64,000 nucleotides of DNA from a bacterium (GTDB lineage Bacteria; Actinomycetota; Acidimicrobiia; Acidimicrobiales; Bin134), in the NCBI GenBank assembly GCA_026705465.1, contig JAPPAP010000037.1:1-64000 (forward strand), in the 5' to 3' direction. Under the pieces are notes generated by a model. The model had not been told where the DNA came from. It ran no database searches and was given only the letters and a program-made list of their open reading frames with translations. The position numbers and the translations under genes were made by a program. Shown here one piece after another: positions 1 to 64,000 of the stretch; position 1 is the first letter of the stretch, and each line of letters begins with the position of its first letter.

Positions 1-464
1 CCGTGCCGCTGTTTCGGGACGTGTTCGGCGGTCAGTTCGTGATGGGGGGCGACGACGTGCCGCTCGATATCCGCACCGCCATGTTCAAGCTGCCCGACAC
101 CGTGAAGGTGGAGCTGCTGGAGCCGCTAAACGAGCAGAGCTACTTGCGCCGCTTCATCGACAAGCACGGGGAGGGGTTCCACCACGTGACCATCTTCGTG
201 GACGATGTGGAAGAGGCCATCGTGGACCTGGAGGCCGCTGGCTATGAGGTGGTGGACACCGACCTGAGCGAGCCCCACTGGAGGGAGACCTATGTGCGAC
301 CCAAGTCAGGGCACGGGTGCCTGTTTCAGATCGTGGACTCAGAGATCGACTGGCTGGAGCCCCATCCGCATTGCACCGTCGAGGATGTGATAGCCGGGAA
401 GTGGCGCTGGTGGAGGAGCCAAATCTGGCACGTCGACCAACTGCCCGAGGGGTACAGAGAGTAG
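1..464 (+). CDS. VOC (glyoxalase-fold) family protein, 5'-truncated by window edge
   Basis: The reading frame is open from the first base and ends at a TAG at 462-464, so the N-terminus lies outside the window. The visible 153 residues contain a betaalpha-betabetabeta module (about residues 55-112), with the typical H-H-V-T-I-F-V-D-D start of a vicinal-oxygen-chelate half-domain and a later G-H-G-C-L-F-Q-I strand. This resembles methylmalonyl-CoA epimerase or glyoxalase relatives. The family binds a divalent metal and acts on small or CoA-linked substrates, but the substrate cannot be told from this fragment. It points away from the minus-strand block that follows. Confidence 0.75.
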   Translation, partial: VPLFRDVFGGQFVMGGDDVPLDIRTAMFKLPDTVKVELLEPLNEQSYLRRFIDKHGEGFHHVTIFVDDVEEAIVDLEAAGYEVVDTDLSEPHWRETYVRPKSGHGCLFQIVDSEIDWLEPHPHCTVEDVIAGKWRWWRSQIWHVDQLPEGYRE

Positions 465-776
465 GGATTTGCCATCTATCGGCGTGCCAGCGGGTCCTGT
501 CACCTGACGGCGGCCTGGCGTGCTTCGCGTGCGCCAGGTCCGCCTCCGGCGCCACCCACTGGCACACCTACAAAGTTCTTCCGCCAGCGGGCAGATGGTC
601 AGTGCGTGCCGTTTGGGCTCTTGGCTGGGGGCGGTTGGCGCCCTGAGCCGGGCCACCCCCAGCCCCACCTACGTCGTCTGCCCCGCCCTGCCTTAGCTGC
701 CGGTAGCCGTCGGGCAGATGGTCAGTGCGTGCCGTTTGTACTCTTGGCAAGGGTGATCGGTCCGACGGGCAAATGG
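465..776. other. 312-base non-coding spacer with direct repeats and a hairpin
   Basis: The spacer lies between the 3' ends of two convergent genes. No open frame in it looks like a protein. It holds an inverted repeat at 514-538 and two near-identical 38-base direct repeats with a third partial copy, annotated separately. Confidence 0.6.
514..538. terminator. Possible intrinsic terminator hairpin without U-tract
   Basis: CCTGGCG (514-520) and CGCCAGG (532-538) form a perfect 7-bp stem around an 11-base loop, 50 bases after the stop of the VOC gene. There is no T-run, so this would be the I-shaped type often proposed for high-GC actinobacteria. The assignment rests on position and pairing only. 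Confidence 0.35.
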
Positions 777-784
777 TCAGCGCG
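588..784. repeat. Direct repeats: two 38-base copies and one partial copy
   Basis: Bases 588-625 and 711-748 match at all but about two positions (the two bases just before CTCTTGGC), a period of 123 bases. A third, degenerate copy starts at 766 (CGGGCAAATGGTCAGCGCG) and touches the end of the solute-binding protein gene. The function is unknown. The copies could be remnants of local duplication or binding sites. Confidence 0.7.
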
Positions 785-1805
785 GCCCCAAGCTGTTTCT
801 GGACAGGGCGCGTTCCATGAAGACGGAGGGGTTATCCAGCCACTCGGAGTAGCCGATGCCTTGGCCATCGGTCAAGAAGTCGATGGCCTCGTTCAGGCAG
901 GAGGCGAGTTCTTCGTCGGCTAGGTCGACGGTGAAACCGCCGTACTCCACCTGGTCGTCGAGAGCTGACACGGTGAAGGCCCCACCGCTGGCATGGGTGG
1001 CATTGAGGTTGCCGATCTCTCCTCGAGCCACCGCATCAATCGACCTATCGGCCAGTGCGTCGAGCAGGTCGACCTCACCGGCTTGCTCTCCCAGATACAC
1101 CACCTGGGGCATCGTCTCGGTCGCGGGGATGATGCGATATCTCGACCGGAGGTCCTCCGATGCGCCGGCCGCGGTGATGAAGTAGTCCAAGCTGCCGTCA
1201 GCTTCAACTGTGCCTTGGGGCGTGACCACCTCGGTACCGGCAGCCAGCGCACCGTTGGTACCAACCAGGCCGGTGAGCTCTAGGAGCCGTGCCTCTCCAG
1301 TTGTTCCGGGCAGCACACCCACCCGAACATTGCTGGTCAGCTGGTCGTAGCCGGCTAGCAGTTCGGCGTCTTCGGTTCTCACAAGCAGCGACTGGCGGAA
1401 AGTGATGTGCCCGTTGGTGAATCGGATCGCCGGGTTGCCCGCGCTGTCGAGGGTTCGGGAGTCGAGGATGGTGATGCCGCCCCCAACCAGGTCGTAGTCG
1501 GGGCCTGCCGACTCCAGCCAAATGCCCTCCCAAATCGGAATGGCCCGGCGGGTGAACGACAGTCCGACGTCCTCGATCTCTTCCAAGGCGTTCAGCAGGT
1601 CGGCCTCGTACCCCAGGTGTTGGTGGAATTCCTCCGATTCAGGATCGTCGCTAGCCGCGAAACTGACCGGAGCGAAAAATGGGTAGAACCCAACACTGAG
1701 GACCCGTTGGACATCGTCACAAACCCCTGGCGAGGCCGTATTCTCATCGTCGTCGGTGTTGCCCGCGGAACTGCACCCGGCTGCTGCTAGCAGCGCTAGG
1801 GCCAC
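777..1805 (-). CDS. ABC transporter substrate-binding lipoprotein, family 3 (amino-acid type)
   Basis: The 342-residue product starts with a lipobox, L-A-A-A-G-C, so it should be exported and lipid-anchored. The mature part has the periplasmic-binding type 2 pattern: V-L-S-V-G-F-Y-P-F-F near residue 35, a Y-E-A-D-L-L segment, D-L-V-G-G-G-I-T-I and G-V-L-P-G-T-T-G-E. These occur in polar amino-acid and related solute receptors. The GTG start at 1805 gives almost no n-region before the lipobox. The frame is open upstream back to the stop of the acyl-CoA synthetase (1857) and encodes a plausible arginine-bearing leader, but I find no ATG, GTG or TTG there. No permease or ATPase is adjacent, and the ligand is unknown. 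Confidence 0.75.
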   Translation of the reverse strand: MALALLAAAGCSSAGNTDDDENTASPGVCDDVQRVLSVGFYPFFAPVSFAASDDPESEEFHQHLGYEADLLNALEEIEDVGLSFTRRAIPIWEGIWLESAGPDYDLVGGGITILDSRTLDSAGNPAIRFTNGHITFRQSLLVRTEDAELLAGYDQLTSNVRVGVLPGTTGEARLLELTGLVGTNGALAAGTEVVTPQGTVEADGSLDYFITAAGASEDLRSRYRIIPATETMPQVVYLGEQAGEVDLLDALADRSIDAVARGEIGNLNATHASGGAFTVSALDDQVEYGGFTVDLADEELASCLNEAIDFLTDGQGIGYSEWLDNPSVFMERALSRNSLGPR

Positions 1806-1856
1806 CAGCAGGAAGGCGAGCGGTGCGCAACTCTGCCTGCTACGCGCCCGGATGGC

Positions 1857-3497
1857 TCACAGCCCCAGTTCGGCTTGGAGTTTTTCGGCTAGGCGGAACT
1901 TCTGGATCTTGGTGGCCGACATGGGCCATTCGTTGGGGGCTACGAACTGGACGTGGCGGGGGATCTTGAAGCTGGCGATCTGGTCTCGGCAGAATTCGAT
2001 GAGTTCTTCCTCGGTGGCCTCGGCGTCGGGCTTGAGCTCGACGAAGGCGGCGGGAATCTCTTGGTACTTCTCGTCGGGCAGCGGGACCACTTGGGCGATG
2101 GCCACCGCCGGGTGGGTTTGGAGGTAGCTCTCGATCTCCACTGCGGCCACGTTCTCGCCGCCTACCTTGAGCATGTCCTTAGTGCGGCCCAGATAGCTGA
2201 TGCGCCCGTCGGGGTCGAGTGAGCCGATGTCGCCGGTGAAGAACCAGCCGTCCTCGTCGAAGCACTCGGCATTCTTCTCTGGGTCTTTGTAGTAACCCTC
2301 GAATACGTTGTAGCCCCGCACCCAGATTTCTCCCGGTTGGTTGGGTTCGGTCAGTGTCTCCCGGGTCTCGAGGTCCTTGATCTTGACCTCAATGCCCCTG
2401 AACGGGCGGCCCGACGACACCGCCCAGGTTTCCGGCGGGTCGTCTGGGCCGGAGAAGGACACCACGCCGCCGCACTCGGTAAGTCCGTAGGCATTCACGT
2501 GGCGGGCCCAGGGGAGCAGGGCGTGGATGGCCCGCAGGGCATCGGGCGGTGCCACGTTGTTCATCAGCCGGATGCGCTGGAACTCGTGGGAGTCCCAGTC
2601 GGGGTGGTTGATCATGGCCTGAGTGACCGGCGGGAAGGTGGAGAAGCACACCGTGGCCTTCTCATCCCGCATCTGCGCGATGGCCTCGGCGGGGTCGAAG
2701 TGGGTGATGGTCACGTAGGACGACCCCGCGTCCAGGCAGCCGATGAGGGGGAGAATCGAGCTCATGTGGAACAGGGGGAGCGGGTCCCAGAACACGTCGG
2801 TGTCGGTCAGCTCGAACCGGGTCCGGCATGCCGTGACCGCGGTGCGCACCAGCGACTCGTGGTTCAAGGGGCAACCCTTGGGCTCAGCCGTGGTGCCCGA
2901 GGTGTAGATCATGAGGGCTTCGTTCCGGATGGCCACCTGCGAGCGCAGCAGCTCCACCTCGTCGTCGGTGGCATCGTCGGCGAGGGCTTCGAACGCAGAC
3001 CGGTCCACCATTCCGGCCGGGGAGGTGCTGCCCAACAGCACTACTGCCTTCAGCTCGGGAGCAACATCGAGATCGAGATTGACGGGATCGGGTGCGTCGG
3101 CCAGGCCGGGGAGGCAGTCGTGGAGGATCACCACATAGTCGGTGAACTGGTCGATGATGTCGCTCGTGACCAGCACCTTCAGGTCGGCGTTCTCGGTGAC
3201 GTAGGCCAATTCCCGCCCCTTGAAGCGGGCATTGATGGGAACCGGGACCGCGCCAATGAGGGCGGCGCCGAACATCACCTCGATGAAGTCCATGCAGTTG
3301 GGCATAAGGATCCCCACCCGGTCCTGAGGACGCACCCCCAGCCCCAACAGCGACCGAGCCGACCGCCGAGCCGCGGCCTCCAGCGAATTGAAGCTGTGCC
3401 GGGTGTCAGGGAACACCACCGCGTCCTGGTCCCCGTACAACGCAGCCCCCCGCACCACCAGATCGCCATACGTGGTTACATCAACCCAAGTGCTCAT
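1857..3497 (-). CDS. AMP-forming acyl-CoA synthetase (FadD/CaiC-like)
   Basis: This is a 546-residue ANL-superfamily ligase that activates a carboxylic acid with ATP to acyl-AMP and then acyl-CoA. The P-loop-like motif Y-T-S-G-T-T-A-E-P-K-G lies near residue 200, Y-G-L-T-E-C-G-G near 335, and the hinge motif W-F-F-T-G-D-I-G with R-T-K-D-M-L-K-V-G-G-E-N near 425. A C-terminal catalytic lysine is expected in M-S-A-T-K-I-Q-K near 530. Length and motifs are normal and the product is cytosolic. The substrate is not determined; fatty, bile or aromatic acids are all possible. Its stop is 52 bases upstream of the solute-binding protein start, so the two may be co-transcribed. Confidence 0.9.
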   Translation of the reverse strand: MSTWVDVTTYGDLVVRGAALYGDQDAVVFPDTRHSFNSLEAAARRSARSLLGLGVRPQDRVGILMPNCMDFIEVMFGAALIGAVPVPINARFKGRELAYVTENADLKVLVTSDIIDQFTDYVVILHDCLPGLADAPDPVNLDLDVAPELKAVVLLGSTSPAGMVDRSAFEALADDATDDEVELLRSQVAIRNEALMIYTSGTTAEPKGCPLNHESLVRTAVTACRTRFELTDTDVFWDPLPLFHMSSILPLIGCLDAGSSYVTITHFDPAEAIAQMRDEKATVCFSTFPPVTQAMINHPDWDSHEFQRIRLMNNVAPPDALRAIHALLPWARHVNAYGLTECGGVVSFSGPDDPPETWAVSSGRPFRGIEVKIKDLETRETLTEPNQPGEIWVRGYNVFEGYYKDPEKNAECFDEDGWFFTGDIGSLDPDGRISYLGRTKDMLKVGGENVAAVEIESYLQTHPAVAIAQVVPLPDEKYQEIPAAFVELKPDAEATEEELIEFCRDQIASFKIPRHVQFVAPNEWPMSATKIQKFRLAEKLQAELGL

Positions 3498-3561
3498 CCC
3501 CGTAGCTTCGCGCGCTCACTGTCATCGAGACGAAAAGTGCCAGAAGGGAGTCAGCCGGCCT

Positions 3562-4425
3562 CTATGCCTTGTCGAGGAGCGCGTCGCATCCGATGAGTTC
3601 AGGGTTGGAGGGGGCGAGGCGGCGGATCATTACTTGGATGGCTTCGGGGTTGTTGTCGATGAGGAGGTAATCGCGGTCGTGTTTGGCGGCGGCCTCACCG
3701 AGGGTGCCGCTGCCAGCAAAGAAGTCGAGCAGCAGGTCGCCTGGTTTTGAATGGACTTTCACCAGGCGTTCGAGGACGCCGAGGGGTTTTTGAGTGGCGT
3801 AGCCGGTCTTCTCTTTGCCGTTGGGGCTCACGATGGTGTGCCACCAGACGTCGGTGGGGGTCTTGCCCCGGGCGGCCTTTTCCTTTCCGACCAGGCCGGG
3901 GGCCATGTAGGGGATTCGATCCATCTCCTCGAAGCAGAAGGTGTAGTCAGCAGGGTCTTTGGCGTACCACAGGATGCTGTCGTGCTTGGCCGACCACTTA
4001 CTCTTGGAGCGGGCTCCGTAGTCGTAGGCCCAGATGATCTCGTTCATGAACGAGTCCCGGCCGAAGATCTGATCGAGCAGCACCTTGCAGTAGTGGACCT
4101 CCCGGTAGTCGATGTGGAGAAAGAAGCTGCCGGTGTCGGCCAGGACCCGGTGGGCTTCCTCGAAACGGGGGGCCAGAAAGGCCATGTAGTCGTCAAAGGC
4201 ATCGTCATAGCCCGATTTGCCAAGGCGGATGGATTGGTAGCGGCGGCCGACAAAGCCAGTTCGGTCGCCGTTGGTTTCGTCGTGAACGGTCTTGATCCGC
4301 TCGCGCTCTTGCCGCTTGCCGGTGTTGAACGGTGGATCAATATAGATGAGGTCGACGCTGGCGTCGGGCAAGCCCTGCAACACCGGCAGGTTGTCGCCGA
4401 AGACGATCTTCCCCATCCCCGCCAA
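3562..4425 (-). CDS. Orphan DNA methyltransferase, beta class (N6-adenine or N4-cytosine)
   Basis: The 287-residue protein has motif IV, D-P-P-F-N-T-G-K, near residue 31 and motif I, L-L-D-F-F-A-G-S-G-T, near residue 240. Motif IV preceding motif I is the order of beta-class amino-methyltransferases, the class that includes CcrM. It should transfer methyl from S-adenosylmethionine to A-N6 or C-N4 in a specific DNA sequence. No restriction endonuclease is adjacent, so it may be a solitary epigenetic enzyme. ATG at 4425 and ATG at 4416 are both possible starts. Recognition sequence unknown. Confidence 0.85.
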   Translation of the reverse strand: MAGMGKIVFGDNLPVLQGLPDASVDLIYIDPPFNTGKRQERERIKTVHDETNGDRTGFVGRRYQSIRLGKSGYDDAFDDYMAFLAPRFEEAHRVLADTGSFFLHIDYREVHYCKVLLDQIFGRDSFMNEIIWAYDYGARSKSKWSAKHDSILWYAKDPADYTFCFEEMDRIPYMAPGLVGKEKAARGKTPTDVWWHTIVSPNGKEKTGYATQKPLGVLERLVKVHSKPGDLLLDFFAGSGTLGEAAAKHDRDYLLIDNNPEAIQVMIRRLAPSNPELIGCDALLDKA

Positions 4426-4483
4426 TCCTAGTGGCCAGGCTGCGAACTACTGGGTATATTGAAAACTATCGAAATAACGTGAA

Positions 4484-4509
4484 TCCACAGTTATTTCCAC
4501 ATATCCACA
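4484..4509. promoter_or_regulatory. Cluster of three TCCACA motifs (DnaA-box-like) in an AT-rich leader
   Basis: TCCACA occurs at 4484-4489, 4496-4501 and 4504-4509. The last sits in ATATCCACA, one mismatch from the DnaA box TTATCCACA. The region is unusually AT-rich for the window and lies upstream of the two small plus-strand genes. It may be a DnaA-binding or other regulatory site. No replication gene is near, so an origin is unlikely. Confidence 0.3.
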
Positions 4510-4591
4510 GGAGCCTCCATGAGCAATGGCAGCTAGCGGCTAGCGTGAGCAGTTGGCAATGCCGAGATCAACCCCGGGGGTAAGGGGGATC

Positions 4592-4825
4592 ATGCATCAA
4601 GTGCGAATACATCTGAACCATGATGAGGGAGTTCGGTGGTGGGCTGAGGACGACCTTGGCTTCACCGGAGGTTCCGACGACCTGGAAGAACTCTTGGGGA
4701 TGATTACAGAGTGGGCAGAACGCGAAGGCGTCCTTGCCGACCTGTCGGTGTCATTCACTCAAGACGCACTGATGGATACGTTGCTCCGGTCAAAGGAGCA
4801 CCTTGGGGTTCCAGAACGGCTCTGA
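4592..4825 (+). CDS. Small HicB/DUF1902-like protein, copy 1
   Basis: The 77-residue product shares its N-terminal beta-beta-alpha pattern with the next gene: R-I-H, then two W residues, an acidic D-D/D-G turn and an amphipathic helix ending I-x-E-W-A-E. This is the partial RNase-H fold seen in HicB antitoxins and DUF1902 proteins. ATG at 4592 is chosen because it follows a strong ribosome-binding sequence, AAGGGGG; an earlier ATG at 4553 lacks one. No HicA toxin lies next to it. Function is not established. Confidence 0.65.
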   Translation: MHQVRIHLNHDEGVRWWAEDDLGFTGGSDDLEELLGMITEWAEREGVLADLSVSFTQDALMDTLLRSKEHLGVPERL

Positions 4826-4837
4826 GAGGGGCAGCAG

Positions 4838-5035
4838 ATGCATGAGTTCCGGATCCACGTAGAGACCGACAGCGAGGGTTCGAGCTGGTGGTGCGAAGAC
4901 GGCGATGGCTACATCGCCGTGGCTGACACCTTGCCCCAGCTGAAGTCTCTCATCCGCGAATGGGCTGAGTTTGAGAGCATCGCGGAATTTGCGCTGGTAA
5001 TGCCGGATGTGCAGGCAGAGGTTGCAGGCTTCTAG
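4838..5035 (+). CDS. Small HicB/DUF1902-like protein, copy 2
   Basis: The 65-residue product is a tandem paralogue of the gene ending 12 bases upstream. Matching positions include R-I-H-V, S-W-W-C-E-D-G-D-G-Y, D-T-L-P-Q-L-K and R-E-W-A-E. D-T-L near the helix start is typical of DUF1902/HicB-like domains. A GAGAGGGGC ribosome-binding sequence precedes ATG 4838. The pair is probably a single transcription unit. No ribbon-helix-helix or HTH DNA-binding tail is visible, unlike full HicB antitoxins. Confidence 0.65.
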   Translation: MHEFRIHVETDSEGSSWWCEDGDGYIAVADTLPQLKSLIREWAEFESIAEFALVMPDVQAEVAGF

Positions 5036-5048
5036 GTGTAGAGCAGAC

Positions 5049-5873
5049 TTACCAGGGTGCTGGTCTGAAGCGGAGGCCTAGCAGGACGGGGATTTCGTCT
5101 TCGAGACTTGGCGGGATGTAGAAGTCGGTGTGTTGGGTCGGGGCTTCTTCAAGGGCGCTCTTGGTGACCTCGGCGAAGCCGTCCACCACCAGGCCGGCGT
5201 CGAAGGCGAGGTTCAGCTCGTGGGAGATGGGCCGATGGAAGTTGAGCTGTTTTTGGGGTTGACCGGGCATTCCGACGACTTCTTGGGCCATCGGTGTGAG
5301 GTAGTGGGAGATGATGATTCCCTCTCGTTGATCCCCGCCCGCCAGTTCTCTTTCGACGGTGAATTGCAGGTTGCTGGGATTCTTGAACACTGGATGCATG
5401 GTGACCACCACTGCCACGCCGGCAGGCTTCAGGCAATGGGCGATGGCGGCAAAGAGGTCTTCGCTGGCCGGGATGTCCATGAGTGCCATGGTGCATGTCA
5501 CAAAGTCGAACGAACTCGGTTCAACATGGTCGGCTATCTCCGCGAGCGAGAAGCAGAGCCATTCGATGTCTACGCTGCCGTCATACTGCTCGGCAAGGGA
5601 GAGGAACTCCTCGGACTGGTCGGCTCCGGTGACTTGGGCCCCGAGTTCGACGAGCTGGCGAGCCAGGACCCCGCTCCCACAGCAGAGATCGATGCCTCGT
5701 TTGCCCTGGATATCGCCCAACAGCTTCATGGTGGTCGGCAGCACCAGGTTCCGGTGCCAGTCATTGCCGGCATCCCCGTGGCGACTGTCGTAGTAGCGGG
5801 CTAGTACGTCCCAGTCATCTTTCACCCGCTGGTCATGCTCGTCAGCGTGTTGTTGATCGTCACCGTTGGACAC
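5049..5873 (-). CDS. Class I SAM-dependent methyltransferase
   Basis: The 274-residue protein carries motif I, G-I-D-L-C-C-G-S-G-V-L, near residue 60, followed by V-T-G-A-D-Q-S, where the acidic residue should bind the SAM ribose, and D-F-V-T-C-T-M-A-L-M-D near residue 125. This is the Rossmann core of small-molecule methyltransferases (UbiE/COQ5-like). The acceptor substrate is unknown. It begins 18 bases downstream of the stop of the vWA gene and is probably transcribed with it. Confidence 0.85.
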   Translation of the reverse strand: MSNGDDQQHADEHDQRVKDDWDVLARYYDSRHGDAGNDWHRNLVLPTTMKLLGDIQGKRGIDLCCGSGVLARQLVELGAQVTGADQSEEFLSLAEQYDGSVDIEWLCFSLAEIADHVEPSSFDFVTCTMALMDIPASEDLFAAIAHCLKPAGVAVVVTMHPVFKNPSNLQFTVERELAGGDQREGIIISHYLTPMAQEVVGMPGQPQKQLNFHRPISHELNLAFDAGLVVDGFAEVTKSALEEAPTQHTDFYIPPSLEDEIPVLLGLRFRPAPW

Positions 5874-5891
5874 GGAGAGGGCTCTCCTTGG

Positions 5892-7757
5892 CTAGCGGAG
5901 CAGACGGCGGGCAGTTGCGATCAGGGACGCTAGCTCAGCGGCGTCAGCGTCGCGGTGCAGGTCGTCGGCTACTGCATCAGCTTGGTGTTGAAGCTCCCTC
6001 GAGATGTGGCTGGGGGCGTAGGGACTAGCCCGTAGGATCTCGGCGAACTCAGCGGCAACGGCGGCGAGTCGGAAATGAGGTCTGGCCGACTCGAATGACC
6101 GTTCAATGGCAGAGCGGGGAAGGTGGGTTGCCAACTCGACGATGGTTCCGGTGGTCGGTCGCTCATAGCGTATCCGGACTGTTGCGATGGTGCTGCGCTC
6201 GTCCCGTGTTCTGCGGGCCAACTCCACCTCGTAGAGCGCAGTGGAGCTGTGCCCGATACCGATCTCGCCGGCATCTTGGGTGTCGTCGCGGAATGCCTCG
6301 TCCTCGATGTCTCGGTTCTCGAAGCCCAGCAGGCGGTAGGAGAGGACCACATCAGGGTCGAACTCCACTTGGACCTTTGCGTCGCGGGCGGCATAAGCCA
6401 GAAGACCGTCCAGGTCATCGACGAAGACCCTGACCGCTTCGGAGGGAGTATCGATGTAGTGGTAGGTGCCGTCGGCTCGATTGGCCAACTGCTCCATGAG
6501 CTCGTCGTTGAACGGCCCGAGACCCACGCCGATAGTGGACAGGCCGATATCAGCCCGCTCGCCGATGGACTCGAGGATGTCGTCGGTACGAGTGGCCCCC
6601 ACATTGGCCACCCCGTCGGACAGCAACAGCACCAGCACTTGGCGTCCGGCATCGGCTTCGCGCAGGGCCATGTTGTAGCCCCGGACCAAGCCCGACTCGG
6701 CGTTGGTGGAACCGCCAGGGGTCACTTCAGCGCGGATCGTGTCCATGATCCACTTGGCGTTGCCGTCGATCACGGTTGGCTCCAGTACGGTTTCCGACGT
6801 GCTCTCGTAGGCCACGACGCCCACTCGGGTCCCACGGGGCAACCCGGAGAGCAGCAGCTCCACTGCCCGATGGGCAAGCGTGATTCTCTGCATCGACTCA
6901 GATCCGTATCCGGTCGGCTCACCCATGGAACCGGAGCGATCCATCACCAGCACAACGCTTTCGGGGCCGGCGGCGTGCGAGAGATCCCGCGGTGCCTGGA
7001 TGCCCACACGCAAAAGCACATGATCAGGATCGGCGAACGGAGAAGGAGCTGCTTCGAGGTTCACGGTGAACTCATCCCGAACGTCCTCGTAGCCCCCGTC
7101 GAAATAGTTCACGAACTCCTCGGTTCGCACAGCTTCAATCGGCGGCAGCTGTCCGCTCTCCAGGAAGTTGCGGGCCACGGTGTAGGACCCGGTGTCCACG
7201 TCGAGGGCGAAGGTCGACAGCGGGTCCTCCCAGGTGTCGACAAACGGATTGACCCCGTAGTCCTGGAAGTTGTTCGGCTCGCGCCTTCTATCGGGCCGCC
7301 AGGTGAAGCTGTCATCTGACATGGGTTCTTCGGCAGCCGCCGGCTGCGGTCTTCCGCTGGCCGAAGCTGAGTCCATTGCGTCGGCCGCCATCGACTCCTC
7401 AGCCATCTCGTATTCGGCCATGTCATCAGCTGGGCCGCTGAGTTCGACTACGACAGCGCTTTCATCCTCGTCCACCGCGTCACCTTCAGTCGGGACAACA
7501 GGCACCCGGTCACCGGCTTCATCCGACGCTGCGGTCGGGGCGTCCTCGGGGGCTTCTGGAACTGGCGATATCCCACCAGAATCAGGAACAGCGCTGAGTG
7601 ATGTCGGTGCTGATGGACCTGAGACCCCCCGTGCGGGGCCGTCGGCACCACCATCAGTACCGCAAGACAGGGCCAATATGCACAAGGCCACCACCACGGC
7701 GAGCAGCCCTAAGCGAAGTGAGTGCCTTGTCTGCCTGAACTTGGTTGCTGTTGCCAC
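5892..7757 (-). CDS. YfbK-type von Willebrand factor A domain lipoprotein
   Basis: A signal peptide with lipobox L-A-L-S-C predicts export and lipid anchoring. A low-complexity acidic linker follows, then the YfbK N-terminal domain with N-P-F-V-D-T and S-T-F-A-L-D-V-D-T-G-S-Y. The vWA domain has a complete MIDAS start, D-R-S-G-S-M-G, and a later L-S-D-G-V-A-N-V-G. A C-terminal DUF3520-like region completes the protein. Metal-dependent protein binding is expected. I prefer GTG at 7757, preceded by AAGGGGG, giving 621 residues; ATG at 7790 would add 11 residues but lacks spacing for a ribosome-binding site. Confidence 0.85.
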   Translation of the reverse strand: MATATKFRQTRHSLRLGLLAVVVALCILALSCGTDGGADGPARGVSGPSAPTSLSAVPDSGGISPVPEAPEDAPTAASDEAGDRVPVVPTEGDAVDEDESAVVVELSGPADDMAEYEMAEESMAADAMDSASASGRPQPAAAEEPMSDDSFTWRPDRRREPNNFQDYGVNPFVDTWEDPLSTFALDVDTGSYTVARNFLESGQLPPIEAVRTEEFVNYFDGGYEDVRDEFTVNLEAAPSPFADPDHVLLRVGIQAPRDLSHAAGPESVVLVMDRSGSMGEPTGYGSESMQRITLAHRAVELLLSGLPRGTRVGVVAYESTSETVLEPTVIDGNAKWIMDTIRAEVTPGGSTNAESGLVRGYNMALREADAGRQVLVLLLSDGVANVGATRTDDILESIGERADIGLSTIGVGLGPFNDELMEQLANRADGTYHYIDTPSEAVRVFVDDLDGLLAYAARDAKVQVEFDPDVVLSYRLLGFENRDIEDEAFRDDTQDAGEIGIGHSSTALYEVELARRTRDERSTIATVRIRYERPTTGTIVELATHLPRSAIERSFESARPHFRLAAVAAEFAEILRASPYAPSHISRELQHQADAVADDLHRDADAAELASLIATARRLLR

Positions 7758-7853
7758 CTGTACCCCCTTGAACTCAGATGCCTGTGGCATCTTCTTAGGG
7801 GTATCTGACGACGCGTTGCCTGCTCTGGTTCCCGTGGGCTGGAGAATTGTTGG

Positions 7854-9410
7854 CTAGTTGGCTGCCGCAGTGCCAGCGGCGTGGGCGGCGACAAGCATTG
7901 GCCCGATGGTGCCGCCCGCGCCGGGATAGGCCGCGCCGAGGGGGCTGGCGGCGGCGTTGCCCACTGCATAGAGCCCCTCGATGAGGCCGCCGTCTCGGTG
8001 GCGGACCTGGCCGCGGACGTCGGTTCGGGGGCCGCCTTTGGTGCCCAGGCAGCCGGGATGGAGGCGAACGGCGTAGAACGGCGGCTGCTCTACCGGGCCG
8101 AGCGTGGGATGGGGGGCTGTCGGATCGCCGACGAAGCGGTCGTAGATCGAGCGGCCTCGGCCAAAGTCAGGGTCGTCGCCGGTGGTGGCCAGTTGGTTGA
8201 ACCGGGATACCGAGTTGGCTAGTTCGCTGCTGTCTACGTCAATGGCGGTGGCCAACTCAGTCAAGCTGTCGGCTCGGTGCAGCCAGGTTGGGTCGGAATC
8301 ACTGCGCCGAAGCGGCCCCAAGTGATATTTGCCGCGGTAGTTGGCGTCGAATAGCAGCCAGGCTGTGGCCGCCGGATATTGGAATTCGGTGGGGTCGAAG
8401 GTGTGCATGGCCCGGCCCACGTCGTTGTAGTTGCGGGCCTCGTTTACAAACCGCCGTCCCCGGGAGTCCACCATCAGCGAATGGGGCCGAGCCCGCTCGG
8501 TGAGCACCAGCCGGTGGAATGGCTCGCCATCGATGGCCTCACCGGGCACGGTCATGGCCGGACACCACCACGCCTCGGCCATGTTGCCCAACTCGGCCCC
8601 GGCAGCTAGCGACAAGCGCAGCGCAGTCCCGTCCATGCCGGGGGCGCCTACCGCTCCGGTCATCGGCCCTCGCAGAAACGACCGAACCAAGGCAGGATCC
8701 CGTTCGAAGCCGCCGGAGGCCAGGATCACTCGCCCCGGCAGTACTTCGTTCCCGATTCGTACCCCGTTCACTGTGCCGCCCGACTGGGCCAGGCCGTCCA
8801 CACCCATGCCGGTGAGGATGGCTGTTCCCGAAGCCTCCGCAGCCTCCACCAGGGAGGCGAGCATCGACCGGCCCATGGTGATCACGCCGCGCTGGGACCG
8901 GTCTGCGACCTCGTCTCGGTCGAATTCACCAGTTGCCAACTCCCGATAGGTGATCGGCGCGGTCACATTGGGTGCAGTGCGGATGCGCTGGTCGAGCTCC
9001 GGCGTCACCGGGCGGGGTTGAGGTTCCAGGGGGCGGTGGCCTGGCTTTCCGCCCGACAGCTCGGGGTGGTAGTCGGGATAGGGGACCGTTTGCCACGAAA
9101 GCCCGGTGGTCGACTCCAGCCAATCGGCCACTGCCGGTGCCTGATCGGCGAAATGGTCGACGACCTCATCGTCAACGTCGCCCAGTCGCAACGCCCGCAA
9201 GTAGTTGCGAGCTTCGTCGGGAGAGTCATCCACCCCTTCGGCGGCCATCAGCCGGTTGGCCGGCATCCAGGCCAAACCCCCCGACAGCGCGGTAGTTCCG
9301 CCCAGTACCGGCGCCCGCTCCACCACGGTCACTTCGGCTCCCGCCTGCGTCGCCGCTACCGCCGCGGTCAACCCGGCAGCCCCCGACCCGACAACCACTA
9401 CCGAAGACAT
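7854..9410 (-). CDS. FAD-binding dehydrogenase, 3-ketosteroid Delta1-dehydrogenase-like
   Basis: The 518-residue flavoprotein opens with the dinucleotide-binding motif G-S-G-A-A-G-L-T-A-A and an E-R-A-P ribose-binding segment. It has G-G-T-T-A-L-S-G-G near residue 40 and ends with A-V-G-N-A-A-A-S-P-L-G-A-A-Y-P-G-A-G-G-T-I-G-P, typical of the fumarate reductase/KstD family. KstD enzymes introduce the 1,2 double bond in 3-ketosteroid ring A. The nearby IpdAB-like pair, acyl-CoA dehydrogenase and thiolase fit steroid breakdown. Related enzymes act on other ketones, so the substrate is inferred. Confidence 0.75.
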   Translation of the reverse strand: MSSVVVVGSGAAGLTAAVAATQAGAEVTVVERAPVLGGTTALSGGLAWMPANRLMAAEGVDDSPDEARNYLRALRLGDVDDEVVDHFADQAPAVADWLESTTGLSWQTVPYPDYHPELSGGKPGHRPLEPQPRPVTPELDQRIRTAPNVTAPITYRELATGEFDRDEVADRSQRGVITMGRSMLASLVEAAEASGTAILTGMGVDGLAQSGGTVNGVRIGNEVLPGRVILASGGFERDPALVRSFLRGPMTGAVGAPGMDGTALRLSLAAGAELGNMAEAWWCPAMTVPGEAIDGEPFHRLVLTERARPHSLMVDSRGRRFVNEARNYNDVGRAMHTFDPTEFQYPAATAWLLFDANYRGKYHLGPLRRSDSDPTWLHRADSLTELATAIDVDSSELANSVSRFNQLATTGDDPDFGRGRSIYDRFVGDPTAPHPTLGPVEQPPFYAVRLHPGCLGTKGGPRTDVRGQVRHRDGGLIEGLYAVGNAAASPLGAAYPGAGGTIGPMLVAAHAAGTAAAN

Positions 9411-9423
9411 GATGGGGCTAATT

Positions 9424-9507
9424 CTCAGCGCGTCAGCTTCGGGGAGTCCAGCGGAACCACCGGGATCTCAGCGTGTCAGCCTCGGGGAGTCCAGCGGAAC
9501 CACCGGG
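9424..9507. repeat. Tandem duplication of the 3' end of the ABC permease gene
   Basis: Bases 9424-9464 and 9467-9507 match at 39 of 41 positions. The second copy contains the last codons and the TGA (9476-9478) of the permease. The first copy is a non-coding duplicate immediately downstream of the gene. Confidence 0.85.
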
Positions 9508-10252
9508 TGACGATGAGGACGCCGGCCACGCCCCACGCCACCATGACCAGCCAGTTGGTTACGGGCCAAATCGACTTGTCGCTGAGCGGGTCGAAACTCC
9601 CTTGCAGGGCCACTGCCAGATGCCTGATGGGGAATATGTCGCCGATCAGGGTGATTGCCTGGGGTGTGTCGTCGGTGGCTGGCACATAGACGTCGGAGAC
9701 GAAATAAAGCGGCAAGACGACCAAGTTGAGGAACGGCGGGCCGGTCGTCTCATTGGGTACCAAGTTGGTGAACGCCAATCCAAGGGCACAGAACACTGCG
9801 CCCCCAATGATCAAGGTCACGATCAAGCTGGGAACCGTCTTCCACACTAGATCCACGTCGTAGACCGCCCAGCCGATCAACGCCATCAGCACCGCCATCA
9901 GGGCGATCACGGCGTAAGCGGTGGCGACCAGTCCCCCCATGAATACCCAGGGACGTATTGGGGTGCCCCGCACTCTTTTGAGGATGCTCGTCTCCCGGCG
10001 AAAGACCGTGACGATGGCCAGATTCACAAAGGAGGCTTGGACCACCGACAACGCGATGATGCCCGGCACAAAGCGACTGGCCAGCTTCGGGCCGGCCGGG
10101 GTGACCAAGTCATTGCCGAACAGCGCGGTGAGCACGAACAAGAAGATGAGGGGCAGAACGACGGTGAAAAAGCTGGCCAATGGGTTGCGCCACAGCAGCA
10201 CAAAGTCGAAGCGGGTCTGAGTCGCCAGCTGCTGGAGTCCCCGAGTGCTCAT
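9476..10252 (-). CDS. ABC-2 type transporter permease
   Basis: The 258-residue membrane protein has about six hydrophobic segments, starting with P-L-I-F-L-F-V-L-T-A-L-F-G and including G-L-V-A-T-A-Y-A-V-I-A-L-M-A-V-L-M-A-L-I. These fit the ABC-2 permease family that partners DrrA-type ATPases in export of lipids or drugs. ATG at 10252 overlaps the TGA of the ATPase gene (ATGA), so translation is probably coupled. A longer frame upstream to 10540 is antisense-like sequence inside the ATPase gene and is not used. Confidence 0.85.
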   Translation of the reverse strand: MSTRGLQQLATQTRFDFVLLWRNPLASFFTVVLPLIFLFVLTALFGNDLVTPAGPKLASRFVPGIIALSVVQASFVNLAIVTVFRRETSILKRVRGTPIRPWVFMGGLVATAYAVIALMAVLMALIGWAVYDVDLVWKTVPSLIVTLIIGGAVFCALGLAFTNLVPNETTGPPFLNLVVLPLYFVSDVYVPATDDTPQAITLIGDIFPIRHLAVALQGSFDPLSDKSIWPVTNWLVMVAWGVAGVLIVTRWFRWTPRG

Positions 10253-11244
10253 CGGTTTAGCCCTCCGGCGCGGTCGGCCTCGCCGATCAACGCCAGGTAG
10301 GTGTCTTCCAGGGTTGGGGTCTGCACCTCCAGCGACTCGACCTTGCCGCCCAAACGCCCAGCTACCTGCAACAGTGCGGCAACAGTGTCGGTGACCTCGT
10401 CGGTGAGAATGGCAAGTCTGGTGGGACCCTCGGCCGTGCTGGTCCTTGAGTCCCCAGGCTGGCCCGCCACATCGAACACCGTTGCCGCGGCTCGTAGCTG
10501 GTCGGGCAATTCGTCCAACGGCACCTCTTGGGCATTCCACGAGATTCGGGTTTGCAGCGACGCCGCCTCAGCCAAATCTGCGGCCGTGCCCCTGGCAATG
10601 ATCTGCCCGGCGGCGATCACCGAGATCCGGTCGGCCAGGTTCTGGGCCTCATCCATGTAGTGGGTGGTGAGCAGGACTGTCACCCCCAGGTCGCGCAGGC
10701 CGTCGATCATGGCCCATGCCTCCCGACGGGCGGTCGGGTCGAATCCGGTAGTGGGTTCGTCGAGGAACAGCAACTCGGGGTTTCCTACCAGCGCCAAGGC
10801 CAGATCAAGCCTGCGACGTTGACCTCCCGACAAGCGCCCGACCCGCTGGTCTCGGTGTCCAGCTAGCCCGACCAGCTCCAGCACTTCGGCCACCGGTCGA
10901 GGGGCGGGGAAGTACGCAGCCCACATGATCACCGTTTCGGCGACCGTCAGGTACTCCTCGGGCTGGGACTCCTGCAACACGATCCCGATTCGCTCCCGCC
11001 AATCCAAGCCCGCGCTGGCCGGATCTTGGCCAAGAACAGACACATCGCCCGCGGTCCGGGATCTGAAGCCTTCGAGAATTTCAACCGTAGTGGTCTTGCC
11101 CGCGCCGTTCGGCCCCAAAAAGGCCAGGATCTCGCCCTCGTCCACGTGGAGGTCAACGCCGGCGACTGCTTTGTTTGCGCCGTAGGACTTGTGCAGGCCA
11201 GTTACCTCGATTGCCGGGCTGCGCATCGTGTTCACTCTGGGCAC
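10249..11244 (-). CDS. ABC transporter ATP-binding protein (DrrA/CcmA-type exporter)
   Basis: The 331-residue ATPase shows Walker A G-P-N-G-A-G-K-T-T-T near residue 45, Q-loop V-L-Q-E-S-Q-P, signature L-S-G-G-Q-R-R-R near 140, Walker B L-L-F-L-D-E-P-T-T-G-F-D and a switch histidine in L-T-T-H-Y-M-D-E. The last third is the extra C-terminal domain typical of DrrA-like exporters. With the overlapping permease gene it forms a complete half-transporter pair. The cargo is unknown. ATG at 11244 and ATG at 11226 are both plausible starts. Confidence 0.9.
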   Translation of the reverse strand: MPRVNTMRSPAIEVTGLHKSYGANKAVAGVDLHVDEGEILAFLGPNGAGKTTTVEILEGFRSRTAGDVSVLGQDPASAGLDWRERIGIVLQESQPEEYLTVAETVIMWAAYFPAPRPVAEVLELVGLAGHRDQRVGRLSGGQRRRLDLALALVGNPELLFLDEPTTGFDPTARREAWAMIDGLRDLGVTVLLTTHYMDEAQNLADRISVIAAGQIIARGTAADLAEAASLQTRISWNAQEVPLDELPDQLRAAATVFDVAGQPGDSRTSTAEGPTRLAILTDEVTDTVAALLQVAGRLGGKVESLEVQTPTLEDTYLALIGEADRAGGLNR

Positions 11245-11288
11245 TGCGGAAGGGCAGAGCTACTTCGGCGCGGGCTTTTCGAAGCGAT

Positions 11289-11669
11289 TCAACTTTCTAG
11301 CATGGTGGCCAGCGCAGCAGTGTCGAACCACTGGGAGAGGCGGCAAATTCGGCCATCTTCGACGTCGAAGATGTCTACGGCATTGAAGGCCACCTCTTGT
11401 CCATCGGCCGTGGCACCGTTGAAGGTGATCTCCACCACCACGGTGTTGCCGGACTCCAAGAACCGAGTGGGGTTGTCCTGGTGGACTGGGAATCGCTCGA
11501 AGATCTTCTGGAACATGGCGATGGCCTTGTCGGAGCCGATGCGGGGCCGCGACCCGGAAGGGATCAGGTCGAGCTCGGGGTGCAATACCGAGGCCATGAG
11601 CTCCCAGTCCTCGGCGTTGAGAGCCGCGAAGTAGTTCTTGACGGTCTCCAAGGGGCTCCCGGTACTCAT
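11289..11669 (-). CDS. SnoaL/NTF2-like small protein
   Basis: The 126-residue protein has the cone-shaped alpha+beta-barrel pattern: V-K-N-Y-F-A-A-L-N-A-E-D-W at the first helix, L-H-P-E-L-D-L, and a C-terminal D-I-F-D-V-E-D-G-R-I-C-R-L. The family includes polyketide cyclases, steroid isomerases and limonene-epoxide hydrolases. Its position in a steroid-like block would suit an isomerase or hydrolase, but the fold alone does not define the activity. Its ATG overlaps the stop of the LLM oxidoreductase gene (ATGA). Confidence 0.8.
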   Translation of the reverse strand: MSTGSPLETVKNYFAALNAEDWELMASVLHPELDLIPSGSRPRIGSDKAIAMFQKIFERFPVHQDNPTRFLESGNTVVVEITFNGATADGQEVAFNAVDIFDVEDGRICRLSQWFDTAALATMLES

Positions 11670-12772
11670 CCTTCTGACCTCAAAATGTCTTTGACCTCAC
11701 GCATGGCCTTGAACGACCACCCGGCCAGTTCCGGGTCGCCGAAGGCGGTGACGTTCCACATGATCAGGTGGCGAAGTCCGGCGTCGTAGTAAGTGGCGAC
11801 CTCTTCGGCGATCTGCTCGGGGGTACCGCAGAAGCAGTAGTAGTCCACCACCTTGGGGGGGATGCCATCGATGATGGCCTCGGCCTGCTCTCTGGGCACC
11901 GACGCGGGGATCAGGTCGTGAAAGCCCTCGGGCGGCTCCACGCCGAGCTCGCGGAAAATCTGCGGGGGCAGCATCACCATGATGGCCCGCAACAGAGGTG
12001 CCTCTTGCATGCGCCGCAGCGTGGCCTCGTCGGGGGCAGCCAACACGTAGGCCAGCAGTCCGGGAGTGACCGCTTCGGCGTCACGGCCTGCCTCTGTCGA
12101 CGCCTGGCGGATGGTGGCCAGGGAGTCGGCATAGACGTCGGGGGCCAGTTTGGTGGGCAGCCAGCCGTCGGCCAGCCGGCCGGTGATGCGCAGCATCCGC
12201 GGGCCGTGAGCCGCGGTCCAGATCGGCGGGGGAGTGTCCCCGTAGGGCGACAGGCCGAGCACTGCATCTTTCAGATGGTGGAACTTGCCCTCATAGTCGA
12301 TGGGTCCGTCGGCCCCCCACAGCGCCCGTATGATCTCGATGCCCTCTTCCAGGCGGCCTACCGGGCGGTCGAAGTCCATGCCATAGGGGGTCACGTTCAT
12401 CCGCTCGCCTGAGCCCAAACCCAAGATGGCACGGCCCTGGGTCAGGTGGTCGAGGGTGAGGGCCATGTTGGCCACCATGGCGGGATGGCGGCGGATCAGG
12501 TCGGTGACGACGGCGCCCACTTTGATGGTCTCGGTCTGGGCTCCCACCGCGCCCATCATCACCAGGGGGTCGAAGTACACATGGCCGCTGGGCTGCGCTG
12601 CGGCCAGCGGGCTCATGTCGGGCGTCCAGATCGAATCGGGATGCCAGCCCATCAGATGGCACGGCCACCAGAGGGCGTCGTAGCCGTCGGCTTCGGCCCG
12701 CTGGCCCAGTTCCACCGCCCGGTGGGCCGGGGGCATGATCTGGCCTGGAACGCCGATCTCGAGGTCTCTCAT
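11666..12772 (-). CDS. LLM-class flavin/F420-dependent oxidoreductase
   Basis: The 368-residue luciferase-like TIM barrel has an N-terminal strand L-E-I-G-V-P-G-Q, helices around R-A-E-A-D-G-Y-D-A-L-W-W, R-H-P-A-M-V-A-N-M-A-L-T-L-D-H-L and G-L-G-S-G-E-R-M-N near residue 115. Actinobacterial members usually use F420 or FMN for hydride transfer or monooxygenation. The ATG at 12772 is chosen because it starts the conserved barrel and lies 14 bases after the upstream gene; the longer frame would run into that gene. Confidence 0.85.
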   Translation of the reverse strand: MRDLEIGVPGQIMPPAHRAVELGQRAEADGYDALWWPCHLMGWHPDSIWTPDMSPLAAAQPSGHVYFDPLVMMGAVGAQTETIKVGAVVTDLIRRHPAMVANMALTLDHLTQGRAILGLGSGERMNVTPYGMDFDRPVGRLEEGIEIIRALWGADGPIDYEGKFHHLKDAVLGLSPYGDTPPPIWTAAHGPRMLRITGRLADGWLPTKLAPDVYADSLATIRQASTEAGRDAEAVTPGLLAYVLAAPDEATLRRMQEAPLLRAIMVMLPPQIFRELGVEPPEGFHDLIPASVPREQAEAIIDGIPPKVVDYYCFCGTPEQIAEEVATYYDAGLRHLIMWNVTAFGDPELAGWSFKAMREVKDILRSEG

Positions 12773-12785
12773 CTCTCGAGATCTT

Positions 12786-13604
12786 TCATCCGCCGAATTC
12801 CCGGCGGCGCATGTTGTCGGGGTCGATGACATCGCGGATCAGGCGCACTTGCTCGGCAGTGGGCACCGTGGTGGTAGGTATCGGCCCCTCGGGGGCGGGC
12901 AACTCGAAGCCGGTGGCCTCTTGCACTTGCTCGAAGGTCACGCTGGGGTGCAGCGACGCCACTTGCATGTGGCGGGTGTCAGGGTGGAAGTCCATGACGC
13001 AGAGGTTGGTGATGACCAATTCGGGTCCGCCCTCCAAGCCGGCATCAGCCCGCTCGGAGCCGCCTCCCAGATACCCGGCGCACGAGACGAAGTCAACCTT
13101 CTCCACCAGTGAGCGGGGGTTGTGGTTGGGGTTCCAGTAGTAGAGCGACTTGCCGATGGAACCCATATCGCCCAGCCCGGCGGTGCCCGGCAGGCGCACC
13201 CGGGGGTTGTGGTAGTCAGCGCCGATCACCGAGTTGTTGCCGTTGCCGTAGCGGTCGAGCTGAGCCGCCCCTACGCAGAACTTGGTGAGCCAGCGGCCGT
13301 TGAGGGCGAAGTTCCAGAAGTCGCCGTACTGCTCCACGTACATGATGGAGTCCCGCCACAGCGGTGCCTCCAGGGTGGATGCCGGCACCCGGTCGGGCCG
13401 GGGCTCCAGTCCTACTGCCCCGGCCAGCCATACCAAGTCGGGGGCGTGGGTGAGGCGGGCCAGCCAGAAGGCGCTGACCGGCACGAATGAGGCCATTCCG
13501 TTGCAGGCCTGGTCGCCATCGGCGAAGCAGTCGGCCAGACGGGCGATCATCAGCTCATCGATGGTCCAGTCTTCAGCCGAGGGGCTGTTGCGCCAGTCGC
13601 TCAC
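12786..13604 (-). CDS. ipdB: CoA-transferase family subunit, IpdB-like
   Basis: The 272-residue protein belongs to the CoA-transferase I fold and resembles IpdB, one subunit of the heteromeric hydrolase that opens the last steroid ring (COCHEA-CoA) in mycobacteria. Visible segments include I-D-E-L-M-I-A-R-L-A, G-A-V-G-L-E-P-R-P, G-A-A-Q-L-D-R-Y-G-N-G-N-N and V-D-F-V-S-C-A-G-Y-L-G-G. Its GTG start overlaps the TGA of the ipdA-like gene (GTGA), so the two are probably made together. The family call is firm; the exact substrate follows from similarity and context. Confidence 0.7.
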   Translation of the reverse strand: MSDWRNSPSAEDWTIDELMIARLADCFADGDQACNGMASFVPVSAFWLARLTHAPDLVWLAGAVGLEPRPDRVPASTLEAPLWRDSIMYVEQYGDFWNFALNGRWLTKFCVGAAQLDRYGNGNNSVIGADYHNPRVRLPGTAGLGDMGSIGKSLYYWNPNHNPRSLVEKVDFVSCAGYLGGGSERADAGLEGGPELVITNLCVMDFHPDTRHMQVASLHPSVTFEQVQEATGFELPAPEGPIPTTTVPTAEQVRLIRDVIDPDNMRRREFGG

Positions 13605-14491
13605 GAGGCCTCCCAGTTGGTTAGAGCAGCCTGTCGCTCGGCGCCTCCCACTGTCTCCAAATACGCAGCATGGTCTGGGGGGCCGGTCACGTATTTCTCC
13701 ATGAACGCCGCCACGGCCTCATCGTCGCGGGCTGCGCCGATCCACTCCAAGTGCATGGCGGTGTCGTAGCCGTAGCGAGGAGAGAACGAGGTGGGGTGGG
13801 CGCCGAAAGGCGCCTCGACCACCGCGTCCACCATGAATCCGGGTAGCACGGTGCGGTCGGGGTTGGCCCGCAGCACCTCGGAGTCCACAATCTCCTCGGC
13901 GGTCACGATCACCGTGGTGGCGGCCTTGGGCATGATCCCCAGATCGGGCCACAGCGCGGTGGGCTCATAGCCGATGTTGCCGAATCGGTCAGCCTTGTGG
14001 GCGTGGACCAAAGCCACATCGGGCACCAACGCCTTGCAGGCCACCACCGATGGCCCGCCGAAGGGGTCATCCAGCATCACCAGGTTGTCGTTCACGTCGA
14101 TCAGGTCGGTGCCGATCAGCCCCCGGGTGGGCAAGAATGGCAAGTTACGAGCCCCTGCCCCCAACCGGGCGTTGAGCGCAGTCTCTGACAGCTCTTCAAC
14201 CCGGATCACGCCTGCCTCCACCGCCTTGCGGTAGCGCTGGCACAAACCGAACTGCTCCATCGACACCGCCGCGCCGATGAGGCGGTTCATGGCCCCGGCG
14301 GCGGCCAGCCAGTCCACCGAGATGCCGCCCACCAAGCAGACCACCCCGAGATCCTGTCGGCCTTGGCGGATCAGCTCCCTAACGAGTGCCATTGGTGCGG
14401 CCTGGGTGGCCATGTTCTGAATGGCTACGGTGTCTCCGTCGCGAACGAGGGCAGCCGCGTCCTCAAGAGTGGACAGCTTCTCAGCGCTCAT
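13601..14491 (-). CDS. ipdA: CoA-transferase family subunit, IpdA-like
   Basis: The 296-residue partner of the following IpdB-like protein carries segments matching mycobacterial IpdA as remembered: N-L-P-F-L-P near residue 120, a D-V-A-L-V-H-A-H strand and the late motif M-V-D-A-V-V-E-A-P-F-G-A-H. Length is close to IpdA (about 290). ATG at 14491 overlaps the TGA of the short-chain dehydrogenase gene (ATGA). The frame continues upstream to 14755, but that stretch is arginine-rich shadow sequence inside the next gene. The pair is expected to hydrolyse a cyclic CoA thioester formed in C/D-ring degradation. Confidence 0.7.
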   Translation of the reverse strand: MSAEKLSTLEDAAALVRDGDTVAIQNMATQAAPMALVRELIRQGRQDLGVVCLVGGISVDWLAAAGAMNRLIGAAVSMEQFGLCQRYRKAVEAGVIRVEELSETALNARLGAGARNLPFLPTRGLIGTDLIDVNDNLVMLDDPFGGPSVVACKALVPDVALVHAHKADRFGNIGYEPTALWPDLGIMPKAATTVIVTAEEIVDSEVLRANPDRTVLPGFMVDAVVEAPFGAHPTSFSPRYGYDTAMHLEWIGAARDDEAVAAFMEKYVTGPPDHAAYLETVGGAERQAALTNWEAS

Positions 14492-15291
14492 AGCAGTTCG
14501 ACCATCTCTCGTCCTCCGTGGAGTTCGATCACCTGCCCTGTTGCATAGTCGGAGTCGGGTGATGCCAGCCAAGCGACGGCTCCGGCCACGTCCTCTGGAG
14601 TTCCGGCCCGGCCTATAGGGATCTGGGCCTCGATGCGCTCGATGATCGCTTCGGGGATCCCCAATCCGGTGCTGTCGTCCCGAGCACCGGTCAGTCGGGT
14701 GCCTGCGATGTAGCCCGGAGCTACTGCGTTGACGTTGATCCGGTGTCGGGCCCATTCCCGGGCCAGCGACTTGGTGAGCGCAATCACCCCGCCCTTGGCT
14801 GCCGAGTAGTTGACGTTGCCGGCGATGCCGTAGATGCCGTTGATGGAGGCCATGTTGACCACTTTGCGATGATGGGCCGGCGGGTTGTCCCGGCTACCCC
14901 TCAGCAGGGGGAAGGCAGCTCGGCACAGGTTGAACGTGCCTGTAAGGGCCACGTCGCAGACGAGGTTCCACTGTTCGTCGGTCATGTTGTGGGCCATGGC
15001 GTCGGCGGTGATTCCCGCGTTGTTGACCAGGATGTCCAAACCGCCGAATGAGTCTTGGGCGGTGTCCAGCATCGCGGCGACATCGTCGAGGTCCACGACT
15101 GAGCCCGGTGCCGCCGCTGCCTGTCCACCGTCGGCGGCAATAGCGGCTGCTGCCTCCTGGGCCACGTCGCCGTCAAGATCGTTCACCACAACGGAGGCGC
15201 CATCCCGGGCCAAACGGGCCGCTACCGCCAACCCAATGCCGCGTCCAGCGCCGGTAATAAGCGCCACCCGATTGTCCAATGGCTTGGCCAC
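14488..15291 (-). CDS. Short-chain dehydrogenase/reductase (FabG-like)
   Basis: The 267-residue SDR has T-G-A-G-R-G-I-G at the NAD(P)-binding turn (residue about 13), N-N-A-G-I near 95, the catalytic serine in N-M-A-S-I-N-G and the Y-S-A-A-K-G-G motif. The C-terminus ends in the usual G-Q-V-I-E-L-H-G-G. It is probably a 3-hydroxyacyl-CoA dehydrogenase or related alcohol dehydrogenase in the catabolic operon. GTG at 15291 gives the normal family length and overlaps the TAG of the acyl-CoA dehydrogenase gene by one base; upstream sequence is shadow. Confidence 0.88.
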   Translation of the reverse strand: MAKPLDNRVALITGAGRGIGLAVAARLARDGASVVVNDLDGDVAQEAAAAIAADGGQAAAAPGSVVDLDDVAAMLDTAQDSFGGLDILVNNAGITADAMAHNMTDEQWNLVCDVALTGTFNLCRAAFPLLRGSRDNPPAHHRKVVNMASINGIYGIAGNVNYSAAKGGVIALTKSLAREWARHRINVNAVAPGYIAGTRLTGARDDSTGLGIPEAIIERIEAQIPIGRAGTPEDVAGAVAWLASPDSDYATGQVIELHGGREMVELL

Positions 15292-16451
15292 TAGAAGCTG
15301 CGTGGGAGCCCGAAGGTCTCGGCGATGCTGTTCCTGGCCATTTCGTTGGTGATGGGCCCAATGCGATACAGGCGGCTGTCTCGCCAGTAGCGCTGGGGAT
15401 GAGTCTCGAGGGCATAGCCCATGCCCCCCAGCACCTGGATGGCAATGTCGGAGCATTTTCCGGCGTACTCCGAGGCCACCACCTTGGCCATGTTGGCCTC
15501 GCGGCCGCAGTCCTCGCCCGACTCTGACTTCCACGCCGCGTAGTAGGTCATCAGCTCGGCCTGCTTCTGCATCATGGCCATGTCAGCTAGGTTCTGGTGC
15601 CACACCTGGAACGAGCCGATCTTCTTGCCGAAGGCCTCCCGCTCCATCAAGTAGCTCATAGCCTCCTCGATGCAGCCGTCGATGATGCCGGTGCACAGCG
15701 CGGCCACCATGATCCGCTCATTGTTGAGGGTGGACAGCATTTGATAGAAGCCCTGGCCGGGCTGGCCCACCACGTACTCGTCGGGCACGAACACGTCGTC
15801 GAGGAACACCTCGCACGACCCCACCGACTTCATGCCCACCTTGGGGATCTGACGGCACTCCAAGCCCTCCGAAGGCTGTTTCACCAAGAACAGCGTCACC
15901 CCCCGGGCTGGCTTGTCCACAATGTCCTCGGTGCGGGCCATCAAGAACAGGTAGTCGGACACGTGGGCCGCGGTCGACCAGATCTTCTGGCCGGTGATGC
16001 TCCACCCGCCATCCACCTTGGTGGCCCGGGTGCGCATGGCCCCCATGAGGTCGGTGCCCCCCGACGGCTCGGTGACCGCGATGGCAACCCGCAGCTTGCC
16101 TTCGGCCAACTGGGGGATCAGCTCCTCGCGGGCCACGTCGGAGGCGAACTTGTTGATCGACTTGGCGCAGAACGAGGAGATGCCGAAGATCCAGGTGAGT
16201 CCGGCCAACGAGCGGGCCAGTTCCCGGGTGAGGATCATCTGGGTGACCACGTCGCCGCCTTGGCCGCCTAGCTCCGGGGGCAGGCCGATGGCGTGGAACC
16301 CGGCTTCAGACATTTTGTCCCATAGCTCGAAGGGGTACTCGAACTCCTGAGCCTCGTAATCGCGGGCCGCGTCTTTGGGGCACTCCTTCTCGACCCAGTT
16401 GCGGACCATCTCTTGGAACATCGTCTGCTCGTCGGTGAGGGTGAACTCCAT
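15291..16451 (-). CDS. Acyl-CoA dehydrogenase (FadE family)
   Basis: The 386-residue flavoenzyme has the complete family pattern: N-terminal helical region starting M-E-F-T-L-T-D-E-Q, the substrate/FAD signature A-V-T-E-P-S-G-G-T-D near residue 130, and the C-terminal signature Y-A-G-K-C-S-D-I-A-I-Q-V-L-G-G-M-G-Y near 355. It oxidises an acyl-CoA to the trans-2-enoyl-CoA and passes electrons to electron-transfer flavoprotein. In this operon the substrate may be a steroid side-chain or ring fragment. Start ATG at 16451 is well placed. Confidence 0.92.
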   Translation of the reverse strand: MEFTLTDEQTMFQEMVRNWVEKECPKDAARDYEAQEFEYPFELWDKMSEAGFHAIGLPPELGGQGGDVVTQMILTRELARSLAGLTWIFGISSFCAKSINKFASDVAREELIPQLAEGKLRVAIAVTEPSGGTDLMGAMRTRATKVDGGWSITGQKIWSTAAHVSDYLFLMARTEDIVDKPARGVTLFLVKQPSEGLECRQIPKVGMKSVGSCEVFLDDVFVPDEYVVGQPGQGFYQMLSTLNNERIMVAALCTGIIDGCIEEAMSYLMEREAFGKKIGSFQVWHQNLADMAMMQKQAELMTYYAAWKSESGEDCGREANMAKVVASEYAGKCSDIAIQVLGGMGYALETHPQRYWRDSRLYRIGPITNEMARNSIAETFGLPRSF

Positions 16452-16500
16452 CTGCTTGTTGCTCCTTGCTCTTGCCAGTCAGTCTGTCAGGTGGGGTCGA

Positions 16501-17886
16501 TCAGTAGCGCCAGCCGTCGCCGAAAGTGGGAATGCGGCGGCCCAAAATGTCCTCCACGCAGGTAAGCGCGGCCCGGGCCGACCGGTCGGTGCCGATTCCC
16601 CGGCTGCGGAAGGTCTCGCTGGCGAAATACAGGCCGTCGACGGTGGGGGCCCGCCAATGAGGCCGGAACTTGCCCACCAGCATGGGCTTCTGGGCGACGC
16701 CGAAGGCCGGGTCGAATACGTACAAGCGCCTCTTCCACACGTGCTCGGCCAGGCCGGGATACATCACGTAGAGACCCTGTTCGAGGCGGTTGTACATGTC
16801 CTCGATGTAGCGCCGGTCTCGCCCGCGGGAGCCGGGAACGATGCCGCCAGTGCAGTACAGGTGGAGCCCATCGGGAATTCCGTTGGGGTCCATGGCCGCT
16901 TGGTCGTACATATAGCCCGGCGTCGGGCTGTGGGGGGTGGCTAGCCAAGTAGCCAGCTCCCGGGGGTCGAACATAGTCACCGGTTCCTCGGTGGCGAAGT
17001 AAAGGTTGAGCATGGTCACCCGGTACTGGTCCTGGGCCAGATAGCGGATCTGGCTGGTGTACCACTCGGGCAGCTCCCACTCGGGCACCACGTTGAACAC
17101 GTTCCACACCGGTAGCGTCGAGATCACCGCGTCGCACTCGATTACCTCGCCGACGTCGTAGTCGACGGGCACCTTGGGCTCGTGAGGGATGGACACGCCG
17201 ACCACAGCGCCGTTCTCGATCAGCACGCGGCCGGCCGGGGTCTGCATCCGCAGCTCGCCGCCGTGCTCGGTGAAGCCGTCGGCCAGGTCCTGCCACATGC
17301 CGTCCCAGCCCTGGCCGGGCCAGCAGGAGTAGGCGGCCATGTGCCGCTCCTCGTAGTGCATCTTGCGCACCCACAGGTTGTCGCTGGCCGAGTGGTCGTA
17401 CCATTCGTCGGTCATGCACTCCAGCACGGCGATGAACTCGTAGAGGTCATAAACCCCCTGGTCAGAGGTGTACTGGGCCAGCCATTCCCGCATGGGGCGG
17501 TCGTCCCATTCCTCCAGCTCGTCCCACGAGCTCTCGGTGATGGCTTTGATGACTTTCTTCACCTCGGTCTTGTCGGGGTAGCGGTCGCGGATCGATCCCC
17601 AGGTTTGAGTCTCGTTATCCCAGATCGGCATATCGTGGGATACCTCGCCGTGGATGAGCTCTTTGCCGACATGCTCGAACACCTTGGTCAGGCCCGATCC
17701 GGGGTCTTCGATGAGATGCCCGCCCAGGTTGACCTTGAAGCCATCGTCGTCTGCTGCCAGAGCCCGGCCCCCCAGGAAGGGCGACCGCTCTAAGAGGGTG
17801 ACCGATTTGCCTTCCGCGGCCAGAAGAGCCCCGGCGCTCAGTCCGGCCGCCCCGGCGCCGATGACGACTACGTCGCATTTGGTCAT
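16501..17886 (-). CDS. NAD(P)/FAD-dependent oxidoreductase (phytoene desaturase/amine oxidase-like)
   Basis: The 461-residue protein starts with G-A-G-A-A-G-L-S-A-G-A-L-L-A and an E-R-S-P-F-L-G-G-R segment, the FAD-binding signature of the carotenoid desaturase/amine oxidase superfamily. A second motif, C-D-A-V-I-S-T-L-P-V, lies near residue 240. The C-terminal region R-S-A-R-A-A-L-T-C-V-E-D is atypical. The substrate is unknown. It sits in the same direction as the acyl-CoA dehydrogenase, about 50 bases upstream of it, and probably belongs to the same transcription unit. Confidence 0.8.
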   Translation of the reverse strand: MTKCDVVVIGAGAAGLSAGALLAAEGKSVTLLERSPFLGGRALAADDDGFKVNLGGHLIEDPGSGLTKVFEHVGKELIHGEVSHDMPIWDNETQTWGSIRDRYPDKTEVKKVIKAITESSWDELEEWDDRPMREWLAQYTSDQGVYDLYEFIAVLECMTDEWYDHSASDNLWVRKMHYEERHMAAYSCWPGQGWDGMWQDLADGFTEHGGELRMQTPAGRVLIENGAVVGVSIPHEPKVPVDYDVGEVIECDAVISTLPVWNVFNVVPEWELPEWYTSQIRYLAQDQYRVTMLNLYFATEEPVTMFDPRELATWLATPHSPTPGYMYDQAAMDPNGIPDGLHLYCTGGIVPGSRGRDRRYIEDMYNRLEQGLYVMYPGLAEHVWKRRLYVFDPAFGVAQKPMLVGKFRPHWRAPTVDGLYFASETFRSRGIGTDRSARAALTCVEDILGRRIPTFGDGWRY

Positions 17887-17939
17887 GGGGGGATACTAAG
17901 AGCGGGGGCCGATGGTCGGCACTTTATGAAGGCGGCCCC

Positions 17940-18938
17940 TTAGGGGGAGGCAACCTCCCTCAGAGCGTCCACCGTGGCTTGCGGGCCGACGTCGTCGCCG
18001 ATGTGGGCGCCGGTCAATAGGACGATGGGGAGATCGACGCCGGCGGCCCGATAGGTGTGAATTCGTTCGGCCAGCATGTCAGTCCCGAGGGTGCATTGGG
18101 CCAACACGGCCTCATCGGGCACCAGGGAGAGGGCCTTGGCCCGATCGCCGTTGTGCCAGGCCTCGGCAACTTCGGGGAGGTTCTCAAACGTTTCGACGAA
18201 TGCAGGCTGGTGGGTAGGAACCATGGAGTAGGCCAACACCTGACGCCGCATCCGCTCCAGGGCCTGCTCGGGATCGGGGCCTGCGTAAGCCCAAAACGAC
18301 AGCACGGTGGCCACGTCACCGGGATTGCGACCCGACTGAGCAGCGCCATCGTCGACGATCTCCCGCTTCGGGGCCACCTCGGTGGGCGGACACCACGTCA
18401 TGAACACCGCATCGGCAATCTCTCCGGCCACAGCCAGCATCCGGGGGTTGATGGCCCCCAACCAGACGGGAACCTCCGCGGCTGGCAAGTCGAGGCGGAA
18501 CCCTTTGGACCGGAACCGGGGCCCGTCGTGGTTGAGCTTTTCGCCAGCCAGCGCGGACCGGAACAGGCCAATGAATTCCCGCACGGTGGCCAGAGGCTGC
18601 TCGAAGTCTCCGCCGTGCCATCGGCCAACCACGATGGGGCTGCTTGACCCAATGCCAGCGATAATCCGGCCAGGGGCTAGCGAGGCCAGGGTGGCGAACC
18701 CCATGGCGGTGAGGGCAGGGGAGCGGGTGTAGGCGGCCACGATGCCCGAGCCCAGTTTGATGCGCTCGGTGCGAGCGGCCATGGCCCCCAGGGTGGCGAA
18801 CACCTCAGGCCCAGCCACTTCGCCTACCAGCGCGGTGTCGATTCCGGCTTGCTCGGCGTGTACGACCAGGTCAGTAAGCCATCCGATCGAAAGGCCGTCC
18901 TCCACCGGCATGGTGATGGCCACCGGGGAGTCGGTCAT
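17940..18938 (-). CDS. LLM-class F420-dependent oxidoreductase
   Basis: The 332-residue luciferase-like barrel shows V-A-I-T-M-P at the first strand, H-A-E-Q-A-G-I-D-T-A-L-V-G-E, R-T-E-R-I-K-L-G-S-G-I and A-G-I-G-S-S-S-P, the usual cofactor-binding strands of F420-dependent members such as methylene-tetrahydromethanopterin reductase relatives. The substrate is not known. It is the second LLM enzyme in this block but is clearly divergent from the one at 11666. Confidence 0.85.
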   Translation of the reverse strand: MTDSPVAITMPVEDGLSIGWLTDLVVHAEQAGIDTALVGEVAGPEVFATLGAMAARTERIKLGSGIVAAYTRSPALTAMGFATLASLAPGRIIAGIGSSSPIVVGRWHGGDFEQPLATVREFIGLFRSALAGEKLNHDGPRFRSKGFRLDLPAAEVPVWLGAINPRMLAVAGEIADAVFMTWCPPTEVAPKREIVDDGAAQSGRNPGDVATVLSFWAYAGPDPEQALERMRRQVLAYSMVPTHQPAFVETFENLPEVAEAWHNGDRAKALSLVPDEAVLAQCTLGTDMLAERIHTYRAAGVDLPIVLLTGAHIGDDVGPQATVDALREVASP

Positions 18939-18962
18939 ATCTTGATTGTGCTGGGCGTTCTG

Positions 18963-19496
18963 CTAGCCGGCGAAACGGTCGTGGAGCTCGTCGGCGAGAG
19001 GCTGGTTCTCGGCGTTGTCGGGATGGGGGAGCCACTCTTCGCCCACCGACAGGTAGCGGGTGGCCAACTCGATCAGCGGACCGTGGGCCTTGTCGGGGGG
19101 GATGAAGTTCCACTTGAGCCACGGCTGGGAGTCGGGATTGCTGGGGTTTTCCATCACCAGCGGGATGTCGGCGTTGCGCACCCCGTCGATCATGGTGTCA
19201 AAATCGTCCGAGCAGAAGGCGATGTGGTGGACGTACTCGCCCTTCTTGGCCAACACTTTGTCGGGCCAGTGGCCGGGTTCGGCGGGCGACCACAGCTGAA
19301 TGGACACGCCGGTGGGGTCGGGGTTCTGGAACGTGACCCACGCCATGGGGGTGCCGTCCATGTCGTCGGCGCCCTCGCCTCGGGTGACCTTCATGGTGTG
19401 GCCGGGGGCCAGCACTTCCAGGATCTGCCGCCAATCGGCCTCGGCCTGGTCGAGGTCTTTCACCAGCAATGAGATGTGGTCGATGTGGATGCCCAT
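18963..19496 (-). CDS. VOC family protein (glyoxalase/methylmalonyl-CoA epimerase-like)
   Basis: The 177-residue protein starts M-G-I-H-I-D-H-I-S-L-L-V-K-D-L, a classic first VOC half-domain, and has a second half beginning Y-V-H-H-I-A-F-C-S-D-D-F near residue 88. Metal ligands are likely the first histidines of each half plus glutamates. ATG at 19496 is the start of the domain; the longer frame to 19784 is antisense-like sequence in the thiolase gene. A lyase, epimerase or dioxygenase role is possible. Confidence 0.8.
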   Translation of the reverse strand: MGIHIDHISLLVKDLDQAEADWRQILEVLAPGHTMKVTRGEGADDMDGTPMAWVTFQNPDPTGVSIQLWSPAEPGHWPDKVLAKKGEYVHHIAFCSDDFDTMIDGVRNADIPLVMENPSNPDSQPWLKWNFIPPDKAHGPLIELATRYLSVGEEWLPHPDNAENQPLADELHDRFAG

Positions 19497-19540
19497 TGTC
19501 TTCGCTGTCTCCTCGGGGATTTCTCTGTGAGCTTTCTTGG

Positions 19541-20695
19541 CTACGCAGCCAGGTTCTCGATGATGGTGGCGTTGGCCAAGCCGCCGCCCTCGCACATGGT
19601 TTGGAGTCCGTAACGGCCACCAGAGCGCTCCAGCTCGTTGAGCAGGGTGGTCATGATGCGGGCGCCGCTGGCCCCCAGCGGATGGCCTAGGGCGATGGCC
19701 CCGCCGTTCACGTTCACCTTGTCCATGTCCACGCCGGTCTCCTTGGCCCAGGCCAGCACCACGGATGCAAAAGCCTCGTTGCACTCGAACAGGTCGATGT
19801 CGTCGAGCCTCATGCCAGCTCGCTCCAGCACCTTGGCCGTGGCCGGGATGGGACCGGTGAGAATGAGCACCGGATCGCTGCCCACCACCGCCATGGTGTG
19901 GACCCGAGCCCGGGGAGTGAGGCCGTGCTCAGCCACCGCCTTCTCGGAGGCGATGAGCAGCGCAGCCGATCCGTCGGTGATCTGACTGGAGTTGGCCGCG
20001 GTCAGCGGGCCGTGCTCGGAAAACGGCCGCAGCTTGGCCATCTTCTCCATGGAGGTGTCGGGTCGGATGCCCTCGTCGCGGGCGCACTCGTCCACGGCCA
20101 ATACCTCGCGCTCAAACCGGCCTTCCTCCCAGGCGCGGGCCGCGTTCTGGTGGCTTCGCAGCGCCAGGCCGTTCATGTCCTCCAAAGTGACGTCCCAGCG
20201 CTCGGCGATCAGGTTGCCGCCACGGAACTGGTGGACTTCCTCGTCGCCGAAGCGCTCGGCCCAGCCGTCGCCGTCGAACGGGTAGCGCATACCCAGATCA
20301 GGGCCCACGTCACCCTGGCTGTTGAGGGTGATGAGGCTCATCACTTCCACGCCGCCGGCCACCACCAGATCTTGGGTGCCCGACATGACGCCTTGGGCGG
20401 CGAAATGGACGGCCTGCTGTGACGAACCGCATTGGCGATCGATGCTCACCGCCGGGACATGCTCGGGCAGCCCGGCCGACAGCCAGGCGTTGCGGGCCAC
20501 ATTGAACGCCTGAGCGCCGATTTGGCCCACGCAGCCCATGATGCAGTCGTCCACCGCACCAGGGTCCACGCCGGTGCGCTCAATCAGGCCGCTCAGGATG
20601 TTGGCACCGAGGTCGGCCGGGTGCAGGTGGCTAAGTCCTCCGCCGAATCGGCCCATAGGGGAGCGAACTGCGTCGATGATGTAGGCGTCGGCCAT
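19541..20695 (-). CDS. Thiolase family acetyl-CoA acyltransferase
   Basis: The 384-residue enzyme has all thiolase landmarks: nucleophilic cysteine in R-Q-C-G-S-S-Q-Q-A near residue 90, N-E-A-F-A near 310, G-G-A-I-A-L-G-H-P-L-G-A-S-G-A near 345 and the C-terminal C-E-G-G-G-L-A-N-A. It should cleave a 3-ketoacyl-CoA with CoA, releasing acetyl-CoA or propionyl-CoA. It sits at the upstream end of the minus-strand catabolic block, consistent with a beta-oxidation step. C-E-G-G-G in place of the commoner C-x-G-G-G-Q is a small variation. Confidence 0.93.
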   Translation of the reverse strand: MADAYIIDAVRSPMGRFGGGLSHLHPADLGANILSGLIERTGVDPGAVDDCIMGCVGQIGAQAFNVARNAWLSAGLPEHVPAVSIDRQCGSSQQAVHFAAQGVMSGTQDLVVAGGVEVMSLITLNSQGDVGPDLGMRYPFDGDGWAERFGDEEVHQFRGGNLIAERWDVTLEDMNGLALRSHQNAARAWEEGRFEREVLAVDECARDEGIRPDTSMEKMAKLRPFSEHGPLTAANSSQITDGSAALLIASEKAVAEHGLTPRARVHTMAVVGSDPVLILTGPIPATAKVLERAGMRLDDIDLFECNEAFASVVLAWAKETGVDMDKVNVNGGAIALGHPLGASGARIMTTLLNELERSGGRYGLQTMCEGGGLANATIIENLAA

Positions 20696-20758
20696 GGCTA
20701 AGTCCTCTGGATGCTTGTCTGGTGTGGTTGTTGGTTGTCCTTCGGCGAGCCGGGGTTT

Positions 20759-21616
20759 TCAGCCCACGGCCCGCTCGGCGGCGGCCACGGTGTTGGCCAT
20801 AAGCATGGTACGGGTCATCGGCCCCACCCCGCCGATTCGCGGCGACAGCCAGCCGGCTACCTCAGCCACATCGTCGTCCACATCCGACACCAGCTTGCCG
20901 TCGGCGAAGCTCACCCCGGCGGCCACCACCGCCGCGCCGGGCTTGACCATGTCGGCTTTCACCATGCGGGGCGCTCCGGCCGCGGCGATGAGGATGTCGG
21001 CGTTCTTGGTATAGCGGGAGATGTCGCCCGCTCCGGTATGAACCACGGTGACCGCGGCGTTGGCGTTGGGCCGCTTCAGCGACAACAAGTTGGCCAGCGG
21101 CCGGCCGATGGTGAGCCCTCGCCCGATGATCACCACGTGCTGGCCGGCAATGGGAATCTCGTAGCGCTCCAGCATGAGCTGAATGCCCCGAGGGGTGCAG
21201 GCCAGCGGAGCATCCACCCCCTGCACCAGCCGCCCCAAATTGACAGGGTGCAGACCATCGGCGTCCTTCTCGGGCAGTACCCGCAACAGGGCCGTCTCGT
21301 AGTCGAGGTGGTCGGGGAAGGGGTACTGCATGATGTAGGCGTCCACCGCCGGATCGGCGTTGAAGTCGTCCACCACGGCGTCGACCTCTTCCTGGGATGC
21401 ATCAGCAGGGAGGTGGACCTCCCGAGAACCCATTCCCAGTTCCTCGCTGTCGCGGTGCTTCATGGCCACATAGTTGGCCGACGGCCCGTCGTCGCCCACC
21501 AACAGCGTGCCCAACCCCGGGGTCACGCCCTTCTCGGCCAGCGCGGCGATCCGCTCGCGCAGGCCCTCTTTGATTTCAGCTGACAGCATTTCGCCGTCGA
21601 GTTTGATAGCAGTCAT
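20759..21616 (-). CDS. folD: FolD: methylene-THF dehydrogenase / methenyl-THF cyclohydrolase
   Basis: The 285-residue bifunctional enzyme has P-G-L-G-T-L-L-V-G-D-D-G-P-S with the following Y-V-x-x-K substrate site, the D-G-L-H-P-V-N-L-G-R-L region, and G-R-G-L-T-I-G-R-P-L in the NADP-binding domain. It interconverts 5,10-methylene-THF and 10-formyl-THF with NADP. It follows the formate dehydrogenase genes in the same direction after about 70 bases, which links it to formate metabolism. ATG at 21616 gives the usual N-terminus; ATG at 21625 adds three residues. Confidence 0.93.
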   Translation of the reverse strand: MTAIKLDGEMLSAEIKEGLRERIAALAEKGVTPGLGTLLVGDDGPSANYVAMKHRDSEELGMGSREVHLPADASQEEVDAVVDDFNADPAVDAYIMQYPFPDHLDYETALLRVLPEKDADGLHPVNLGRLVQGVDAPLACTPRGIQLMLERYEIPIAGQHVVIIGRGLTIGRPLANLLSLKRPNANAAVTVVHTGAGDISRYTKNADILIAAAGAPRMVKADMVKPGAAVVAAGVSFADGKLVSDVDDDVAEVAGWLSPRIGGVGPMTRTMLMANTVAAAERAVG

Positions 21617-21685
21617 CGCTCCCAACTTAGTTGTGATGATTGGTGGTCGAAGGACGCTCCCAATCCGCTTCGGGAGGGGAGAGCG

Positions 21686-22525
21686 TCACACGTAGTTCCA
21701 GCCGAAGCGGCCTTTGATGCAGAGGTTGCCTCGGGTTACGTCGTGGTCGTCGGGGGAGGTGCATTTGACGATCTGGTTGTCTTGCACGTGCAGTTCTAGG
21801 TTGCAGCCCACGCCGCAGTAGGAGCACACGGTTTGGGTCACGGACTGGTCCTCGGGGCGCCAGTCATCGGCTTGGCGCAGGTCGTACTCGGTCTTGAACT
21901 GGAGGGCGTTGGTGGGGCACACGGCCACGCAGTTACCGCAGTACACGCAGGCCGAATCGGGCAGGGTCACGTCGAACTCGGTGGAGATGCGGGCGCCGAA
22001 GCCCCGGCCGGCCACCGAGATGGCGTAGGTGTGCTGGGCGTCGTCGCCGCAGGCCTCTACGCAGCGGTAGCACAGCACGCACTTGTCGTAGTCCCGGATG
22101 TAGAGGTTGTCCTGCACCCGCACCGGCTCATTCATGGTTTCGCCGCCGGGGACGTAGCGGTCGGGGTCGGCCCCATAGTGCTCGGCCCACTGGCCCAGCT
22201 CGTCGGCCTGGGACACGTCGACCCCGGTGGCCAAGAACTCAATCACCATCTTGCGGCTGTGGCGCACCCGTTCGCTGTCGGTATGCACCACCATGCCCTC
22301 CTCGGCCGGACGAGAGCAGGAGGGGACCAGAGCCCGGCTGCCGTCCAGCTCCACGACGCACACCCGGCACACGTTTACCGGGGTGAGGGTGGGGCCGTAG
22401 CAGATAGTGGGGGTCTCCACGCCGGCGGCGTCGCAGGCATCCAGGATGGTGGCTCCCTCGGGCACAGCCACCTCTTGGCCGTCGACCCGGATGGTGACCG
22501 CGGTCTCGGTGACAGCAGGGCTCAC
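21686..22525 (-). CDS. Formate dehydrogenase iron-sulfur subunit (detached N-terminal part of FdhA)
   Basis: The 279-residue protein corresponds to the N-terminal electron-wire domains of NAD-linked formate dehydrogenase alpha subunits. A [2Fe-2S] domain has Cys ligands in C-Y-G and C-R-V-C. Two [4Fe-4S] ferredoxin motifs follow, C-V-L-C-Y-R-C-V-E-A-C and C-V-Y-C-G-N-C-V-A-V-C-P. The [4Fe-4S] domain that begins the molybdopterin enzyme comes last (C-S-Y-C-G-V-G-C ... G-N-L-C-I-K-G-R-F-G-W-N-Y-V), and the protein stops there. The catalytic continuation is encoded upstream at 24266-26185. The His-Cys cluster motif H-x3-C-x2-C-x5-C of many alpha subunits is absent. GTG at 22525 overlaps the preceding TGA. 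Confidence 0.88.
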   Translation of the reverse strand: MSPAVTETAVTIRVDGQEVAVPEGATILDACDAAGVETPTICYGPTLTPVNVCRVCVVELDGSRALVPSCSRPAEEGMVVHTDSERVRHSRKMVIEFLATGVDVSQADELGQWAEHYGADPDRYVPGGETMNEPVRVQDNLYIRDYDKCVLCYRCVEACGDDAQHTYAISVAGRGFGARISTEFDVTLPDSACVYCGNCVAVCPTNALQFKTEYDLRQADDWRPEDQSVTQTVCSYCGVGCNLELHVQDNQIVKCTSPDDHDVTRGNLCIKGRFGWNYV

Positions 22526-24273
22526 GAGCTATTTCCTATCAGGCCCAAGTCGATCGCGGAGCGCACGGCGGAGGCCGCGGTGTGGCCCAGGCCGCAAATG
22601 GAGGCATCCACCATGGCCAGGGCCATGTCGTCGATCAGCTCGACCCGCTGGGGGGGCAGCGGCTGGCCGGAGGCTTGCAGCTCTACCAGCACCTCGTGCT
22701 GGCGCTGGGTGCCGACCCGACAGGGTACGCACTGACCGCACGACTCGTCTCGGAAGAACTCGGCAATGCGGACGACCACGGCCTCCATGTCCACGGTGTC
22801 GTCGAACACGGTGACCACGCCCGAACCCAGGGTGGCCCCGGCCTCCCGGGCATCCTCCAAGGTGAGAGGCATGTCGAGTGAGTCAGGGCCGACAAACACC
22901 CCAGCCGCGCCCCCCAAGAGCACCGCGGCCAGCGAGCCCACCGGCCCTCCGGCCAACTCGATCAACTCGCCCAGCGGGGTGCCGAATGGCACCTCATAGA
23001 GGCCGGGTACTCCAACCCGACCCGACAGACAGAACAGCCGAGTGCCGGGGGAGCGCTCAGTGCCGACAGAGCGGTAGGCGTCGGGGCCGTCGGTCACTAT
23101 GTCGAGCACGTTGATGAGGGTCTCAGGGTTGTTGATGGCGGTGGGCTGGTTGAAAAGGCCATGTGTGGTGGGGAAGGGGGGCTTATTCCGGGGCTCGCCC
23201 CGGAACCCCTCGATGGAGTTGAACAGCGCCGTCTCTTCACCGCAGATGTAGGCCCCTGCCCCCCGGCGAAGCTCGATGTCGAATCGCTGACCACTGCCGG
23301 CCACGTCGTCTCCCAACAGGCCCGCGGCCCGGGCTTGGGCGATGGCTCCTTCTAGTCGGGCGGTAGCTCGGGGGTATTCGCCTCGGATGTAGATCCACCC
23401 GTGGGGAGACCCAGTAGCCAGCCCGGCGATGGTCATCGACTCGATGACCGCGAAAGGGTCGTGTTCGCACAAGATCCTGTCTTTGAAGGTGCCGGGTTCC
23501 GACTCGTCGCAGTTGGCCACCACGTGCTTGTCCGGACCGGGTTCGTCGGCGACAGCCCGCCACTTGATGCCAGTGGGAAACGCAGCCCCACCCCGCCCCG
23601 ACAGGCCGGAGTCGGAGATGGCTGAGATCACCGCATCAGGCCCCATTTCGATGGCAGAGGCCAACGCCTGATAGCCACCGTGTTCCCGGTAGGAGTCCAG
23701 GGAGGTTGAATCCACCACCCCAACCCGGCTGAGCACCCGCAGTCCTGGGTCGCCCGCTTGGGGCAAACGGAAGTCCTCGTCATCATCAGCTGGCACCCGG
23801 TCGGGCCGCCCCACACCCTGGACAAACAGAGCGGGAGCCCGTTCGCATTGACCGAGGCACGGACTGTTGTGGACCTTGGCGCCGCTGGCCTCCAGCGACT
23901 CCCGCAGCTCTTCGTTGCCGGCCAGAGCACACGACGGGTCGACGCACACGTGGACCACGTCATTGGTGTGTCCGGGGTCGGTCGTGCGCAGCAGTTCATA
24001 GAACGTGGCCACGCCATAGGCCTCGGCGGGCGGCACCCCTAGCCGCTTGGCCGCACCGTTCAATCCGCCCGGGCTGATCCAGCCGATTTCATGCTGAAGC
24101 GAATGCAGCACTGGGAGCAGCAGGTGGCGCAGTCCCTGGCGCCGGCTGCGACCTCCGCGCACCACCCGTTCGGTCTCGGTGACAGTGGCGGCGTCTGCTG
24201 GGGAGACGATGGCGTCGATGGCGGCCAACTCGGCATCGGTGGGCTGGTCGTCGCCGAAGTGGAGGTCAGCCAA
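22522..24273 (-). CDS. Fused NuoE-NuoF-type diaphorase subunit of formate dehydrogenase
   Basis: The protein of about 583 residues fuses two complex-I-like modules. The NuoE part has [2Fe-2S] ligands C-V-D-P-S-C and C-L-G-Q-C. The NuoF part has G-R-G-G-A-A-F-P-T-G for NADH, E-S-E-P-G-T-F-K-D-R, G-A-G-A-Y-I-C-G-E-E-T-A-L for FMN, and E-S-C-G-Q-C-V-P-C-R-x-G for a [4Fe-4S] cluster. It passes electrons between the iron-sulfur chain and NAD. TTG at 24273 overlaps the end of the catalytic gene by eight bases; ATG at 24300 would overlap by 35 and add nine proline/arginine-rich residues. The start is uncertain. Confidence 0.88.
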   Translation of the reverse strand: MADLHFGDDQPTDAELAAIDAIVSPADAATVTETERVVRGGRSRRQGLRHLLLPVLHSLQHEIGWISPGGLNGAAKRLGVPPAEAYGVATFYELLRTTDPGHTNDVVHVCVDPSCALAGNEELRESLEASGAKVHNSPCLGQCERAPALFVQGVGRPDRVPADDDEDFRLPQAGDPGLRVLSRVGVVDSTSLDSYREHGGYQALASAIEMGPDAVISAISDSGLSGRGGAAFPTGIKWRAVADEPGPDKHVVANCDESEPGTFKDRILCEHDPFAVIESMTIAGLATGSPHGWIYIRGEYPRATARLEGAIAQARAAGLLGDDVAGSGQRFDIELRRGAGAYICGEETALFNSIEGFRGEPRNKPPFPTTHGLFNQPTAINNPETLINVLDIVTDGPDAYRSVGTERSPGTRLFCLSGRVGVPGLYEVPFGTPLGELIELAGGPVGSLAAVLLGGAAGVFVGPDSLDMPLTLEDAREAGATLGSGVVTVFDDTVDMEAVVVRIAEFFRDESCGQCVPCRVGTQRQHEVLVELQASGQPLPPQRVELIDDMALAMVDASICGLGHTAASAVRSAIDLGLIGNSS

Positions 24274-26185
24274 CGGTGGCCCCCGCGGTCTCGGGGGCAT
24301 CGACCAGCTCTACCCGCACCGCAGCCGCTTTGAACTCGGCGGTGCCAGATTTCGGGTCCCAGTCGGGGTTGGTGAGCACGTTCACGTCGATCAATTCAGG
24401 ATGGTGCAGGGTTGTGAAGGCCAATCCTGTCGGCAGGCTCGATACCAGCCGGACGTTCATCTCCACCGATCCCCGTGGGGAGGACACTCGCACCAGGTCG
24501 CCGTCGGCAATGCCCAGGTCAGCGGCATCGGTCGGATTCAGATCCAACCCGGCAAACCGCAGCGGCGAGTCGTAGTTCCCGCTCTGCACCCCGGTGTTGT
24601 AAGAGTCCAGCGCCCGCCCGGTGGTGAGCCGCAGGGGAAATTCCTCGCTCAACTCCTCGGTGGGCCCCTCGTGTTCCAGCACCGAGAACGGAGCCGGGTC
24701 GCGGCCCTCCAGATCATCGGCCCACAGCCAGCCGTGAAGGAAGACACTGCCGGGGTGGTCCTCGTCGGGGCACGGCCATTGCAATCCGCCAGCAGCTTCG
24801 AGGCGCTCCCAGGCCATGCCACCGTGCATGGCCGACAGAGAGCGCAGCTCATCCCAGGCGGCCTCCGGGTCGCGAGGGCCCAAGGCGGAGCCCATGGCCT
24901 CGGCCATATCGCACAAGATGTCGATGTCGTGGCGGGCCTGGCCGGGGGGCGAAACCGCGGGCCGCACCCGCTGAACCCGACGTTCGCTGGAGGTGACGGT
25001 GCCGTCGCTCTCCGCCCAGGCCACCGAGGCGGGCAGCACCACATCGGCCATCTCGGCGGTGCGGGTCATCAGAATGTCCTGCACCACCAGGATGTCCAGG
25101 CCTTTCATTTGGGCCCGGGCGTGAGCCACATCGGCCTCGGAATCGGCCGGGTTCTCGCCGATCACATACAGCGCCCTCAGGTCGCCCCGCTCCATCGCTT
25201 CGAACATCAGCGTGAGGTGCCAACCGGGCACCGGGTTGAGCTCCCGGCCGTAGGCGGCCTCGAAACGGGCCCGATGATCGGGGTCGTCCACGCTGGCGAA
25301 GCCGGGGAACTTGTTGGGGATGGCCCCCATGTCGCCGCCGCCCTGCACATTGTTCTGACCCCGCAGCGGCACCAGGCCCGACCCCCACCGACCCACATGA
25401 CCGGTGAGCAGGGCCAGATTGCACAGCGACAGCACGTTGTCCACCGCGTTGTGATGCTCGGTGATGCCCAGGGTCCACAAGATTTGAGCGGTATCAGCGG
25501 TGGCGTAGGCATGGGCCATCTCCACCACCACCTCGGCGGGGATGCCGCAGATGTCGGCCACCGCGTCGGGAGTGAACGGCTCTACCGAGGCGGCATAGGC
25601 CTCGAATCCCTGGGTGGAGTGGTCGATGAAGTCCTGATTGGCCAAACCGGCGTGGATGATCTCCCGGCCGATGCCGTTGGCTAGGGCGATGTCGGTGCCT
25701 ACGTCGATGCCCACCCACACGTCGGAGAATTGGGCCGAGGAGGTATAGCGGGGGTCGACGCAGTACATGCGGGCACCGTTGTCGATTCCCTTGAGCAGGT
25801 GATGGAAGAAGATGGGATGGGCTTCGCGGGCGTTAGAGCCCCACAGGAGGATCAGGTCGGCCTCCTCAATCTCCTGATAGGAGCTCGTGCCCCCTCCCGC
25901 TCCGAACACTGTCGCCAGACCGACGACCGAAGGAGCGTGTCAAGTTCGGTTGCAGGAGTCGATGTTGTTGGAGCCCACCACCGTGCGGATGAACTTCTGG
26001 GCGATGTAGTTCATCTCGTTGGTGGCCTTGGAGCAGCTGAACATCCCGAACGCCTGTGGTCCATGCTGTTCGAGCACCTGGTTGAACCCAGCCGCAGCCC
26101 GCGACAGGGCCTCGTCCCACGTCGCTTCCCGCAGGCTCCCGTTGTCGCGCACCATCGGCACGGTCAAACGTTCCCGCCTCGCCAT
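24266..26185 (-). CDS. fdhA: Formate dehydrogenase catalytic subunit, selenoprotein with UGA-encoded Sec82
   Basis: Reading TGA at 25940-25942 as selenocysteine joins two open stretches into one 639-residue molybdopterin oxidoreductase. The junction reads C-N-R-T-U-H-A-P-S-V-V-G-L-A, matching V-U-H-G-P-S-V-A-G around Sec140 of E. coli FdhF, where U or C ligates Mo/W and H follows. Earlier residues include V-P-M-V-R and E-M-N-Y-I-A-Q-K-F; later ones G-S-N-A-R-E-A-H-P and the C-terminal molydopterin-binding domain with S-P-R-G-S. There is no Tat signal, so it is cytosolic. It lacks the N-terminal CxxCxxxC domain, encoded separately at 21686-22525. ATG 26185 follows AAAGGGG. Confidence 0.88.
25898..25937 (-). 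promoter_or_regulatory. Bacterial SECIS element for fdhA
   Basis: Starting two bases after the UGA, the RNA can form an outer 6-bp stem, CGCUCC (25937-25932) with GGAGCG (25903-25898). An apical 6-bp stem pairs GUCGUC (25927-25922) with GGCGAC (25916-25911) and closes the loop GGUCU (25921-25917). The apical stem begins 12 bases after UGA. A loop starting with GG at this distance is the recognised form for SelB binding, and GGUCU matches the E. coli fdhF loop as I remember it. Confidence 0.85.
25940..25942 (-). other. Recoded UGA: selenocysteine codon of formate dehydrogenase
   Basis: The minus-strand TGA falls exactly at the active-site U/C of formate dehydrogenases, followed by CAC (His). 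The frame and homology continue uninterrupted on both sides. TGA is used as a normal stop elsewhere in the window, so recoding must be local and directed by the adjacent hairpin. Confidence 0.88.
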
Positions 26186-26252
26186 AAACACCCCTTTCCC
26201 CCAGAGGCACCCTGAGGTCGTTTAAGACTATCTGTCTGGCCTTCGTTTTTCC

Positions 26253-26276
26253 TTGACAGCAGTGTTGGCATTGACA
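26253..26276 (+). promoter_or_regulatory. Two TTGACA hexamers in the divergent intergenic region
   Basis: TTGACA occurs at 26253-26258 and again at 26271-26276, each followed by G. Either could act as a -35 element for the plus-strand lipoprotein gene, but no convincing -10 hexamer sits at 17 bases from either copy. The spacing of 18 bases between the copies could also mark a regulator site. Support is weak. Confidence 0.25.
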
Positions 26277-26333
26277 GAGCTACCGGGTTCGACCCGCGAC
26301 CCCTTGGCGTATGGCAGCTTCTAGTCTGGGTGT

Positions 26334-27728
26334 ATGAGGCGGGGAATGAGGGGCCGCGCCGCGGCAGTCTTTGTTGCAATTGCGGCGCTTGTGGTCAGTT
26401 GCGGTAACGACAGTACCGAGACCGTACAAGTGCTTCCTAAAGAGGTTGCATTGCCGCCAGCCGATGCCCCTAAACCTCGGGAGCCGGTGGGTGACACTTC
26501 TGAACCTCAGGAGCCGCTGCCTGATATGGACGCATTCGACGAGTACGTCCGCCAGACTCCACCGCTTCCTGCCGATGGCGGCGAATTGATGGAGTGCAAT
26601 GACATTCCCGACATGGTGTCGTACGCCAAAGGTGTATCCAGGGGTCAGTTGAGTAGACCGAATGAGGTATCTGATGTGCTCAATACCTACCTGCTGGAAC
26701 ACCCGGACACTTATGCTGGCAGATGGGTCCATCCGGTTTATCGCGACGTCATGGTCATGGTGTTCACCGACGATCCTCAGTTTCATCGCGAGGCCATCCA
26801 AGCTCGGCTCCCCGATCGTGGCTTCGTAGTCGACGTGCTGCAAGCCGAGTTCAGCAGCGCCGAGCTGAGCGCCACCCAAATGCACTTCCACCGGCAGTTC
26901 GGAGACGAGGACGGCTTAGACGGCTCGTCAACGTCCGCCAAGAAGAACCGGGCAGAGCTCTACTTTGTCGATCCGCCGGAAGGCGTTTTGGATCGATTGG
27001 CTGCGATGGCTCCCACTGCCGCTCTTTGTGTTCACGTCTATTACCCACCGGATCCGCCCAGTGGATCGCTGGATGTGATTCCCGACCTTGATGAGGGAGA
27101 CCCTATTGTCACTTGTCGCGGGCTGCCGCCAGTGCCCTACTCAACCCTCATCAATCCGCCGTCAATCGATCAATTCGATCACCCAGCGGTAGATGCTCTG
27201 TTGGCACAGCTTGATTCTCCGATGACTGAGCCGTTGCCCCAAGGCGACTGGGTGGTGATCAAGATCGATGAGGACGAAGCAAGGTTTGCCGCGATCGATT
27301 CCGACCAAATGGGTACCGCAACATTCAAGCGGCACATTGGCGATTCATGGGGACTTTCTAGCTGGAGCAGTGGTGGTCGCTGCAACCCCGTCGTTCCGCT
27401 CCCTGAGGGACTTCGGCGAGTGTCTGTTCATCTATATCCCGACGCGCTTCCCAACCCCGAAGATACCTCCATTAAGCTCCTGGTGACCGAGTCAGACTGC
27501 GCCAATGGTCGGACAATGGGCGATGCGCTCATGGGGCCGCAATTGGTCGAAACAGACGAGGCTGTTCTTGTGGCATTCGCTGTGGTCCCCGTTTACGGCA
27601 GCGCCACATGCCCCGGCAACCCATCTACATCAGTCACCATCGAGCTGTCTCAGCCCCTCGGCCAGCGCACCCTCTACGACGGCCTGTATGTCCCTCCGAA
27701 ACCTCTCACTGTTGATGAGGTCTGGTAG
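26334..27728 (+). CDS. Secreted lipoprotein of unknown function
   Basis: The 464-residue protein has an N-terminal signal peptide with positive charges (M-R-R-G-M-R-G-R) and a lipobox, L-V-V-S-C, near residue 23. A proline-rich, acidic linker follows and then a mostly beta-like region without a domain I recognise. Two repeats of the general form M-x-x-F/V-T-D-D can be seen, but no catalytic motif. By eye the base composition is less GC-rich than the flanking genes, which may reflect different history. It stands alone on the plus strand, divergent from the formate dehydrogenase operon. ATG at 26334 is preferred; ATG at 26346 is also possible. Confidence 0.7.
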   Translation: MRRGMRGRAAAVFVAIAALVVSCGNDSTETVQVLPKEVALPPADAPKPREPVGDTSEPQEPLPDMDAFDEYVRQTPPLPADGGELMECNDIPDMVSYAKGVSRGQLSRPNEVSDVLNTYLLEHPDTYAGRWVHPVYRDVMVMVFTDDPQFHREAIQARLPDRGFVVDVLQAEFSSAELSATQMHFHRQFGDEDGLDGSSTSAKKNRAELYFVDPPEGVLDRLAAMAPTAALCVHVYYPPDPPSGSLDVIPDLDEGDPIVTCRGLPPVPYSTLINPPSIDQFDHPAVDALLAQLDSPMTEPLPQGDWVVIKIDEDEARFAAIDSDQMGTATFKRHIGDSWGLSSWSSGGRCNPVVPLPEGLRRVSVHLYPDALPNPEDTSIKLLVTESDCANGRTMGDALMGPQLVETDEAVLVAFAVVPVYGSATCPGNPSTSVTIELSQPLGQRTLYDGLYVPPKPLTVDEVW

Positions 27729-27982
27729 TCAGAAATCCCGCAGGTCGACCAGATCGAAGCAGCCGACGGTTTCGTATACCTGGATGACCACGTAGGTCGA
27801 TTCAATGATTGACCACCTACTCATGGGCGAGCGGTTTGGAGAGCTAAGGCCGGGAAGCTCAGTCAAAGGGCGATCGGCCAGGTCAGCCAATCCGGCAAGA
27901 AGGCGTAACCGAACGTGGTCGCTTCTGCCTTGGCCCCATTGATCGAGACAGTGATTTGGGTCGGCTAGCCGCCAAGCCACGC
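27729..27982. other. 254-base gap without a clear gene
   Basis: The gap lies between the plus-strand lipoprotein and the small minus-strand gene. One minus-strand frame (27729-28070) ends in a protein-like stretch (S-T-Y-V-V-I-Q-V-Y-E-T-V-G-C-F-D) that could be the remnant of a decayed gene. Its upstream half is shadow-like, so I do not call it. No RNA gene, terminator or repeat is evident. Confidence 0.4.
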
Positions 27983-28219
27983 TTAGGGCTTTTGCAATGA
28001 AACTCGTTCGCCCTGGCCAGCCCTTTTGGCTAGCTCTCGCAATTCGTCGGGAGTGAAGGAGTTCTCCCAAGCCGACTCGTCGGCTAGACGCTTCGGAGCA
28101 TTCGCCTCTGCCTGATCCTGCTTTTGGCTGGTCTCAGCAAGAGCTTGCTCGTCGAGCACGTCTTCGGGACGAATGTCATCGCGCAGCATCGGCTCCTTGA
28201 CAGCGTCCTTTCTCACCAT
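27983..28219 (-). CDS. Small charged hypothetical protein
   Basis: The 78-residue protein is rich in Asp, Glu and Lys (D-D-I-R-P-E-D-V-L-D-E-Q; Q-K-Q-D-Q-A-E-A-N), with a C-terminal helix-like F-T-P-D-E-L-R-E-L-A-K-R-A. No known domain is recognised. It starts 34 bases after the stop of fhs in the same direction, so it may be read from the same message. Amino-acid composition supports a real protein more than an antisense shadow, but there is no clear ribosome-binding site. Confidence 0.5.
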   Translation of the reverse strand: MVRKDAVKEPMLRDDIRPEDVLDEQALAETSQKQDQAEANAPKRLADESAWENSFTPDELRELAKRAGQGERVSLQKP

Positions 28220-28253
28220 GCCCGAAGCTTACCGCTGACAAGAGGCAAACCCG

Positions 28254-29951
28254 TCAGCTCAGGCCGACGATTTCTCCGTTCTCGTCGAGGTCGATGCCCA
28301 TGGCGGCGGGTTGGCGGCCAAGGCCGGGCATGGTGCGCATGTCGCCGCAGATGGGATAAACGAAGCCGGCGCCTACTGAGGCCCGCACCTCCCGCACCGG
28401 CAGGGTCCAGCCGGTGGGAGCGCCCTTGAGGGAGGGGTCGGACGAAATGGACAGATGGGTCTTGGCGATGCACACCGGAAGGTGGCCGAAACCGGCATTC
28501 TCATAGGTGTCGAGCTGGCGGTTGGCCGTGGCCGAGTACTCCACATCGTCGGCGCCGTACACGGTGGTGGCCACCGCGGCGATCTTGTCCTTGAGCGATA
28601 GATCGTCCTCGTACAGCACCTTGAAGGAGCTGGGCTCCTCGCAGGCCTCGGCCACCGCCTCGGCCAACTGGGCCGCCCCCGCGCCGCCGTCGGAGAAGTG
28701 GGTGGTGATCGCACAGCGAGCGCCGTACTCATCGGCGATCTCGCCGATGGCGGCCAGGTCGGCGTCGTGGTCGCCAGGGAAGGCGTTGATGGCCACTACC
28801 GGGGTCACCCCGTGGGCCTTCATATTGGAAAGCTGCTTGCGGAGATTGTCGCCCCCGGCGTGGACCTCGTCGGGGTTCTCAGCCAGCAGCGCCTCGGGCA
28901 GGGGGCGCCCGGCGACGATGCGGTGGTTGCCGGAGTGGGCCTTGAGCCCCCGCACAGTGGCCACCATCACCGCAGCGTCGGGCGCCAAGCCCGAATAGCG
29001 GCACTTGATGTTGAAGAAGCGCTCGGCACCCATGTCGGCGCCGAATCCGGCCTCGGTCACCAGGAAGTCCCCGGTGTGAATGGCGATGCGGTCGGCCACG
29101 ATGGAGGAGTTGCCGGTGGCGATGTTGCCGAACGGCCCGGTGTGCACAAGGGCGGGGCCGCCCTCCAAGGTCTGCATCAGATTGGGCTTGAGGGCGTCCT
29201 TCAACAGCACGGCCATAGCCCCGGCGGCCTTCAAGTCCTCAGCAGTCACCGGATCGCCGGCCTTGGTGTAGCCCACCACGGTGCGTCCCAGCCGGGCCCG
29301 CAAGTCCGACAGCGACGTGGCCAGCGCCAAGGTGGCCATCACTTCCGATGCCGCGGTGATGTCGAATCCGCTCTCCCGAGGGATGCCGTCGAGCCGTCCA
29401 CCTAGGCCTAGCACGATGTTGCGCAAAGCCCGGTCGTTGATGTCCACCACCCGGCGCCAGGTGATGTTGTGCAGGTCCAGGCCTGATTCGTTGCCGTGGT
29501 AGATGTGGGCGTCGAGCATGGCCGAGCACATGTTGTGTGCCGCGGTCACCGCGTGCATGTCGCCGGTGAGGTGGAGGTTGAACAACTCCATGGGCACCAC
29601 CTGGCTGTAGCCGCCGCCGGCTGCACCTCCCTTGATGCCGAACGTCGGCCCCAGTGAGGGCTGGCGGATGGCGATTGTGGCTTTCTTGTTGATGTGGCCG
29701 AACCCTTGGCCCAACCCCACCGTGGTGGTGGTTTTGCCCTCGCCCAGCGGTGTGGGGGTGATGGCGGTCACGACCACATAGCGGGCTCGGGGCCGGTCGA
29801 TCAGGGCCTCGATTGCATCCAGGCTGATCTTGGCCGCGCCCGCCCCGTAGGGCTCCAGCATCTCGACTGGAATGCCGGCCTCTTCGGCGATTTCGGTCAG
29901 CGGACGGAGGTTCGCCCCGCGGGCGATCTCAAGGTCAGAAGGAAAAGACAT
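28254..29951 (-). CDS. fhs: Formate--tetrahydrofolate ligase
   Basis: The 565-residue enzyme makes 10-formyl-THF from formate, THF and ATP. It shows the ATP-binding motif T-P-L-G-E-G-K-T-T-T near residue 65, the glycine-rich signature F-G-I-K-G-G-A-A-G-G-G-Y-S-Q-V near 105, and C-terminal V-Y-P-I-C-G-D-M-R-T-M-P-G-L-G. Length is normal for the family. ATG at 29951, preceded by GAGGCGGG, is preferred over an earlier ATG at 29972. With the formate dehydrogenase and folD nearby it closes a formate/THF one-carbon route. Xylose genes lie divergently upstream. Confidence 0.95.
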   Translation of the reverse strand: MSFPSDLEIARGANLRPLTEIAEEAGIPVEMLEPYGAGAAKISLDAIEALIDRPRARYVVVTAITPTPLGEGKTTTTVGLGQGFGHINKKATIAIRQPSLGPTFGIKGGAAGGGYSQVVPMELFNLHLTGDMHAVTAAHNMCSAMLDAHIYHGNESGLDLHNITWRRVVDINDRALRNIVLGLGGRLDGIPRESGFDITAASEVMATLALATSLSDLRARLGRTVVGYTKAGDPVTAEDLKAAGAMAVLLKDALKPNLMQTLEGGPALVHTGPFGNIATGNSSIVADRIAIHTGDFLVTEAGFGADMGAERFFNIKCRYSGLAPDAAVMVATVRGLKAHSGNHRIVAGRPLPEALLAENPDEVHAGGDNLRKQLSNMKAHGVTPVVAINAFPGDHDADLAAIGEIADEYGARCAITTHFSDGGAGAAQLAEAVAEACEEPSSFKVLYEDDLSLKDKIAAVATTVYGADDVEYSATANRQLDTYENAGFGHLPVCIAKTHLSISSDPSLKGAPTGWTLPVREVRASVGAGFVYPICGDMRTMPGLGRQPAAMGIDLDENGEIVGLS

Positions 29952-30006
29952 GGACCCGCCTCTCATGCTCAATGTTTGATGTCAACCCCGTAAGCGTACA
30001 CGGACA

Positions 30007-30019
30007 ATCACGATGTGAT
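30007..30019. promoter_or_regulatory. Palindrome ATCAC-GAT-GTGAT between fhs and xylA
   Basis: Perfect 5-base arms around a 3-base centre lie in the 136-base divergent region, about 70 bases before the xylA start. This is the size of a small operator for a dimeric repressor such as a LacI-, ROK- or CRP-type protein. No regulator gene is adjacent, so the assignment is tentative. Confidence 0.35.
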
Positions 30020-30087
30020 CGGGCGGCTGTGAGAGGCAATCTTTAGACTCGGCCATGGCAGCGACCGTGCCATAGCGGAGGCTCAAT

Positions 30088-31425
30088 ATGACTGACTTTT
30101 TCGACACCGTTCCCGAACCGGTGGCCTATGCCGGACGCAGAGCGGGCTTGGGGCAGTTGGCCTATCGGGTCTACGACCCCGACCGGATGGTGATGGGGCG
30201 GCGCATGGAGGACCATCTCCGGATCGCGGTGTGCTACTGGCACAGCTTCAACTGGCCGGGCAGCGACATATTCGGCCACGGCACGTTCGACCGCCCTTGG
30301 CTGGAGCCCGGACAAGATCCCATGGCCGCCGCTCGGGCCAAGCAGGATGCCGCTTTTGAATTCTTCGAGAAGCTGGGTACGCCGTTCTTCTGCTTCCACG
30401 ATGTGGACATGGCCCCTGAGGGTGTTGACCTGGCTGAGAGCCGAGCCAACCTGGATTCCATGGTTGAGCGAGCAGCCGCCAAGATGGAGGCCACCGGTGT
30501 GCGGCTGCTGTGGGGGACGGCCAACTTGTTCTCCCATCCCCGGTACGCCGCCGGGGCAGCCACCAATCCCGATCCGGATGTATTCGCCCACGCCGCGGCC
30601 CAGGTGCGCCACATGCTCGAGGCCACCCACCGCCTCGACGGGGCCAACTACGTGTTGTGGGGCGGGCGCGAGGGCTATGAGACGCTCCTCAACACCCGGA
30701 TGCGCCAGGAGGCCGACCAACTCGCCCGCTTCTTGACCATGGTGGCCGAGCACAAGCACAAGATCGGCTTCGCTGGCACCCTGCTCATCGAACCCAAGCC
30801 CCAAGAGCCCACCAAGCACCAGTACGACTACGACTGCGCCTCGGTCCATGGCTTCTTGGACCGCTATGGCCTCGTTGATGAGTACAAGGTGAACATCGAG
30901 GTGAACCACGCCACCTTGTCGGGCCACTCCTTCCACCATGAGGTGGCCTATGCGGTGGACAACGGCATATTTGGCAGTGTTGACGCCAACCGGGGCGATC
31001 CTCAGAACGGTTGGGACACCGACCAGTTCCCCAACTCCGTGGACGAGCTCTCACTGGCCCTCTATGAGATTGTGCGGAGCGGGGGGTTCACCACCGGTGG
31101 GTTCAACTTCGACACCAAGCTCCGGCGCCAGAGCATGGCCCGTGACGACCTGTTTTGGGGCCACATCGGCGGTATCGACACGCTGGCCCGCTCGTTGCTG
31201 GTGGCCGAGGCCATGCTGGCCGACGGGGTCATCGAGCAGGCTCGAGCCGATCGCTACGCCTGCTGGGACTCAGGACTGGGCGCCGAGATCATGAAGGGCT
31301 ACGTGGACCTGACCGCGTTGGCCGACCAGGCGGTGGCCGACGGGCTCAACCCCCAGCCAGTGTCCGGACGCCAGGAGCACCTTGAGAACGAGGTCAATCG
31401 CATCATCTGGTCGACGCCGAACTGA
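30088..31425 (+). CDS. xylA: Xylose isomerase, class II type
   Basis: The 445-residue TIM-barrel enzyme converts D-xylose to D-xylulose. Visible sites are the catalytic histidine in F-H-D-V-D, the W-G-G-R-E-G-Y-E segment, the metal-binding glutamate in L-I-E-P-K-P-Q-E-P and the later N-I-E-V-N-H-A-T-L and D-A-N-R-G-D. The length and these variants fit the longer class II enzymes, whereas many actinobacterial XylA proteins are class I of about 390 residues. GGAGG at 30077 supports ATG 30088. xylB follows after 10 bases. Confidence 0.95.
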
Positions 31426-31435
31426 TGGCGAGCTG

Positions 31436-32914
31436 ATGGCGGATCGTGCGCTGGTGGCGGGGGTGGACTCGTCTACCCAGTCCACCAAGGTTGAGCTGCG
31501 GGAACTCGACTCTGGTCAGTTGGCAGCGCGGGCCAGCGCACCGCACACCCACACCTGCTGGGATCCGCCGGTGAGTGAGCAGGATCCCCAGACATGGTGG
31601 GAGGCGCTGGCGGAGTGCTTTGCTCGGTTCACCGATGCCGATCGGGCCGATGTGGTGGCGCTGAGCGTGGCTGGCCAGCAGCACGGGTTGGTGCTGGTGG
31701 GGGAGGACGGTGCAGTTCTGCGGCCGGCCAAGCTGTGGAACGACACCACGTCGGCGCTCCAGGCTGGCAGTCTGATGGCCCATCGCACACCACAGGAGTG
31801 GGCGCAGCGCTGCGGTTCGGTGCCGCTGGCGTCGTTCACCATCTCCAAACTGGCTTGGGTACTGGAACACGAGCCCGAGGTGGCCCGCCAGATCGATCGA
31901 ATCATGCTGCCCCACGACTGGCTCACCTGGCGGCTGACGGGCGCTCACGTCACCGACCGGGGCGATGCCTCAGGCACTGGCTGGTTCGATCCTGCCCGCA
32001 ACGAGCTGGCGGCTGACTTGCTGAGCGTGGTGGTGGGAGATGCCCATGATTGGCTGTCCCGGCTGCCCCAAGTGCTGGCACCTGATGAGGTTGCTGGGCC
32101 GATCATCGGTGACGCTGCTGCCGCGCTGGGCCTGTCAGAAGAAGTGCTTGTCGGCCCTGGCACTGGGGACAACATGGGCGCGGCCCTCGGTCTTGGGTTG
32201 CAACCCGGCGACACGGTGGTCTCGCTGGGCACATCAGGTACGGCATATTCCGTGTCCCTCACTCCGGCCAACGACCCGTCAGGGACCGTGGCGGGGTTTG
32301 CCGATGCCACCGGCGGCTATCTGCCGCTGGTGTGCACCCTCAACGCCACCCGAGTCACCGACACCGTGGCCCAGTGGTTGGGAGTAGAAGCGGCCGGTCT
32401 GGCTGAGCTGGCCCTAGCTGGGGAAGACGGGCCCAACGCGCCGGTGCTGGTGCCCTACTTTGACGGCGAGCGCACCCCCTACCTGCCCGATGCCCACGGG
32501 GTATTCGCCGGATTGCGAAGCGACACTACTCGGGAGGAGTTGGCTCTGGCCGCCCACGACGGGGTGCTCTGCGGGTTGTTCGATGGCCTCGATGCGCTGC
32601 GCACTGCTGGCGTTGCAACCAGCGGGCGGCTTCACCTCATCGGCGGTGGCGCCCGCTCGGCTGCCTACCAGGAGCGAGCGGCAATACTGCACGGTGAGCC
32701 GATTGTTGTGCCCGACGACGACGAGACGGTCGCCTTAGGGGCTGCGGTACAGGCCGCCGCGTCGGCAAGTGGCCGGCATCCGGCCGATGTCGCTGTCGAC
32801 TGGCCGCTCGGTCGGGGAACGCTTGTGGAACCCCCGCCTGGAATCGATGGCGGAGAGGTTCGAGCCCGCTATGCAGATCAGCAACGGAGGGCCTTTCCCT
32901 TCGGCAGCGAGTAG
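31436..32914 (+). CDS. xylB: Xylulokinase
   Basis: The 492-residue FGGY-family kinase phosphorylates D-xylulose with ATP. It starts with A-G-V-D-S-S-T-Q-S-T-K at the phosphate loop, has G-Q-Q-H-G near residue 80, catalytic aspartate region G-T-G-D-N-M-G-A-A near 245, S-L-G-T-S-G-T-A near 265 and a C-terminal I-G-G-G-A-R-S-A-A-Y near 405. ATG at 31436 is chosen because it begins directly at the domain; an earlier ATG at 31382 lies inside xylA. Probably co-transcribed with xylA. Confidence 0.93.
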   Translation: MADRALVAGVDSSTQSTKVELRELDSGQLAARASAPHTHTCWDPPVSEQDPQTWWEALAECFARFTDADRADVVALSVAGQQHGLVLVGEDGAVLRPAKLWNDTTSALQAGSLMAHRTPQEWAQRCGSVPLASFTISKLAWVLEHEPEVARQIDRIMLPHDWLTWRLTGAHVTDRGDASGTGWFDPARNELAADLLSVVVGDAHDWLSRLPQVLAPDEVAGPIIGDAAAALGLSEEVLVGPGTGDNMGAALGLGLQPGDTVVSLGTSGTAYSVSLTPANDPSGTVAGFADATGGYLPLVCTLNATRVTDTVAQWLGVEAAGLAELALAGEDGPNAPVLVPYFDGERTPYLPDAHGVFAGLRSDTTREELALAAHDGVLCGLFDGLDALRTAGVATSGRLHLIGGGARSAAYQERAAILHGEPIVVPDDDETVALGAAVQAAASASGRHPADVAVDWPLGRGTLVEPPPGIDGGEVRARYADQQRRAFPFGSE

Positions 32915-32942
32915 TGCCCCTGCTCTGTGGGAGAGTGTGAGC

Positions 32943-34100
32943 ATGTCGAGTGACCAGACGATGCGCGACCTCATGGCCAACCTGCCGGTTCCGGAGTTTG
33001 AGTCCACGCCGTGGGCATCTCCGCCTCCTTTGTCGGAGGCGACGGTTGCCATCGTGACTAGTGCGGGGCTGCACCGGGCGGACCAGGACCGCTTTGAAGG
33101 CCGGGGCGACACCAGCTATCGGATGCTTGATCGGAGCGACCGGGAACTGATCCTGGGCCACTGGAGCTCCAATTTCGACCGGGCTGCATATGTGTCCGAC
33201 CACAACGTGGTGTACCCCATCGATCGCTTGGAGGAATTGGCCGCTAACGGCACCATCGGGGCCGTAGCTCCTCGGCATTTGGCGTTCGCCGGAAACCAGC
33301 CCGACACTGTTTCGGAGGTGCGTCTCGACACTGGCCCCGCTGCCGCGGCAGAACTGCGGGCCGACGGGGTGGACGTGGCCATTTTGACGCCGGTTTGACC
33401 GCTGTGCACGCGCACCGTGTGTGTGCTGGCCCACGTGCTGGAAGACGCCGGCATCGCCACGGTGGTGCTGGCGTCGATGAAGCCGGTGGCTGAGCGGATG
33501 AACGTTCCCAGGGTGTTGTACTGCGAGTTCCCTCTGGGTCGCCCGTTGGGCATGCCCGACAACGCCCAATTCCAACATGGCGTGCTGGCCGCGGCATTCG
33601 ACCTGCTCAACGCCCCCTCTGGCCCAGTGTTGGTGGACTATCCGGAGGTGGTGGCGGCAATAGAGACGCCGCTGGCCTGTGCGCTGCCGCCCCGCTTTGA
33701 CCCTGATATCGCAGCGTCGGTGGACGAGGCCCAGGGACTGCGGGCCGCCTATGACCGGGCGGTGGCCCGTCGAGGAGCCACAGAAGTTGGCCGTTCGGTT
33801 GACGCTGATGGTGTTCCCGGCGCTCTAGCCGAACTGGAGCGACTGGTTGCCGGAGAACACTGGAAAGAGGTCTACGGCCCCCGGTTGGACACCATCGCCA
33901 TAGCCCACGACATCCGGGCCTACTACCAGGAGGCCGCCCTCGAATTAGCCGGTGGCCCGGTTCCAGGGGCACGGCAGGCTGAGGCCTGGTTCTACGAGCA
34001 GACCGAGGCGGGCAAGACGCTGGCCGCCGCCCGCGACGCCCTCACCGAGCAGGAGGCCCCCAGCGGCATCACGTTCTACATGCAGCCTGTGGGACGCTGA
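32943..34100 (+). CDS. GrdB/PrdB-like reductase family selenoprotein with UGA-encoded Sec152
   Basis: Two open stretches join if TGA at 33396-33398 is read as selenocysteine, giving 385 residues. The join reads V-A-I-L-T-P-V-U-P-L-C-T-R-T-V-C, aligning with A-V-I-L-T-S-T-U-G-T-C-T-R-C in clostridial glycine reductase GrdB. Upstream T-V-A-I-V-T-S-A-G and N-V-V-Y-P-I-D-R-L-E-E-L and downstream E-F-P-L-G-R-P-L-G are also family features. GrdB and PrdB cleave C-N bonds of glycine or D-proline by a selenol. No other reductase subunits lie nearby, so the substrate is unknown. About 120 C-terminal residues form an extra region. ATG 32943 follows GGGAGAG. Confidence 0.85.
33396..33398 (+). other. Recoded UGA: selenocysteine codon of the GrdB/PrdB-like gene
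   Basis: TGA lies in the U-x-x-C redox motif at the position occupied by Sec in GrdB. The protein family continues in the same frame on both sides, and the downstream part has no start codon giving a complete domain. Confidence 0.85.
33406..33426 (+). promoter_or_regulatory. Candidate SECIS hairpin of the GrdB/PrdB-like gene
   Basis: Eight pairs (GCACGCGC 33406-33413 with GUGUGUGC 33419-33426, two of them G-U) close the loop ACCGU. A shifted register pairs 33410-33415 with 33421-33426 and closes CGUGU, which has the G near the loop start preferred by SelB. The hairpin is 7 to 28 bases after the UGA, the usual zone. The exact active structure is not certain. Confidence 0.6.
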
Positions 34101-34104
34101 GTTA

Positions 34105-35265
34105 TCAGCGCACCGCGGGCAGCGGATCGCCGATTCGGGCGAAGCACTCGGCGGCGGTTGCTCCCATGAACGCGGTTCTCACCTCATCATCGAGTTCATT
34201 GAGCGCCGGCCGGTAGAGCTCGATCGGGTCGGCGTTACCCTCCTGGTGGGGATAGTCGGAGGAGAACACCACCATGTCGGGCAGCGCGGCCAGCACCTCG
34301 AGGGCATCGGTGTCGCCGAATCCGGGCAGGGGAGTGAGTCGCAGGTTGCGGTGGAGCATCTCCTCGCCGCTGGTGGGCCACGGCCAGTCGCCCAAGGACG
34401 GCGATGACAGGCACTGGCGGGACAGTGTTGCCACATACCAGGGGAGCCATCCAGCCCTCATCTCCTCGACCAGCACGGTGAGATCGGGGAACCGGTGGAA
34501 CACCCCGCCGAACAGCATGCTGGCAATGAGATTCTGGGCGGCGTGCAGCCGCTGGGTGTTGGCCAGCCGGATCAGCCCGCCTATGCCAGCCCCATCGGGC
34601 AAGTCCCAGCCGATATCGGCCCACTTCGAGAAGTCCGACTCGGTGTTTCCCACATGGATCACCGCCACCATGCCCAGGGAGGTGGCCGCAGCCCACACCT
34701 GATCCCAGTCGGGGTGACCGGGCGGGCCTCCAGCGGGCGCTCCCCGGCAGGTGTAGAGGAAGAACGCCCGGGAGCCCCGCTCCCGACACCGCTCCAGCTC
34801 AGCCACCGCGTGGTCCAGATCAGAGAAGTCGATGGTGGCCACTGTGTGGAGCCGATTGTGCTGGTCTGAAAGCTGGTCGGTGAGGAAGTCGTTGCAGCGT
34901 TGGGCGGCGACCACGCGATCCTCAGGCCGCAAATAGTCGAGCTTCTGCCAATAGCCGCCGGGGTTCACCAGGCAGTGGTCGATGCCCACCGAGTCCATCC
35001 ACGCCACCCGCTCGGCCGCAGTGGAATCGTGGCGGGGGTGCAGAATCACCGGCCCGCCGGATTCTTCGGCCCGCTCAAAAAGCTTGGGGAGCAGTTCTGC
35101 CGGGCTTGGCAAACGATCCGCGGGAAGCACTTGAAGCAGGTCCCCGGCGATGGCGTTGGCCAGATGGGTCCGATTGTCGGGAATCTGATCGGCCCACGGC
35201 TTCATGGGATCAACCCCGGCCGAGTCCCCCGTGATCTCCCAATGGGTATCCACGTCCACGATCAT
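34105..35265 (-). CDS. Amidohydrolase-2 (ACMSD-like) metal-dependent hydrolase
   Basis: The 386-residue TIM-barrel protein begins I-V-D-V-D-T-H-W, has a metal-ligand histidine region V-A-V-I-H-V-G-N near residue 195 and the family motif F-S-S-D-Y-P-H-Q-E-G near 335. These are typical of the ACMSD/amidohydrolase-2 group, which decarboxylates or hydrolyses aromatic or cyclic acids. It converges on the GrdB-like gene with four bases between stops. It is one of three such paralogues in the window; the substrate is unknown. Confidence 0.85.
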   Translation of the reverse strand: MIVDVDTHWEITGDSAGVDPMKPWADQIPDNRTHLANAIAGDLLQVLPADRLPSPAELLPKLFERAEESGGPVILHPRHDSTAAERVAWMDSVGIDHCLVNPGGYWQKLDYLRPEDRVVAAQRCNDFLTDQLSDQHNRLHTVATIDFSDLDHAVAELERCRERGSRAFFLYTCRGAPAGGPPGHPDWDQVWAAATSLGMVAVIHVGNTESDFSKWADIGWDLPDGAGIGGLIRLANTQRLHAAQNLIASMLFGGVFHRFPDLTVLVEEMRAGWLPWYVATLSRQCLSSPSLGDWPWPTSGEEMLHRNLRLTPLPGFGDTDALEVLAALPDMVVFSSDYPHQEGNADPIELYRPALNELDDEVRTAFMGATAAECFARIGDPLPAVR

Positions 35266-35300
35266 GGGCCGAGTCTAAGTGGTGGCCCGCCCACCCGCCC

Positions 35301-37004
35301 TCAGTCGAGTCGGGCGATATACCAACGTGGTGGTGAGGCGGAGATTTCGGGGGCGGTGAGGGGGGCCGAATTTGAACCGGACTGTCCGTCGCCAACTCCG
35401 ACATTGAAATCCTCGTCGAATACGGCTTCGGGGAACTTGTAGGTCTGAACCTGGGCGAGCACGAAGTCCCGGCCAACGGCCACCTGGACCTCGGTGAAGG
35501 AGTTGTCGTTTTCGGTTCGCTCGGGAAGGCCGAAGGCCTCTTGGAGGGTTTGCCACTCCCAGTCGGTCCCGTCCACCGACCAGCCCACCAAGAAATCGTT
35601 GGGGTCGTAAGCACTGCGGGCAGTCGCTTCCTGTTCCAAGAATGCGGCCGATATCTCCTCACCGGAGAAGGCCACAAGTTCGTCTCCGGTCACGGGGTGG
35701 TCAAACACCACCATGAAGCCGCCCACCTCCGTGAAGCCGTTGTTGCCCTCGACTTCTCGCACTCCTTCTGGCGGCATCTCACTTTGGACGGCCACCGCGT
35801 CGAAGACATACACGGCTGTGTCTTCATCCAAATCCCACAGCGTGATGCCGCCTTCAGGTTGGTTGTACCGGAGTTCGTAGCCGTCTTTCTCGATGCTGAT
35901 GTCGGGCATAGAGAATTCGTCATCAGAGTTGTCGTAGGGCGCTTCGGGGCCTCCGACCATGGCAATGCCCGCGGGTCCGACAGCGAGATCAGGAACCCAG
36001 CCGATGCCTTCGGGGAGGGTTAGCACCTGTCCGGAACCGTAGACACCCTCGAAGCGCTCGATCCGGTATTCCGTGTAGCCCTCATCTGCGGTCCAGATCA
36101 TTTCGTGGGCGCTGTCAGTGACCTCTACATCCACGGGGGTACTGGTCCACTCACGACCATCTGAGGAATACAGCAAGTATTCCTGGCCGGAGTCGGACAC
36201 AATCAGACGAAAGCCGTCAGACGCTCCGTGGCCGCTGGCAAACCAACCCGGGAAATCTGCCACCGGCTCAGCTGGCCCACCATCGCTCAAGAGGACTTGG
36301 ACTCTGGCCACGCTGGGCTCAAAGTCCACGTCGCCCTCACCGCCCCCCTCCATGAGAGGCACCCCTGGTTCATGAATGGCCGCGACCACCATGAGTTGTC
36401 CGGCGACAATCGCGTCTGCGATCCAGGCCGTACCTTCGAATGAGCTCAGGTCGACCGGCAGTTCAGTCCAGGTCTCACCTTGGTCGTCAGAAAACCGAAT
36501 CTGGGTATAGGGGGCTTCGAGGGTTGAGTCCCAACCTTGGATCAACCAGCGGTCGCCGGAGATGTCGGCGCTCCACGGCAGGAAACCGGCGGGAACAGGG
36601 ATCGGAGTCCACTCCCTGCCGTTCTCAGAGACCATGATCGAATCCATGCCGCGGTCGATGAAGCTCATAGCCAGAACACGCCCGTCGCCTACCGACTGGA
36701 GTTGGACAGTTGAGGTCTCGTCGGCGCCTAGTACGCGGGAGAGATCGACTTCGGTCCAAGCCAGACCAGTGTCATCAGGGGAGTCGGTTGGAGTAGCTGC
36801 GGGCTCTGGTGTCGAAGTGACTCCTTCTGGCGTGGCAATCTCCGGAATCGGTGTCTGCACCGGATCGGGACGCCCGCTGCCCGCAATCACTTCGGTGCTA
36901 TCTGATGACGAGCAGGCCGCGAACCCGCCGATGAAGAGAGTCACGAGGGCCGAAATGCCAGCTACTGTCCGAAAGCTCGTCTTGGTCAAGATCACGACCA
37001 CCAA
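35301..37004 (-). CDS. Secreted BNR/sialidase-like beta-propeller lipoprotein
   Basis: The 567-residue protein has an N-terminal hydrophobic signal and lipobox F-A-A-C near residue 30, a proline/threonine-rich linker, and repeated N-G-R-E-W, D-Q-G-E-T-W and D-G-T-D-W-E-W segments resembling Asp-box (BNR) turns of beta-propellers. It is a paralogue of the extracytoplasmic part of the next gene (37142): both contain W-T-E, V-G-D-G-R-V-L-A and G-D-R-W-L in the same order. The start is unclear, with TTG 37004 and GTG 37001 or 36995 available and no strong ribosome-binding site. Function unknown; substrate binding or surface sensing is possible. Confidence 0.7.
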   Translation of the reverse strand: MVVVILTKTSFRTVAGISALVTLFIGGFAACSSSDSTEVIAGSGRPDPVQTPIPEIATPEGVTSTPEPAATPTDSPDDTGLAWTEVDLSRVLGADETSTVQLQSVGDGRVLAMSFIDRGMDSIMVSENGREWTPIPVPAGFLPWSADISGDRWLIQGWDSTLEAPYTQIRFSDDQGETWTELPVDLSSFEGTAWIADAIVAGQLMVVAAIHEPGVPLMEGGGEGDVDFEPSVARVQVLLSDGGPAEPVADFPGWFASGHGASDGFRLIVSDSGQEYLLYSSDGREWTSTPVDVEVTDSAHEMIWTADEGYTEYRIERFEGVYGSGQVLTLPEGIGWVPDLAVGPAGIAMVGGPEAPYDNSDDEFSMPDISIEKDGYELRYNQPEGGITLWDLDEDTAVYVFDAVAVQSEMPPEGVREVEGNNGFTEVGGFMVVFDHPVTGDELVAFSGEEISAAFLEQEATARSAYDPNDFLVGWSVDGTDWEWQTLQEAFGLPERTENDNSFTEVQVAVGRDFVLAQVQTYKFPEAVFDEDFNVGVGDGQSGSNSAPLTAPEISASPPRWYIARLD

Positions 37005-37039
37005 ACACTAGGTGCGGCATCCATGTAGTGGGGGACGCA

Positions 37040-37096
37040 GACGGCAGTGCGGGCGGTTGGTGCGGAGGGGGAACGCTCCAACCGCCCGCAGCCGTC
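37040..37096. terminator. Long GC-rich hairpin between the two BNR-protein genes
   Basis: Arms GACGGC (37040-37045) plus a 13-base segment (37048-37060) pair perfectly with 37078-37096, leaving only a two-base bulge and a 17-base loop. It lies after the stop of the membrane sensor-like gene and before the lipoprotein gene. No U-run follows, so it could be an I-shaped terminator, attenuator or processing site. Confidence 0.55.
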
Positions 37097-37141
37097 CCGC
37101 CGTCTAAGCCAGAGCCGTTGGTTGTGGCCCTAACGCTCTTC

Positions 37142-39121
37142 TCATTCTACGGTGGCGATGAACCATCGCGGGGGTAGATATGTGACGGAGAAGGCGCCAT
37201 CGCCGCTGTCGCTGGGCGTCTCAGGGGGATCAAGAACGCCAGTCTCGACTCGGGCGATTATGAAGTGGCTGCCGACGGCCAACTCGACGTTGGTGAACTC
37301 TTTCTCAATATCGGCTAGTTCGGTCAATCCGAAGGCATCGGAAAGGGTTTGCCACACCCAGTCACTGCCGTTGGCCGACCAACCCATCCATGGTTCGACC
37401 TGCTGGGGCCTGATGTCTGGTGCGGCCAGAAGGCTCTCATCATCGATCCGGGGTTCCAGTTCTTCCATGGTGAACGACACCATGTGATCACCGGTTTCGG
37501 GATCCTCAAAGACCAACTGCTCGGTAGCGCCATCGCTGCCTTCCACGACCCGGATGCCTTCAGGGAGCATGTTGGCCTGTTCGTTCTCGGCGTCGACTAC
37601 ATAGACGGCCGCGTCCTTCGTCAGGTCCCATAGGGTGAAGCCGCCAGCGGGCTCGTTGTAGCGCAACTCGTAACCGTCTTTGGTCACCTGCAAGTTCAGC
37701 TCAAAGTCGGCACCGGGGAAGCTCCCGGGCACGGCCACCATGGCGATGCCCGCGGGTCCCACCGAGAGGCGATTCACATGGGCGATTCCGTTGGGAAGTT
37801 CGGCGGCCAGAGGGGCGGTGAGCACGCCAACGGAGCGTTCGACTCGGTAGTCGCCTGCTGTTCCACCCGACGTCCAGATCGTTTCCATGGTTGACCCGTA
37901 GTAGTTGGAGAGGCGATCGACGAGAACGCCGTCGTCGGTGGACAAAGGAGATGGGCTCCATTGACGGCCATTGGGGGAGGTCAGCTTGAGCGACCCTTCG
38001 GTGGCCAGCATCAAGAGATGGAAGCCGTCGGTTGCGCCGTAACCGGCAACATCCCAGCCCTGATACTGGGCCACGAGTTCCGCAGCTCCACCGTCGCTGT
38101 GGAAGATGCGGACAAAGTTCCGGTCGCCTCCGTAGAGGAAATGCTCCTCCTCGGGGGTCAGCTCAAAAGACTCGGGCGGTGACGATTCGTCTCGGGTGAA
38201 GCTCACGGTGTTGCCTTCCACGCCCATCCAGCCCCGTATCGACTCCTTGTCGGGTACTAGGCCACGGCCCACGATTACCGCGGCGATGTCGACATGGACT
38301 TGGGTCTCGACCGCCAGCACCATATTTTGCCCGGACACAGCCGCCGCCTCGATGCGGGAAGTCTCGTTGGGAGCAACGAAGTCGAGAGCTAGATCAGTCC
38401 ACGTGGTTCCTTGGTCGTCAGAGAAAAACGCCTGAGCCCCAAGGCTGGTGTCATTGAATCGCGAACCGGTCACGAGCCAGCGATCCCCAGCGATGTCGAA
38501 CCTCTCAGGGGCGAAAGATGACGGCATCGGAATCACAGTCCAGTCGGCGCCGTTCTCGGTGATCATCACCTGGTTGCCTTCGGGGCCGTAGACCTGTGCC
38601 AGCACGCGTCCGTCGCCGACCGAGACGATGCTGTGGACATCGACTGCGTCAGCCCCAAAGACGCTGTTCGGCTCGAATTCGGTCCATGCAGGTGCGGGAA
38701 TGGTGGAAAGGCTCTCTGGGGTTGGAGGCTCGGAACTCGTTTCGGAGCCTGTCTGCGGGGTGTCTTCTGGTTCGCTCGGAGATTCTGCGGATGGTGCCAG
38801 GGTTGGTTCTGCGCTCGGCTCGGGTGCAGGGGGTGCGGTGGGGTCAACGACCACGATCAATTCAGTGGGCTGATCGTCTGCGAAGGCGTTCCAGGCCGCG
38901 ATTCCGCCTGCTACCAGGGCAACCGATGCGGCGATGCCCATTACCGCGCGCCGGGTGTTGCGGGCCTTGGCCCGGGCGGCGGCCCGCTCGGCGATCAAGG
39001 ACACCGGCGGTCGGGCCGCCGGGGTATCGACTCGTTCTCGGATGGCGGAACCGAGGGCCTCGCCTAGGGCTTGATCGTCGGTTCCGTCCAGGTTCTCAGG
39101 GGTGCGGCGCTCGTCGCTCAC
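37142..39121 (-). CDS. Membrane protein paired with an ECF sigma factor (probable anti-sigma/sensor) with BNR-like extracytoplasmic domain
   Basis: The 659-residue protein starts with about 58 cytosolic residues, then a transmembrane segment (A-V-M-G-I-A-A-S-V-A-L-V-A-G-G), a proline/serine/glutamate-rich stalk and a large domain with BNR-like repeats (N-G-A-D-W, D-Q-G-T-T-W, N-G-R-Q-W, N-G-S-D-W-V-W). Its ATG overlaps the TGA of the sigma-factor gene (ATGA). In actinobacteria such genes often encode the anti-sigma partner. The N-terminus has no H-x3-C-x2-C zinc anti-sigma motif, so it would be a cysteine-free type. The outer domain could sense an extracellular ligand. Confidence 0.7.
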   Translation of the reverse strand: MSDERRTPENLDGTDDQALGEALGSAIRERVDTPAARPPVSLIAERAAARAKARNTRRAVMGIAASVALVAGGIAAWNAFADDQPTELIVVVDPTAPPAPEPSAEPTLAPSAESPSEPEDTPQTGSETSSEPPTPESLSTIPAPAWTEFEPNSVFGADAVDVHSIVSVGDGRVLAQVYGPEGNQVMITENGADWTVIPMPSSFAPERFDIAGDRWLVTGSRFNDTSLGAQAFFSDDQGTTWTDLALDFVAPNETSRIEAAAVSGQNMVLAVETQVHVDIAAVIVGRGLVPDKESIRGWMGVEGNTVSFTRDESSPPESFELTPEEEHFLYGGDRNFVRIFHSDGGAAELVAQYQGWDVAGYGATDGFHLLMLATEGSLKLTSPNGRQWSPSPLSTDDGVLVDRLSNYYGSTMETIWTSGGTAGDYRVERSVGVLTAPLAAELPNGIAHVNRLSVGPAGIAMVAVPGSFPGADFELNLQVTKDGYELRYNEPAGGFTLWDLTKDAAVYVVDAENEQANMLPEGIRVVEGSDGATEQLVFEDPETGDHMVSFTMEELEPRIDDESLLAAPDIRPQQVEPWMGWSANGSDWVWQTLSDAFGLTELADIEKEFTNVELAVGSHFIIARVETGVLDPPETPSDSGDGAFSVTYLPPRWFIATVE

Positions 39122-39654
39122 TGCTCGACCACCTTTCGCAATTCAGCCAGTCCTCGGGAGGTGGCGCTCTTTACCGTGCCCGGCCGCATCCCCATGGCCT
39201 GGGCGATCTCCTTCTCGGTCATGTCGGCGTAGAACTTCAAGACAAGGACGGTCTTCTGACGGGATGAGAGCTGGTCTAGGGCATCAAGCAGGTAGTCCCG
39301 ATCCTCGGGCTGAGAGGGGATGAACGGCCGAATGCCAATCCGCCGCCTCACTTCGCGTTTTCTCAGCTCGCTGCGGGCACCGTTTACCACTGCGGTGCGC
39401 AGGTAGCCGCCGGGATGGTCGAGCCGGCTCCAGCGTTCGTACACCCGGGCAAAGGCATCCTGGACGATCTCTTCCGCGATCTCCTGTGTGTCCACCAACC
39501 CTCGAGCCAGGCGGACCATCGGTGCATATTCGTCCCGGTATAGGTCGTCAAAACTGGCCAGCCGAGGAACTTCGCCTGTCGTCGCGGGATCACGCCAAAT
39601 CGGCTGGTTGCCCTCTGAAACTCCCGAAGCCATCCAAGGGATAGTCTTCATCAC
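39118..39654 (-). CDS. ECF-type RNA polymerase sigma factor (SigE family)
   Basis: The 178-residue protein has region 2 (L-Y-R-D-E-Y-A-P-M-V-R-L-A-R, then E-I-V-Q-D-A-F-A-R-V-Y-E-R-W near residue 65) and region 4 with the HTH-containing segment L-S-S-R-Q-K-T-V-L-V-L-K-F-Y-A-D-M-T-E-K-E-I-A near 135. It should direct transcription in response to an envelope signal relayed by the overlapping membrane-protein gene. Starts at 39654 or 39651 are nearly leaderless relative to the promoter candidate upstream; ATG 39630 is a later alternative. Confidence 0.88.
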   Translation of the reverse strand: MMKTIPWMASGVSEGNQPIWRDPATTGEVPRLASFDDLYRDEYAPMVRLARGLVDTQEIAEEIVQDAFARVYERWSRLDHPGGYLRTAVVNGARSELRKREVRRRIGIRPFIPSQPEDRDYLLDALDQLSSRQKTVLVLKFYADMTEKEIAQAMGMRPGTVKSATSRGLAELRKVVEQ

Positions 39655-39662
39655 TTGGCTAC

Positions 39663-39688
39663 GACGCCCGGTGATGCTTTTTGGTTCC
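39663..39688 (-). promoter_or_regulatory. ECF-type promoter GGAACC-N16-CGTC upstream of the sigma gene
   Basis: On the minus strand GGAACC (39688-39683) is followed after 16 bases by CGTC (39666-39663), the classic bipartite ECF promoter. Transcription would start around 39655, right at the annotated ATG (39654), giving a leaderless message. This suggests the sigma factor transcribes its own gene. Confidence 0.55.
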
Positions 39689-39764
39689 CTTTGTTCCTCC
39701 CGAGACCGCTGGAGGGCGCGGGCGGTTCAGGCTGATTCAGTTGCCCTTATGCTCGCTAGATTTT

Positions 39765-40970
39765 TCAGGCGGCCAAGACGTTCTTGAGAAGGGCTTCGTT
39801 GGGTTCAGCGGGAAGCTGATCGAGGGGCACGGCGATCTCTTCGTGAGTGGGTCCGTGCTGGGCGGCCAGTGGGGCTAGGGCGTCGAGGTCGAATCCGTAC
39901 AGGTCGGCGGCGTTGCTGGCCAGGATTTGCTGGAGCTCTGCCGGATCGGCGTCGCAGAACACCTGGCGCAGGTGCTCGCGGGTATAGGGACCGGTACCCT
40001 CGTTGTGGGGGTAGTCGGAGCCCCACATCAACTTGTGCGACCCCAGCACCTCTCGGGCGGCGGCGTCCTCGTGGCCTGGCTGGCTGGTTCCCACCCAGCA
40101 GTTCTGCTGGAAGTATTCGGTGGCGCTCTTGGGCAGGATGTGGCTCTCGTCGTAGCGCATCTCGCCCATGCGGCCGGTGTCGCGGATCTTGGCCAGGGTT
40201 TCGTCCATTTGGGCCAATGCACCCACCAGCCAGGCACAGCCCTGCTCGGTCATAACGAACTTGAGCTTGGGGAAACGCTCGAACACCCCTGACAGCAATA
40301 GCTGGTAGAAGGGCCGATGGGAGTAGAAGCTCACTTCGGTGATGAACAGCAGGTCGGCCACCGAGTACTTCCCGTAGTTGGGGGCACCAGTTCCACCGTG
40401 GCTGTTGACGATCACGCCAAGGTCCTCGCAGGCAGCCCAGAACGGGTCATAGACGGGGTCGTACAAGGGGGAGAGGTCCTTGCAGTCGGGCGGGATTGCC
40501 GAGATGAGCACGCCGCCGCGCAGGTTGTTGGCGGCGATGAACTCCACGTCTTTGATGGCCTCGTCCACGTCGTTCAAGAAGGTCTGGCCGATACCGGCCC
40601 GCTGATTGGGATACTCGGCGCACCAGGCGGCCAGCCAGCGGTTGTGGGCCCGAATGCCAGCCAGGCGGTGCTCAAGCTGGTCGGCCCGGGGCGGACGGGC
40701 GAACAGGATGAAGCTGGGGAAGAACGGAGGCACGGTGTTGGGGAACACCACCTCGCCGACCTGCCCGTCGGCGTAGAGGTCACCCAGACGGCGCTCGTTG
40801 TCCCAATTGCGCACCCGGCCGCCGTCTTGAAGGTCGCGGAACGGGTTGCGGTACTTCTCCCGCCAGGCGTCGAAGTCGTCGTGGTATTTCGATTCCAGGA
40901 AGCCGCGGTACGTCTCGTGGTTGGCACCAGCGTGGCAGTCGGCCGAGATGATGGTGTAGCGGTCGCTCAT
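39765..40970 (-). CDS. Amidohydrolase-2 family metal-dependent hydrolase
   Basis: The 401-residue barrel begins Y-T-I-I-S-A-D-C-H-A-G-A, has the mid-barrel histidine V-I-V-N-S-H-G-G near residue 205 and M-W-G-S-D-Y-P-H-N-E-G near 340. These are metal and catalytic regions of the ACMSD-like amidohydrolases. ATG at 40970 starts the domain; the extended frame to 41264 overlaps the divergent gene. It is similar in family to the genes at 34105 and 54370 but not a close duplicate. Confidence 0.87.
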   Translation of the reverse strand: MSDRYTIISADCHAGANHETYRGFLESKYHDDFDAWREKYRNPFRDLQDGGRVRNWDNERRLGDLYADGQVGEVVFPNTVPPFFPSFILFARPPRADQLEHRLAGIRAHNRWLAAWCAEYPNQRAGIGQTFLNDVDEAIKDVEFIAANNLRGGVLISAIPPDCKDLSPLYDPVYDPFWAACEDLGVIVNSHGGTGAPNYGKYSVADLLFITEVSFYSHRPFYQLLLSGVFERFPKLKFVMTEQGCAWLVGALAQMDETLAKIRDTGRMGEMRYDESHILPKSATEYFQQNCWVGTSQPGHEDAAAREVLGSHKLMWGSDYPHNEGTGPYTREHLRQVFCDADPAELQQILASNAADLYGFDLDALAPLAAQHGPTHEEIAVPLDQLPAEPNEALLKNVLAA

Positions 40971-40988
40971 TCCACTAGTTTGCCAACT

Positions 40989-41345
40989 GTGAGCAACTCG
41001 CCGGGCATCGTGGAAGGGGAGTGGGACGACCAGCCCCGCAACTGGCGGTCGTTCTTCAAGCGGTGGCGCCGCAGCAAGGAGCTTTTCCGGCTCGAGGTGG
41101 TGCGTACTGAGGCTATGTCGGCCGACGACTTTTTTGTGATCGGCCGAGCCACCGCTGGCCGGATTCAAGTGGGGGATGCTCTGGTGGTCGATAGCGGCGG
41201 CGGCCCCATCGGCACCTACGTCGTCTCCATTGACCACACTGTGCAGAACGACGACGAGTTCCACATGCTGATGGCCCTCAAACTCGACGGCATCGGCCCC
41301 GACTCCGGCATCGGCCCCGGCACCATCATCCGCCAGTCCGGCTAG
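40989..41345 (+). CDS. Small beta-barrel protein resembling translation-factor domain 2
   Basis: The 118-residue protein starts at GTG 40989, 18 bases from the divergent amidohydrolase start. After a basic N-terminal stretch (F-F-K-R-W-R-R-S-K) it has E-A-M-S-A-D-D-F-F-V-I-G-R-A-T-A-G-R-I-Q-V-G-D-A-L. G-R-x-x-x-G-x-I-x-V-G-D is the pattern of the second beta-barrel domain of EF-Tu-like GTPases, here without any G domain. Function unknown. Composition and a conserved-looking barrel suggest a real gene. Confidence 0.6.
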   Translation: MSNSPGIVEGEWDDQPRNWRSFFKRWRRSKELFRLEVVRTEAMSADDFFVIGRATAGRIQVGDALVVDSGGGPIGTYVVSIDHTVQNDDEFHMLMALKLDGIGPDSGIGPGTIIRQSG

Positions 41346-41377
41346 AGGGGCCTGGTCTGGCTCAACCTACTGGGGTC

Positions 41378-41641
41378 TCAGCGGGGTCGGTAGGCGCTGC
41401 GCCGGTGGTCGACCCGGTGGATGACGACAGTGTTCTCGGATTCGAAGATCTCGTAGATGATTCGGTAGTCACCCCGCCGGGCGGAGTAGAGGCCTTCGAA
41501 GTCCCAGAGCAGAGGTTTTCCCGCCTGATGTGGGTTGTGGGCTATCGGCCCGAAAATGGCCTCCGAGACCGCCCCATGCACCTTGTCTGGTAATCGCTTG
41601 AAGTCTCTGCGGCCCTCTGGGGTGATGTCGATTTCATACAC
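41378..41641 (-). CDS. RelE/ParE family toxin
   Basis: The 87-residue basic protein has the RelE fold pattern: I-T-P-E-G-R-R-D-F-K-R-L-P near the N-terminus, K-P-L-L-W-D-F-E-G-L-Y-S-A-R-R-G-D-Y-R-I-I-Y in the central sheet and V-V-I-H-R-V-D-H-R-R near the end. RelE-type toxins cleave mRNA in the ribosome. It overlaps the upstream antitoxin gene by 8 bases, the standard arrangement with antitoxin first. Confidence 0.88.
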   Translation of the reverse strand: MYEIDITPEGRRDFKRLPDKVHGAVSEAIFGPIAHNPHQAGKPLLWDFEGLYSARRGDYRIIYEIFESENTVVIHRVDHRRSAYRPR

Positions 41642-41903
41642 CGCTGTCCCTGAGGTGGTCGCGCAACCGCATCCGCTGGCCTGCCTCGGCTTCGGCCCGC
41701 GACCTGCTGAGCGAGGCCACCAACTCTGGATCGCTCATGATTTCGAGGGTTTCTTCGATGGACTCCATGTAGTCGCAGTTGACCAGCATGAACGACGGCC
41801 GACCATTGCGGGTAACCATGATGAGGTCACGCTGCTTTTCGACGCGGTCAGCTAGCTCCGACAAGTGACTCTTTACTTCGGAGAAGGGCAGTATCGATTC
41901 CAT
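41634..41903 (-). CDS. Phd/YefM family antitoxin
   Basis: The 89-residue protein starts L-P-F-S-E-V-K-S-H-L-S-E-L-A, the N-terminal DNA-binding fold of Phd/YefM antitoxins, followed by I-M-V-T-R-N-G-R-P-S-F-M-L-V and a charged C-terminal tail that would wrap the toxin. It should neutralise the RelE-like protein and repress the operon through the palindrome just upstream. Confidence 0.87.
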   Translation of the reverse strand: MESILPFSEVKSHLSELADRVEKQRDLIMVTRNGRPSFMLVNCDYMESIEETLEIMSDPELVASLSRSRAEAEAGQRMRLRDHLRDSGV

Positions 41904-41904
41904 T

Positions 41905-41920
41905 GGTCATAATTCTGACC
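41905..41920. promoter_or_regulatory. Operator-like palindrome GGTCA-N6-TGACC of the toxin-antitoxin operon
   Basis: Perfect 5-base arms lie immediately upstream of the antitoxin ATG (41903-41901). Position and symmetry fit the autoregulatory operator of Phd/YefM modules. The AT-rich centre could also contain the -10 region of a nearly leaderless transcript. Confidence 0.5.
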
Positions 41921-41950
41921 TAGTTCAAGCCGCACTGGCAAGCAATTTGC

Positions 41951-42778
41951 CTAGGGCGTTAGCAGTTGGCCGAGGCGGCGGCTGGCTATGGCGGCGCCGG
42001 CAGCGGCGAGCGCCAGCAGGTAGGCGATGTGTACGACCAGGTCGAGGCTGATGTCGCCGGCGATGAAGGCCCGCTCCATGGCCACGCCGTGGTAGAGGGG
42101 GGTGGCCTGCACCAGGAATTGCACGGCACGGGGGTAGGTGTCGAGCGGGAAGAAGGTGGCGGAGAACAGGAACTGCACGATGAGCGGCACGGTCACCAGG
42201 TCGAGGTCGTTCCAGCTCCGCATGTAGCTGGTGGCGGCCATGCCCAAAGCGGCGAAGGTGAAGCCGATCAGCGTGGCCCCCGGCAACGCGGCGATGGCCC
42301 AAAACGAGTCCACCAGTCCCAATCCGGCCATGATCCCCAGGAACCCGCCGGAATACAGGGTGGCCCGCAGCACCGACCAGCCCATCTCGCCCAGGGCCAA
42401 GTCCACCACGCCCACCGGGGTGGCCAGCACGGCGTCGTAGATCTTGGCCCAGGTGAGCTTGTAGTACATGTTCATGGTGCTGTCGTAGAAGGTGCCGTTC
42501 ATGGCCGAGGTGGCCAACAACCCCGGCGCCACGAACGTGCGGTAGTCGACGGTGCGCCCGCCGACGGTCACGTCGCCTACCAACTCGCCGATGCCGATGC
42601 CGATGGACAGCAGGTAGAACACCGGCTCGAAGAACCCTGACAACAACGTGACCCAGGTACGCCGGTACACGGTGATGTTGCGCTCCACGACGCGGGCGAA
42701 CCGATGCGATGGCAACAAGCCCGCCGCCGCGGCCAGGCTCGGCCTCGATGGGCGACGCCCTTGGCTAACGATGCTCAT
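41951..42778 (-). CDS. ABC-2 transporter permease, second of a pair
   Basis: The 275-residue membrane protein has about six hydrophobic segments, including F-Y-L-L-S-I-G-I-G-I-G-E-L, G-A-T-L-I-G-F-T-F-A-A-L-G-M-A and a C-terminal L-L-A-L-A-A-A-G-A-A-I-A. It resembles DrrB/NodJ-type exporters. Its ATG overlaps the TGA of the preceding permease (ATGA), so two related permeases probably form a heterodimer with the ATPase at 43569. Confidence 0.85.
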   Translation of the reverse strand: MSIVSQGRRPSRPSLAAAAGLLPSHRFARVVERNITVYRRTWVTLLSGFFEPVFYLLSIGIGIGELVGDVTVGGRTVDYRTFVAPGLLATSAMNGTFYDSTMNMYYKLTWAKIYDAVLATPVGVVDLALGEMGWSVLRATLYSGGFLGIMAGLGLVDSFWAIAALPGATLIGFTFAALGMAATSYMRSWNDLDLVTVPLIVQFLFSATFFPLDTYPRAVQFLVQATPLYHGVAMERAFIAGDISLDLVVHIAYLLALAAAGAAIASRRLGQLLTP

Positions 42779-43569
42779 TCGTACAGCCTTCGGGTGAAGG
42801 TCCTAGTGGACAGCAGGGTGCCGATCAGGATCAGGGCCACCAGATAGGCCAAGTGGCCGGCCAGCTCCCAGTTCACTCCGGTGCCGGTGCTCAGCGCCCG
42901 GCACAGCCTCACCCCGTGCCACACCGGGGTGAGCCAGGCAATCTGCTCGAGGACGATAGGCAGCTGCGATACCGGATAGAAGATGCCCGAGAACAAGAAC
43001 ATGGGCATGATCACGAACCGGGTGTAGGTGCTGAAGTTGTCAGCGTTGATCCGGGTGGCGACAAAGGCCGCGGTGGGCGTGGCGAAGGCCATGCCGCACA
43101 GGGCGGCGCATATTGGCGCCAGCACTGCCAGCGGCGAGGACACCGCCCCGAAGGCGGCCATCACCCCCAAGAACACAAAGCTGGCCAAGGTCACCCGAAA
43201 GGCCATGTAGGTGAAATGGCCCAGCAGGATGTCGCGGCCCCGCAGAGGGGAGGCGGCCATGGCCACGTAGGTCCGATACCACTTGAAGCCGCCCAGCACC
43301 GGGTAGGTGGACTCATTGACGGCCAGCATCATGGCGTTGCCGGCCAACAGCCCGGGGGCCAGGAAATCCAGGTAGTCGAGCCCGCCCAGATCCCGTCCCG
43401 ATCCGACCTCGGCGTCTACCAGCGAGCCCAAACCCAACCCCATTGCGGCCAGGAACAGAATCGGACTCAAGAAGCTGGTCAGCAGCGAGCCCTTCCAGTT
43501 CCGTCGATAGGTCAGCAGCCAGTACTCGACCGCCAGCTTGGGGCTGGGTATGACCGCGGCGGGTGGCAT
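42775..43569 (-). CDS. ABC-2 transporter permease, first of a pair
   Basis: The 264-residue protein has six or so transmembrane segments (S-P-I-L-F-L-A-A-M-G-L-G-L-G-S-L, then V-F-L-G-V-M-A-A-F-G and L-V-A-L-I-L-I-G-T-L-L near the end). It is homologous in layout to its downstream neighbour (both carry a F-x-A-P-G-L-L-A or V-A-P-G-L-L-A segment). ATG 43569 shares one base with the ATPase stop; the extension to 43998 is shadow. Confidence 0.85.
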   Translation of the reverse strand: MPPAAVIPSPKLAVEYWLLTYRRNWKGSLLTSFLSPILFLAAMGLGLGSLVDAEVGSGRDLGGLDYLDFLAPGLLAGNAMMLAVNESTYPVLGGFKWYRTYVAMAASPLRGRDILLGHFTYMAFRVTLASFVFLGVMAAFGAVSSPLAVLAPICAALCGMAFATPTAAFVATRINADNFSTYTRFVIMPMFLFSGIFYPVSQLPIVLEQIAWLTPVWHGVRLCRALSTGTGVNWELAGHLAYLVALILIGTLLSTRTFTRRLYE

Positions 43570-44516
43570 CAGTCCACCAGCGAGCGGCCGGTCAGGTGCA
43601 AGAACACGTCTTCGAGGGTGCTGCGTCGCACCAGCACACTCTCGGGCTTGACCTCGCCGAGATGGCCCACCACCCGCTCGCCGTGGTCGGTGTACAGCAG
43701 CACCCGGTCGGGCAGTTCCTCGGCCCGCTCGTACAGCGGATCTCCCGAATAGCCGTCGGCCCGCTCGCCCAAGCGGCGCAGGGCATCGGTGAGCACCGTC
43801 ACCTGGTCGTGGGTGCGGAGCTCTACCACCTCCCGGGTGGAGTAGCGCTCGATGAGCTGACGGGGCGAGCCCTCGGCCACGATCTTGCCCCGGTCCATCA
43901 CCACGAGGCGGTCGCAAAGCTGCTCGGCCTCGTCCATGTAGTGGGTGGTGAGCACCTGGGTCACCCCCCGGCGCTTCAGCGTCCACAGCCGCTCCCACAC
44001 CACATGGCGGGCTTGAGGGTCGAGTCCGGTGGTGGGCTCATCAAGTAACAGAACCTCGGGTTCGCTGATCAAGGCCCGGGCGATTGTGAGGCGGCGCTTC
44101 ATCCCTCCCGACAGGGGCTCCACATGGTCGTTGGCCCGCTCAGTGAGCTGTACGAAATCGAGCAGCTCGGCGATGCGGGGACGCAGCACCGACCGGGGCA
44201 AATCAAAATATCGCCCGTACACGTACAGGTTCTCGGCCACCGACAGCTCTTCGTCGAGGTTGTCCTGCTGGGGGACTACTCCGAGGCGAGTCCGTATCTT
44301 GGTGCCCTCACGGGATGGATCCATCCCCAAGATGCGCAGGGCACCTCCGGTGGGGTCGGATACGCAGCCGATCATCCGCATGGTGGAGGACTTGCCCGCG
44401 CCGTTAGGCCCCAGAAAGCCGAACACCTCGCCCCGTTCGACTTCGAAGTCGATGCCGTCGACCGCCGTGAAGTCGCCAAATCGCTTGGTCAGCCCCCACG
44501 CTGCGATCAAAGACAC
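43569..44516 (-). CDS. ABC transporter ATP-binding protein (NodI/DrrA-type)
   Basis: The 315-residue ATPase has Walker A G-P-N-G-A-G-K-S-S near residue 40, Q-loop V-P-Q-Q-D-N, signature L-S-G-G-M-K-R-R near 138, Walker B L-L-L-D-E-P-T-T-G-L-D and switch H in L-T-T-H-Y-M-D-E. The C-terminal domain is that of DrrA/NodI exporters. It is the lead gene of a three-gene exporter operon with two permeases. The cargo is unknown. Confidence 0.92.
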   Translation of the reverse strand: MSLIAAWGLTKRFGDFTAVDGIDFEVERGEVFGFLGPNGAGKSSTMRMIGCVSDPTGGALRILGMDPSREGTKIRTRLGVVPQQDNLDEELSVAENLYVYGRYFDLPRSVLRPRIAELLDFVQLTERANDHVEPLSGGMKRRLTIARALISEPEVLLLDEPTTGLDPQARHVVWERLWTLKRRGVTQVLTTHYMDEAEQLCDRLVVMDRGKIVAEGSPRQLIERYSTREVVELRTHDQVTVLTDALRRLGERADGYSGDPLYERAEELPDRVLLYTDHGERVVGHLGEVKPESVLVRRSTLEDVFLHLTGRSLVD

Positions 44517-44639
44517 TTGGTGAGAATACGGGCATCAGGCAGCTCGGTTGCAGTCATAAACCGACCCGCGGCCTCGGCCCGCTGCCGGTATGGCCCTTTG
44601 GTTCTGACCTGAATCCCGGTGATGGGCCATGATGGGGCC

Positions 44640-46646
44640 ATGAGTTTCGAACACCTGCTGTCTCCGGGGCGCATCGGGGCCCTAGAGCTGCGAAACCGCA
44701 TGATCATGGCCCCCATGGGCGAAGAACTGGGCGACGAGAACGGCGAGGTATCCGATGACCAGGCCGCCTACTTGGAAGCCCGGGCGAAGGGCGGCATGGC
44801 CGTGGTGATGCTGGGATCGGTGGGAGTGGCCCATCCGGTGGGCTGCTCCAACAAGCGCCAAACTGCCATCTCCGACGACAGATTCATCCCGTCGTGGAAG
44901 CGGGCAGCCGACCGGGTGCATGCCCAGGGCGGCAAGATCGCTATGCAGCTCACCCACGCTGGCAAGATGGGCCTTCAGGACACCATGGCGGGGCGGCCCA
45001 TGTGGGTGCCGTCGGAACCGGGGCCGATGACCGTCGACCCCCTCTACGGCATGGTCACCGCCGACGAGGGGGCCATGATGGCCGAGCCGTTCATGGCTCC
45101 AACGTCCAATCCCCACTATCGGGTGATGGACCACGACGACATCTCCACCGTGATCGACCAGTTCGCGGCGGCCACTGTGCGAGCCCGAGAGGCCGGGGTG
45201 GATGCGGTGGAATTGCACAGCGGACACGGCTATCTCATCGATGCCTTCTTGTCGCCCACCATCAATGCCCGCGACGACGAATACGGCGGGTCGGTGGAGA
45301 ACCGGGCCCGGTTCTTGGTGGAAATCCTTACTGAGATTCGCCGGCGGGTGGGCGACGACTACGCGGTGTGGGTGCGGCTCAACAGCACCGAAGTGGGCAT
45401 CGACGGCATCGTTCTCGACGACGCCCTCTACAACGCCCGGGTGGCCGCCGCGGCTGGGGCCGATGCCATCCATGTGTCGGCCTACCACGACCCTGGCGTC
45501 GCCACCGGACCCACCGACTCTTACGGCCCCCACGTGCCCGAGTTGCTAGTGCCCAACGCGGCCGCGGTCAAAGCCGAGGTGGACGTGCCGATCATCGCGG
45601 TGGGGCGGATCAGCCCCGAGTCGGCTGATCGCCACATCGCCGAGGGCCTCTACGACTTCGTGGCCATGGGTCGCAAGATCCTGGCCGACCCCGACCTGCC
45701 CAACAAGCTGGCCGCGGGCCGATCAGAGGACGTGCGTCCCTGCGTGTACCACTACCGCTGCATCGGCAACATCTTCTTGCGAGTGGGCACCCGATGCGCG
45801 GGCAACGGCTTTCTGGGCCGGGAAGACCAGCTCACCGCCGAAGCGGCACCGGCATCGAAGCGGGTGCTGGTGGTAGGCGGGGGCCCCTCGGGCATGGAGA
45901 CGGCCCGAGTGGCTGCCTTGAGAGGCCACGAGGTGATTCTGGCTGAGGCGTCCCATCGGCTCGGCGGCCGATGGGCGCTGGCGTCGGCCACCAGCGACGT
46001 GAACGCCGAGCTCATGGAGTGGTTTGAGCGCCAACTCGACCAGCTTGGGGTGGATGTTCGGCTCAACACCCGACTTGACGCGGCCATGGCCGGTGCATTG
46101 TCGCCCGATGCGGTGGTCGTTGCCGTGGGCGGCCGATGGGGTCGCCCCGCGGTGGACGGCAGCGACGGACCCAACGTGTGGGGGGTGGACGACCTGGCCC
46201 CGTGGCTGCTGGACGGCAACCCGCTGGCTGCTGCCCGGGTGGCGGTTCTGGGCGGCGACCTGCCCGGCATCGGGGTCACCGAAACCGCCCACCACCAGGG
46301 GGCTGAGGTCACGCTGATCGAGTCCGGGCCGGCCTTCGGCTTCTCCTTGGGGCTGCCCGGGCGCTGGAGGGTGGTCAACGATTTCGGCCAGGCGGGGGTC
46401 AACCTGGTAGCTGGCGCGGAGGTGGTGGCCATTACCGACGAAGGAGTGGTGTGGCGCACCAACGGCACCGAGCAGACCACGCCCACCGACCTGGTGGTGG
46501 TTACCTCGGAGCTGACTGCGGACACAAGGCTGGCTGACGAATTCCAAGCGGCTGGCCTCGAGGTTCACGCGGTAGGCGACTGCGCCCAACCGGGCTACCT
46601 GGAAGGGGCCATGCGCTCCGCGGTGGAGCTGGCTGCCACCCTGTAG
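44640..46646 (+). CDS. NADH:flavin oxidoreductase of the 2,4-dienoyl-CoA reductase/trimethylamine dehydrogenase type
   Basis: The 668-residue enzyme joins an Old Yellow Enzyme TIM barrel (R-N-R-M-I-M-A-P-M-G near residue 20, Q-L-T-H-A-G-K near 105, H-S-G-H-G-Y-L-I near 195, a late [4Fe-4S]-type cysteine region around C-V-Y-H-Y-R-C-I-G-N) to an FAD/NAD-binding half (V-V-G-G-G-P-S-G-M-E near 420). Such proteins reduce enoyl or unsaturated-CoA bonds or demethylate amines. The Cys spacing for the iron-sulfur cluster looks partly unusual. ATG 44640 opens the conserved barrel. FAH-type hydrolase follows, suggesting an aromatic or cyclic-compound pathway. Confidence 0.85.
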   Translation: MSFEHLLSPGRIGALELRNRMIMAPMGEELGDENGEVSDDQAAYLEARAKGGMAVVMLGSVGVAHPVGCSNKRQTAISDDRFIPSWKRAADRVHAQGGKIAMQLTHAGKMGLQDTMAGRPMWVPSEPGPMTVDPLYGMVTADEGAMMAEPFMAPTSNPHYRVMDHDDISTVIDQFAAATVRAREAGVDAVELHSGHGYLIDAFLSPTINARDDEYGGSVENRARFLVEILTEIRRRVGDDYAVWVRLNSTEVGIDGIVLDDALYNARVAAAAGADAIHVSAYHDPGVATGPTDSYGPHVPELLVPNAAAVKAEVDVPIIAVGRISPESADRHIAEGLYDFVAMGRKILADPDLPNKLAAGRSEDVRPCVYHYRCIGNIFLRVGTRCAGNGFLGREDQLTAEAAPASKRVLVVGGGPSGMETARVAALRGHEVILAEASHRLGGRWALASATSDVNAELMEWFERQLDQLGVDVRLNTRLDAAMAGALSPDAVVVAVGGRWGRPAVDGSDGPNVWGVDDLAPWLLDGNPLAAARVAVLGGDLPGIGVTETAHHQGAEVTLIESGPAFGFSLGLPGRWRVVNDFGQAGVNLVAGAEVVAITDEGVVWRTNGTEQTTPTDLVVVTSELTADTRLADEFQAAGLEVHAVGDCAQPGYLEGAMRSAVELAATL

Positions 46647-46662
46647 CGGAAAGGGGATCGCA

Positions 46663-47487
46663 GTGAGCTTTCGGTTGGCCAACCGCGCCGGTCAAGCAGT
46701 GTTGCTGGATGGGCAGGACTATTGGGCACTAGGCGCCGATCCGATGGACGCCCTCACCCGCCCTCAGGAACTGCACGACCGCTGGGCCAGTCGAAACGCG
46801 CCTGACGGGCAGGTGACGCTGGCCGAATTGGGACCGCCAGTGCCTGCGCCGATGCAAGTGTTCGGCTACGGACTCAATTACATGGACCACATCGAAGAGC
46901 TCGACCGAGAAGACCCTTTGGGCAGTGCGGCCAGCGAAGCGCCGGTGGTGTTTACCAAGTTCCCCACTTGTCTGGCGGGTCCAGCCGCGCCAGTGCAATT
47001 GGTGGGCGACTATTGCGACTACGAGTGCGAATTGGTGGTGGTGATCGGGGTAGAGACCAGCAATGTCGATGAGGGCCAGGCCTGGGATCGGGTGGCGGGA
47101 CTGATGATCGGTCAGGACATCTCCGACCGGGCCTTGCAGACCGCTGCCTCGCCGCCTCAGTTCAATTTGGGGAAGTCCAGGGCGTCGTTCGGCCCCACTG
47201 GGCCCGCATTGGTGACTCCTGACCTAGTTGACAATCCGGACGATTTGGCCATCTCTTGCCGCATCAACGGGGAGCTGCGCCAGAACAGCCGCACCAGCCT
47301 TCTCATGCGCCCAGTGGCCGAGATGGTCTCCTATTTGTCGTTGATTCTCACGTTGCACCCCGGCGACATCATCTTCACCGGCACCCCCGGCGGCGTCGGC
47401 CACGCTCAGGGGCTTTATCTGAAGCCTGGAGACGTCATCACCTCAGAGATCGAGGGCCTCGGCGCGCTGGAAAACGTCTGCATTTAG
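46663..47487 (+). CDS. Fumarylacetoacetate hydrolase family protein
   Basis: The 274-residue protein has the FAH C-terminal fold: V-F-G-Y-G-L-N-Y near residue 65, metal-binding glutamates in D-Y-E-C-E-L-V-V-V-I-G near 125, Q-D-I-S-D-R near 155 and T-G-T-P-G-G-V-G-H near 245. Members hydrolyse or decarboxylate 2,4-diketo acids at the end of aromatic catabolism. GTG 46663 is preceded by AAGGGG. It begins 16 bases after the flavin oxidoreductase. Confidence 0.9.
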   Translation: MSFRLANRAGQAVLLDGQDYWALGADPMDALTRPQELHDRWASRNAPDGQVTLAELGPPVPAPMQVFGYGLNYMDHIEELDREDPLGSAASEAPVVFTKFPTCLAGPAAPVQLVGDYCDYECELVVVIGVETSNVDEGQAWDRVAGLMIGQDISDRALQTAASPPQFNLGKSRASFGPTGPALVTPDLVDNPDDLAISCRINGELRQNSRTSLLMRPVAEMVSYLSLILTLHPGDIIFTGTPGGVGHAQGLYLKPGDVITSEIEGLGALENVCI

Positions 47488-47491
47488 CCGT

Positions 47492-48391
47492 CTAAGGCAG
47501 CTCCAGCATCTCGGCTGTCTCAGAGCAGGTGGCCACGGGGCGCCCGACCTCATTGCACAGGGCCACGGCTTCGGCCAAAAGCTCCTGGTTAGTGGGGGAG
47601 CGGTCGGGGTCGTAGAACTCCTCAATGCCTACGTGGAGATGGCCGCCCAGCTCGAGGGCCAGCCGGGCCACGGGGGTGGCCATGAGGTCGCCGCCCCACA
47701 CGGAAACTGACCACGGGATGCCAGTTCCCTCGAGCATGTCCAAATAGGCCAACAGGGCATGTTTGGTAGGAGGAAGACCAAATGTCACTCCCTTGGACCG
47801 GCGGGAGAGCCCCCACTCGGCTCCAAAGTAGAGCTTGGCCATTGACCCTGCGGGCAACTGGCCGACTCGGTGGTAGGTGAGCACGCACTGCAAGAAGCCG
47901 GGCTCGTAGATGGCCATTGCCGGGGCCCAGCCGTTGTCCCGACACAGGTCGAAGCTGGCCCGGATTTCGGCATAGTCGTTCTTGTAGGTCCCGCCCACCG
48001 GCAGGCCATCAGGCCCGGCGCCGCCGATGTTGGTAGAACCGGGGTCCACGGCCACCATTCGCAAGGACAATTCGGCGGCGATCATGGCCATGTGGGCGTA
48101 CTTGGCCTGGTGGTCCCCTGAGGTGAGCGTGGGATACCACAGCGCGTCGGGGCGGGCGGCGAGCACGGGAGTCATGGCTTCGATGTAGGGGCCAGCGGCG
48201 GCCTCCCCGGTGAGGCTGATGTCGTGGTTGTGGGTGTGGATGATGGCCGCACCCCCTTCCAGGCAGGCCAAGGCATCGGCCCCAATGGCCTCGGGGCTCA
48301 GCGGGACGTTGGGGTTGATCTCGGGGCTGGTGATGCCGTTGATGGCCACCTCGATGATGGCCGGGACTTCCTCGATTGCTGTTGCTGCCAT
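47492..48391 (-). CDS. BKACE (3-keto-5-aminohexanoate cleavage) family enzyme
   Basis: The 299-residue TIM-barrel enzyme begins I-I-E-V-A-I-N-G, has the zinc-binding H-T-H-N-H-D near residue 52, a T-S-G-D-H strand and the second zinc site H-L-H-V-G-I-E near 260. BKACE enzymes cleave a beta-keto acid with acetyl-CoA to acetoacetate and a new acyl-CoA. The substrate range is broad. It converges on the FAH gene. Confidence 0.9.
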   Translation of the reverse strand: MAATAIEEVPAIIEVAINGITSPEINPNVPLSPEAIGADALACLEGGAAIIHTHNHDISLTGEAAAGPYIEAMTPVLAARPDALWYPTLTSGDHQAKYAHMAMIAAELSLRMVAVDPGSTNIGGAGPDGLPVGGTYKNDYAEIRASFDLCRDNGWAPAMAIYEPGFLQCVLTYHRVGQLPAGSMAKLYFGAEWGLSRRSKGVTFGLPPTKHALLAYLDMLEGTGIPWSVSVWGGDLMATPVARLALELGGHLHVGIEEFYDPDRSPTNQELLAEAVALCNEVGRPVATCSETAEMLELP

Positions 48392-48459
48392 GGGCTGAAC
48401 CTAATGGACTGTTGGGGCCAGTTCAGGGGATCGCGGTCTGGCGTGGTTTACTGCGTGGC

Positions 48460-49446
48460 GTGGTTGCACCGGCAGGGGATGGCCCCTGGTTCGAGGACTT
48501 CACAGTGGGGCAGACGCTCGACCCTGCTCCGGCCATCACGATCGGACCGGGAGAAGCAGCGGTCTATCAGGCGATTTGCGGCGATCCCTTGGCCATCAGC
48601 CTGAGCCAGCCACTGGCCGAGACCATCACGGGTCAGCCCGGATCAGTGATCAATCCTGCGCTGGTGCTGCAAGTGGCCATCGGCCAGTCCACCGTGGCCA
48701 CCCGCAAGGTGGTGGCCAACCTGTTCTACCGGGGAGTTCGCCAGCTTCGGACCGTGCGGGTGGGCGACACGCTCACCACCGCGGTGACTGTTCGGGGGCT
48801 GCGGGAAGCCTCGGCCCGGCCCGACCGCCCGCCCCGGGGCCTAGTGCTGCTCGGCATGCAGACCCACGACGATCAAGGCCGTCTGGTGCTGGACTTCGAG
48901 CGGTGCGCGCTGGTCCGCCGCCGCTCCGATGCCCCGACTGGCCATGCCGATGACCTGGGGGGCACCCCCGAAGAACTCGACATGCCCTCGTTTGTGGAGG
49001 CTGCCCCCTCCGACTGGGACTTGACCCCTCTCGGCGCACCCCAGGACTGGCCAATCTCCGAAATCCGGAGAGATCCGCTGCGCGACACGGTGACCGATGC
49101 CCCGGCGTTGGTGCGGCTCACCCAGAACCTGGCTCCCCCTCACCGGGATGCGTCGCTTGGCCAGGGAGGCAAGCGGCTCGTCTATGGCGGCCACACGGTG
49201 GGTTTGGCCCAGGCCGGACTGGTGCGCCTACTGCCCACCGCAGCCATGGTGGTGGGCTGGCATCTTTGTGACCACACGGGCCCCGTGTTCGAGGACGATG
49301 TGGTCGACGTGGCCGCCACCCTCGACGCCGTACATCCAGTGGACAACGGCCGCCTGTTGGCCTTTACGGTGATCGTGGAGGCGGAAAGAGACGGTGCCGG
49401 TCCGGTGCCGGTGCTCGACTGGCGGCCGATCGTGCTGGCCCCGTGA
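48460..49446 (+). CDS. MaoC-like double hot-dog protein (acyl dehydratase family)
   Basis: The product of about 328 residues has two hot-dog halves. The first starts F-E-D-F-T-V-G-Q-T-L, as in MaoC/acyl dehydratases, and the second carries G-G-H-T-V-G-L-A-Q-A-G near residue 245. Catalytic D-x4-H is not clearly complete, so hydratase activity is uncertain. GTG 48460 (start of V-V-A-P-A-G-D) fits the domain; ATG 48376 would overlap the divergent BKACE gene. It is coupled to the phosphatase gene by GTGA. Confidence 0.75.
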   Translation: MVAPAGDGPWFEDFTVGQTLDPAPAITIGPGEAAVYQAICGDPLAISLSQPLAETITGQPGSVINPALVLQVAIGQSTVATRKVVANLFYRGVRQLRTVRVGDTLTTAVTVRGLREASARPDRPPRGLVLLGMQTHDDQGRLVLDFERCALVRRRSDAPTGHADDLGGTPEELDMPSFVEAAPSDWDLTPLGAPQDWPISEIRRDPLRDTVTDAPALVRLTQNLAPPHRDASLGQGGKRLVYGGHTVGLAQAGLVRLLPTAAMVVGWHLCDHTGPVFEDDVVDVAATLDAVHPVDNGRLLAFTVIVEAERDGAGPVPVLDWRPIVLAP

Positions 49447-50204
49447 GCGAAGCCCCCGAGCCCGACGACCACGAGTTGGCCCACTGGTTGGCCCAGCAGG
49501 CCGGGGAACAGCTCCAAGCTCTATCCGATGAGATGGAGGAATCCCGCGCCGGTTACCTCCACCGGGAGCTGGCCGGCGATCAGCTCAGCCACCGCTACCT
49601 CACCGGTGCGCTGGCCCAACTGCGGCCCGACGACATCGTGTTGTCGGAAGAGGGGCGTGACGACGGTAGCCGGCTCAATGCTGAGCGGGTGTGGATCGTC
49701 GATCCGCTGGACGGCTCGTCGGACTTCGCCGATCAGTGGAGCGACACCTGGGCGGTCCATGTCGGGCTCGCGGTGAACGGCGAACCAGCAGCCGGGGCGG
49801 TCTGCGTGCCTCCCTGGGGCCGGACGTTCAGCACCATGAGCGCTGACGGGCCTCCAGCTGATTCTGGCCGCAAACGGCCGCTGGTGGTGATGTCCCGCTC
49901 CCGGGTGCGTTGGGACGGCCACCGTCTGGCTCGCCATATCGACGCGGATGTGTACGGCGTGGGCTCGGCTGGGGTGAAGGCCATGGCCGTAGTTATCGGA
50001 GAGGCCGACGCCTGGGTCCACGCCGGTGGCCTATACGAATGGGACACGTGCGCCCCCGCCGCCATCGCCATAGCCGCAGGGCTGCACGTCTCCCATCTGG
50101 ACGGCTCCCCCCTGCGCTACAACCGCCGCGACCTGGCCCAGTGGGGGATCCTCATCTGCCGCCCCGAACTGGCCTCTGACCTCAAGGCCGCGTTTGCTGC
50201 GTAG
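49443..50204 (+). CDS. Inositol monophosphatase/CysQ family phosphatase
   Basis: The 253-residue lithium-sensitive phosphatase has L-S-E-E-G-R-D-D (metal glutamate), the signature W-I-V-D-P-L-D-G-S-S-D-F near residue 88 and Y-E-W-D-T-C-A-P-A-A near 202. It removes phosphate from inositol phosphate, 3'-phosphoadenosine nucleotides or fructose bisphosphate; the substrate is not fixed by the motifs. GTG at 49443 overlaps the previous stop. Confidence 0.88.
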   Translation: MSEAPEPDDHELAHWLAQQAGEQLQALSDEMEESRAGYLHRELAGDQLSHRYLTGALAQLRPDDIVLSEEGRDDGSRLNAERVWIVDPLDGSSDFADQWSDTWAVHVGLAVNGEPAAGAVCVPPWGRTFSTMSADGPPADSGRKRPLVVMSRSRVRWDGHRLARHIDADVYGVGSAGVKAMAVVIGEADAWVHAGGLYEWDTCAPAAIAIAAGLHVSHLDGSPLRYNRRDLAQWGILICRPELASDLKAAFAA

Positions 50205-50217
50205 CTAACCTGCCTCA

Positions 50218-51255
50218 ATGAGAATCGGCATATTGGGGGCGGCGTGGATCGGGCCGATGGGATTGATCGAGCCGGCCAAGGAAGTAGACGGGGTCGAGGT
50301 GACCGCGCTAGCGGCCCGCGACCCGCAGCGGGCCCGGGCCTACGCCGAAGAGCACGGTATCCCCCTGGTGTTCGACAGCTACGACGCCCTGTTGGCATCG
50401 GATGAGATCGACGCGGTCTACAACCCGCTGCCCAACTCCCATCACGCCCGATGGACCATCGCCGCGTTGGAAGCGGGCAAGCCGGTACTGCTGGAGAAGC
50501 CGTTTACTGCCAACGCCGATGAGGCTTGCCAGGTAGCGGAGGCGGCCGAGGACACTGGGCTGGTGGTGATGGAGGCCTTCCATTGGCGCTTCCACCCCCA
50601 AGCGGAGCGGGCCATAGAGCTGGTGGCCGAAGGAGCGGTGGGCGAGATGACCCATGTGGAGGCGGCCATGGTCTTCCCGTCGATGCACGGCCCCGACGAC
50701 ATCCGCTACCGCTACGACCTGGCCGGTGGCGCCCTCATGGACACCGGCTCCTATGCCCTTAGCAACCTGCGGGCCTTTGGAGAGCTGGAGGTGGTGCGGG
50801 CCGAGGCCGAGGAGATGGCCCCCGATGTCGACCGGCGAACAACCGCAGAACTGCGCTATCGCAACGGTGGGGCCACTGCGTCCATGCTCTCTGAGTTCAC
50901 CGGCACCGACCAGAAGGCTGAGCTCGGCGACCCCGAAGACATTGACCCGGACGCATTCGATTTCGAGTTCCGGGCCGAGGTAGTGGTCACCGGCACCAAA
51001 GGGCAACTGCACATCGACAACCCACTTGCCCCGATGTGGGGGAGGGGCCTGACGGTCACTGATCCCAATGGTGAGACCGTTGTTCAGGAAGCGGCTGAGC
51101 AGGTGGCCACCTACACCTGCCAGCTCCTGGCCTTCCGGGCCTGCGTGGAAGACAGCGGCCCCAACCTGTATCCGCCGTCAGAGTCGATCAAGACCATGGA
51201 GTTGATCGACGCGGTCTATCAGGCCGCTGGTTTGCCAGTAAGAGTGGGAATCTAG
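50218..51255 (+). CDS. Gfo/Idh/MocA family NAD(P)-dependent oxidoreductase
   Basis: The 345-residue protein has an N-terminal Rossmann motif (I-G-I-L-G-A-A-W-I-G), the family E-K-P-F-T-A-N motif near residue 95 and an alpha/beta substrate domain with M-E-A-F-H-W-R-F-H near 120. It oxidises or reduces a sugar or polyol. It converges on the isomerase-like gene so closely that both stops share CTAG (51252-51255). The two enzymes may serve one sugar pathway. Confidence 0.9.
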   Translation: MRIGILGAAWIGPMGLIEPAKEVDGVEVTALAARDPQRARAYAEEHGIPLVFDSYDALLASDEIDAVYNPLPNSHHARWTIAALEAGKPVLLEKPFTANADEACQVAEAAEDTGLVVMEAFHWRFHPQAERAIELVAEGAVGEMTHVEAAMVFPSMHGPDDIRYRYDLAGGALMDTGSYALSNLRAFGELEVVRAEAEEMAPDVDRRTTAELRYRNGGATASMLSEFTGTDQKAELGDPEDIDPDAFDFEFRAEVVVTGTKGQLHIDNPLAPMWGRGLTVTDPNGETVVQEAAEQVATYTCQLLAFRACVEDSGPNLYPPSESIKTMELIDAVYQAAGLPVRVGI

Positions 51256-52082
51256 TCTTCGATTTCCTCGAGCAGCCGGCGGGTGGCGTCGCCTAGGAGG
51301 CGGGCAAACCCCACCGGCCCCAATGTCTCCAGGCGGGCAGAATCGAACACTTCCAAGGTGATGGGGGCCTCGCTTCCGGCGCCGCGGATAGTCCTCAGTG
51401 CCCCCGACAGGTCCATTGCCCCTTCGCCCGGAACGCAGCGGAGGTAGCGGGTGGCCCAGGCCAAGTCTTCATGGGGCTCAACCGGGGCGTCGTTGAGCTG
51501 GATGGCTCCGATCAAGTATCCGGGGATGGCCGCAAAGTCGGCGAAATCGCCGGGACCGTAGAACACGTGCCAGAAGTCCACGGTGAGCCCGCAGTTAGCC
51601 CGCCCAGTGGCGGCCACCACCTCAGCGCTGGTGGCCGGGTCGGGTATGGGCCGGTTGCGACTGAACTCCATGTACACGTCCGCTCCGATCTCGGCAGCCT
51701 GATCGGCCAGGCTGGCCATGGCCTCCACGGCTTGCTCCTTGGTTGCCGACCCTGGACAGACCAACAGTGAGTTCACTCCGCTGGCCCCCAGCGCGGCGGC
51801 CGCTTCGAACACTGCCTCCCGGGGGGCTTCCTCGTAGTACGGGCCGCCAGGATCGTCGGGGCCCACCCATACGATTACCGCGTCCATGTCCACAACGGTC
51901 AGACCCGCATCCCGGATGCGCTCGCCGATGGCAGGGTCGGCGGGATAGACGGCAGGCCACAGGGTCAGCCCCGCGAACCCTCCTGCCACCGCGGCTTCGA
52001 TCAACACCTCAATAGGAGGGTTGTCCAACGAACCCGAACTGAGCACCAGATCGTCAGGGCCAAGGGTCATCTCCCATAGCAT
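51252..52082 (-). CDS. Sugar phosphate isomerase/epimerase (AP endonuclease 2-type barrel)
   Basis: The 276-residue TIM barrel has V-L-S-S-G-S-L-D near the start, G-F-A-G-L-T-L-W-P, a metal-site region V-Y-M-E-F-S-R near residue 165, D-F-W-H-V-F-Y near 192 and C-V-P-G-E-G-A-M-D near 240. These resemble xylose-isomerase-like TIM-barrel epimerases such as inosose or hexulose isomerases. Substrate unknown. Confidence 0.82.
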   Translation of the reverse strand: MLWEMTLGPDDLVLSSGSLDNPPIEVLIEAAVAGGFAGLTLWPAVYPADPAIGERIRDAGLTVVDMDAVIVWVGPDDPGGPYYEEAPREAVFEAAAALGASGVNSLLVCPGSATKEQAVEAMASLADQAAEIGADVYMEFSRNRPIPDPATSAEVVAATGRANCGLTVDFWHVFYGPGDFADFAAIPGYLIGAIQLNDAPVEPHEDLAWATRYLRCVPGEGAMDLSGALRTIRGAGSEAPITLEVFDSARLETLGPVGFARLLGDATRRLLEEIED

Positions 52083-52090
52083 GGCACCCC

Positions 52091-53050
52091 ATGTCCGCCG
52101 ACCACACCACTCACCCCGACGACGAGTTCCATCCGCCGACCTCCGACGACCCTTACTGGACGGAGACCTGCTGGTTTACCTTCGCCGCGCCCGAGCACAA
52201 GCTGTCGGGCCAGCTCTACCCGTTCTTCCGGCCCAACCAGGGGGTCACCTCTGGTGGGGCCTTCTTCTGGGACACCGGGGGCGACCAGATCTGGAACTGC
52301 CGCTACGCCAAGAACTTCTGGCACCTACCCCTGCCCGACCAGCCCCTCAGCGACATCGAACTACCCAACGGCATCCGCTACCAGGTGATTGAGCCCTTGA
52401 AGCAATACCGAATCGGTTTCCTGTGCCAGGACGATGGGGAGGCCGAGGTGGATCTGACCTTCACCGCGGTGTGCCCGCCCAACTACCTGGGGGATGGCCA
52501 CCTCGACCAGCCAGGTCGCTACCAGGGCACAATCCGGCTAGGTGAAGACACCTACGAAGTAGATGCCTACGGAATGCGGGACCGATCGTGGGGGCCGCGC
52601 AGCCAATTCGGCGCCACACTCCACGGTGCGGTTCGAGGGGGGTACAGCTATGCCACCGCGTCAGGCACTGACGGCTTTCACGCCCTGACCATGGCCTACG
52701 GGGAGGGCGACGATCCTGATTGCACTGTGATTCATGGCTACTACCTGCGCGACGGCGAATACTCCCGGCTAGTACCCGGCCAAGGACGTCGCGATGTGAT
52801 CGAGCGGGATCCCGACACTGGTGCCCCCACCGCGGTTCGGATCGAGGCGGTGGACGAGTCAGGTCGTGAGATGGTGGCCACCAGTCGGGCGGTGAACCGG
52901 ATCGGCGTGCACCTCAACCCCAATCTGTGGACGTGGAATTGCCTCAGCGAATGGACATTCGGCGACGCGATCGGCTGGGGAGAAGACCACGACAATTGGA
53001 GCGCGGCCGGCTATCGCCGTTTCGTCCGCGGCCATCTCGGGCTGGATTGA
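52091..53050 (+). CDS. Conserved hypothetical, AttH/CrtC-like lipocalin-type beta protein
   Basis: The 319-residue protein is rich in W, Y and G and mostly beta-structured. Segments P-Y-W-T-E-T-C-W-F-T-F near residue 20, D-A-Y-G-M-R-D-R-S-W-G-P-R near 160 and W-T-F-G-D-A-I near 295 recall carotenoid hydratase CrtC and AttH-like proteins (two lipocalin domains). No signal peptide is visible. Function is not known; a hydratase or lipid-binding role is a guess. It starts eight bases from the divergent isomerase start. Confidence 0.6.
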   Translation: MSADHTTHPDDEFHPPTSDDPYWTETCWFTFAAPEHKLSGQLYPFFRPNQGVTSGGAFFWDTGGDQIWNCRYAKNFWHLPLPDQPLSDIELPNGIRYQVIEPLKQYRIGFLCQDDGEAEVDLTFTAVCPPNYLGDGHLDQPGRYQGTIRLGEDTYEVDAYGMRDRSWGPRSQFGATLHGAVRGGYSYATASGTDGFHALTMAYGEGDDPDCTVIHGYYLRDGEYSRLVPGQGRRDVIERDPDTGAPTAVRIEAVDESGREMVATSRAVNRIGVHLNPNLWTWNCLSEWTFGDAIGWGEDHDNWSAAGYRRFVRGHLGLD

Positions 53051-53066
53051 CTCTGACAGTCTTGGC

Positions 53067-54320
53067 TCAGCCGGCCTCGCGGTAGTCAGCCAATTCGACG
53101 CCATCGATGAGGTCAGCAAATTCGGCGTTGACCGCAACATCAAGTCGACCGGCCACATTTGTGAGGAAGAATGCCGTGGCGAGGTGTTTGAGCGCGGCCT
53201 GCATGGCCAGAGGATCGGCGTATTCGGGCGTGCATCCGTCTTCGGCCCGGGCCACTTGCTCAGCGCCAAGGAGAGGCTCGAGCATGCCCAGCCCGCCTCC
53301 GGCCAGGATGACGGGGCAGCTATCGGTGAAGCTGTTGTGGCCCGCTTGAGCCAGACTGACGAATGTCCTGGGTCCGGGGGCTGATTCGTAGCTGGCCAGG
53401 CTGTTCTCGGTGGGTACGGTGAGATCCAATTCCGCCACGATCACCAGAATCGGCTTGTCGGCCGCCTCTGGCGGAGCGGTTCCGCCGCCGGCCAGGGGTA
53501 TGGCGGCTAAGACCGACTCATTGGCCAGCGCATCGAGCGCGGTTCTGGCACCGGCAGAATGGCCGATCACCCCGACCCTGGCGGTGTCGACGGCTCCTAC
53601 AAATGCCCCTGCCCCTTCCAGCGCAGCGAGAGTGTTGGCGATGTCAGCCTGGTCTTTTTCGGGGCTGAACTCTGTGGTTCCAAAGGCTTGGGCGGGCAGA
53701 TTCCTGTGTATGTGCTCGGGCGAGGCAACGATGAATCCGTGCGAAGCCAAATGGGTGGTCAAAAAGATGGCAACGTCTCGATGTCCGCCAAACCCGTGGC
53801 TGTAGATGACGACGGGGTATCGGGGCCCGTCGGCCAGCAGTGCGTCGCGGTAGGCATTGGTCTCTACCGCGCTTTGCATGCTCTCGGGGATCAGGGCTCG
53901 AAACGCATCAGGAATGACCTGCGAGGAGTCGTAGATCTCGGGTTCCGCACCGCGCAAATTCTCTGAAACGGTGGGGTACCAAACCGAAAGCGGCTGCTGG
54001 CCGGGCTCATCTCCTAGCTCCAAGGTCGTGACCCCCACGAGGTACTCGCCGAATTCGGTGAGCGCGATCGGCGGCACGGGCGTGGGCTCCGGTGTCGGGG
54101 GTGGCGTGGGTTCGGGCGTGGGCTCCGGTGTCGGGGGTGGCGTGGGTTCGGGCGTGGGGGCGGGAGCCTCAGTGGGGGCAGGTGTTGGGGCCTCAGTGGG
54201 AGCCACAGCCTCAGTGGGGGCCACAGCGGGGGTCGCGTCATCGTCGTTCGAGGAGCAGCCCACCGCCAGCAACGCCAAAGCCAGCCCGAATGCAATACAG
54301 GCATATCGCCCTCGATTCAT
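53067..54320 (-). CDS. Secreted alpha/beta hydrolase lipoprotein with Pro-rich linker (PAF-acetylhydrolase-like)
   Basis: The 417-residue product has a signal peptide with lipobox L-A-V-G-C, a long A-P-T-E/P-T-P-E-P-T linker partly encoded by perfect 36-base repeats, then a hydrolase domain with V-V-I-Y-S-H-G-F-G-G-H oxyanion region, the nucleophile in I-G-H-S-A-G-A, and late V-A-E-L-D-L and Q-A-G-H-N-S-F for Asp and His. It resembles platelet-activating-factor acetylhydrolase or dienelactone-type esterases. ATG 54320 begins a normal signal peptide; the longer frame to 54584 is not used. Confidence 0.85.
   Translation of the reverse strand: MNRGRYACIAFGLALALLAVGCSSNDDDATPAVAPTEAVAPTEAPTPAPTEAPAPTPEPTPPPTPEPTPEPTPPPTPEPTPVPPIALTEFGEYLVGVTTLELGDEPGQQPLSVWYPTVSENLRGAEPEIYDSSQVIPDAFRALIPESMQSAVETNAYRDALLADGPRYPVVIYSHGFGGHRDVAIFLTTHLASHGFIVASPEHIHRNLPAQAFGTTEFSPEKDQADIANTLAALEGAGAFVGAVDTARVGVIGHSAGARTALDALANESVLAAIPLAGGGTAPPEAADKPILVIVAELDLTVPTENSLASYESAPGPRTFVSLAQAGHNSFTDSCPVILAGGGLGMLEPLLGAEQVARAEDGCTPEYADPLAMQAALKHLATAFFLTNVAGRLDVAVNAEFADLIDGVELADYREAG
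54081..54152. repeat. Two perfect tandem 36-base repeats in the linker coding region
   Basis: 54081-54116 and 54117-54152 are identical. They encode a proline/glutamate/threonine linker in the hydrolase lipoprotein on the minus strand. Copy number is likely to vary between strains. Confidence 0.9.
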
Positions 54321-54369
54321 GGGCGACTCCGCTTTTCGTGACTCCGACTGATCCGAATAAGCTCCGTTC

Positions 54370-55536
54370 ATGGGCCGAAAGTACAAGGTAATAAGCGCTG
54401 ATGGACACGTGGAGACGCCGCCTGATGTCTTCGTCAAGTACGTCCCCGAGAGGTGGAAGGACAGGGCTCCCCGCCTCATCCACCTTCCCGAGGGCGGAGA
54501 GGGATGGCTCATCGAGGGCCAGCCCTTGCTCCGCAACGGCCAGAACATTGCCGGGCGCGACAAGGTCAAGTTCTCCGGCGGCACCTATTTCAACGCCGAC
54601 GGCAGCCCGGCCGAGGGCGCTGGCCCCGCCGAGCAGCGCCTCCGGGAGCAAGACCTCGACGGCATCGACGCCGAAGTGCTGTTTCCGCCGGTGTTCGCCA
54701 GCCGGTTCCTCGAGGGCATCAAGGATCCCGATGTGTACCGCGCGATGATCCGGGCCTACAACACCTTCTTGGCCGAGGACTACTGCTCGGTGGCCCCCGA
54801 TCGGCTGATTGGCAACGCGGTGACGCCCATCACCAACATCGACCACGCGGTGGAGGAGTTGGAGTTCGTCGCTGAGGCCGGGATTCCCTCGGTGGCCTTC
54901 TACAACTTCCCCAACGGCACCCCGTTTGCCGATCCGGTAGACGACCGGTTTTGGGAAAAGAGCCTGGAGCTGGACTTGAAGCTGGCCCCGCACTTCGGCT
55001 TCGGCGCGGGGCAGGCCCCGCCCCAATCAGCGGCCAAGGGAACGTCCGACAGCCCGTGGGCCACGGCCCTGGTGCAGCGGGCTGGCAGCCACTCCCCGGT
55101 GTACTGCATGGCCCAGCTCATCGCGGCGGGCGTGCTGGAGCGATTCCCCGAGATCAAGTTCTACTTTGCCGAGACCAATGCCAGCTGGCTGCCGGGCACG
55201 CTCTACTTCATGGACGACAACTACGACCTGTTCGGCGACTGGTTCAAGGTGAAGTATGAGCGCAAGCCCAGCGAGCAAATCCTCGACCACTTCCACTTCA
55301 GCGTGATCCGCGACCCGGTGGTGTTCGACATGGTCGACATCATCCCGTGGGACAACATCATGTGGGGCACCGACTTCCCCCACTCGGTGGGGTCGTTCCC
55401 CGACTCCCAGGAGTTCATCGAGGAGAACTTCACCAAGGTGGACGATTCAATTGCCCGCAAGGTGCTGTTGGAGAACCCGGCGAAGTACTTCGATCTGGAC
55501 CTTGACGCCGACATCACCGAGACGCCGGCGGCCTGA
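54370..55536 (+). CDS. Amidohydrolase-2 family metal-dependent hydrolase
   Basis: The 388-residue barrel starts Y-K-V-I-S-A-D-G-H-V-E-T-P, has Q-D-L-D-G-I-D-A-E-V-L-F-P-P near residue 95 and I-M-W-G-T-D-F-P-H-S-V-G near 335, the ACMSD-like signature set. It may hydrolyse or decarboxylate a cyclic or aromatic intermediate. It is divergent from the hydrolase lipoprotein and converges on an alcohol dehydrogenase. Third amidohydrolase of this type in the window. Confidence 0.87.
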   Translation: MGRKYKVISADGHVETPPDVFVKYVPERWKDRAPRLIHLPEGGEGWLIEGQPLLRNGQNIAGRDKVKFSGGTYFNADGSPAEGAGPAEQRLREQDLDGIDAEVLFPPVFASRFLEGIKDPDVYRAMIRAYNTFLAEDYCSVAPDRLIGNAVTPITNIDHAVEELEFVAEAGIPSVAFYNFPNGTPFADPVDDRFWEKSLELDLKLAPHFGFGAGQAPPQSAAKGTSDSPWATALVQRAGSHSPVYCMAQLIAAGVLERFPEIKFYFAETNASWLPGTLYFMDDNYDLFGDWFKVKYERKPSEQILDHFHFSVIRDPVVFDMVDIIPWDNIMWGTDFPHSVGSFPDSQEFIEENFTKVDDSIARKVLLENPAKYFDLDLDADITETPAA

Positions 55537-55550
55537 CGCTCAGCTCGATT

Positions 55551-56675
55551 TCAGCTCAAGTCGAGCACACCTCGGGCCAGCTTCCCGGCTTCGAGGTCGT
55601 CGAACGCCTTGTCGAGTTCGGCAAGGTCGTAGGTGGCCGAGACCAGTTCGTCCAGCAGAAGCCGACCGTCCAGGTACAGATCCACCAACGCCGGAATGTC
55701 GAAAGCAGGACGAGCCGATCCGTAGCGGCACCCCATGATCGACTTGTTCTGGTAGAGCTTGAACGGGGCGATCTCCATCACCGCGTCCATCCCGGCGACG
55801 CCCAAGATCACCATGGTGCCGCCGGGGCTCAGCATTTCCACCGCGTCCACCATCAACGAGGTATTGCCCACGCACTCCACCGAGCAGTCCACTCCGCCCC
55901 CGGTTATCTCCCGCACGCTCTCCACAGCCGGGTTATTTCCTGAGTCCACGAAGTGGGTGGCGCCGAACTGGCGGGCGAAACCCTCTTTGGCCGGGTTGTT
56001 GTCGACCGCGATGATCTTGGTGGCTCCGGCGATGCGGGCGGCTTGGATCACGTTGAGGCCGATGCCGCCCACGCCGATCACCGCCACGCTCTCGCCCCGA
56101 TACACCTGGGCTCGGTTGAAGATGGCGCCAGTGCCGGTGAGCACACCGCAGCCGATAAGACAGGCGCTGGTAAACGGCACTCGCTTGTCGATGGCTACCA
56201 CCTGGCCCTGACCGACCACGACCTCCTCGGCAAAGACCCCGGTGTTGGCGAAGCCCATGATCGCGTCCCCCTGGTAGGTGAAATAGGCAGGGAGGTCGCC
56301 GGGGCCAGGCTCCTGGCCGGTCTCATTGCGCTTGGCGATGGCTGCACCCAGTTTGGAGGTCTGGCACAGGGTGGGGTGGCCAGTGGCGCACACTGAACAA
56401 CGCCCGCAGTTGTCGATGGTGGCTATTACCACGTGATCGCCGGCCTCGACGGTGGTGACGTCTGAGCCCACGGCCACAACTTGGCCCGCGCCCTCGTGCC
56501 CCATAACAAATGGGGGAGAGAACATCTGTCCGAAGGTCCCGTTGACCACCGATACATCGGAGTGGCACACGCCAGCGGCGCCGATGCGCACCCGTACCTG
56601 ATCGGGCTCCAGTTCAGTTGTCCCCAGCCCGTCGACTACCAGCGCCGCTTCGCCGTCGAAGAGGATGCCTCGCAT
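55551..56675 (-). CDS. Zinc-dependent alcohol dehydrogenase (class III-like MDR)
   Basis: The 374-residue medium-chain dehydrogenase has catalytic zinc ligands C-H-S-D near residue 37 and G-H-E-G-A-G near 60, structural zinc loop C-G-R-C-S-V-C-x7-C near 92, and NAD-binding V-G-G-I-G-L-N-V near 200. It resembles NAD(H)-linked or NDMA-type actinobacterial alcohol dehydrogenases and glutathione-independent formaldehyde dehydrogenase relatives. The substrate is not evident. A NIPSNAP-like gene precedes it by 15 bases. Confidence 0.9.
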   Translation of the reverse strand: MRGILFDGEAALVVDGLGTTELEPDQVRVRIGAAGVCHSDVSVVNGTFGQMFSPPFVMGHEGAGQVVAVGSDVTTVEAGDHVVIATIDNCGRCSVCATGHPTLCQTSKLGAAIAKRNETGQEPGPGDLPAYFTYQGDAIMGFANTGVFAEEVVVGQGQVVAIDKRVPFTSACLIGCGVLTGTGAIFNRAQVYRGESVAVIGVGGIGLNVIQAARIAGATKIIAVDNNPAKEGFARQFGATHFVDSGNNPAVESVREITGGGVDCSVECVGNTSLMVDAVEMLSPGGTMVILGVAGMDAVMEIAPFKLYQNKSIMGCRYGSARPAFDIPALVDLYLDGRLLLDELVSATYDLAELDKAFDDLEAGKLARGVLDLS

Positions 56676-56690
56676 AGCTATTGCTCCTGT

Positions 56691-57434
56691 CTAGGACCGG
56701 TTGATGTATGTGTCGTCTTCGTATGCTTCAGGCCCGGTGAGCGTGCCGGGCGCCGGGGTCATGAGCTCTTCCCGGAAGCGGGTGGTGTACTGCTGGGCGG
56801 TGGCCCGCCAAGCCACTAGCCGGTCGTCGCCGTCGATGCCCTCCTCGAACCCGTTGGCGGCGTCGGCAGCCTTGTTCAGCCGGATATAGGCCTCAGGGGA
56901 GGCGGCCCATACGGTGCACGCCTCATAGTCGTGGTGCAGCACCTCCCATAGCCCCATGCAGGTATAGCCGTAGTCAGCGGCGACAGGCAGGTAGTCGCTG
57001 GCCATGGCGGCCAGATAATCCCGGGCCGACCCCGGACGCACCTCGGTCAGCTCGTGGATGTACAGCGTTCCGCGAACATCTCCGGCGAATACCGACGCCA
57101 CTGAGGGCGACTCGGGCACCGACCCCAGAACTCGGTCATAGCCACCGGTGCGGAGCTTGTAGGCCTCTTCCCACCAATCGTCGAGCAAGTTGTTGGATTT
57201 CCGCTTGAGGTTGAGACGGTCCACTCGCTCCAGCCAGCCGTCCCAACCATCGGAGTCCCACAGGTTCACCACCTGAGGCCAGCGGGCGGTGATCCCCATG
57301 GTGTACCAGGTGCCCAACAGCTCGAATCCCACTCGGGCGTCCCGATTCTGGATCTTGATGTGCTCCATGTAGGGCCATGCTGCTTGGCCCGTGATGTCGA
57401 TGTACTCGTGCAGGATGATCTCTCGCTTCGCCAC
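56691..57434 (-). CDS. NIPSNAP-like dimeric alpha-beta barrel protein
   Basis: The 247-residue protein has two similar ferredoxin-like halves: I-I-L-H-E-Y-I-D-I near residue 6 and L-Y-I-H-E-L-T-E-V near 125, each followed by a helix and G-x-x-x-x-G-x-W or G-L-W-E-V. This is the layout of NIPSNAP and related proteins, whose biochemical role is largely unknown. It lies in one unit with the zinc alcohol dehydrogenase, so a role in the same pathway is possible. Confidence 0.65.
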   Translation of the reverse strand: MAKREIILHEYIDITGQAAWPYMEHIKIQNRDARVGFELLGTWYTMGITARWPQVVNLWDSDGWDGWLERVDRLNLKRKSNNLLDDWWEEAYKLRTGGYDRVLGSVPESPSVASVFAGDVRGTLYIHELTEVRPGSARDYLAAMASDYLPVAADYGYTCMGLWEVLHHDYEACTVWAASPEAYIRLNKAADAANGFEEGIDGDDRLVAWRATAQQYTTRFREELMTPAPGTLTGPEAYEDDTYINRS

Positions 57435-57490
57435 GGCCAGGACACTACCGGGAGATGTCGATCAGACAGTTGTTGAGGGCTCCGGAGCGT

Positions 57491-57793
57491 CTAGATGAGC
57501 ACCGCCACCACGATTACCAGCACGATCACGGCAGCGAGGGCCACCGAGGCCAAGAGCATGGCGCCAGGGAGCCGCTGCCCAAAGAGCCGAATCATCCGGC
57601 GGCCGGGAATGGGGGAGGCGGGCTCGTTGAGGGGAACGCCTTGGGGAGCGACGGCGATGCCGGGGGGATCGATCCCGGTTTGGTCGCCGTCGCGGACTTT
57701 CTCTGTCCATTTGGTGCCGTTCCACCAGCGGGCCTCGTGCCGTCCGAAGGGATCGGTGTGCCAAGAGGCCTCGGGTTCAGGGTTCGCAGCCAC
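57491..57793 (-). CDS. DUF2510 domain membrane protein
   Basis: The protein of 100 residues starts (GTG 57793) directly before a DUF2510 motif: S-W-H-T-D-P-F-G-R-H-E-A-R-W-W-N-G-T-K-W, typical of actinobacteria. It ends in a transmembrane segment, L-L-A-S-V-A-L-A-A-V-I-V-L-V-I-V-V-A. The frame continues upstream to 57934 without domain-like sequence. Function unknown; it is probably a cytosolic domain anchored at the membrane. Confidence 0.75.
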   Translation of the reverse strand: MAANPEPEASWHTDPFGRHEARWWNGTKWTEKVRDGDQTGIDPPGIAVAPQGVPLNEPASPIPGRRMIRLFGQRLPGAMLLASVALAAVIVLVIVVAVLI

Positions 57794-57872
57794 CTTGGTG
57801 TCGAGTGTAGTGGTACGGCTCCCTAGAAGCAGCGGAGTGGTCCGGCCGCGTTGCACAATGGAAGGCGTGGAT

Positions 57873-58421
57873 ATGGCTGAAAAGCCCGATGACCAGCCCC
57901 AACTGGCTGAGTTGTTGGCCAAACAGGAGATCACCGAGTTGCTGTACCGGTATTGCCGGGGGGTGGATCGCCTCGATATGGAGTTAGTCCGCTCCTGCTA
58001 CCACCCCGATGCCACTGATTCCCACGGCACCTTTGAGGGCACCGTGGACGAGTACCTGGCGTGGAGCGAGCGACTGCTGCGTCGCTACACCGGCTCGGTG
58101 CACACCGTGTTGAACGTGTTGGTAGAAGTCGACCCGAAGTCGGTGGCCTCGTGCGACGGAGCCGCTGTGCAGTGGGGCCGCTCCGAAGCCCACGGAATCG
58201 CCCGCCACTGGACCGAGGGAGGGCCCCCGGAGTTGAACCTGTCGGTGGGCTTCCGCTTCATCGACGACGTCTCTCGGCGAGGCGACGGACCCTGGCTCAT
58301 TCAGCGGCGGGTGGCCACCACCGAATGGGTGCGAGAGGAGCAATTCCGGCCCTTTGACGAGCGATTCCTGCGGGGCAGTCGGGATCGATCTGATCCGGTC
58401 TACGCCCCTCGCCCGGGGTAA
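57873..58421 (+). CDS. SnoaL/ring-hydroxylating dioxygenase beta-like protein
   Basis: The 182-residue NTF2-fold protein has K-Q-E-I-T-E-L-L-Y-R-Y-C-R-G-V-D-R-L-D near residue 15, F-E-G-T-V-D-E-Y-L, and a late strand R-R-V-A-T-T-E-W. This is the SnoaL_4 type often seen beside actinobacterial oxidoreductases. GGAAGG at 57860 supports ATG 57873 over ATG 57858. No catalytic assignment can be made. Confidence 0.8.
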   Translation: MAEKPDDQPQLAELLAKQEITELLYRYCRGVDRLDMELVRSCYHPDATDSHGTFEGTVDEYLAWSERLLRRYTGSVHTVLNVLVEVDPKSVASCDGAAVQWGRSEAHGIARHWTEGGPPELNLSVGFRFIDDVSRRGDGPWLIQRRVATTEWVREEQFRPFDERFLRGSRDRSDPVYAPRPG

Positions 58422-58492
58422 CGCGATCGCCCTTGGATTACGTGGTCTGCTACTGGGCCAATCATCCAGGCTGAGAACTAGCATCGGCAGCC

Positions 58493-59209
58493 ATGCAAAC
58501 CGAGAACGTAGAACTCTCCACAGCCGACGGCCCGATGAGGCTGTACGTAGCCCGACCCGATGGCGAGCCGCAGGCTGCGGTCATCGTCATCATGGAGGCC
58601 TTTGGGCTCAACGGCCATATCGAAGACGTCACCCGGCGGGTGGTGGCCGAGGGCTTCCTAGCAGTGGCCCCCGACTTGTATCACCGCTATGAGGACAACC
58701 TGGCCGGCTACGACGAGATGGACAAGATCTTCGAGATGATGGGCAACCTGCTCGACGATCACTCGCTGATGGACGTGGATGCGACCCTCGACTACCTGGC
58801 CGGCCAGGGGATCTCCTCCGACAAGGTAGGCATCACCGGGTTCTGCATGGGCGGTCGGGTGACATTCCTCACCGCCGTTAGCCGCCCGGTGGGCGCAGCG
58901 GTCACCTACTACGGCGGGGCCATCGTCACCGACGGTTTCACTCCCGGCATGCCCAAGCTGGCCGACCGCCACGGCGACCTCCAGTGCCCCTGGCTGGGCT
59001 TGTTCGGCGACCTCGACGGCATGATCCCCGTCGAGGGTGTGGAGCAGCTTCGATCCGACCTTCAGGGCAACGCTCAGCCCACCGAGATTGTGCGCTACGC
59101 GGAGGCCGACCACGGGTTCTTGTGCGACGAGCGTCCGTCGTACAACGCCGACGCTGCCGCCGACGGCTGGGCGCGTATGGCAGCCTGGTTCGGCACGCAT
59201 CTATCGTGA
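58493..59209 (+). CDS. Dienelactone hydrolase family protein
   Basis: The 238-residue alpha/beta hydrolase has the catalytic cysteine in G-F-C-M-G-G-R near residue 121, aspartate in F-G-D-L-D near 172 and histidine in E-A-D-H-G-F near 204. The family opens dienelactone rings or related esters. Start ATG 58493. The next gene overlaps its stop by GTGA. Confidence 0.9.
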   Translation: MQTENVELSTADGPMRLYVARPDGEPQAAVIVIMEAFGLNGHIEDVTRRVVAEGFLAVAPDLYHRYEDNLAGYDEMDKIFEMMGNLLDDHSLMDVDATLDYLAGQGISSDKVGITGFCMGGRVTFLTAVSRPVGAAVTYYGGAIVTDGFTPGMPKLADRHGDLQCPWLGLFGDLDGMIPVEGVEQLRSDLQGNAQPTEIVRYAEADHGFLCDERPSYNADAAADGWARMAAWFGTHLS

Positions 59210-59964
59210 CCGCCGGTCAAGAGAAAATCGGGGTTATCGGCTCGGGGGTGATGGGATCGGGCATCGCCCAGGTGATGGCCATTGCTGGCCACCCAGTGGT
59301 GGCTTTTGACATCGACCCCGACGTGGTGGCCGCGGCCGCCGGTCTGGTGGCCGAGGGCCGCTTCGGCATCCAAGGAGCAGTGGCCCGGGGCAAGATGACC
59401 GAGGGCGAGGCTGAGGCTGCGCTGGCCCGTATCGACTTCACCACCGACCGGGATGCGGCTGCGGGCACCGATGTGATCATTGAGGCGGTCCCCGAGCGGC
59501 TCGACCTCAAGATCCAGCTGTTCCGCGACCTCGACCGGCAGTGCCCTGAGCACACCATCTTGGCCTCCAATTCCAGCGGCTATCCGGTGCAGGCCCTAGC
59601 GGTGGCCACTGATCGGGCCGATCGGGTGATCGGATGGCACTGGGCATCGCCGCCCCCGGTGATGAAGCTGGCCGAGATCGTGCGGGCGCCCCAGACATCC
59701 GACGAGACCACCGAGACCATTTGCCGACTGGCCGCCGCCGCGGGCAAGAACCCCGTGGTGATCAAGGACTCGGCTATGAGCTGGGGATACGTTACCAACC
59801 GGGTGTATGGGGCCATGATCCGGGAGGCCAACGCCGTGGTGGCCGAGGGCGTGGCCAGTCGGGAGGAAATAGACCAGCTTATGGTGGACTGCTTCCGGTG
59901 GCCGTCAGGTCCCTACGGCATGGTCTCCGGTGCTACCACGGGCTGGAAAGCCGGCAAAAAATAG
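59206..59964 (+). CDS. 3-hydroxyacyl-CoA dehydrogenase family protein
   Basis: The 252-residue protein starts with the NAD motif I-G-V-I-G-S-G-V-M-G-S-G-I-A and has A-S-N-S-S-G near residue 115, H-W-A-S-P-P-P-V-M-K-L-A-E near 140 (usually H-F-F-N-P) and the K-D-S/x-G-x-V-x-N-R region as I-K-D-S-A-M-S-W-G-Y-V-T-N-R near 185. It is about 30 residues shorter than most FadB2-type enzymes and the substrate loop is altered, so it may use a non-fatty substrate. GTG start overlaps the preceding stop. Confidence 0.85.
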   Translation: MTAGQEKIGVIGSGVMGSGIAQVMAIAGHPVVAFDIDPDVVAAAAGLVAEGRFGIQGAVARGKMTEGEAEAALARIDFTTDRDAAAGTDVIIEAVPERLDLKIQLFRDLDRQCPEHTILASNSSGYPVQALAVATDRADRVIGWHWASPPPVMKLAEIVRAPQTSDETTETICRLAAAAGKNPVVIKDSAMSWGYVTNRVYGAMIREANAVVAEGVASREEIDQLMVDCFRWPSGPYGMVSGATTGWKAGKK

Positions 59965-59983
59965 ACCCAGAAAAGAGGTTTTC

Positions 59984-61081
59984 ATGAGGGCAGCACTGCT
60001 GGCATCTCCGGCGTCGCCATTGGTGATGGCCGATGTGCATTGCGTCGATCCGGGACCAGGGCAGGTGCGGGTGCAGGTCACTCACTGCGGCCTGTGCCAT
60101 TCCGATCTAACCATGATCGACGCCCCCGAGATGATGACCCCAATCATCCTGGGCCACGAGGCGGCCGGAATCGTCGACGCGGTGGGCCCTGGAGTGGGCA
60201 CGCTGGCTCCGGGCGATCATGTGATGCTGTCGCCATTCGGGCCGTGCGGGACGTGCTATTGGTGCGTTCGGGGAGAAATGACCTTGTGCGCGGCGGCCTC
60301 GTCGATGTTCATGGGCACCATGCCCGATGGTTCGATTCCCTTTTCAATGGACGGCCAGCCGGTGTACCGAGGCCTAGGGGTGGCCGGATTCGGGGAGCTG
60401 ACCATTGTGGCCGAATCAGCCGCGGTGAAGATCGACCCCGACGTGCCCTTGGAAGTGGCCGCAGTGATCGGTTGTGCCATCCAAACTGGCGTCGGCGCGG
60501 TGCTCAATACCGCCAAGGTGGAAGAAGGGGCAACCGTGCTGGTGATGGGCCTGGGCGGCGTGGGCATGTCAGTGGTGCAAGGCGCTCGCCTGGCTGGTGC
60601 GTCGCGCATCTTTGCCTCCGACCCGGTGGCCGACCGCCGAAACGCCGCGGTGGCCTTTGGGGCCACCGATCTGCTCGATCCGAATGAGACCGAAGTGGTG
60701 GCCCACGTGCAAGAGGCCACTCGCGGCATAGGAGTGGACTACGCCTTTGATGCCGCTGGAGCCGGCCCGCTGGTGGAGGCCGGGTTGGCCGCCACCCGAA
60801 ACGGCGGCACCACGGTGATGGTGGGCGCGCCCGCCTTAGAGCACACCGTGACCATCAACCCCGCGGTGATGTACCTCACCGCCGAGAAAAAGCTGCTTGG
60901 CTGCCTGTTTGGCGGCTGCAACTCCCAGCGGGAGGTTCCTCGTCTGTTGGCTTTGTGGCAGAACGGCCGCCTGGACTTAGAGCCCATGATCACTGCCCGT
61001 CGCCCCATCGATGAGATCAATGCTGGCCTCGACGACCTTCGAGCCAGCATCGGCATCCGAACGGTTTTCAACCTGAGTTGA
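59984..61081 (+). CDS. Zinc-dependent alcohol dehydrogenase (MDR family)
   Basis: The 365-residue enzyme has C-G-L-C-H-S-D near residue 34, G-H-E-A-A-G-I near 58, structural zinc loop C-G-T-C-Y-W-C-x7-C near 85 and NAD-binding G-L-G-G-V-G-M near 182. It is related to the dehydrogenase at 55551. AAAAGAGG upstream supports ATG 59984. It forms a unit with the dienelactone hydrolase and 3-hydroxyacyl-CoA dehydrogenase genes. Substrate unknown. Confidence 0.9.
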   Translation: MRAALLASPASPLVMADVHCVDPGPGQVRVQVTHCGLCHSDLTMIDAPEMMTPIILGHEAAGIVDAVGPGVGTLAPGDHVMLSPFGPCGTCYWCVRGEMTLCAAASSMFMGTMPDGSIPFSMDGQPVYRGLGVAGFGELTIVAESAAVKIDPDVPLEVAAVIGCAIQTGVGAVLNTAKVEEGATVLVMGLGGVGMSVVQGARLAGASRIFASDPVADRRNAAVAFGATDLLDPNETEVVAHVQEATRGIGVDYAFDAAGAGPLVEAGLAATRNGGTTVMVGAPALEHTVTINPAVMYLTAEKKLLGCLFGGCNSQREVPRLLALWQNGRLDLEPMITARRPIDEINAGLDDLRASIGIRTVFNLS

Positions 61082-61100
61082 CCAAGGATGGTCGGCGCGT

Positions 61101-61724
61101 TTAGTCGTCGTGGCGGAAGGTGATACTGAGGCGGGGGGCGGTGAGGCGGGAGAGCTTGGGTACGGCGTGTTCGAAGCGATGCTGACAGGTGCCGCCCATC
61201 ACGAGGAGGTCGCCAGAGCCGAGCACGAACCGGCGGGATTGGCCGCCTCCGATGGGACGGAGCAGGAAGGGGCGGGCTGCGCCCAGCGACACCAGGCCGA
61301 CGATGGGTTGGCTCATGACTCGTCCGATCTTGTCGGCGTGCCAGGCCACGCTGTCGCGCTCGTTGCGGTAGAGGTTGATGCCGACTCGGGTGAAGGCCTT
61401 GTGGTAATAGACGCTTAGCATCGCGGAAATATCGCCGATCACTGGGACCGCAGACCCCAGGTGGTCGGTATGGATATGGGCCGACAGGCGGGGAACATCC
61501 ACCATGTTCTCGTACATGGGTCGCCGCTCGGCCTTAAGGGGAACGGTGGCAACCAACGTGTCCAGCAGGGTGTCTCCTCCCCGTACAAATCCGGTCATGG
61601 TGTCGACCCACGCCTCGTTGCTCAGTTCTACCCGTTTCACTGCCAGTTCCAGCGCGACGGGCTCCTCAACGCTCCATAGCGCAGGCTGCACGACCGCGCC
61701 GGATGGTGGGGAAGCAGCCGACAT
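61101..61724 (-). CDS. alkB: AlkB-family 2-oxoglutarate/Fe(II) dioxygenase
   Basis: The 207-residue protein has the substrate/iron motif V-A-W-H-A-D-K (H-x-D) near residue 130, the distal histidine in C-Q-H-R-F-E-H-A-V near 185 and the 2-oxoglutarate arginine region P-R-L-S-I-T-F-R at the C-terminus. N-L-Y-R-N-E-R-D is the usual strand before the active site. It should remove alkyl lesions from DNA or RNA bases. Start ATG 61724. Confidence 0.92.
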   Translation of the reverse strand: MSAASPPSGAVVQPALWSVEEPVALELAVKRVELSNEAWVDTMTGFVRGGDTLLDTLVATVPLKAERRPMYENMVDVPRLSAHIHTDHLGSAVPVIGDISAMLSVYYHKAFTRVGINLYRNERDSVAWHADKIGRVMSQPIVGLVSLGAARPFLLRPIGGGQSRRFVLGSGDLLVMGGTCQHRFEHAVPKLSRLTAPRLSITFRHDD

Positions 61725-61767
61725 GGGCCGACCACTCTACGAACGACCAGTGACAGTTTGATTTGGG

Positions 61768-62301
61768 TCAGCTCGACGTGCTGCGGATCAGGCGGGCCAA
61801 TTGGGCGACCACCTGGCCAATAGGGGGTGGCTCGCCACTGGCCAGGGGATCGAGAGTGAATTCGACGCGGGTATCACCACAGGAAGTAGAGCCGCCGCCG
61901 GACGTAACAGTGGCGGCCAGCTGGCACACAACCCCATTGTCGGCGGTGAACGTCACCTGCACGATGCCAGCGTCGCGGTCGATGTAGCTCACCTCGCCCA
62001 GCTGGTGTCCGGCTTCCACCAGTCGGATGAACACGTCACCGGGAGGGAGCAGCAGCGTCATGCTGTCGTCGGTTGTGGCGGGAGAGGATAGATCGGGCTG
62101 AGGAGGCCTTGGCGGGGGAGGGGACTGGGTCCCGGCCCGTTGGAGCCAGTGATAGGCCTCTGTGATGCGGGCCGCCACTGCGGTGCTGCCCCCGGCATCG
62201 GGATGGGCCTGGCGGATCAGCGCGCGATAGGCCCGGTTGATGTCGTCAGCCCGGGCTCCCTTTTCCAGCCCCAGCGTCCGCAACGCCCGCTCCCGGTTCA
62301 C
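61768..62301 (-). CDS. J-domain (DnaJ-like) protein
   Basis: The 177-residue protein begins with a J domain containing the H-P-D motif (R-Q-A-H-P-D-A-G-G near residue 33), preceded by helix II residues I-N-R-A-Y-R-A-L-I. This should stimulate an Hsp70 ATPase. The remaining 110 residues are beta-rich with no G/F or zinc-finger region and no recognised domain. GTG at 62301. Confidence 0.8.
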   Translation of the reverse strand: MNRERALRTLGLEKGARADDINRAYRALIRQAHPDAGGSTAVAARITEAYHWLQRAGTQSPPPPRPPQPDLSSPATTDDSMTLLLPPGDVFIRLVEAGHQLGEVSYIDRDAGIVQVTFTADNGVVCQLAATVTSGGGSTSCGDTRVEFTLDPLASGEPPPIGQVVAQLARLIRSTSS

Positions 62302-62329
62302 CCCGCAAGCGTAGGGGGTGGGGCAGGTC

Positions 62330-63118
62330 TCAGTTTTCGGCGAGGAAGTCCAGGATGGTTGGGAAGGCGGTGGGGTCTTGCATCATGAAGATGTGGCCGC
62401 CGTCGAAGGTGGCGAGGTGGGCGTTGGGGATGCGGTCGCGCAGAAGTTCGCTGTTGCGCAGGGGGGCGATGCCGTCGTGGATGCCAGCGCACACCAGGGT
62501 AGGCATGTCGATCTCACCCAGGCGGTCCACCACGTCGTGGCCCCGGCGGGCCTCCAACTGCCCGAGCGCGCCGGGAGTGTTGAGCGGCAGGGCCGGGCCA
62601 TCCGGGCGGGCGGCGGTCACGAAAACCTCTACTCCAGGAGGCAGCGGGCCTCCTCGCTCATAGCGGGTGTCCATAATCTCCAGCGCCACCTCGCCCCGTT
62701 CGTCAGGATCGAGGTCGGCCAGAGTGTGCAGAGGCCACGAGCTGTAGTCCGGGCCGCCGGGTGACGTGCAGTTCAACACCAGCTTGCTGATGCGCCCGGG
62801 ATGGAGCACAGCCATGTTCATGCCCACCATCCCGCCGAAGCTGGTTCCCACCACCGGCACTGAGTCCCAGCCCAAGAAATCCAGGAAAGCGACGGCATCG
62901 GCGGCGTAGTCGGCCATGGTCCAGGGCATCGGCGGTGTGGAGGTCTGGCCCAGGCCCCGCTGGTCATAATGAGCCACGGTGAAGGCCTCATTGAGCGGAT
63001 TCAGGTCGGGCGCGGTCATACGCAGGTCGCCGCCACTGCCGCTGATGTTGAGCAAGGGCGGCCCCGACCCGTGCAGCTCGAAGTAGAGGTCGAGGTCGCG
63101 GGCTTTGGCTATCGGCAT
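62330..63118 (-). CDS. Alpha/beta hydrolase
   Basis: The 262-residue hydrolase has the oxyanion/nucleophile motif G-T-S-F-G-G-M near residue 93, L-V-C-A-G-I-H-D near 212 for the acid and F-D-G-G-H near 240 for histidine. The H-G-S-G-P-P-L strand near the N-terminus is usual in the family. Substrate unknown (esters, C-C bonds or epoxides). Confidence 0.9.
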   Translation of the reverse strand: MPIAKARDLDLYFELHGSGPPLLNISGSGGDLRMTAPDLNPLNEAFTVAHYDQRGLGQTSTPPMPWTMADYAADAVAFLDFLGWDSVPVVGTSFGGMVGMNMAVLHPGRISKLVLNCTSPGGPDYSSWPLHTLADLDPDERGEVALEIMDTRYERGGPLPPGVEVFVTAARPDGPALPLNTPGALGQLEARRGHDVVDRLGEIDMPTLVCAGIHDGIAPLRNSELLRDRIPNAHLATFDGGHIFMMQDPTAFPTILDFLAEN

Positions 63119-63155
63119 CGGCTTATGTTGTCACGGCCCTCAGCTAGCCGGGGGA

Positions 63156-64000
63156 TCAGACAAAAGCGGAGGCGAAAACCAGCGAGACGATGGTCATCAC
63201 CTTGATGAGGATGTTCATGGACGGCCCCGAGGTGTCCTTGAAGGGGTCGCCTACGGTGTCGCCCACCACAGCGGCCTTGTGGGGCTCAGAGCCCTTGCCG
63301 CCGTGGGCGCCGGCCTCGATGTACTTCTTGGCGTTGTCCCAAGCGCCGCCGGCGTTGGCCATGAAGATGGCCAGGGCGAAGCCGGTTACCAGAGCGCCGG
63401 CCAGGAAGCCGCCCAGGGTGTCGACGTCGATGAACCCAAGCACCAGGGGCACGATTACAGCCAAGGCACCAGGGGCTAGCATCTCCCGCAGCGAGGCCTG
63501 GGTGGAGATGGCCACACACCGTGCGGAGTCGGGCTTTACACCTTCGGCACCGTCGCGCAGGCCAGGGATCTCTCGGAACTGGCGGCGGACTTCTTCAATC
63601 ATCTTGTTGGCGGCGCGGCCTACCGCGTCGATGGTGAGGGCGGCGAACAAGAACGGGAGCATGGCTCCGAGGAAGAGCCCGATGAATACGTCCACTTTGC
63701 CCACATCTAGCGAGAGCACGAAGGTTGGATCTTCGAGCTGGAGAGCCACCTCGAAGGTCTTGAATAGAGCTAGTGCGGTAAGGGCGGCCGAGCCCACGGC
63801 GAACCCCTTGGCGATGGCGGCAGTGGTGTTGCCCAGTGAGTCGAGGGCGTCGGTTACATCCCGCACCTTGGGATCGAGCTTGGACATCTCGGCGATGCCT
63901 CCGGCGTTATCGGCAATGGGGCCGTAGGCATCCACCGACACCACCACCCCGGTGGTGGCCAGCATCCCGATGGCGGCCACCGCGATGCCGTAGATTCCGG
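63156..64000 (-). CDS. hppA: Membrane-bound ion-translocating pyrophosphatase, C-terminal part (window edge)
   Basis: The frame is open to the window end; about 281 C-terminal residues are visible of roughly 700. [13 protein letters not shown] is the pyrophosphate/Mg site, [11 protein letters not shown] follows, and the tail has several transmembrane segments with [14 protein letters not shown]. Pyrophosphate hydrolysis pumps H+ or Na+ across the membrane. Ala instead of Lys in G-N-T-T-A-A indicates the potassium-dependent subclass. The glutamate that helps separate H+ from Na+ pumps lies outside the window. Confidence 0.95.

Follow-up and report, generated by a model that had tools for sequence, protein, structure and literature searches.

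A standalone PrdB-like selenoprotein with a helical C-terminal extension in Acidimicrobiia

The closest described relatives of the protein reported here are the selenoprotein subunits of D-proline reductase and of the glycine, sarcosine and betaine reductases. PrdB, the D-proline reductase selenoprotein subunit (TIGR04483), is a protein of 237-241 aa with Sec in a UGTCHR motif, at the place that matches the Sec of the present protein (151/152), and its gene sits in the prdA cluster. GrdB, GrdF and GrdH are the selenoprotein B of the glycine, sarcosine and betaine reductases (PF07355, TIGR01917, TIGR01918, NF040794, NF040795). The general chemistry of PrdB and GrdB is an attack by the selenolate followed by resolution by a cysteine. 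A GrdB homologue linked to a substrate unable to form a Schiff base is also known, namely the fluoroacetate reductase FarB of the anaerobe Cloacibacillus; it comes with FarE as its GrdE-type partner, and its predicted role is to supply the glycine reductase system (PMC10838667).

Marine PrdB-type selenoproteins have been known since 2005. In the Sargasso Sea survey 42 PrdB-type UxxC genes are counted, as proline reductase (PMC1088965), and in the GOS survey 235 sequences are counted under the same name and rank among the most abundant ocean selenoproteins (PMC2398784); a 2026 review enters the family as D-proline reductase as well (PMC13188914). These proteins resemble the one described below in their marine origin, in containing Sec, in the UxxC motif and in their assignment to PrdB/pfam07355, and the available portions of the two surveys set no partnerless or extended branch apart.

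The gene under study lies in a stretch of 64,000 nucleotides, referred to as the window, from an Acidimicrobiia assembly (GCA_026705465.1, contig JAPPAP010000037.1). Its reading frame runs from an ATG at 32943 to a stop TGA at 34098-34100 and contains one further stop, the TGA at 33396-33398 (codon 152 of 385), around which the read-through protein reads ...AILTPV-U-PLCTRTVCV... The mechanical ORF list splits the gene into 32769-33398 and 33417-34100, which are its two halves; any gene caller reading TGA as a stop would cut it in the same way. The whole window was screened for TGA codons that separate two same-phase frames, each of coding-like GC, and that have a Cys 2-3 residues away; this codon was the sole one retained. 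The original prediction of a TGA interrupting a frame that continues, here into a 385-aa read-through product, was therefore correct. The elements of the gene, which could be aligned end to end with 44 full-length homologues, are as follows.

32943..34100, + strand: selenoprotein gene, 385 codons for 385 aa, Sec at position 152, as translated with TGA read as U
33021..33605, + strand: PrdB-like catalytic domain, aa 27-221 (TIGR04483, PF07355, hhalign), Rossmann-like alpha/beta in the model
33396..33398, + strand: Sec152 codon, first residue of the U-P-L-C site
33405..33407, + strand: Cys155, second half of the UxxC pair
33406..33430, + strand: SECIS-like hairpin, inner stem 33410-33415/33421-33426, loop 33416-33420, outer pairs 33406-33407/33429-33430
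33648..34097, + strand: C-terminal helical extension, aa 236-385, eight helices by AlphaFold, with no Pfam family found

The protein had been described as GrdB/PrdB-like, with its site aligned on that of clostridial glycine reductase. A profile search with the joined 385-residue sequence supports membership of the superfamily and places PrdB, rather than GrdB, closest. The best NCBIfam model is PrdB TIGR04483 (E 5.7e-41), at 140.5 bits against an equivalog cut-off of 300, which is not reached, while the GrdB-type NCBIfam models score 46-68 bits and all fall short of their cut-offs (59.2 against 65.45 and 46.1 against 602 in the TIGR01918/TIGR01917 test). PF07355 (GRDB) is above its gathering cut-off, at 42.8 bits against 22, over profile positions 202-345 of 347 only; this match covers just the part before Sec, and the alignments to the NCBIfam models run on through the UxxC site. 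The N-terminal 200 positions of GrdB (about 431 positions at full length) are missing from the protein. Moreover, hhalign matches it to Enterococcus PrdB at 99.7%; the 208 columns are 36% identical and place one Sec site opposite the other (identity to PrdB is 35-36% over about 210 aa), and a Sec/Cys-x-x-Cys site is present at the PrdB position. Judged by these profile scores and alignments, the nearest characterised family is PrdB and not GrdB. The protein nevertheless differs from PrdB in its length of 385 aa, its UPLCTR motif, its separate clade and a genome without PrdA; like GrdB, GrdF and GrdH it carries the PF07355 region before Sec, and unlike them it occurs in a genome without GrdA or GrdE-type proteins.

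The state of codon 152 in relatives, proposed earlier as a check, proved to be conserved. In a survey of the class a homologue is present in 133 of 395 genomes, nearly all with exactly one in-frame TGA, and the extracted extended sequences of the Sec type have TGA in 53/53 cases and TAA or TAG in 0/53. One orthologue, 50% identical (L130/L150, ...TPACPMCTRTVCT), has Cys at the Sec site in an open frame. Two extended orthologues have Ala there (L089:8534-9697 and L090:8814-9965; genomes G158 and G194 for the pair), and no selA or tRNA-Sec above threshold was detected in these two genomes, 80% and 64% complete; of the genomes tested for selA, the remaining 13 have it. Cys155 is an invariant alignment column in the clade, so that the U-x-x-C site first proposed from a single sequence is borne out by its relatives. 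Among close relatives dN/dS is 0.03-0.08 before the TGA and 0.07-0.14 after it, values by which the codons 3' of the TGA are under purifying selection.

The Ala orthologues persist where the Sec machinery seems lost, as would be expected if the protein had a non-redox role, in binding or regulation, and Sec were a dispensable relic. This we regard as highly improbable, since only three of the extended homologues read lack Sec, one of the three has Cys, and Cys155 is retained even in the Ala copies. As an observation in its own right, L089 and L090 provide a natural case of a selenoprotein in which Sec has been replaced by Ala rather than Cys. Separately, some short or divergent homologues (G469:C4:547435-548022, G499:C19:14663-15280, G737:C264:28279-28815 and G058:C212:1323-2201) contain two in-frame TGA codons, perhaps reflecting two selenocysteines or decay.

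A hairpin behind the TGA had also been predicted, and it is both conserved and covarying. Its loop lies 17 nt behind the TGA. Numbered from the T of this codon, the inner stem is 15-20/26-31; across 40 diverse sequences 99.6% of the cells of this stem and of the two outer pairs are paired, with 12 double-sided changes, and 0/500 shuffles came as high. The variable pair in the middle of the stem, between base three of the invariant Arg157 codon and base one of codon 161, changes from C-G to U-A: where Arg157 is CGC, codon 161 is GTG or GCG, and where it is CGT, codon 161 is ACG (40/40 agreement), and about seven switches of this pair are counted on the tree (Fitch). At other conserved Arg positions, taken as a control, four to six codons occur and the agreement is 7-17/40. 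The stem is broken in both Ala homologues. The hairpin rests on this covariation because its single-sequence folding energy is unremarkable in GC-rich DNA, being not above that of shuffles (z = 0.77). On this comparative evidence UGA152 is decoded as selenocysteine, as predicted, through the hairpin right behind it.

These data also bear on whether the TGA is a true stop, giving a 151-residue protein and a separate downstream gene, or whether the gene is a decaying pseudogene. The downstream ORF does offer a GTG at 33417 as a start; this codon reads GTC in four relatives. Furthermore, the TGA is conserved and never replaced by TAA or TAG, the downstream dN/dS indicates constraint, the Cys orthologue has an open frame and the hairpin covaries. 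Both readings were rejected on these grounds, and we give them almost no weight.

The genome of the window encodes the machinery for selenocysteine. SelA and SelB adjoin each other on contig C3, and SelD lies on contig C19 (L104, G000:C19:53941-54885) with an in-frame TGA of its own, so that SelD is probably a selenoprotein too. An intact tRNA-Sec was not detected in this assembly because a contig break cuts the gene, whose 3' half lies at C3:1, right at the contig end; complete copies with anticodon UCA are present in the congeners G382 and G320. Taken together, the TGA that is invariant and the only stop, the Cys orthologue, the occurrence of Ala only where selA and tRNA-Sec were not detected, the covarying SECIS, the purifying selection downstream and the Sec machinery make it virtually certain that this is a genuine selenoprotein gene; that its product is a PrdB homologue is equally certain from the profile matches given above.

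The extra C-terminal part noted at the outset is indeed present, and is longer than the roughly 120 residues first given: relative to PrdB (241 aa) the extension amounts to about 145-150 residues. AlphaFold predicts an alpha/beta Rossmann-like domain followed by a helical domain, with a mean pLDDT of 93.7 for the whole protein and 89.9 for the extension alone, and the modelled Sec sits between strand E145-149 and helix H153-168. Foldseek comparison of the whole model with the PDB gave no match at E <= 0.001, the best (Z 7.5) being common Rossmann-like arrangements, and the C-terminal domain alone gave none at E <= 0.001 and none at Z >= 5; no solved relative was found by sequence, and the viral structure library returned no match. 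The Foldseek matches are weak and Rossmann-like and give no basis for inferring substrate binding from the structure. Two candidate identities for the extension were discarded: a likeness to 14-3-3 proteins (best Z 4.3) is not meaningful, and hhalign with Enterococcus PrdA, which would have pointed to a fused piece of that subunit, gave nothing. Alignment of the C-terminal domain by hhalign with the small neighbour protein of the short forms also gave nothing.

A maximum-likelihood tree built from 86 rows of the PrdB domain places all extended forms in one group of 48 rows (support 100/96) and canonical PrdB in a separate group (100/100). By this grouping Sec is the general state of the extended clade, within which Cys and Ala are nested. 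Short standalone relatives of Actinomycetota and Alphaproteobacteria fall elsewhere in the tree. They comprise proteins of aerobic bacteria such as Haematobacter and Roseomonas, which NCBI names 'glycine/sarcosine/betaine reductase selenoprotein B family protein', and short PrdB-like proteins of Actinomycetota; they share the domain, the standalone state and a U/C-P-x-C site with the extended forms, from which they differ in their size (216-313 aa), in lacking the C-terminal helical domain, in a mostly UPxCH motif and in their clades. Two observations concern these short forms themselves. In one clade (L161, L163, L164, L165 and L167, with U or C, at around 4.9-7.9 kb) the gene lies between that of a ychF-like GTPase, which it directly follows, and one for a conserved membrane protein; no other neighbourhood seen in the family is as well conserved. 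In three genomes (L151-L153) the gene of a 102-aa protein overlaps the end of the short PrdB-like gene, and its product may be a partner in that branch.

The absence of GrdA and PrdA partners, stated in the original prediction for the neighbourhood, extends to whole genomes. Neither PF09338 (GrdE/PrdA-type) nor PF04723 (GrdA) has a match in the window's genome or in six relatives, of which four are single-contig; both profiles were recovered on a Peptoclostridium plasmid used as positive control, where PF09338 detected a distant PrdA beside PrdB at 78 bits. TIGR04480 (PrdA), which had no positive control of its own, was also negative in the 7 genomes. One could still suppose that the enzyme is of the D-proline/glycine-reductase type and works with a pyruvoyl subunit that is distant, unrecognised and encoded at another locus, since almost the full length of the PrdB domain can be aligned and gene order is silent on partners encoded elsewhere. 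We consider this improbable in view of the three negative profiles in seven genomes, of the sensitivity of PF09338 to the distant control PrdA, and of the annotated canonical prdB genes viewed, which lie inside prdA clusters.

The gene was said to stand alone beside xylose genes, and comparison of neighbourhoods bears out the first part in relatives and confines the second to the genus. The neighbours in the window are the following.

30088..31425, + strand: xylose isomerase-like protein (PF01261), genus-level neighbour
31436..32914, + strand: FGGY-type carbohydrate kinase, xylulokinase-like (PF00370/PF02782), 28 bp upstream on the same strand, genus-level neighbour
34105..35265, - strand: amidohydrolase (PF04909), convergent, 4 bp downstream, outside the unit

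The gene order of the genus is formyltetrahydrofolate ligase, xylose isomerase, xylulokinase, selenoprotein gene and amidohydrolase, and some members keep the selenoprotein gene without xylulokinase or without both xylose genes. Outside the genus the immediate neighbours of 55 extended homologues had nothing in common, small sets of syntenic relatives apart, and none of them is a conserved operon partner that would point to a substrate. An enoyl-CoA hydratase is beside or near several (L068, L069, L073, L075, L077, L101), some of these loci being syntenic. Since the xylose genes vary within the genus and neighbours are unconserved beyond it, the xylose setting is a lineage feature and not a reliable functional link. 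Elsewhere in the window, at 35301-39654, two adjacent related proteins of 567 and 659 aa with secretion-type N termini lie beside an ECF-like sigma factor gene, in an arrangement conserved in the genus.

The missing partners and the extra domain suggest a reaction different from the known PrdB and GrdB ones. We propose, as a reading that is rather probable as a whole, that this genuine Sec protein and PrdB homologue acts as a single-chain Sec/Cys reductase, with no pyruvoyl partner; the mechanistic part taken alone is put forward tentatively, at a little under even chances. In such a mechanism the Rossmann-like domain would bind a small activated substrate, whose electrophilic carbon (or heteroatom) would be attacked by the selenolate of Sec152; Cys155 would resolve the intermediate as a selenenylsulphide with release of the reduced product, and a cellular dithiol, thioredoxin- or mycoredoxin-like, would restore the Sec/Cys pair. 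As a pyruvoyl partner is missing, the expected substrate is one that needs no Schiff base, unlike glycine or D-proline; the GrdB-type enzyme linked to fluoroacetate offers a precedent (PMC10838667). The C-terminal domain may close the active site or replace the PrdA contacts of D-proline reductase. The two orthologues with Ala imply that a strictly Sec-dependent reaction is not the whole story there, unless these copies changed function.

The UxxC motif is equally compatible with a general role in reducing disulphides or peroxides. Sec152 and Cys155 would then form a thioredoxin-like pair in a thiol:disulphide oxidoreductase or peroxide reductase, serving oxidative defence in aerobic marine bacteria with no C-X cleavage. 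This is the main rival to the single-chain substrate reductase, and we judge it unlikely yet worth serious attention: the gene is standalone with neighbours that are not substrate-specific, the record of one close relative bears the name 'aerobius', and UxxC redox proteins abound in marine selenoproteomes, PrdB being placed among thiol-dependent redox proteins in the Sargasso Sea survey (PMC1088965). However, the homology is to the catalytic subunit of a substrate reductase and not to thioredoxin, and the many invariant residues beyond the site, together with the fused domain, suggest a specific substrate.

A separate selenoenzyme family may exist across the class Acidimicrobiia, in which a PrdB/GrdB catalytic domain has shed its pyruvoyl partner, has gained a new helical domain by fusion and reduces another substrate in hosts without a glycine or proline reductase system; we hold this as an open possibility, slightly short of an even one. 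The Acidimicrobiia lineages concerned include marine and sponge-associated ones. PrdB-type selenoproteins as such are already known, and the partnerless, extended branch is apparently undescribed: our literature search found no description of it, and no paper on Acidimicrobiia selenoproteins or on the database family name. Because the PrdA-type partner is missing from the genome, the proline reductase annotation should not be carried over to the extended branch, and dropping it would leave a common use of selenium without an assigned reaction. The single-contig genomes, together with the Cys and Ala orthologues, make the role of Sec in this branch directly testable.
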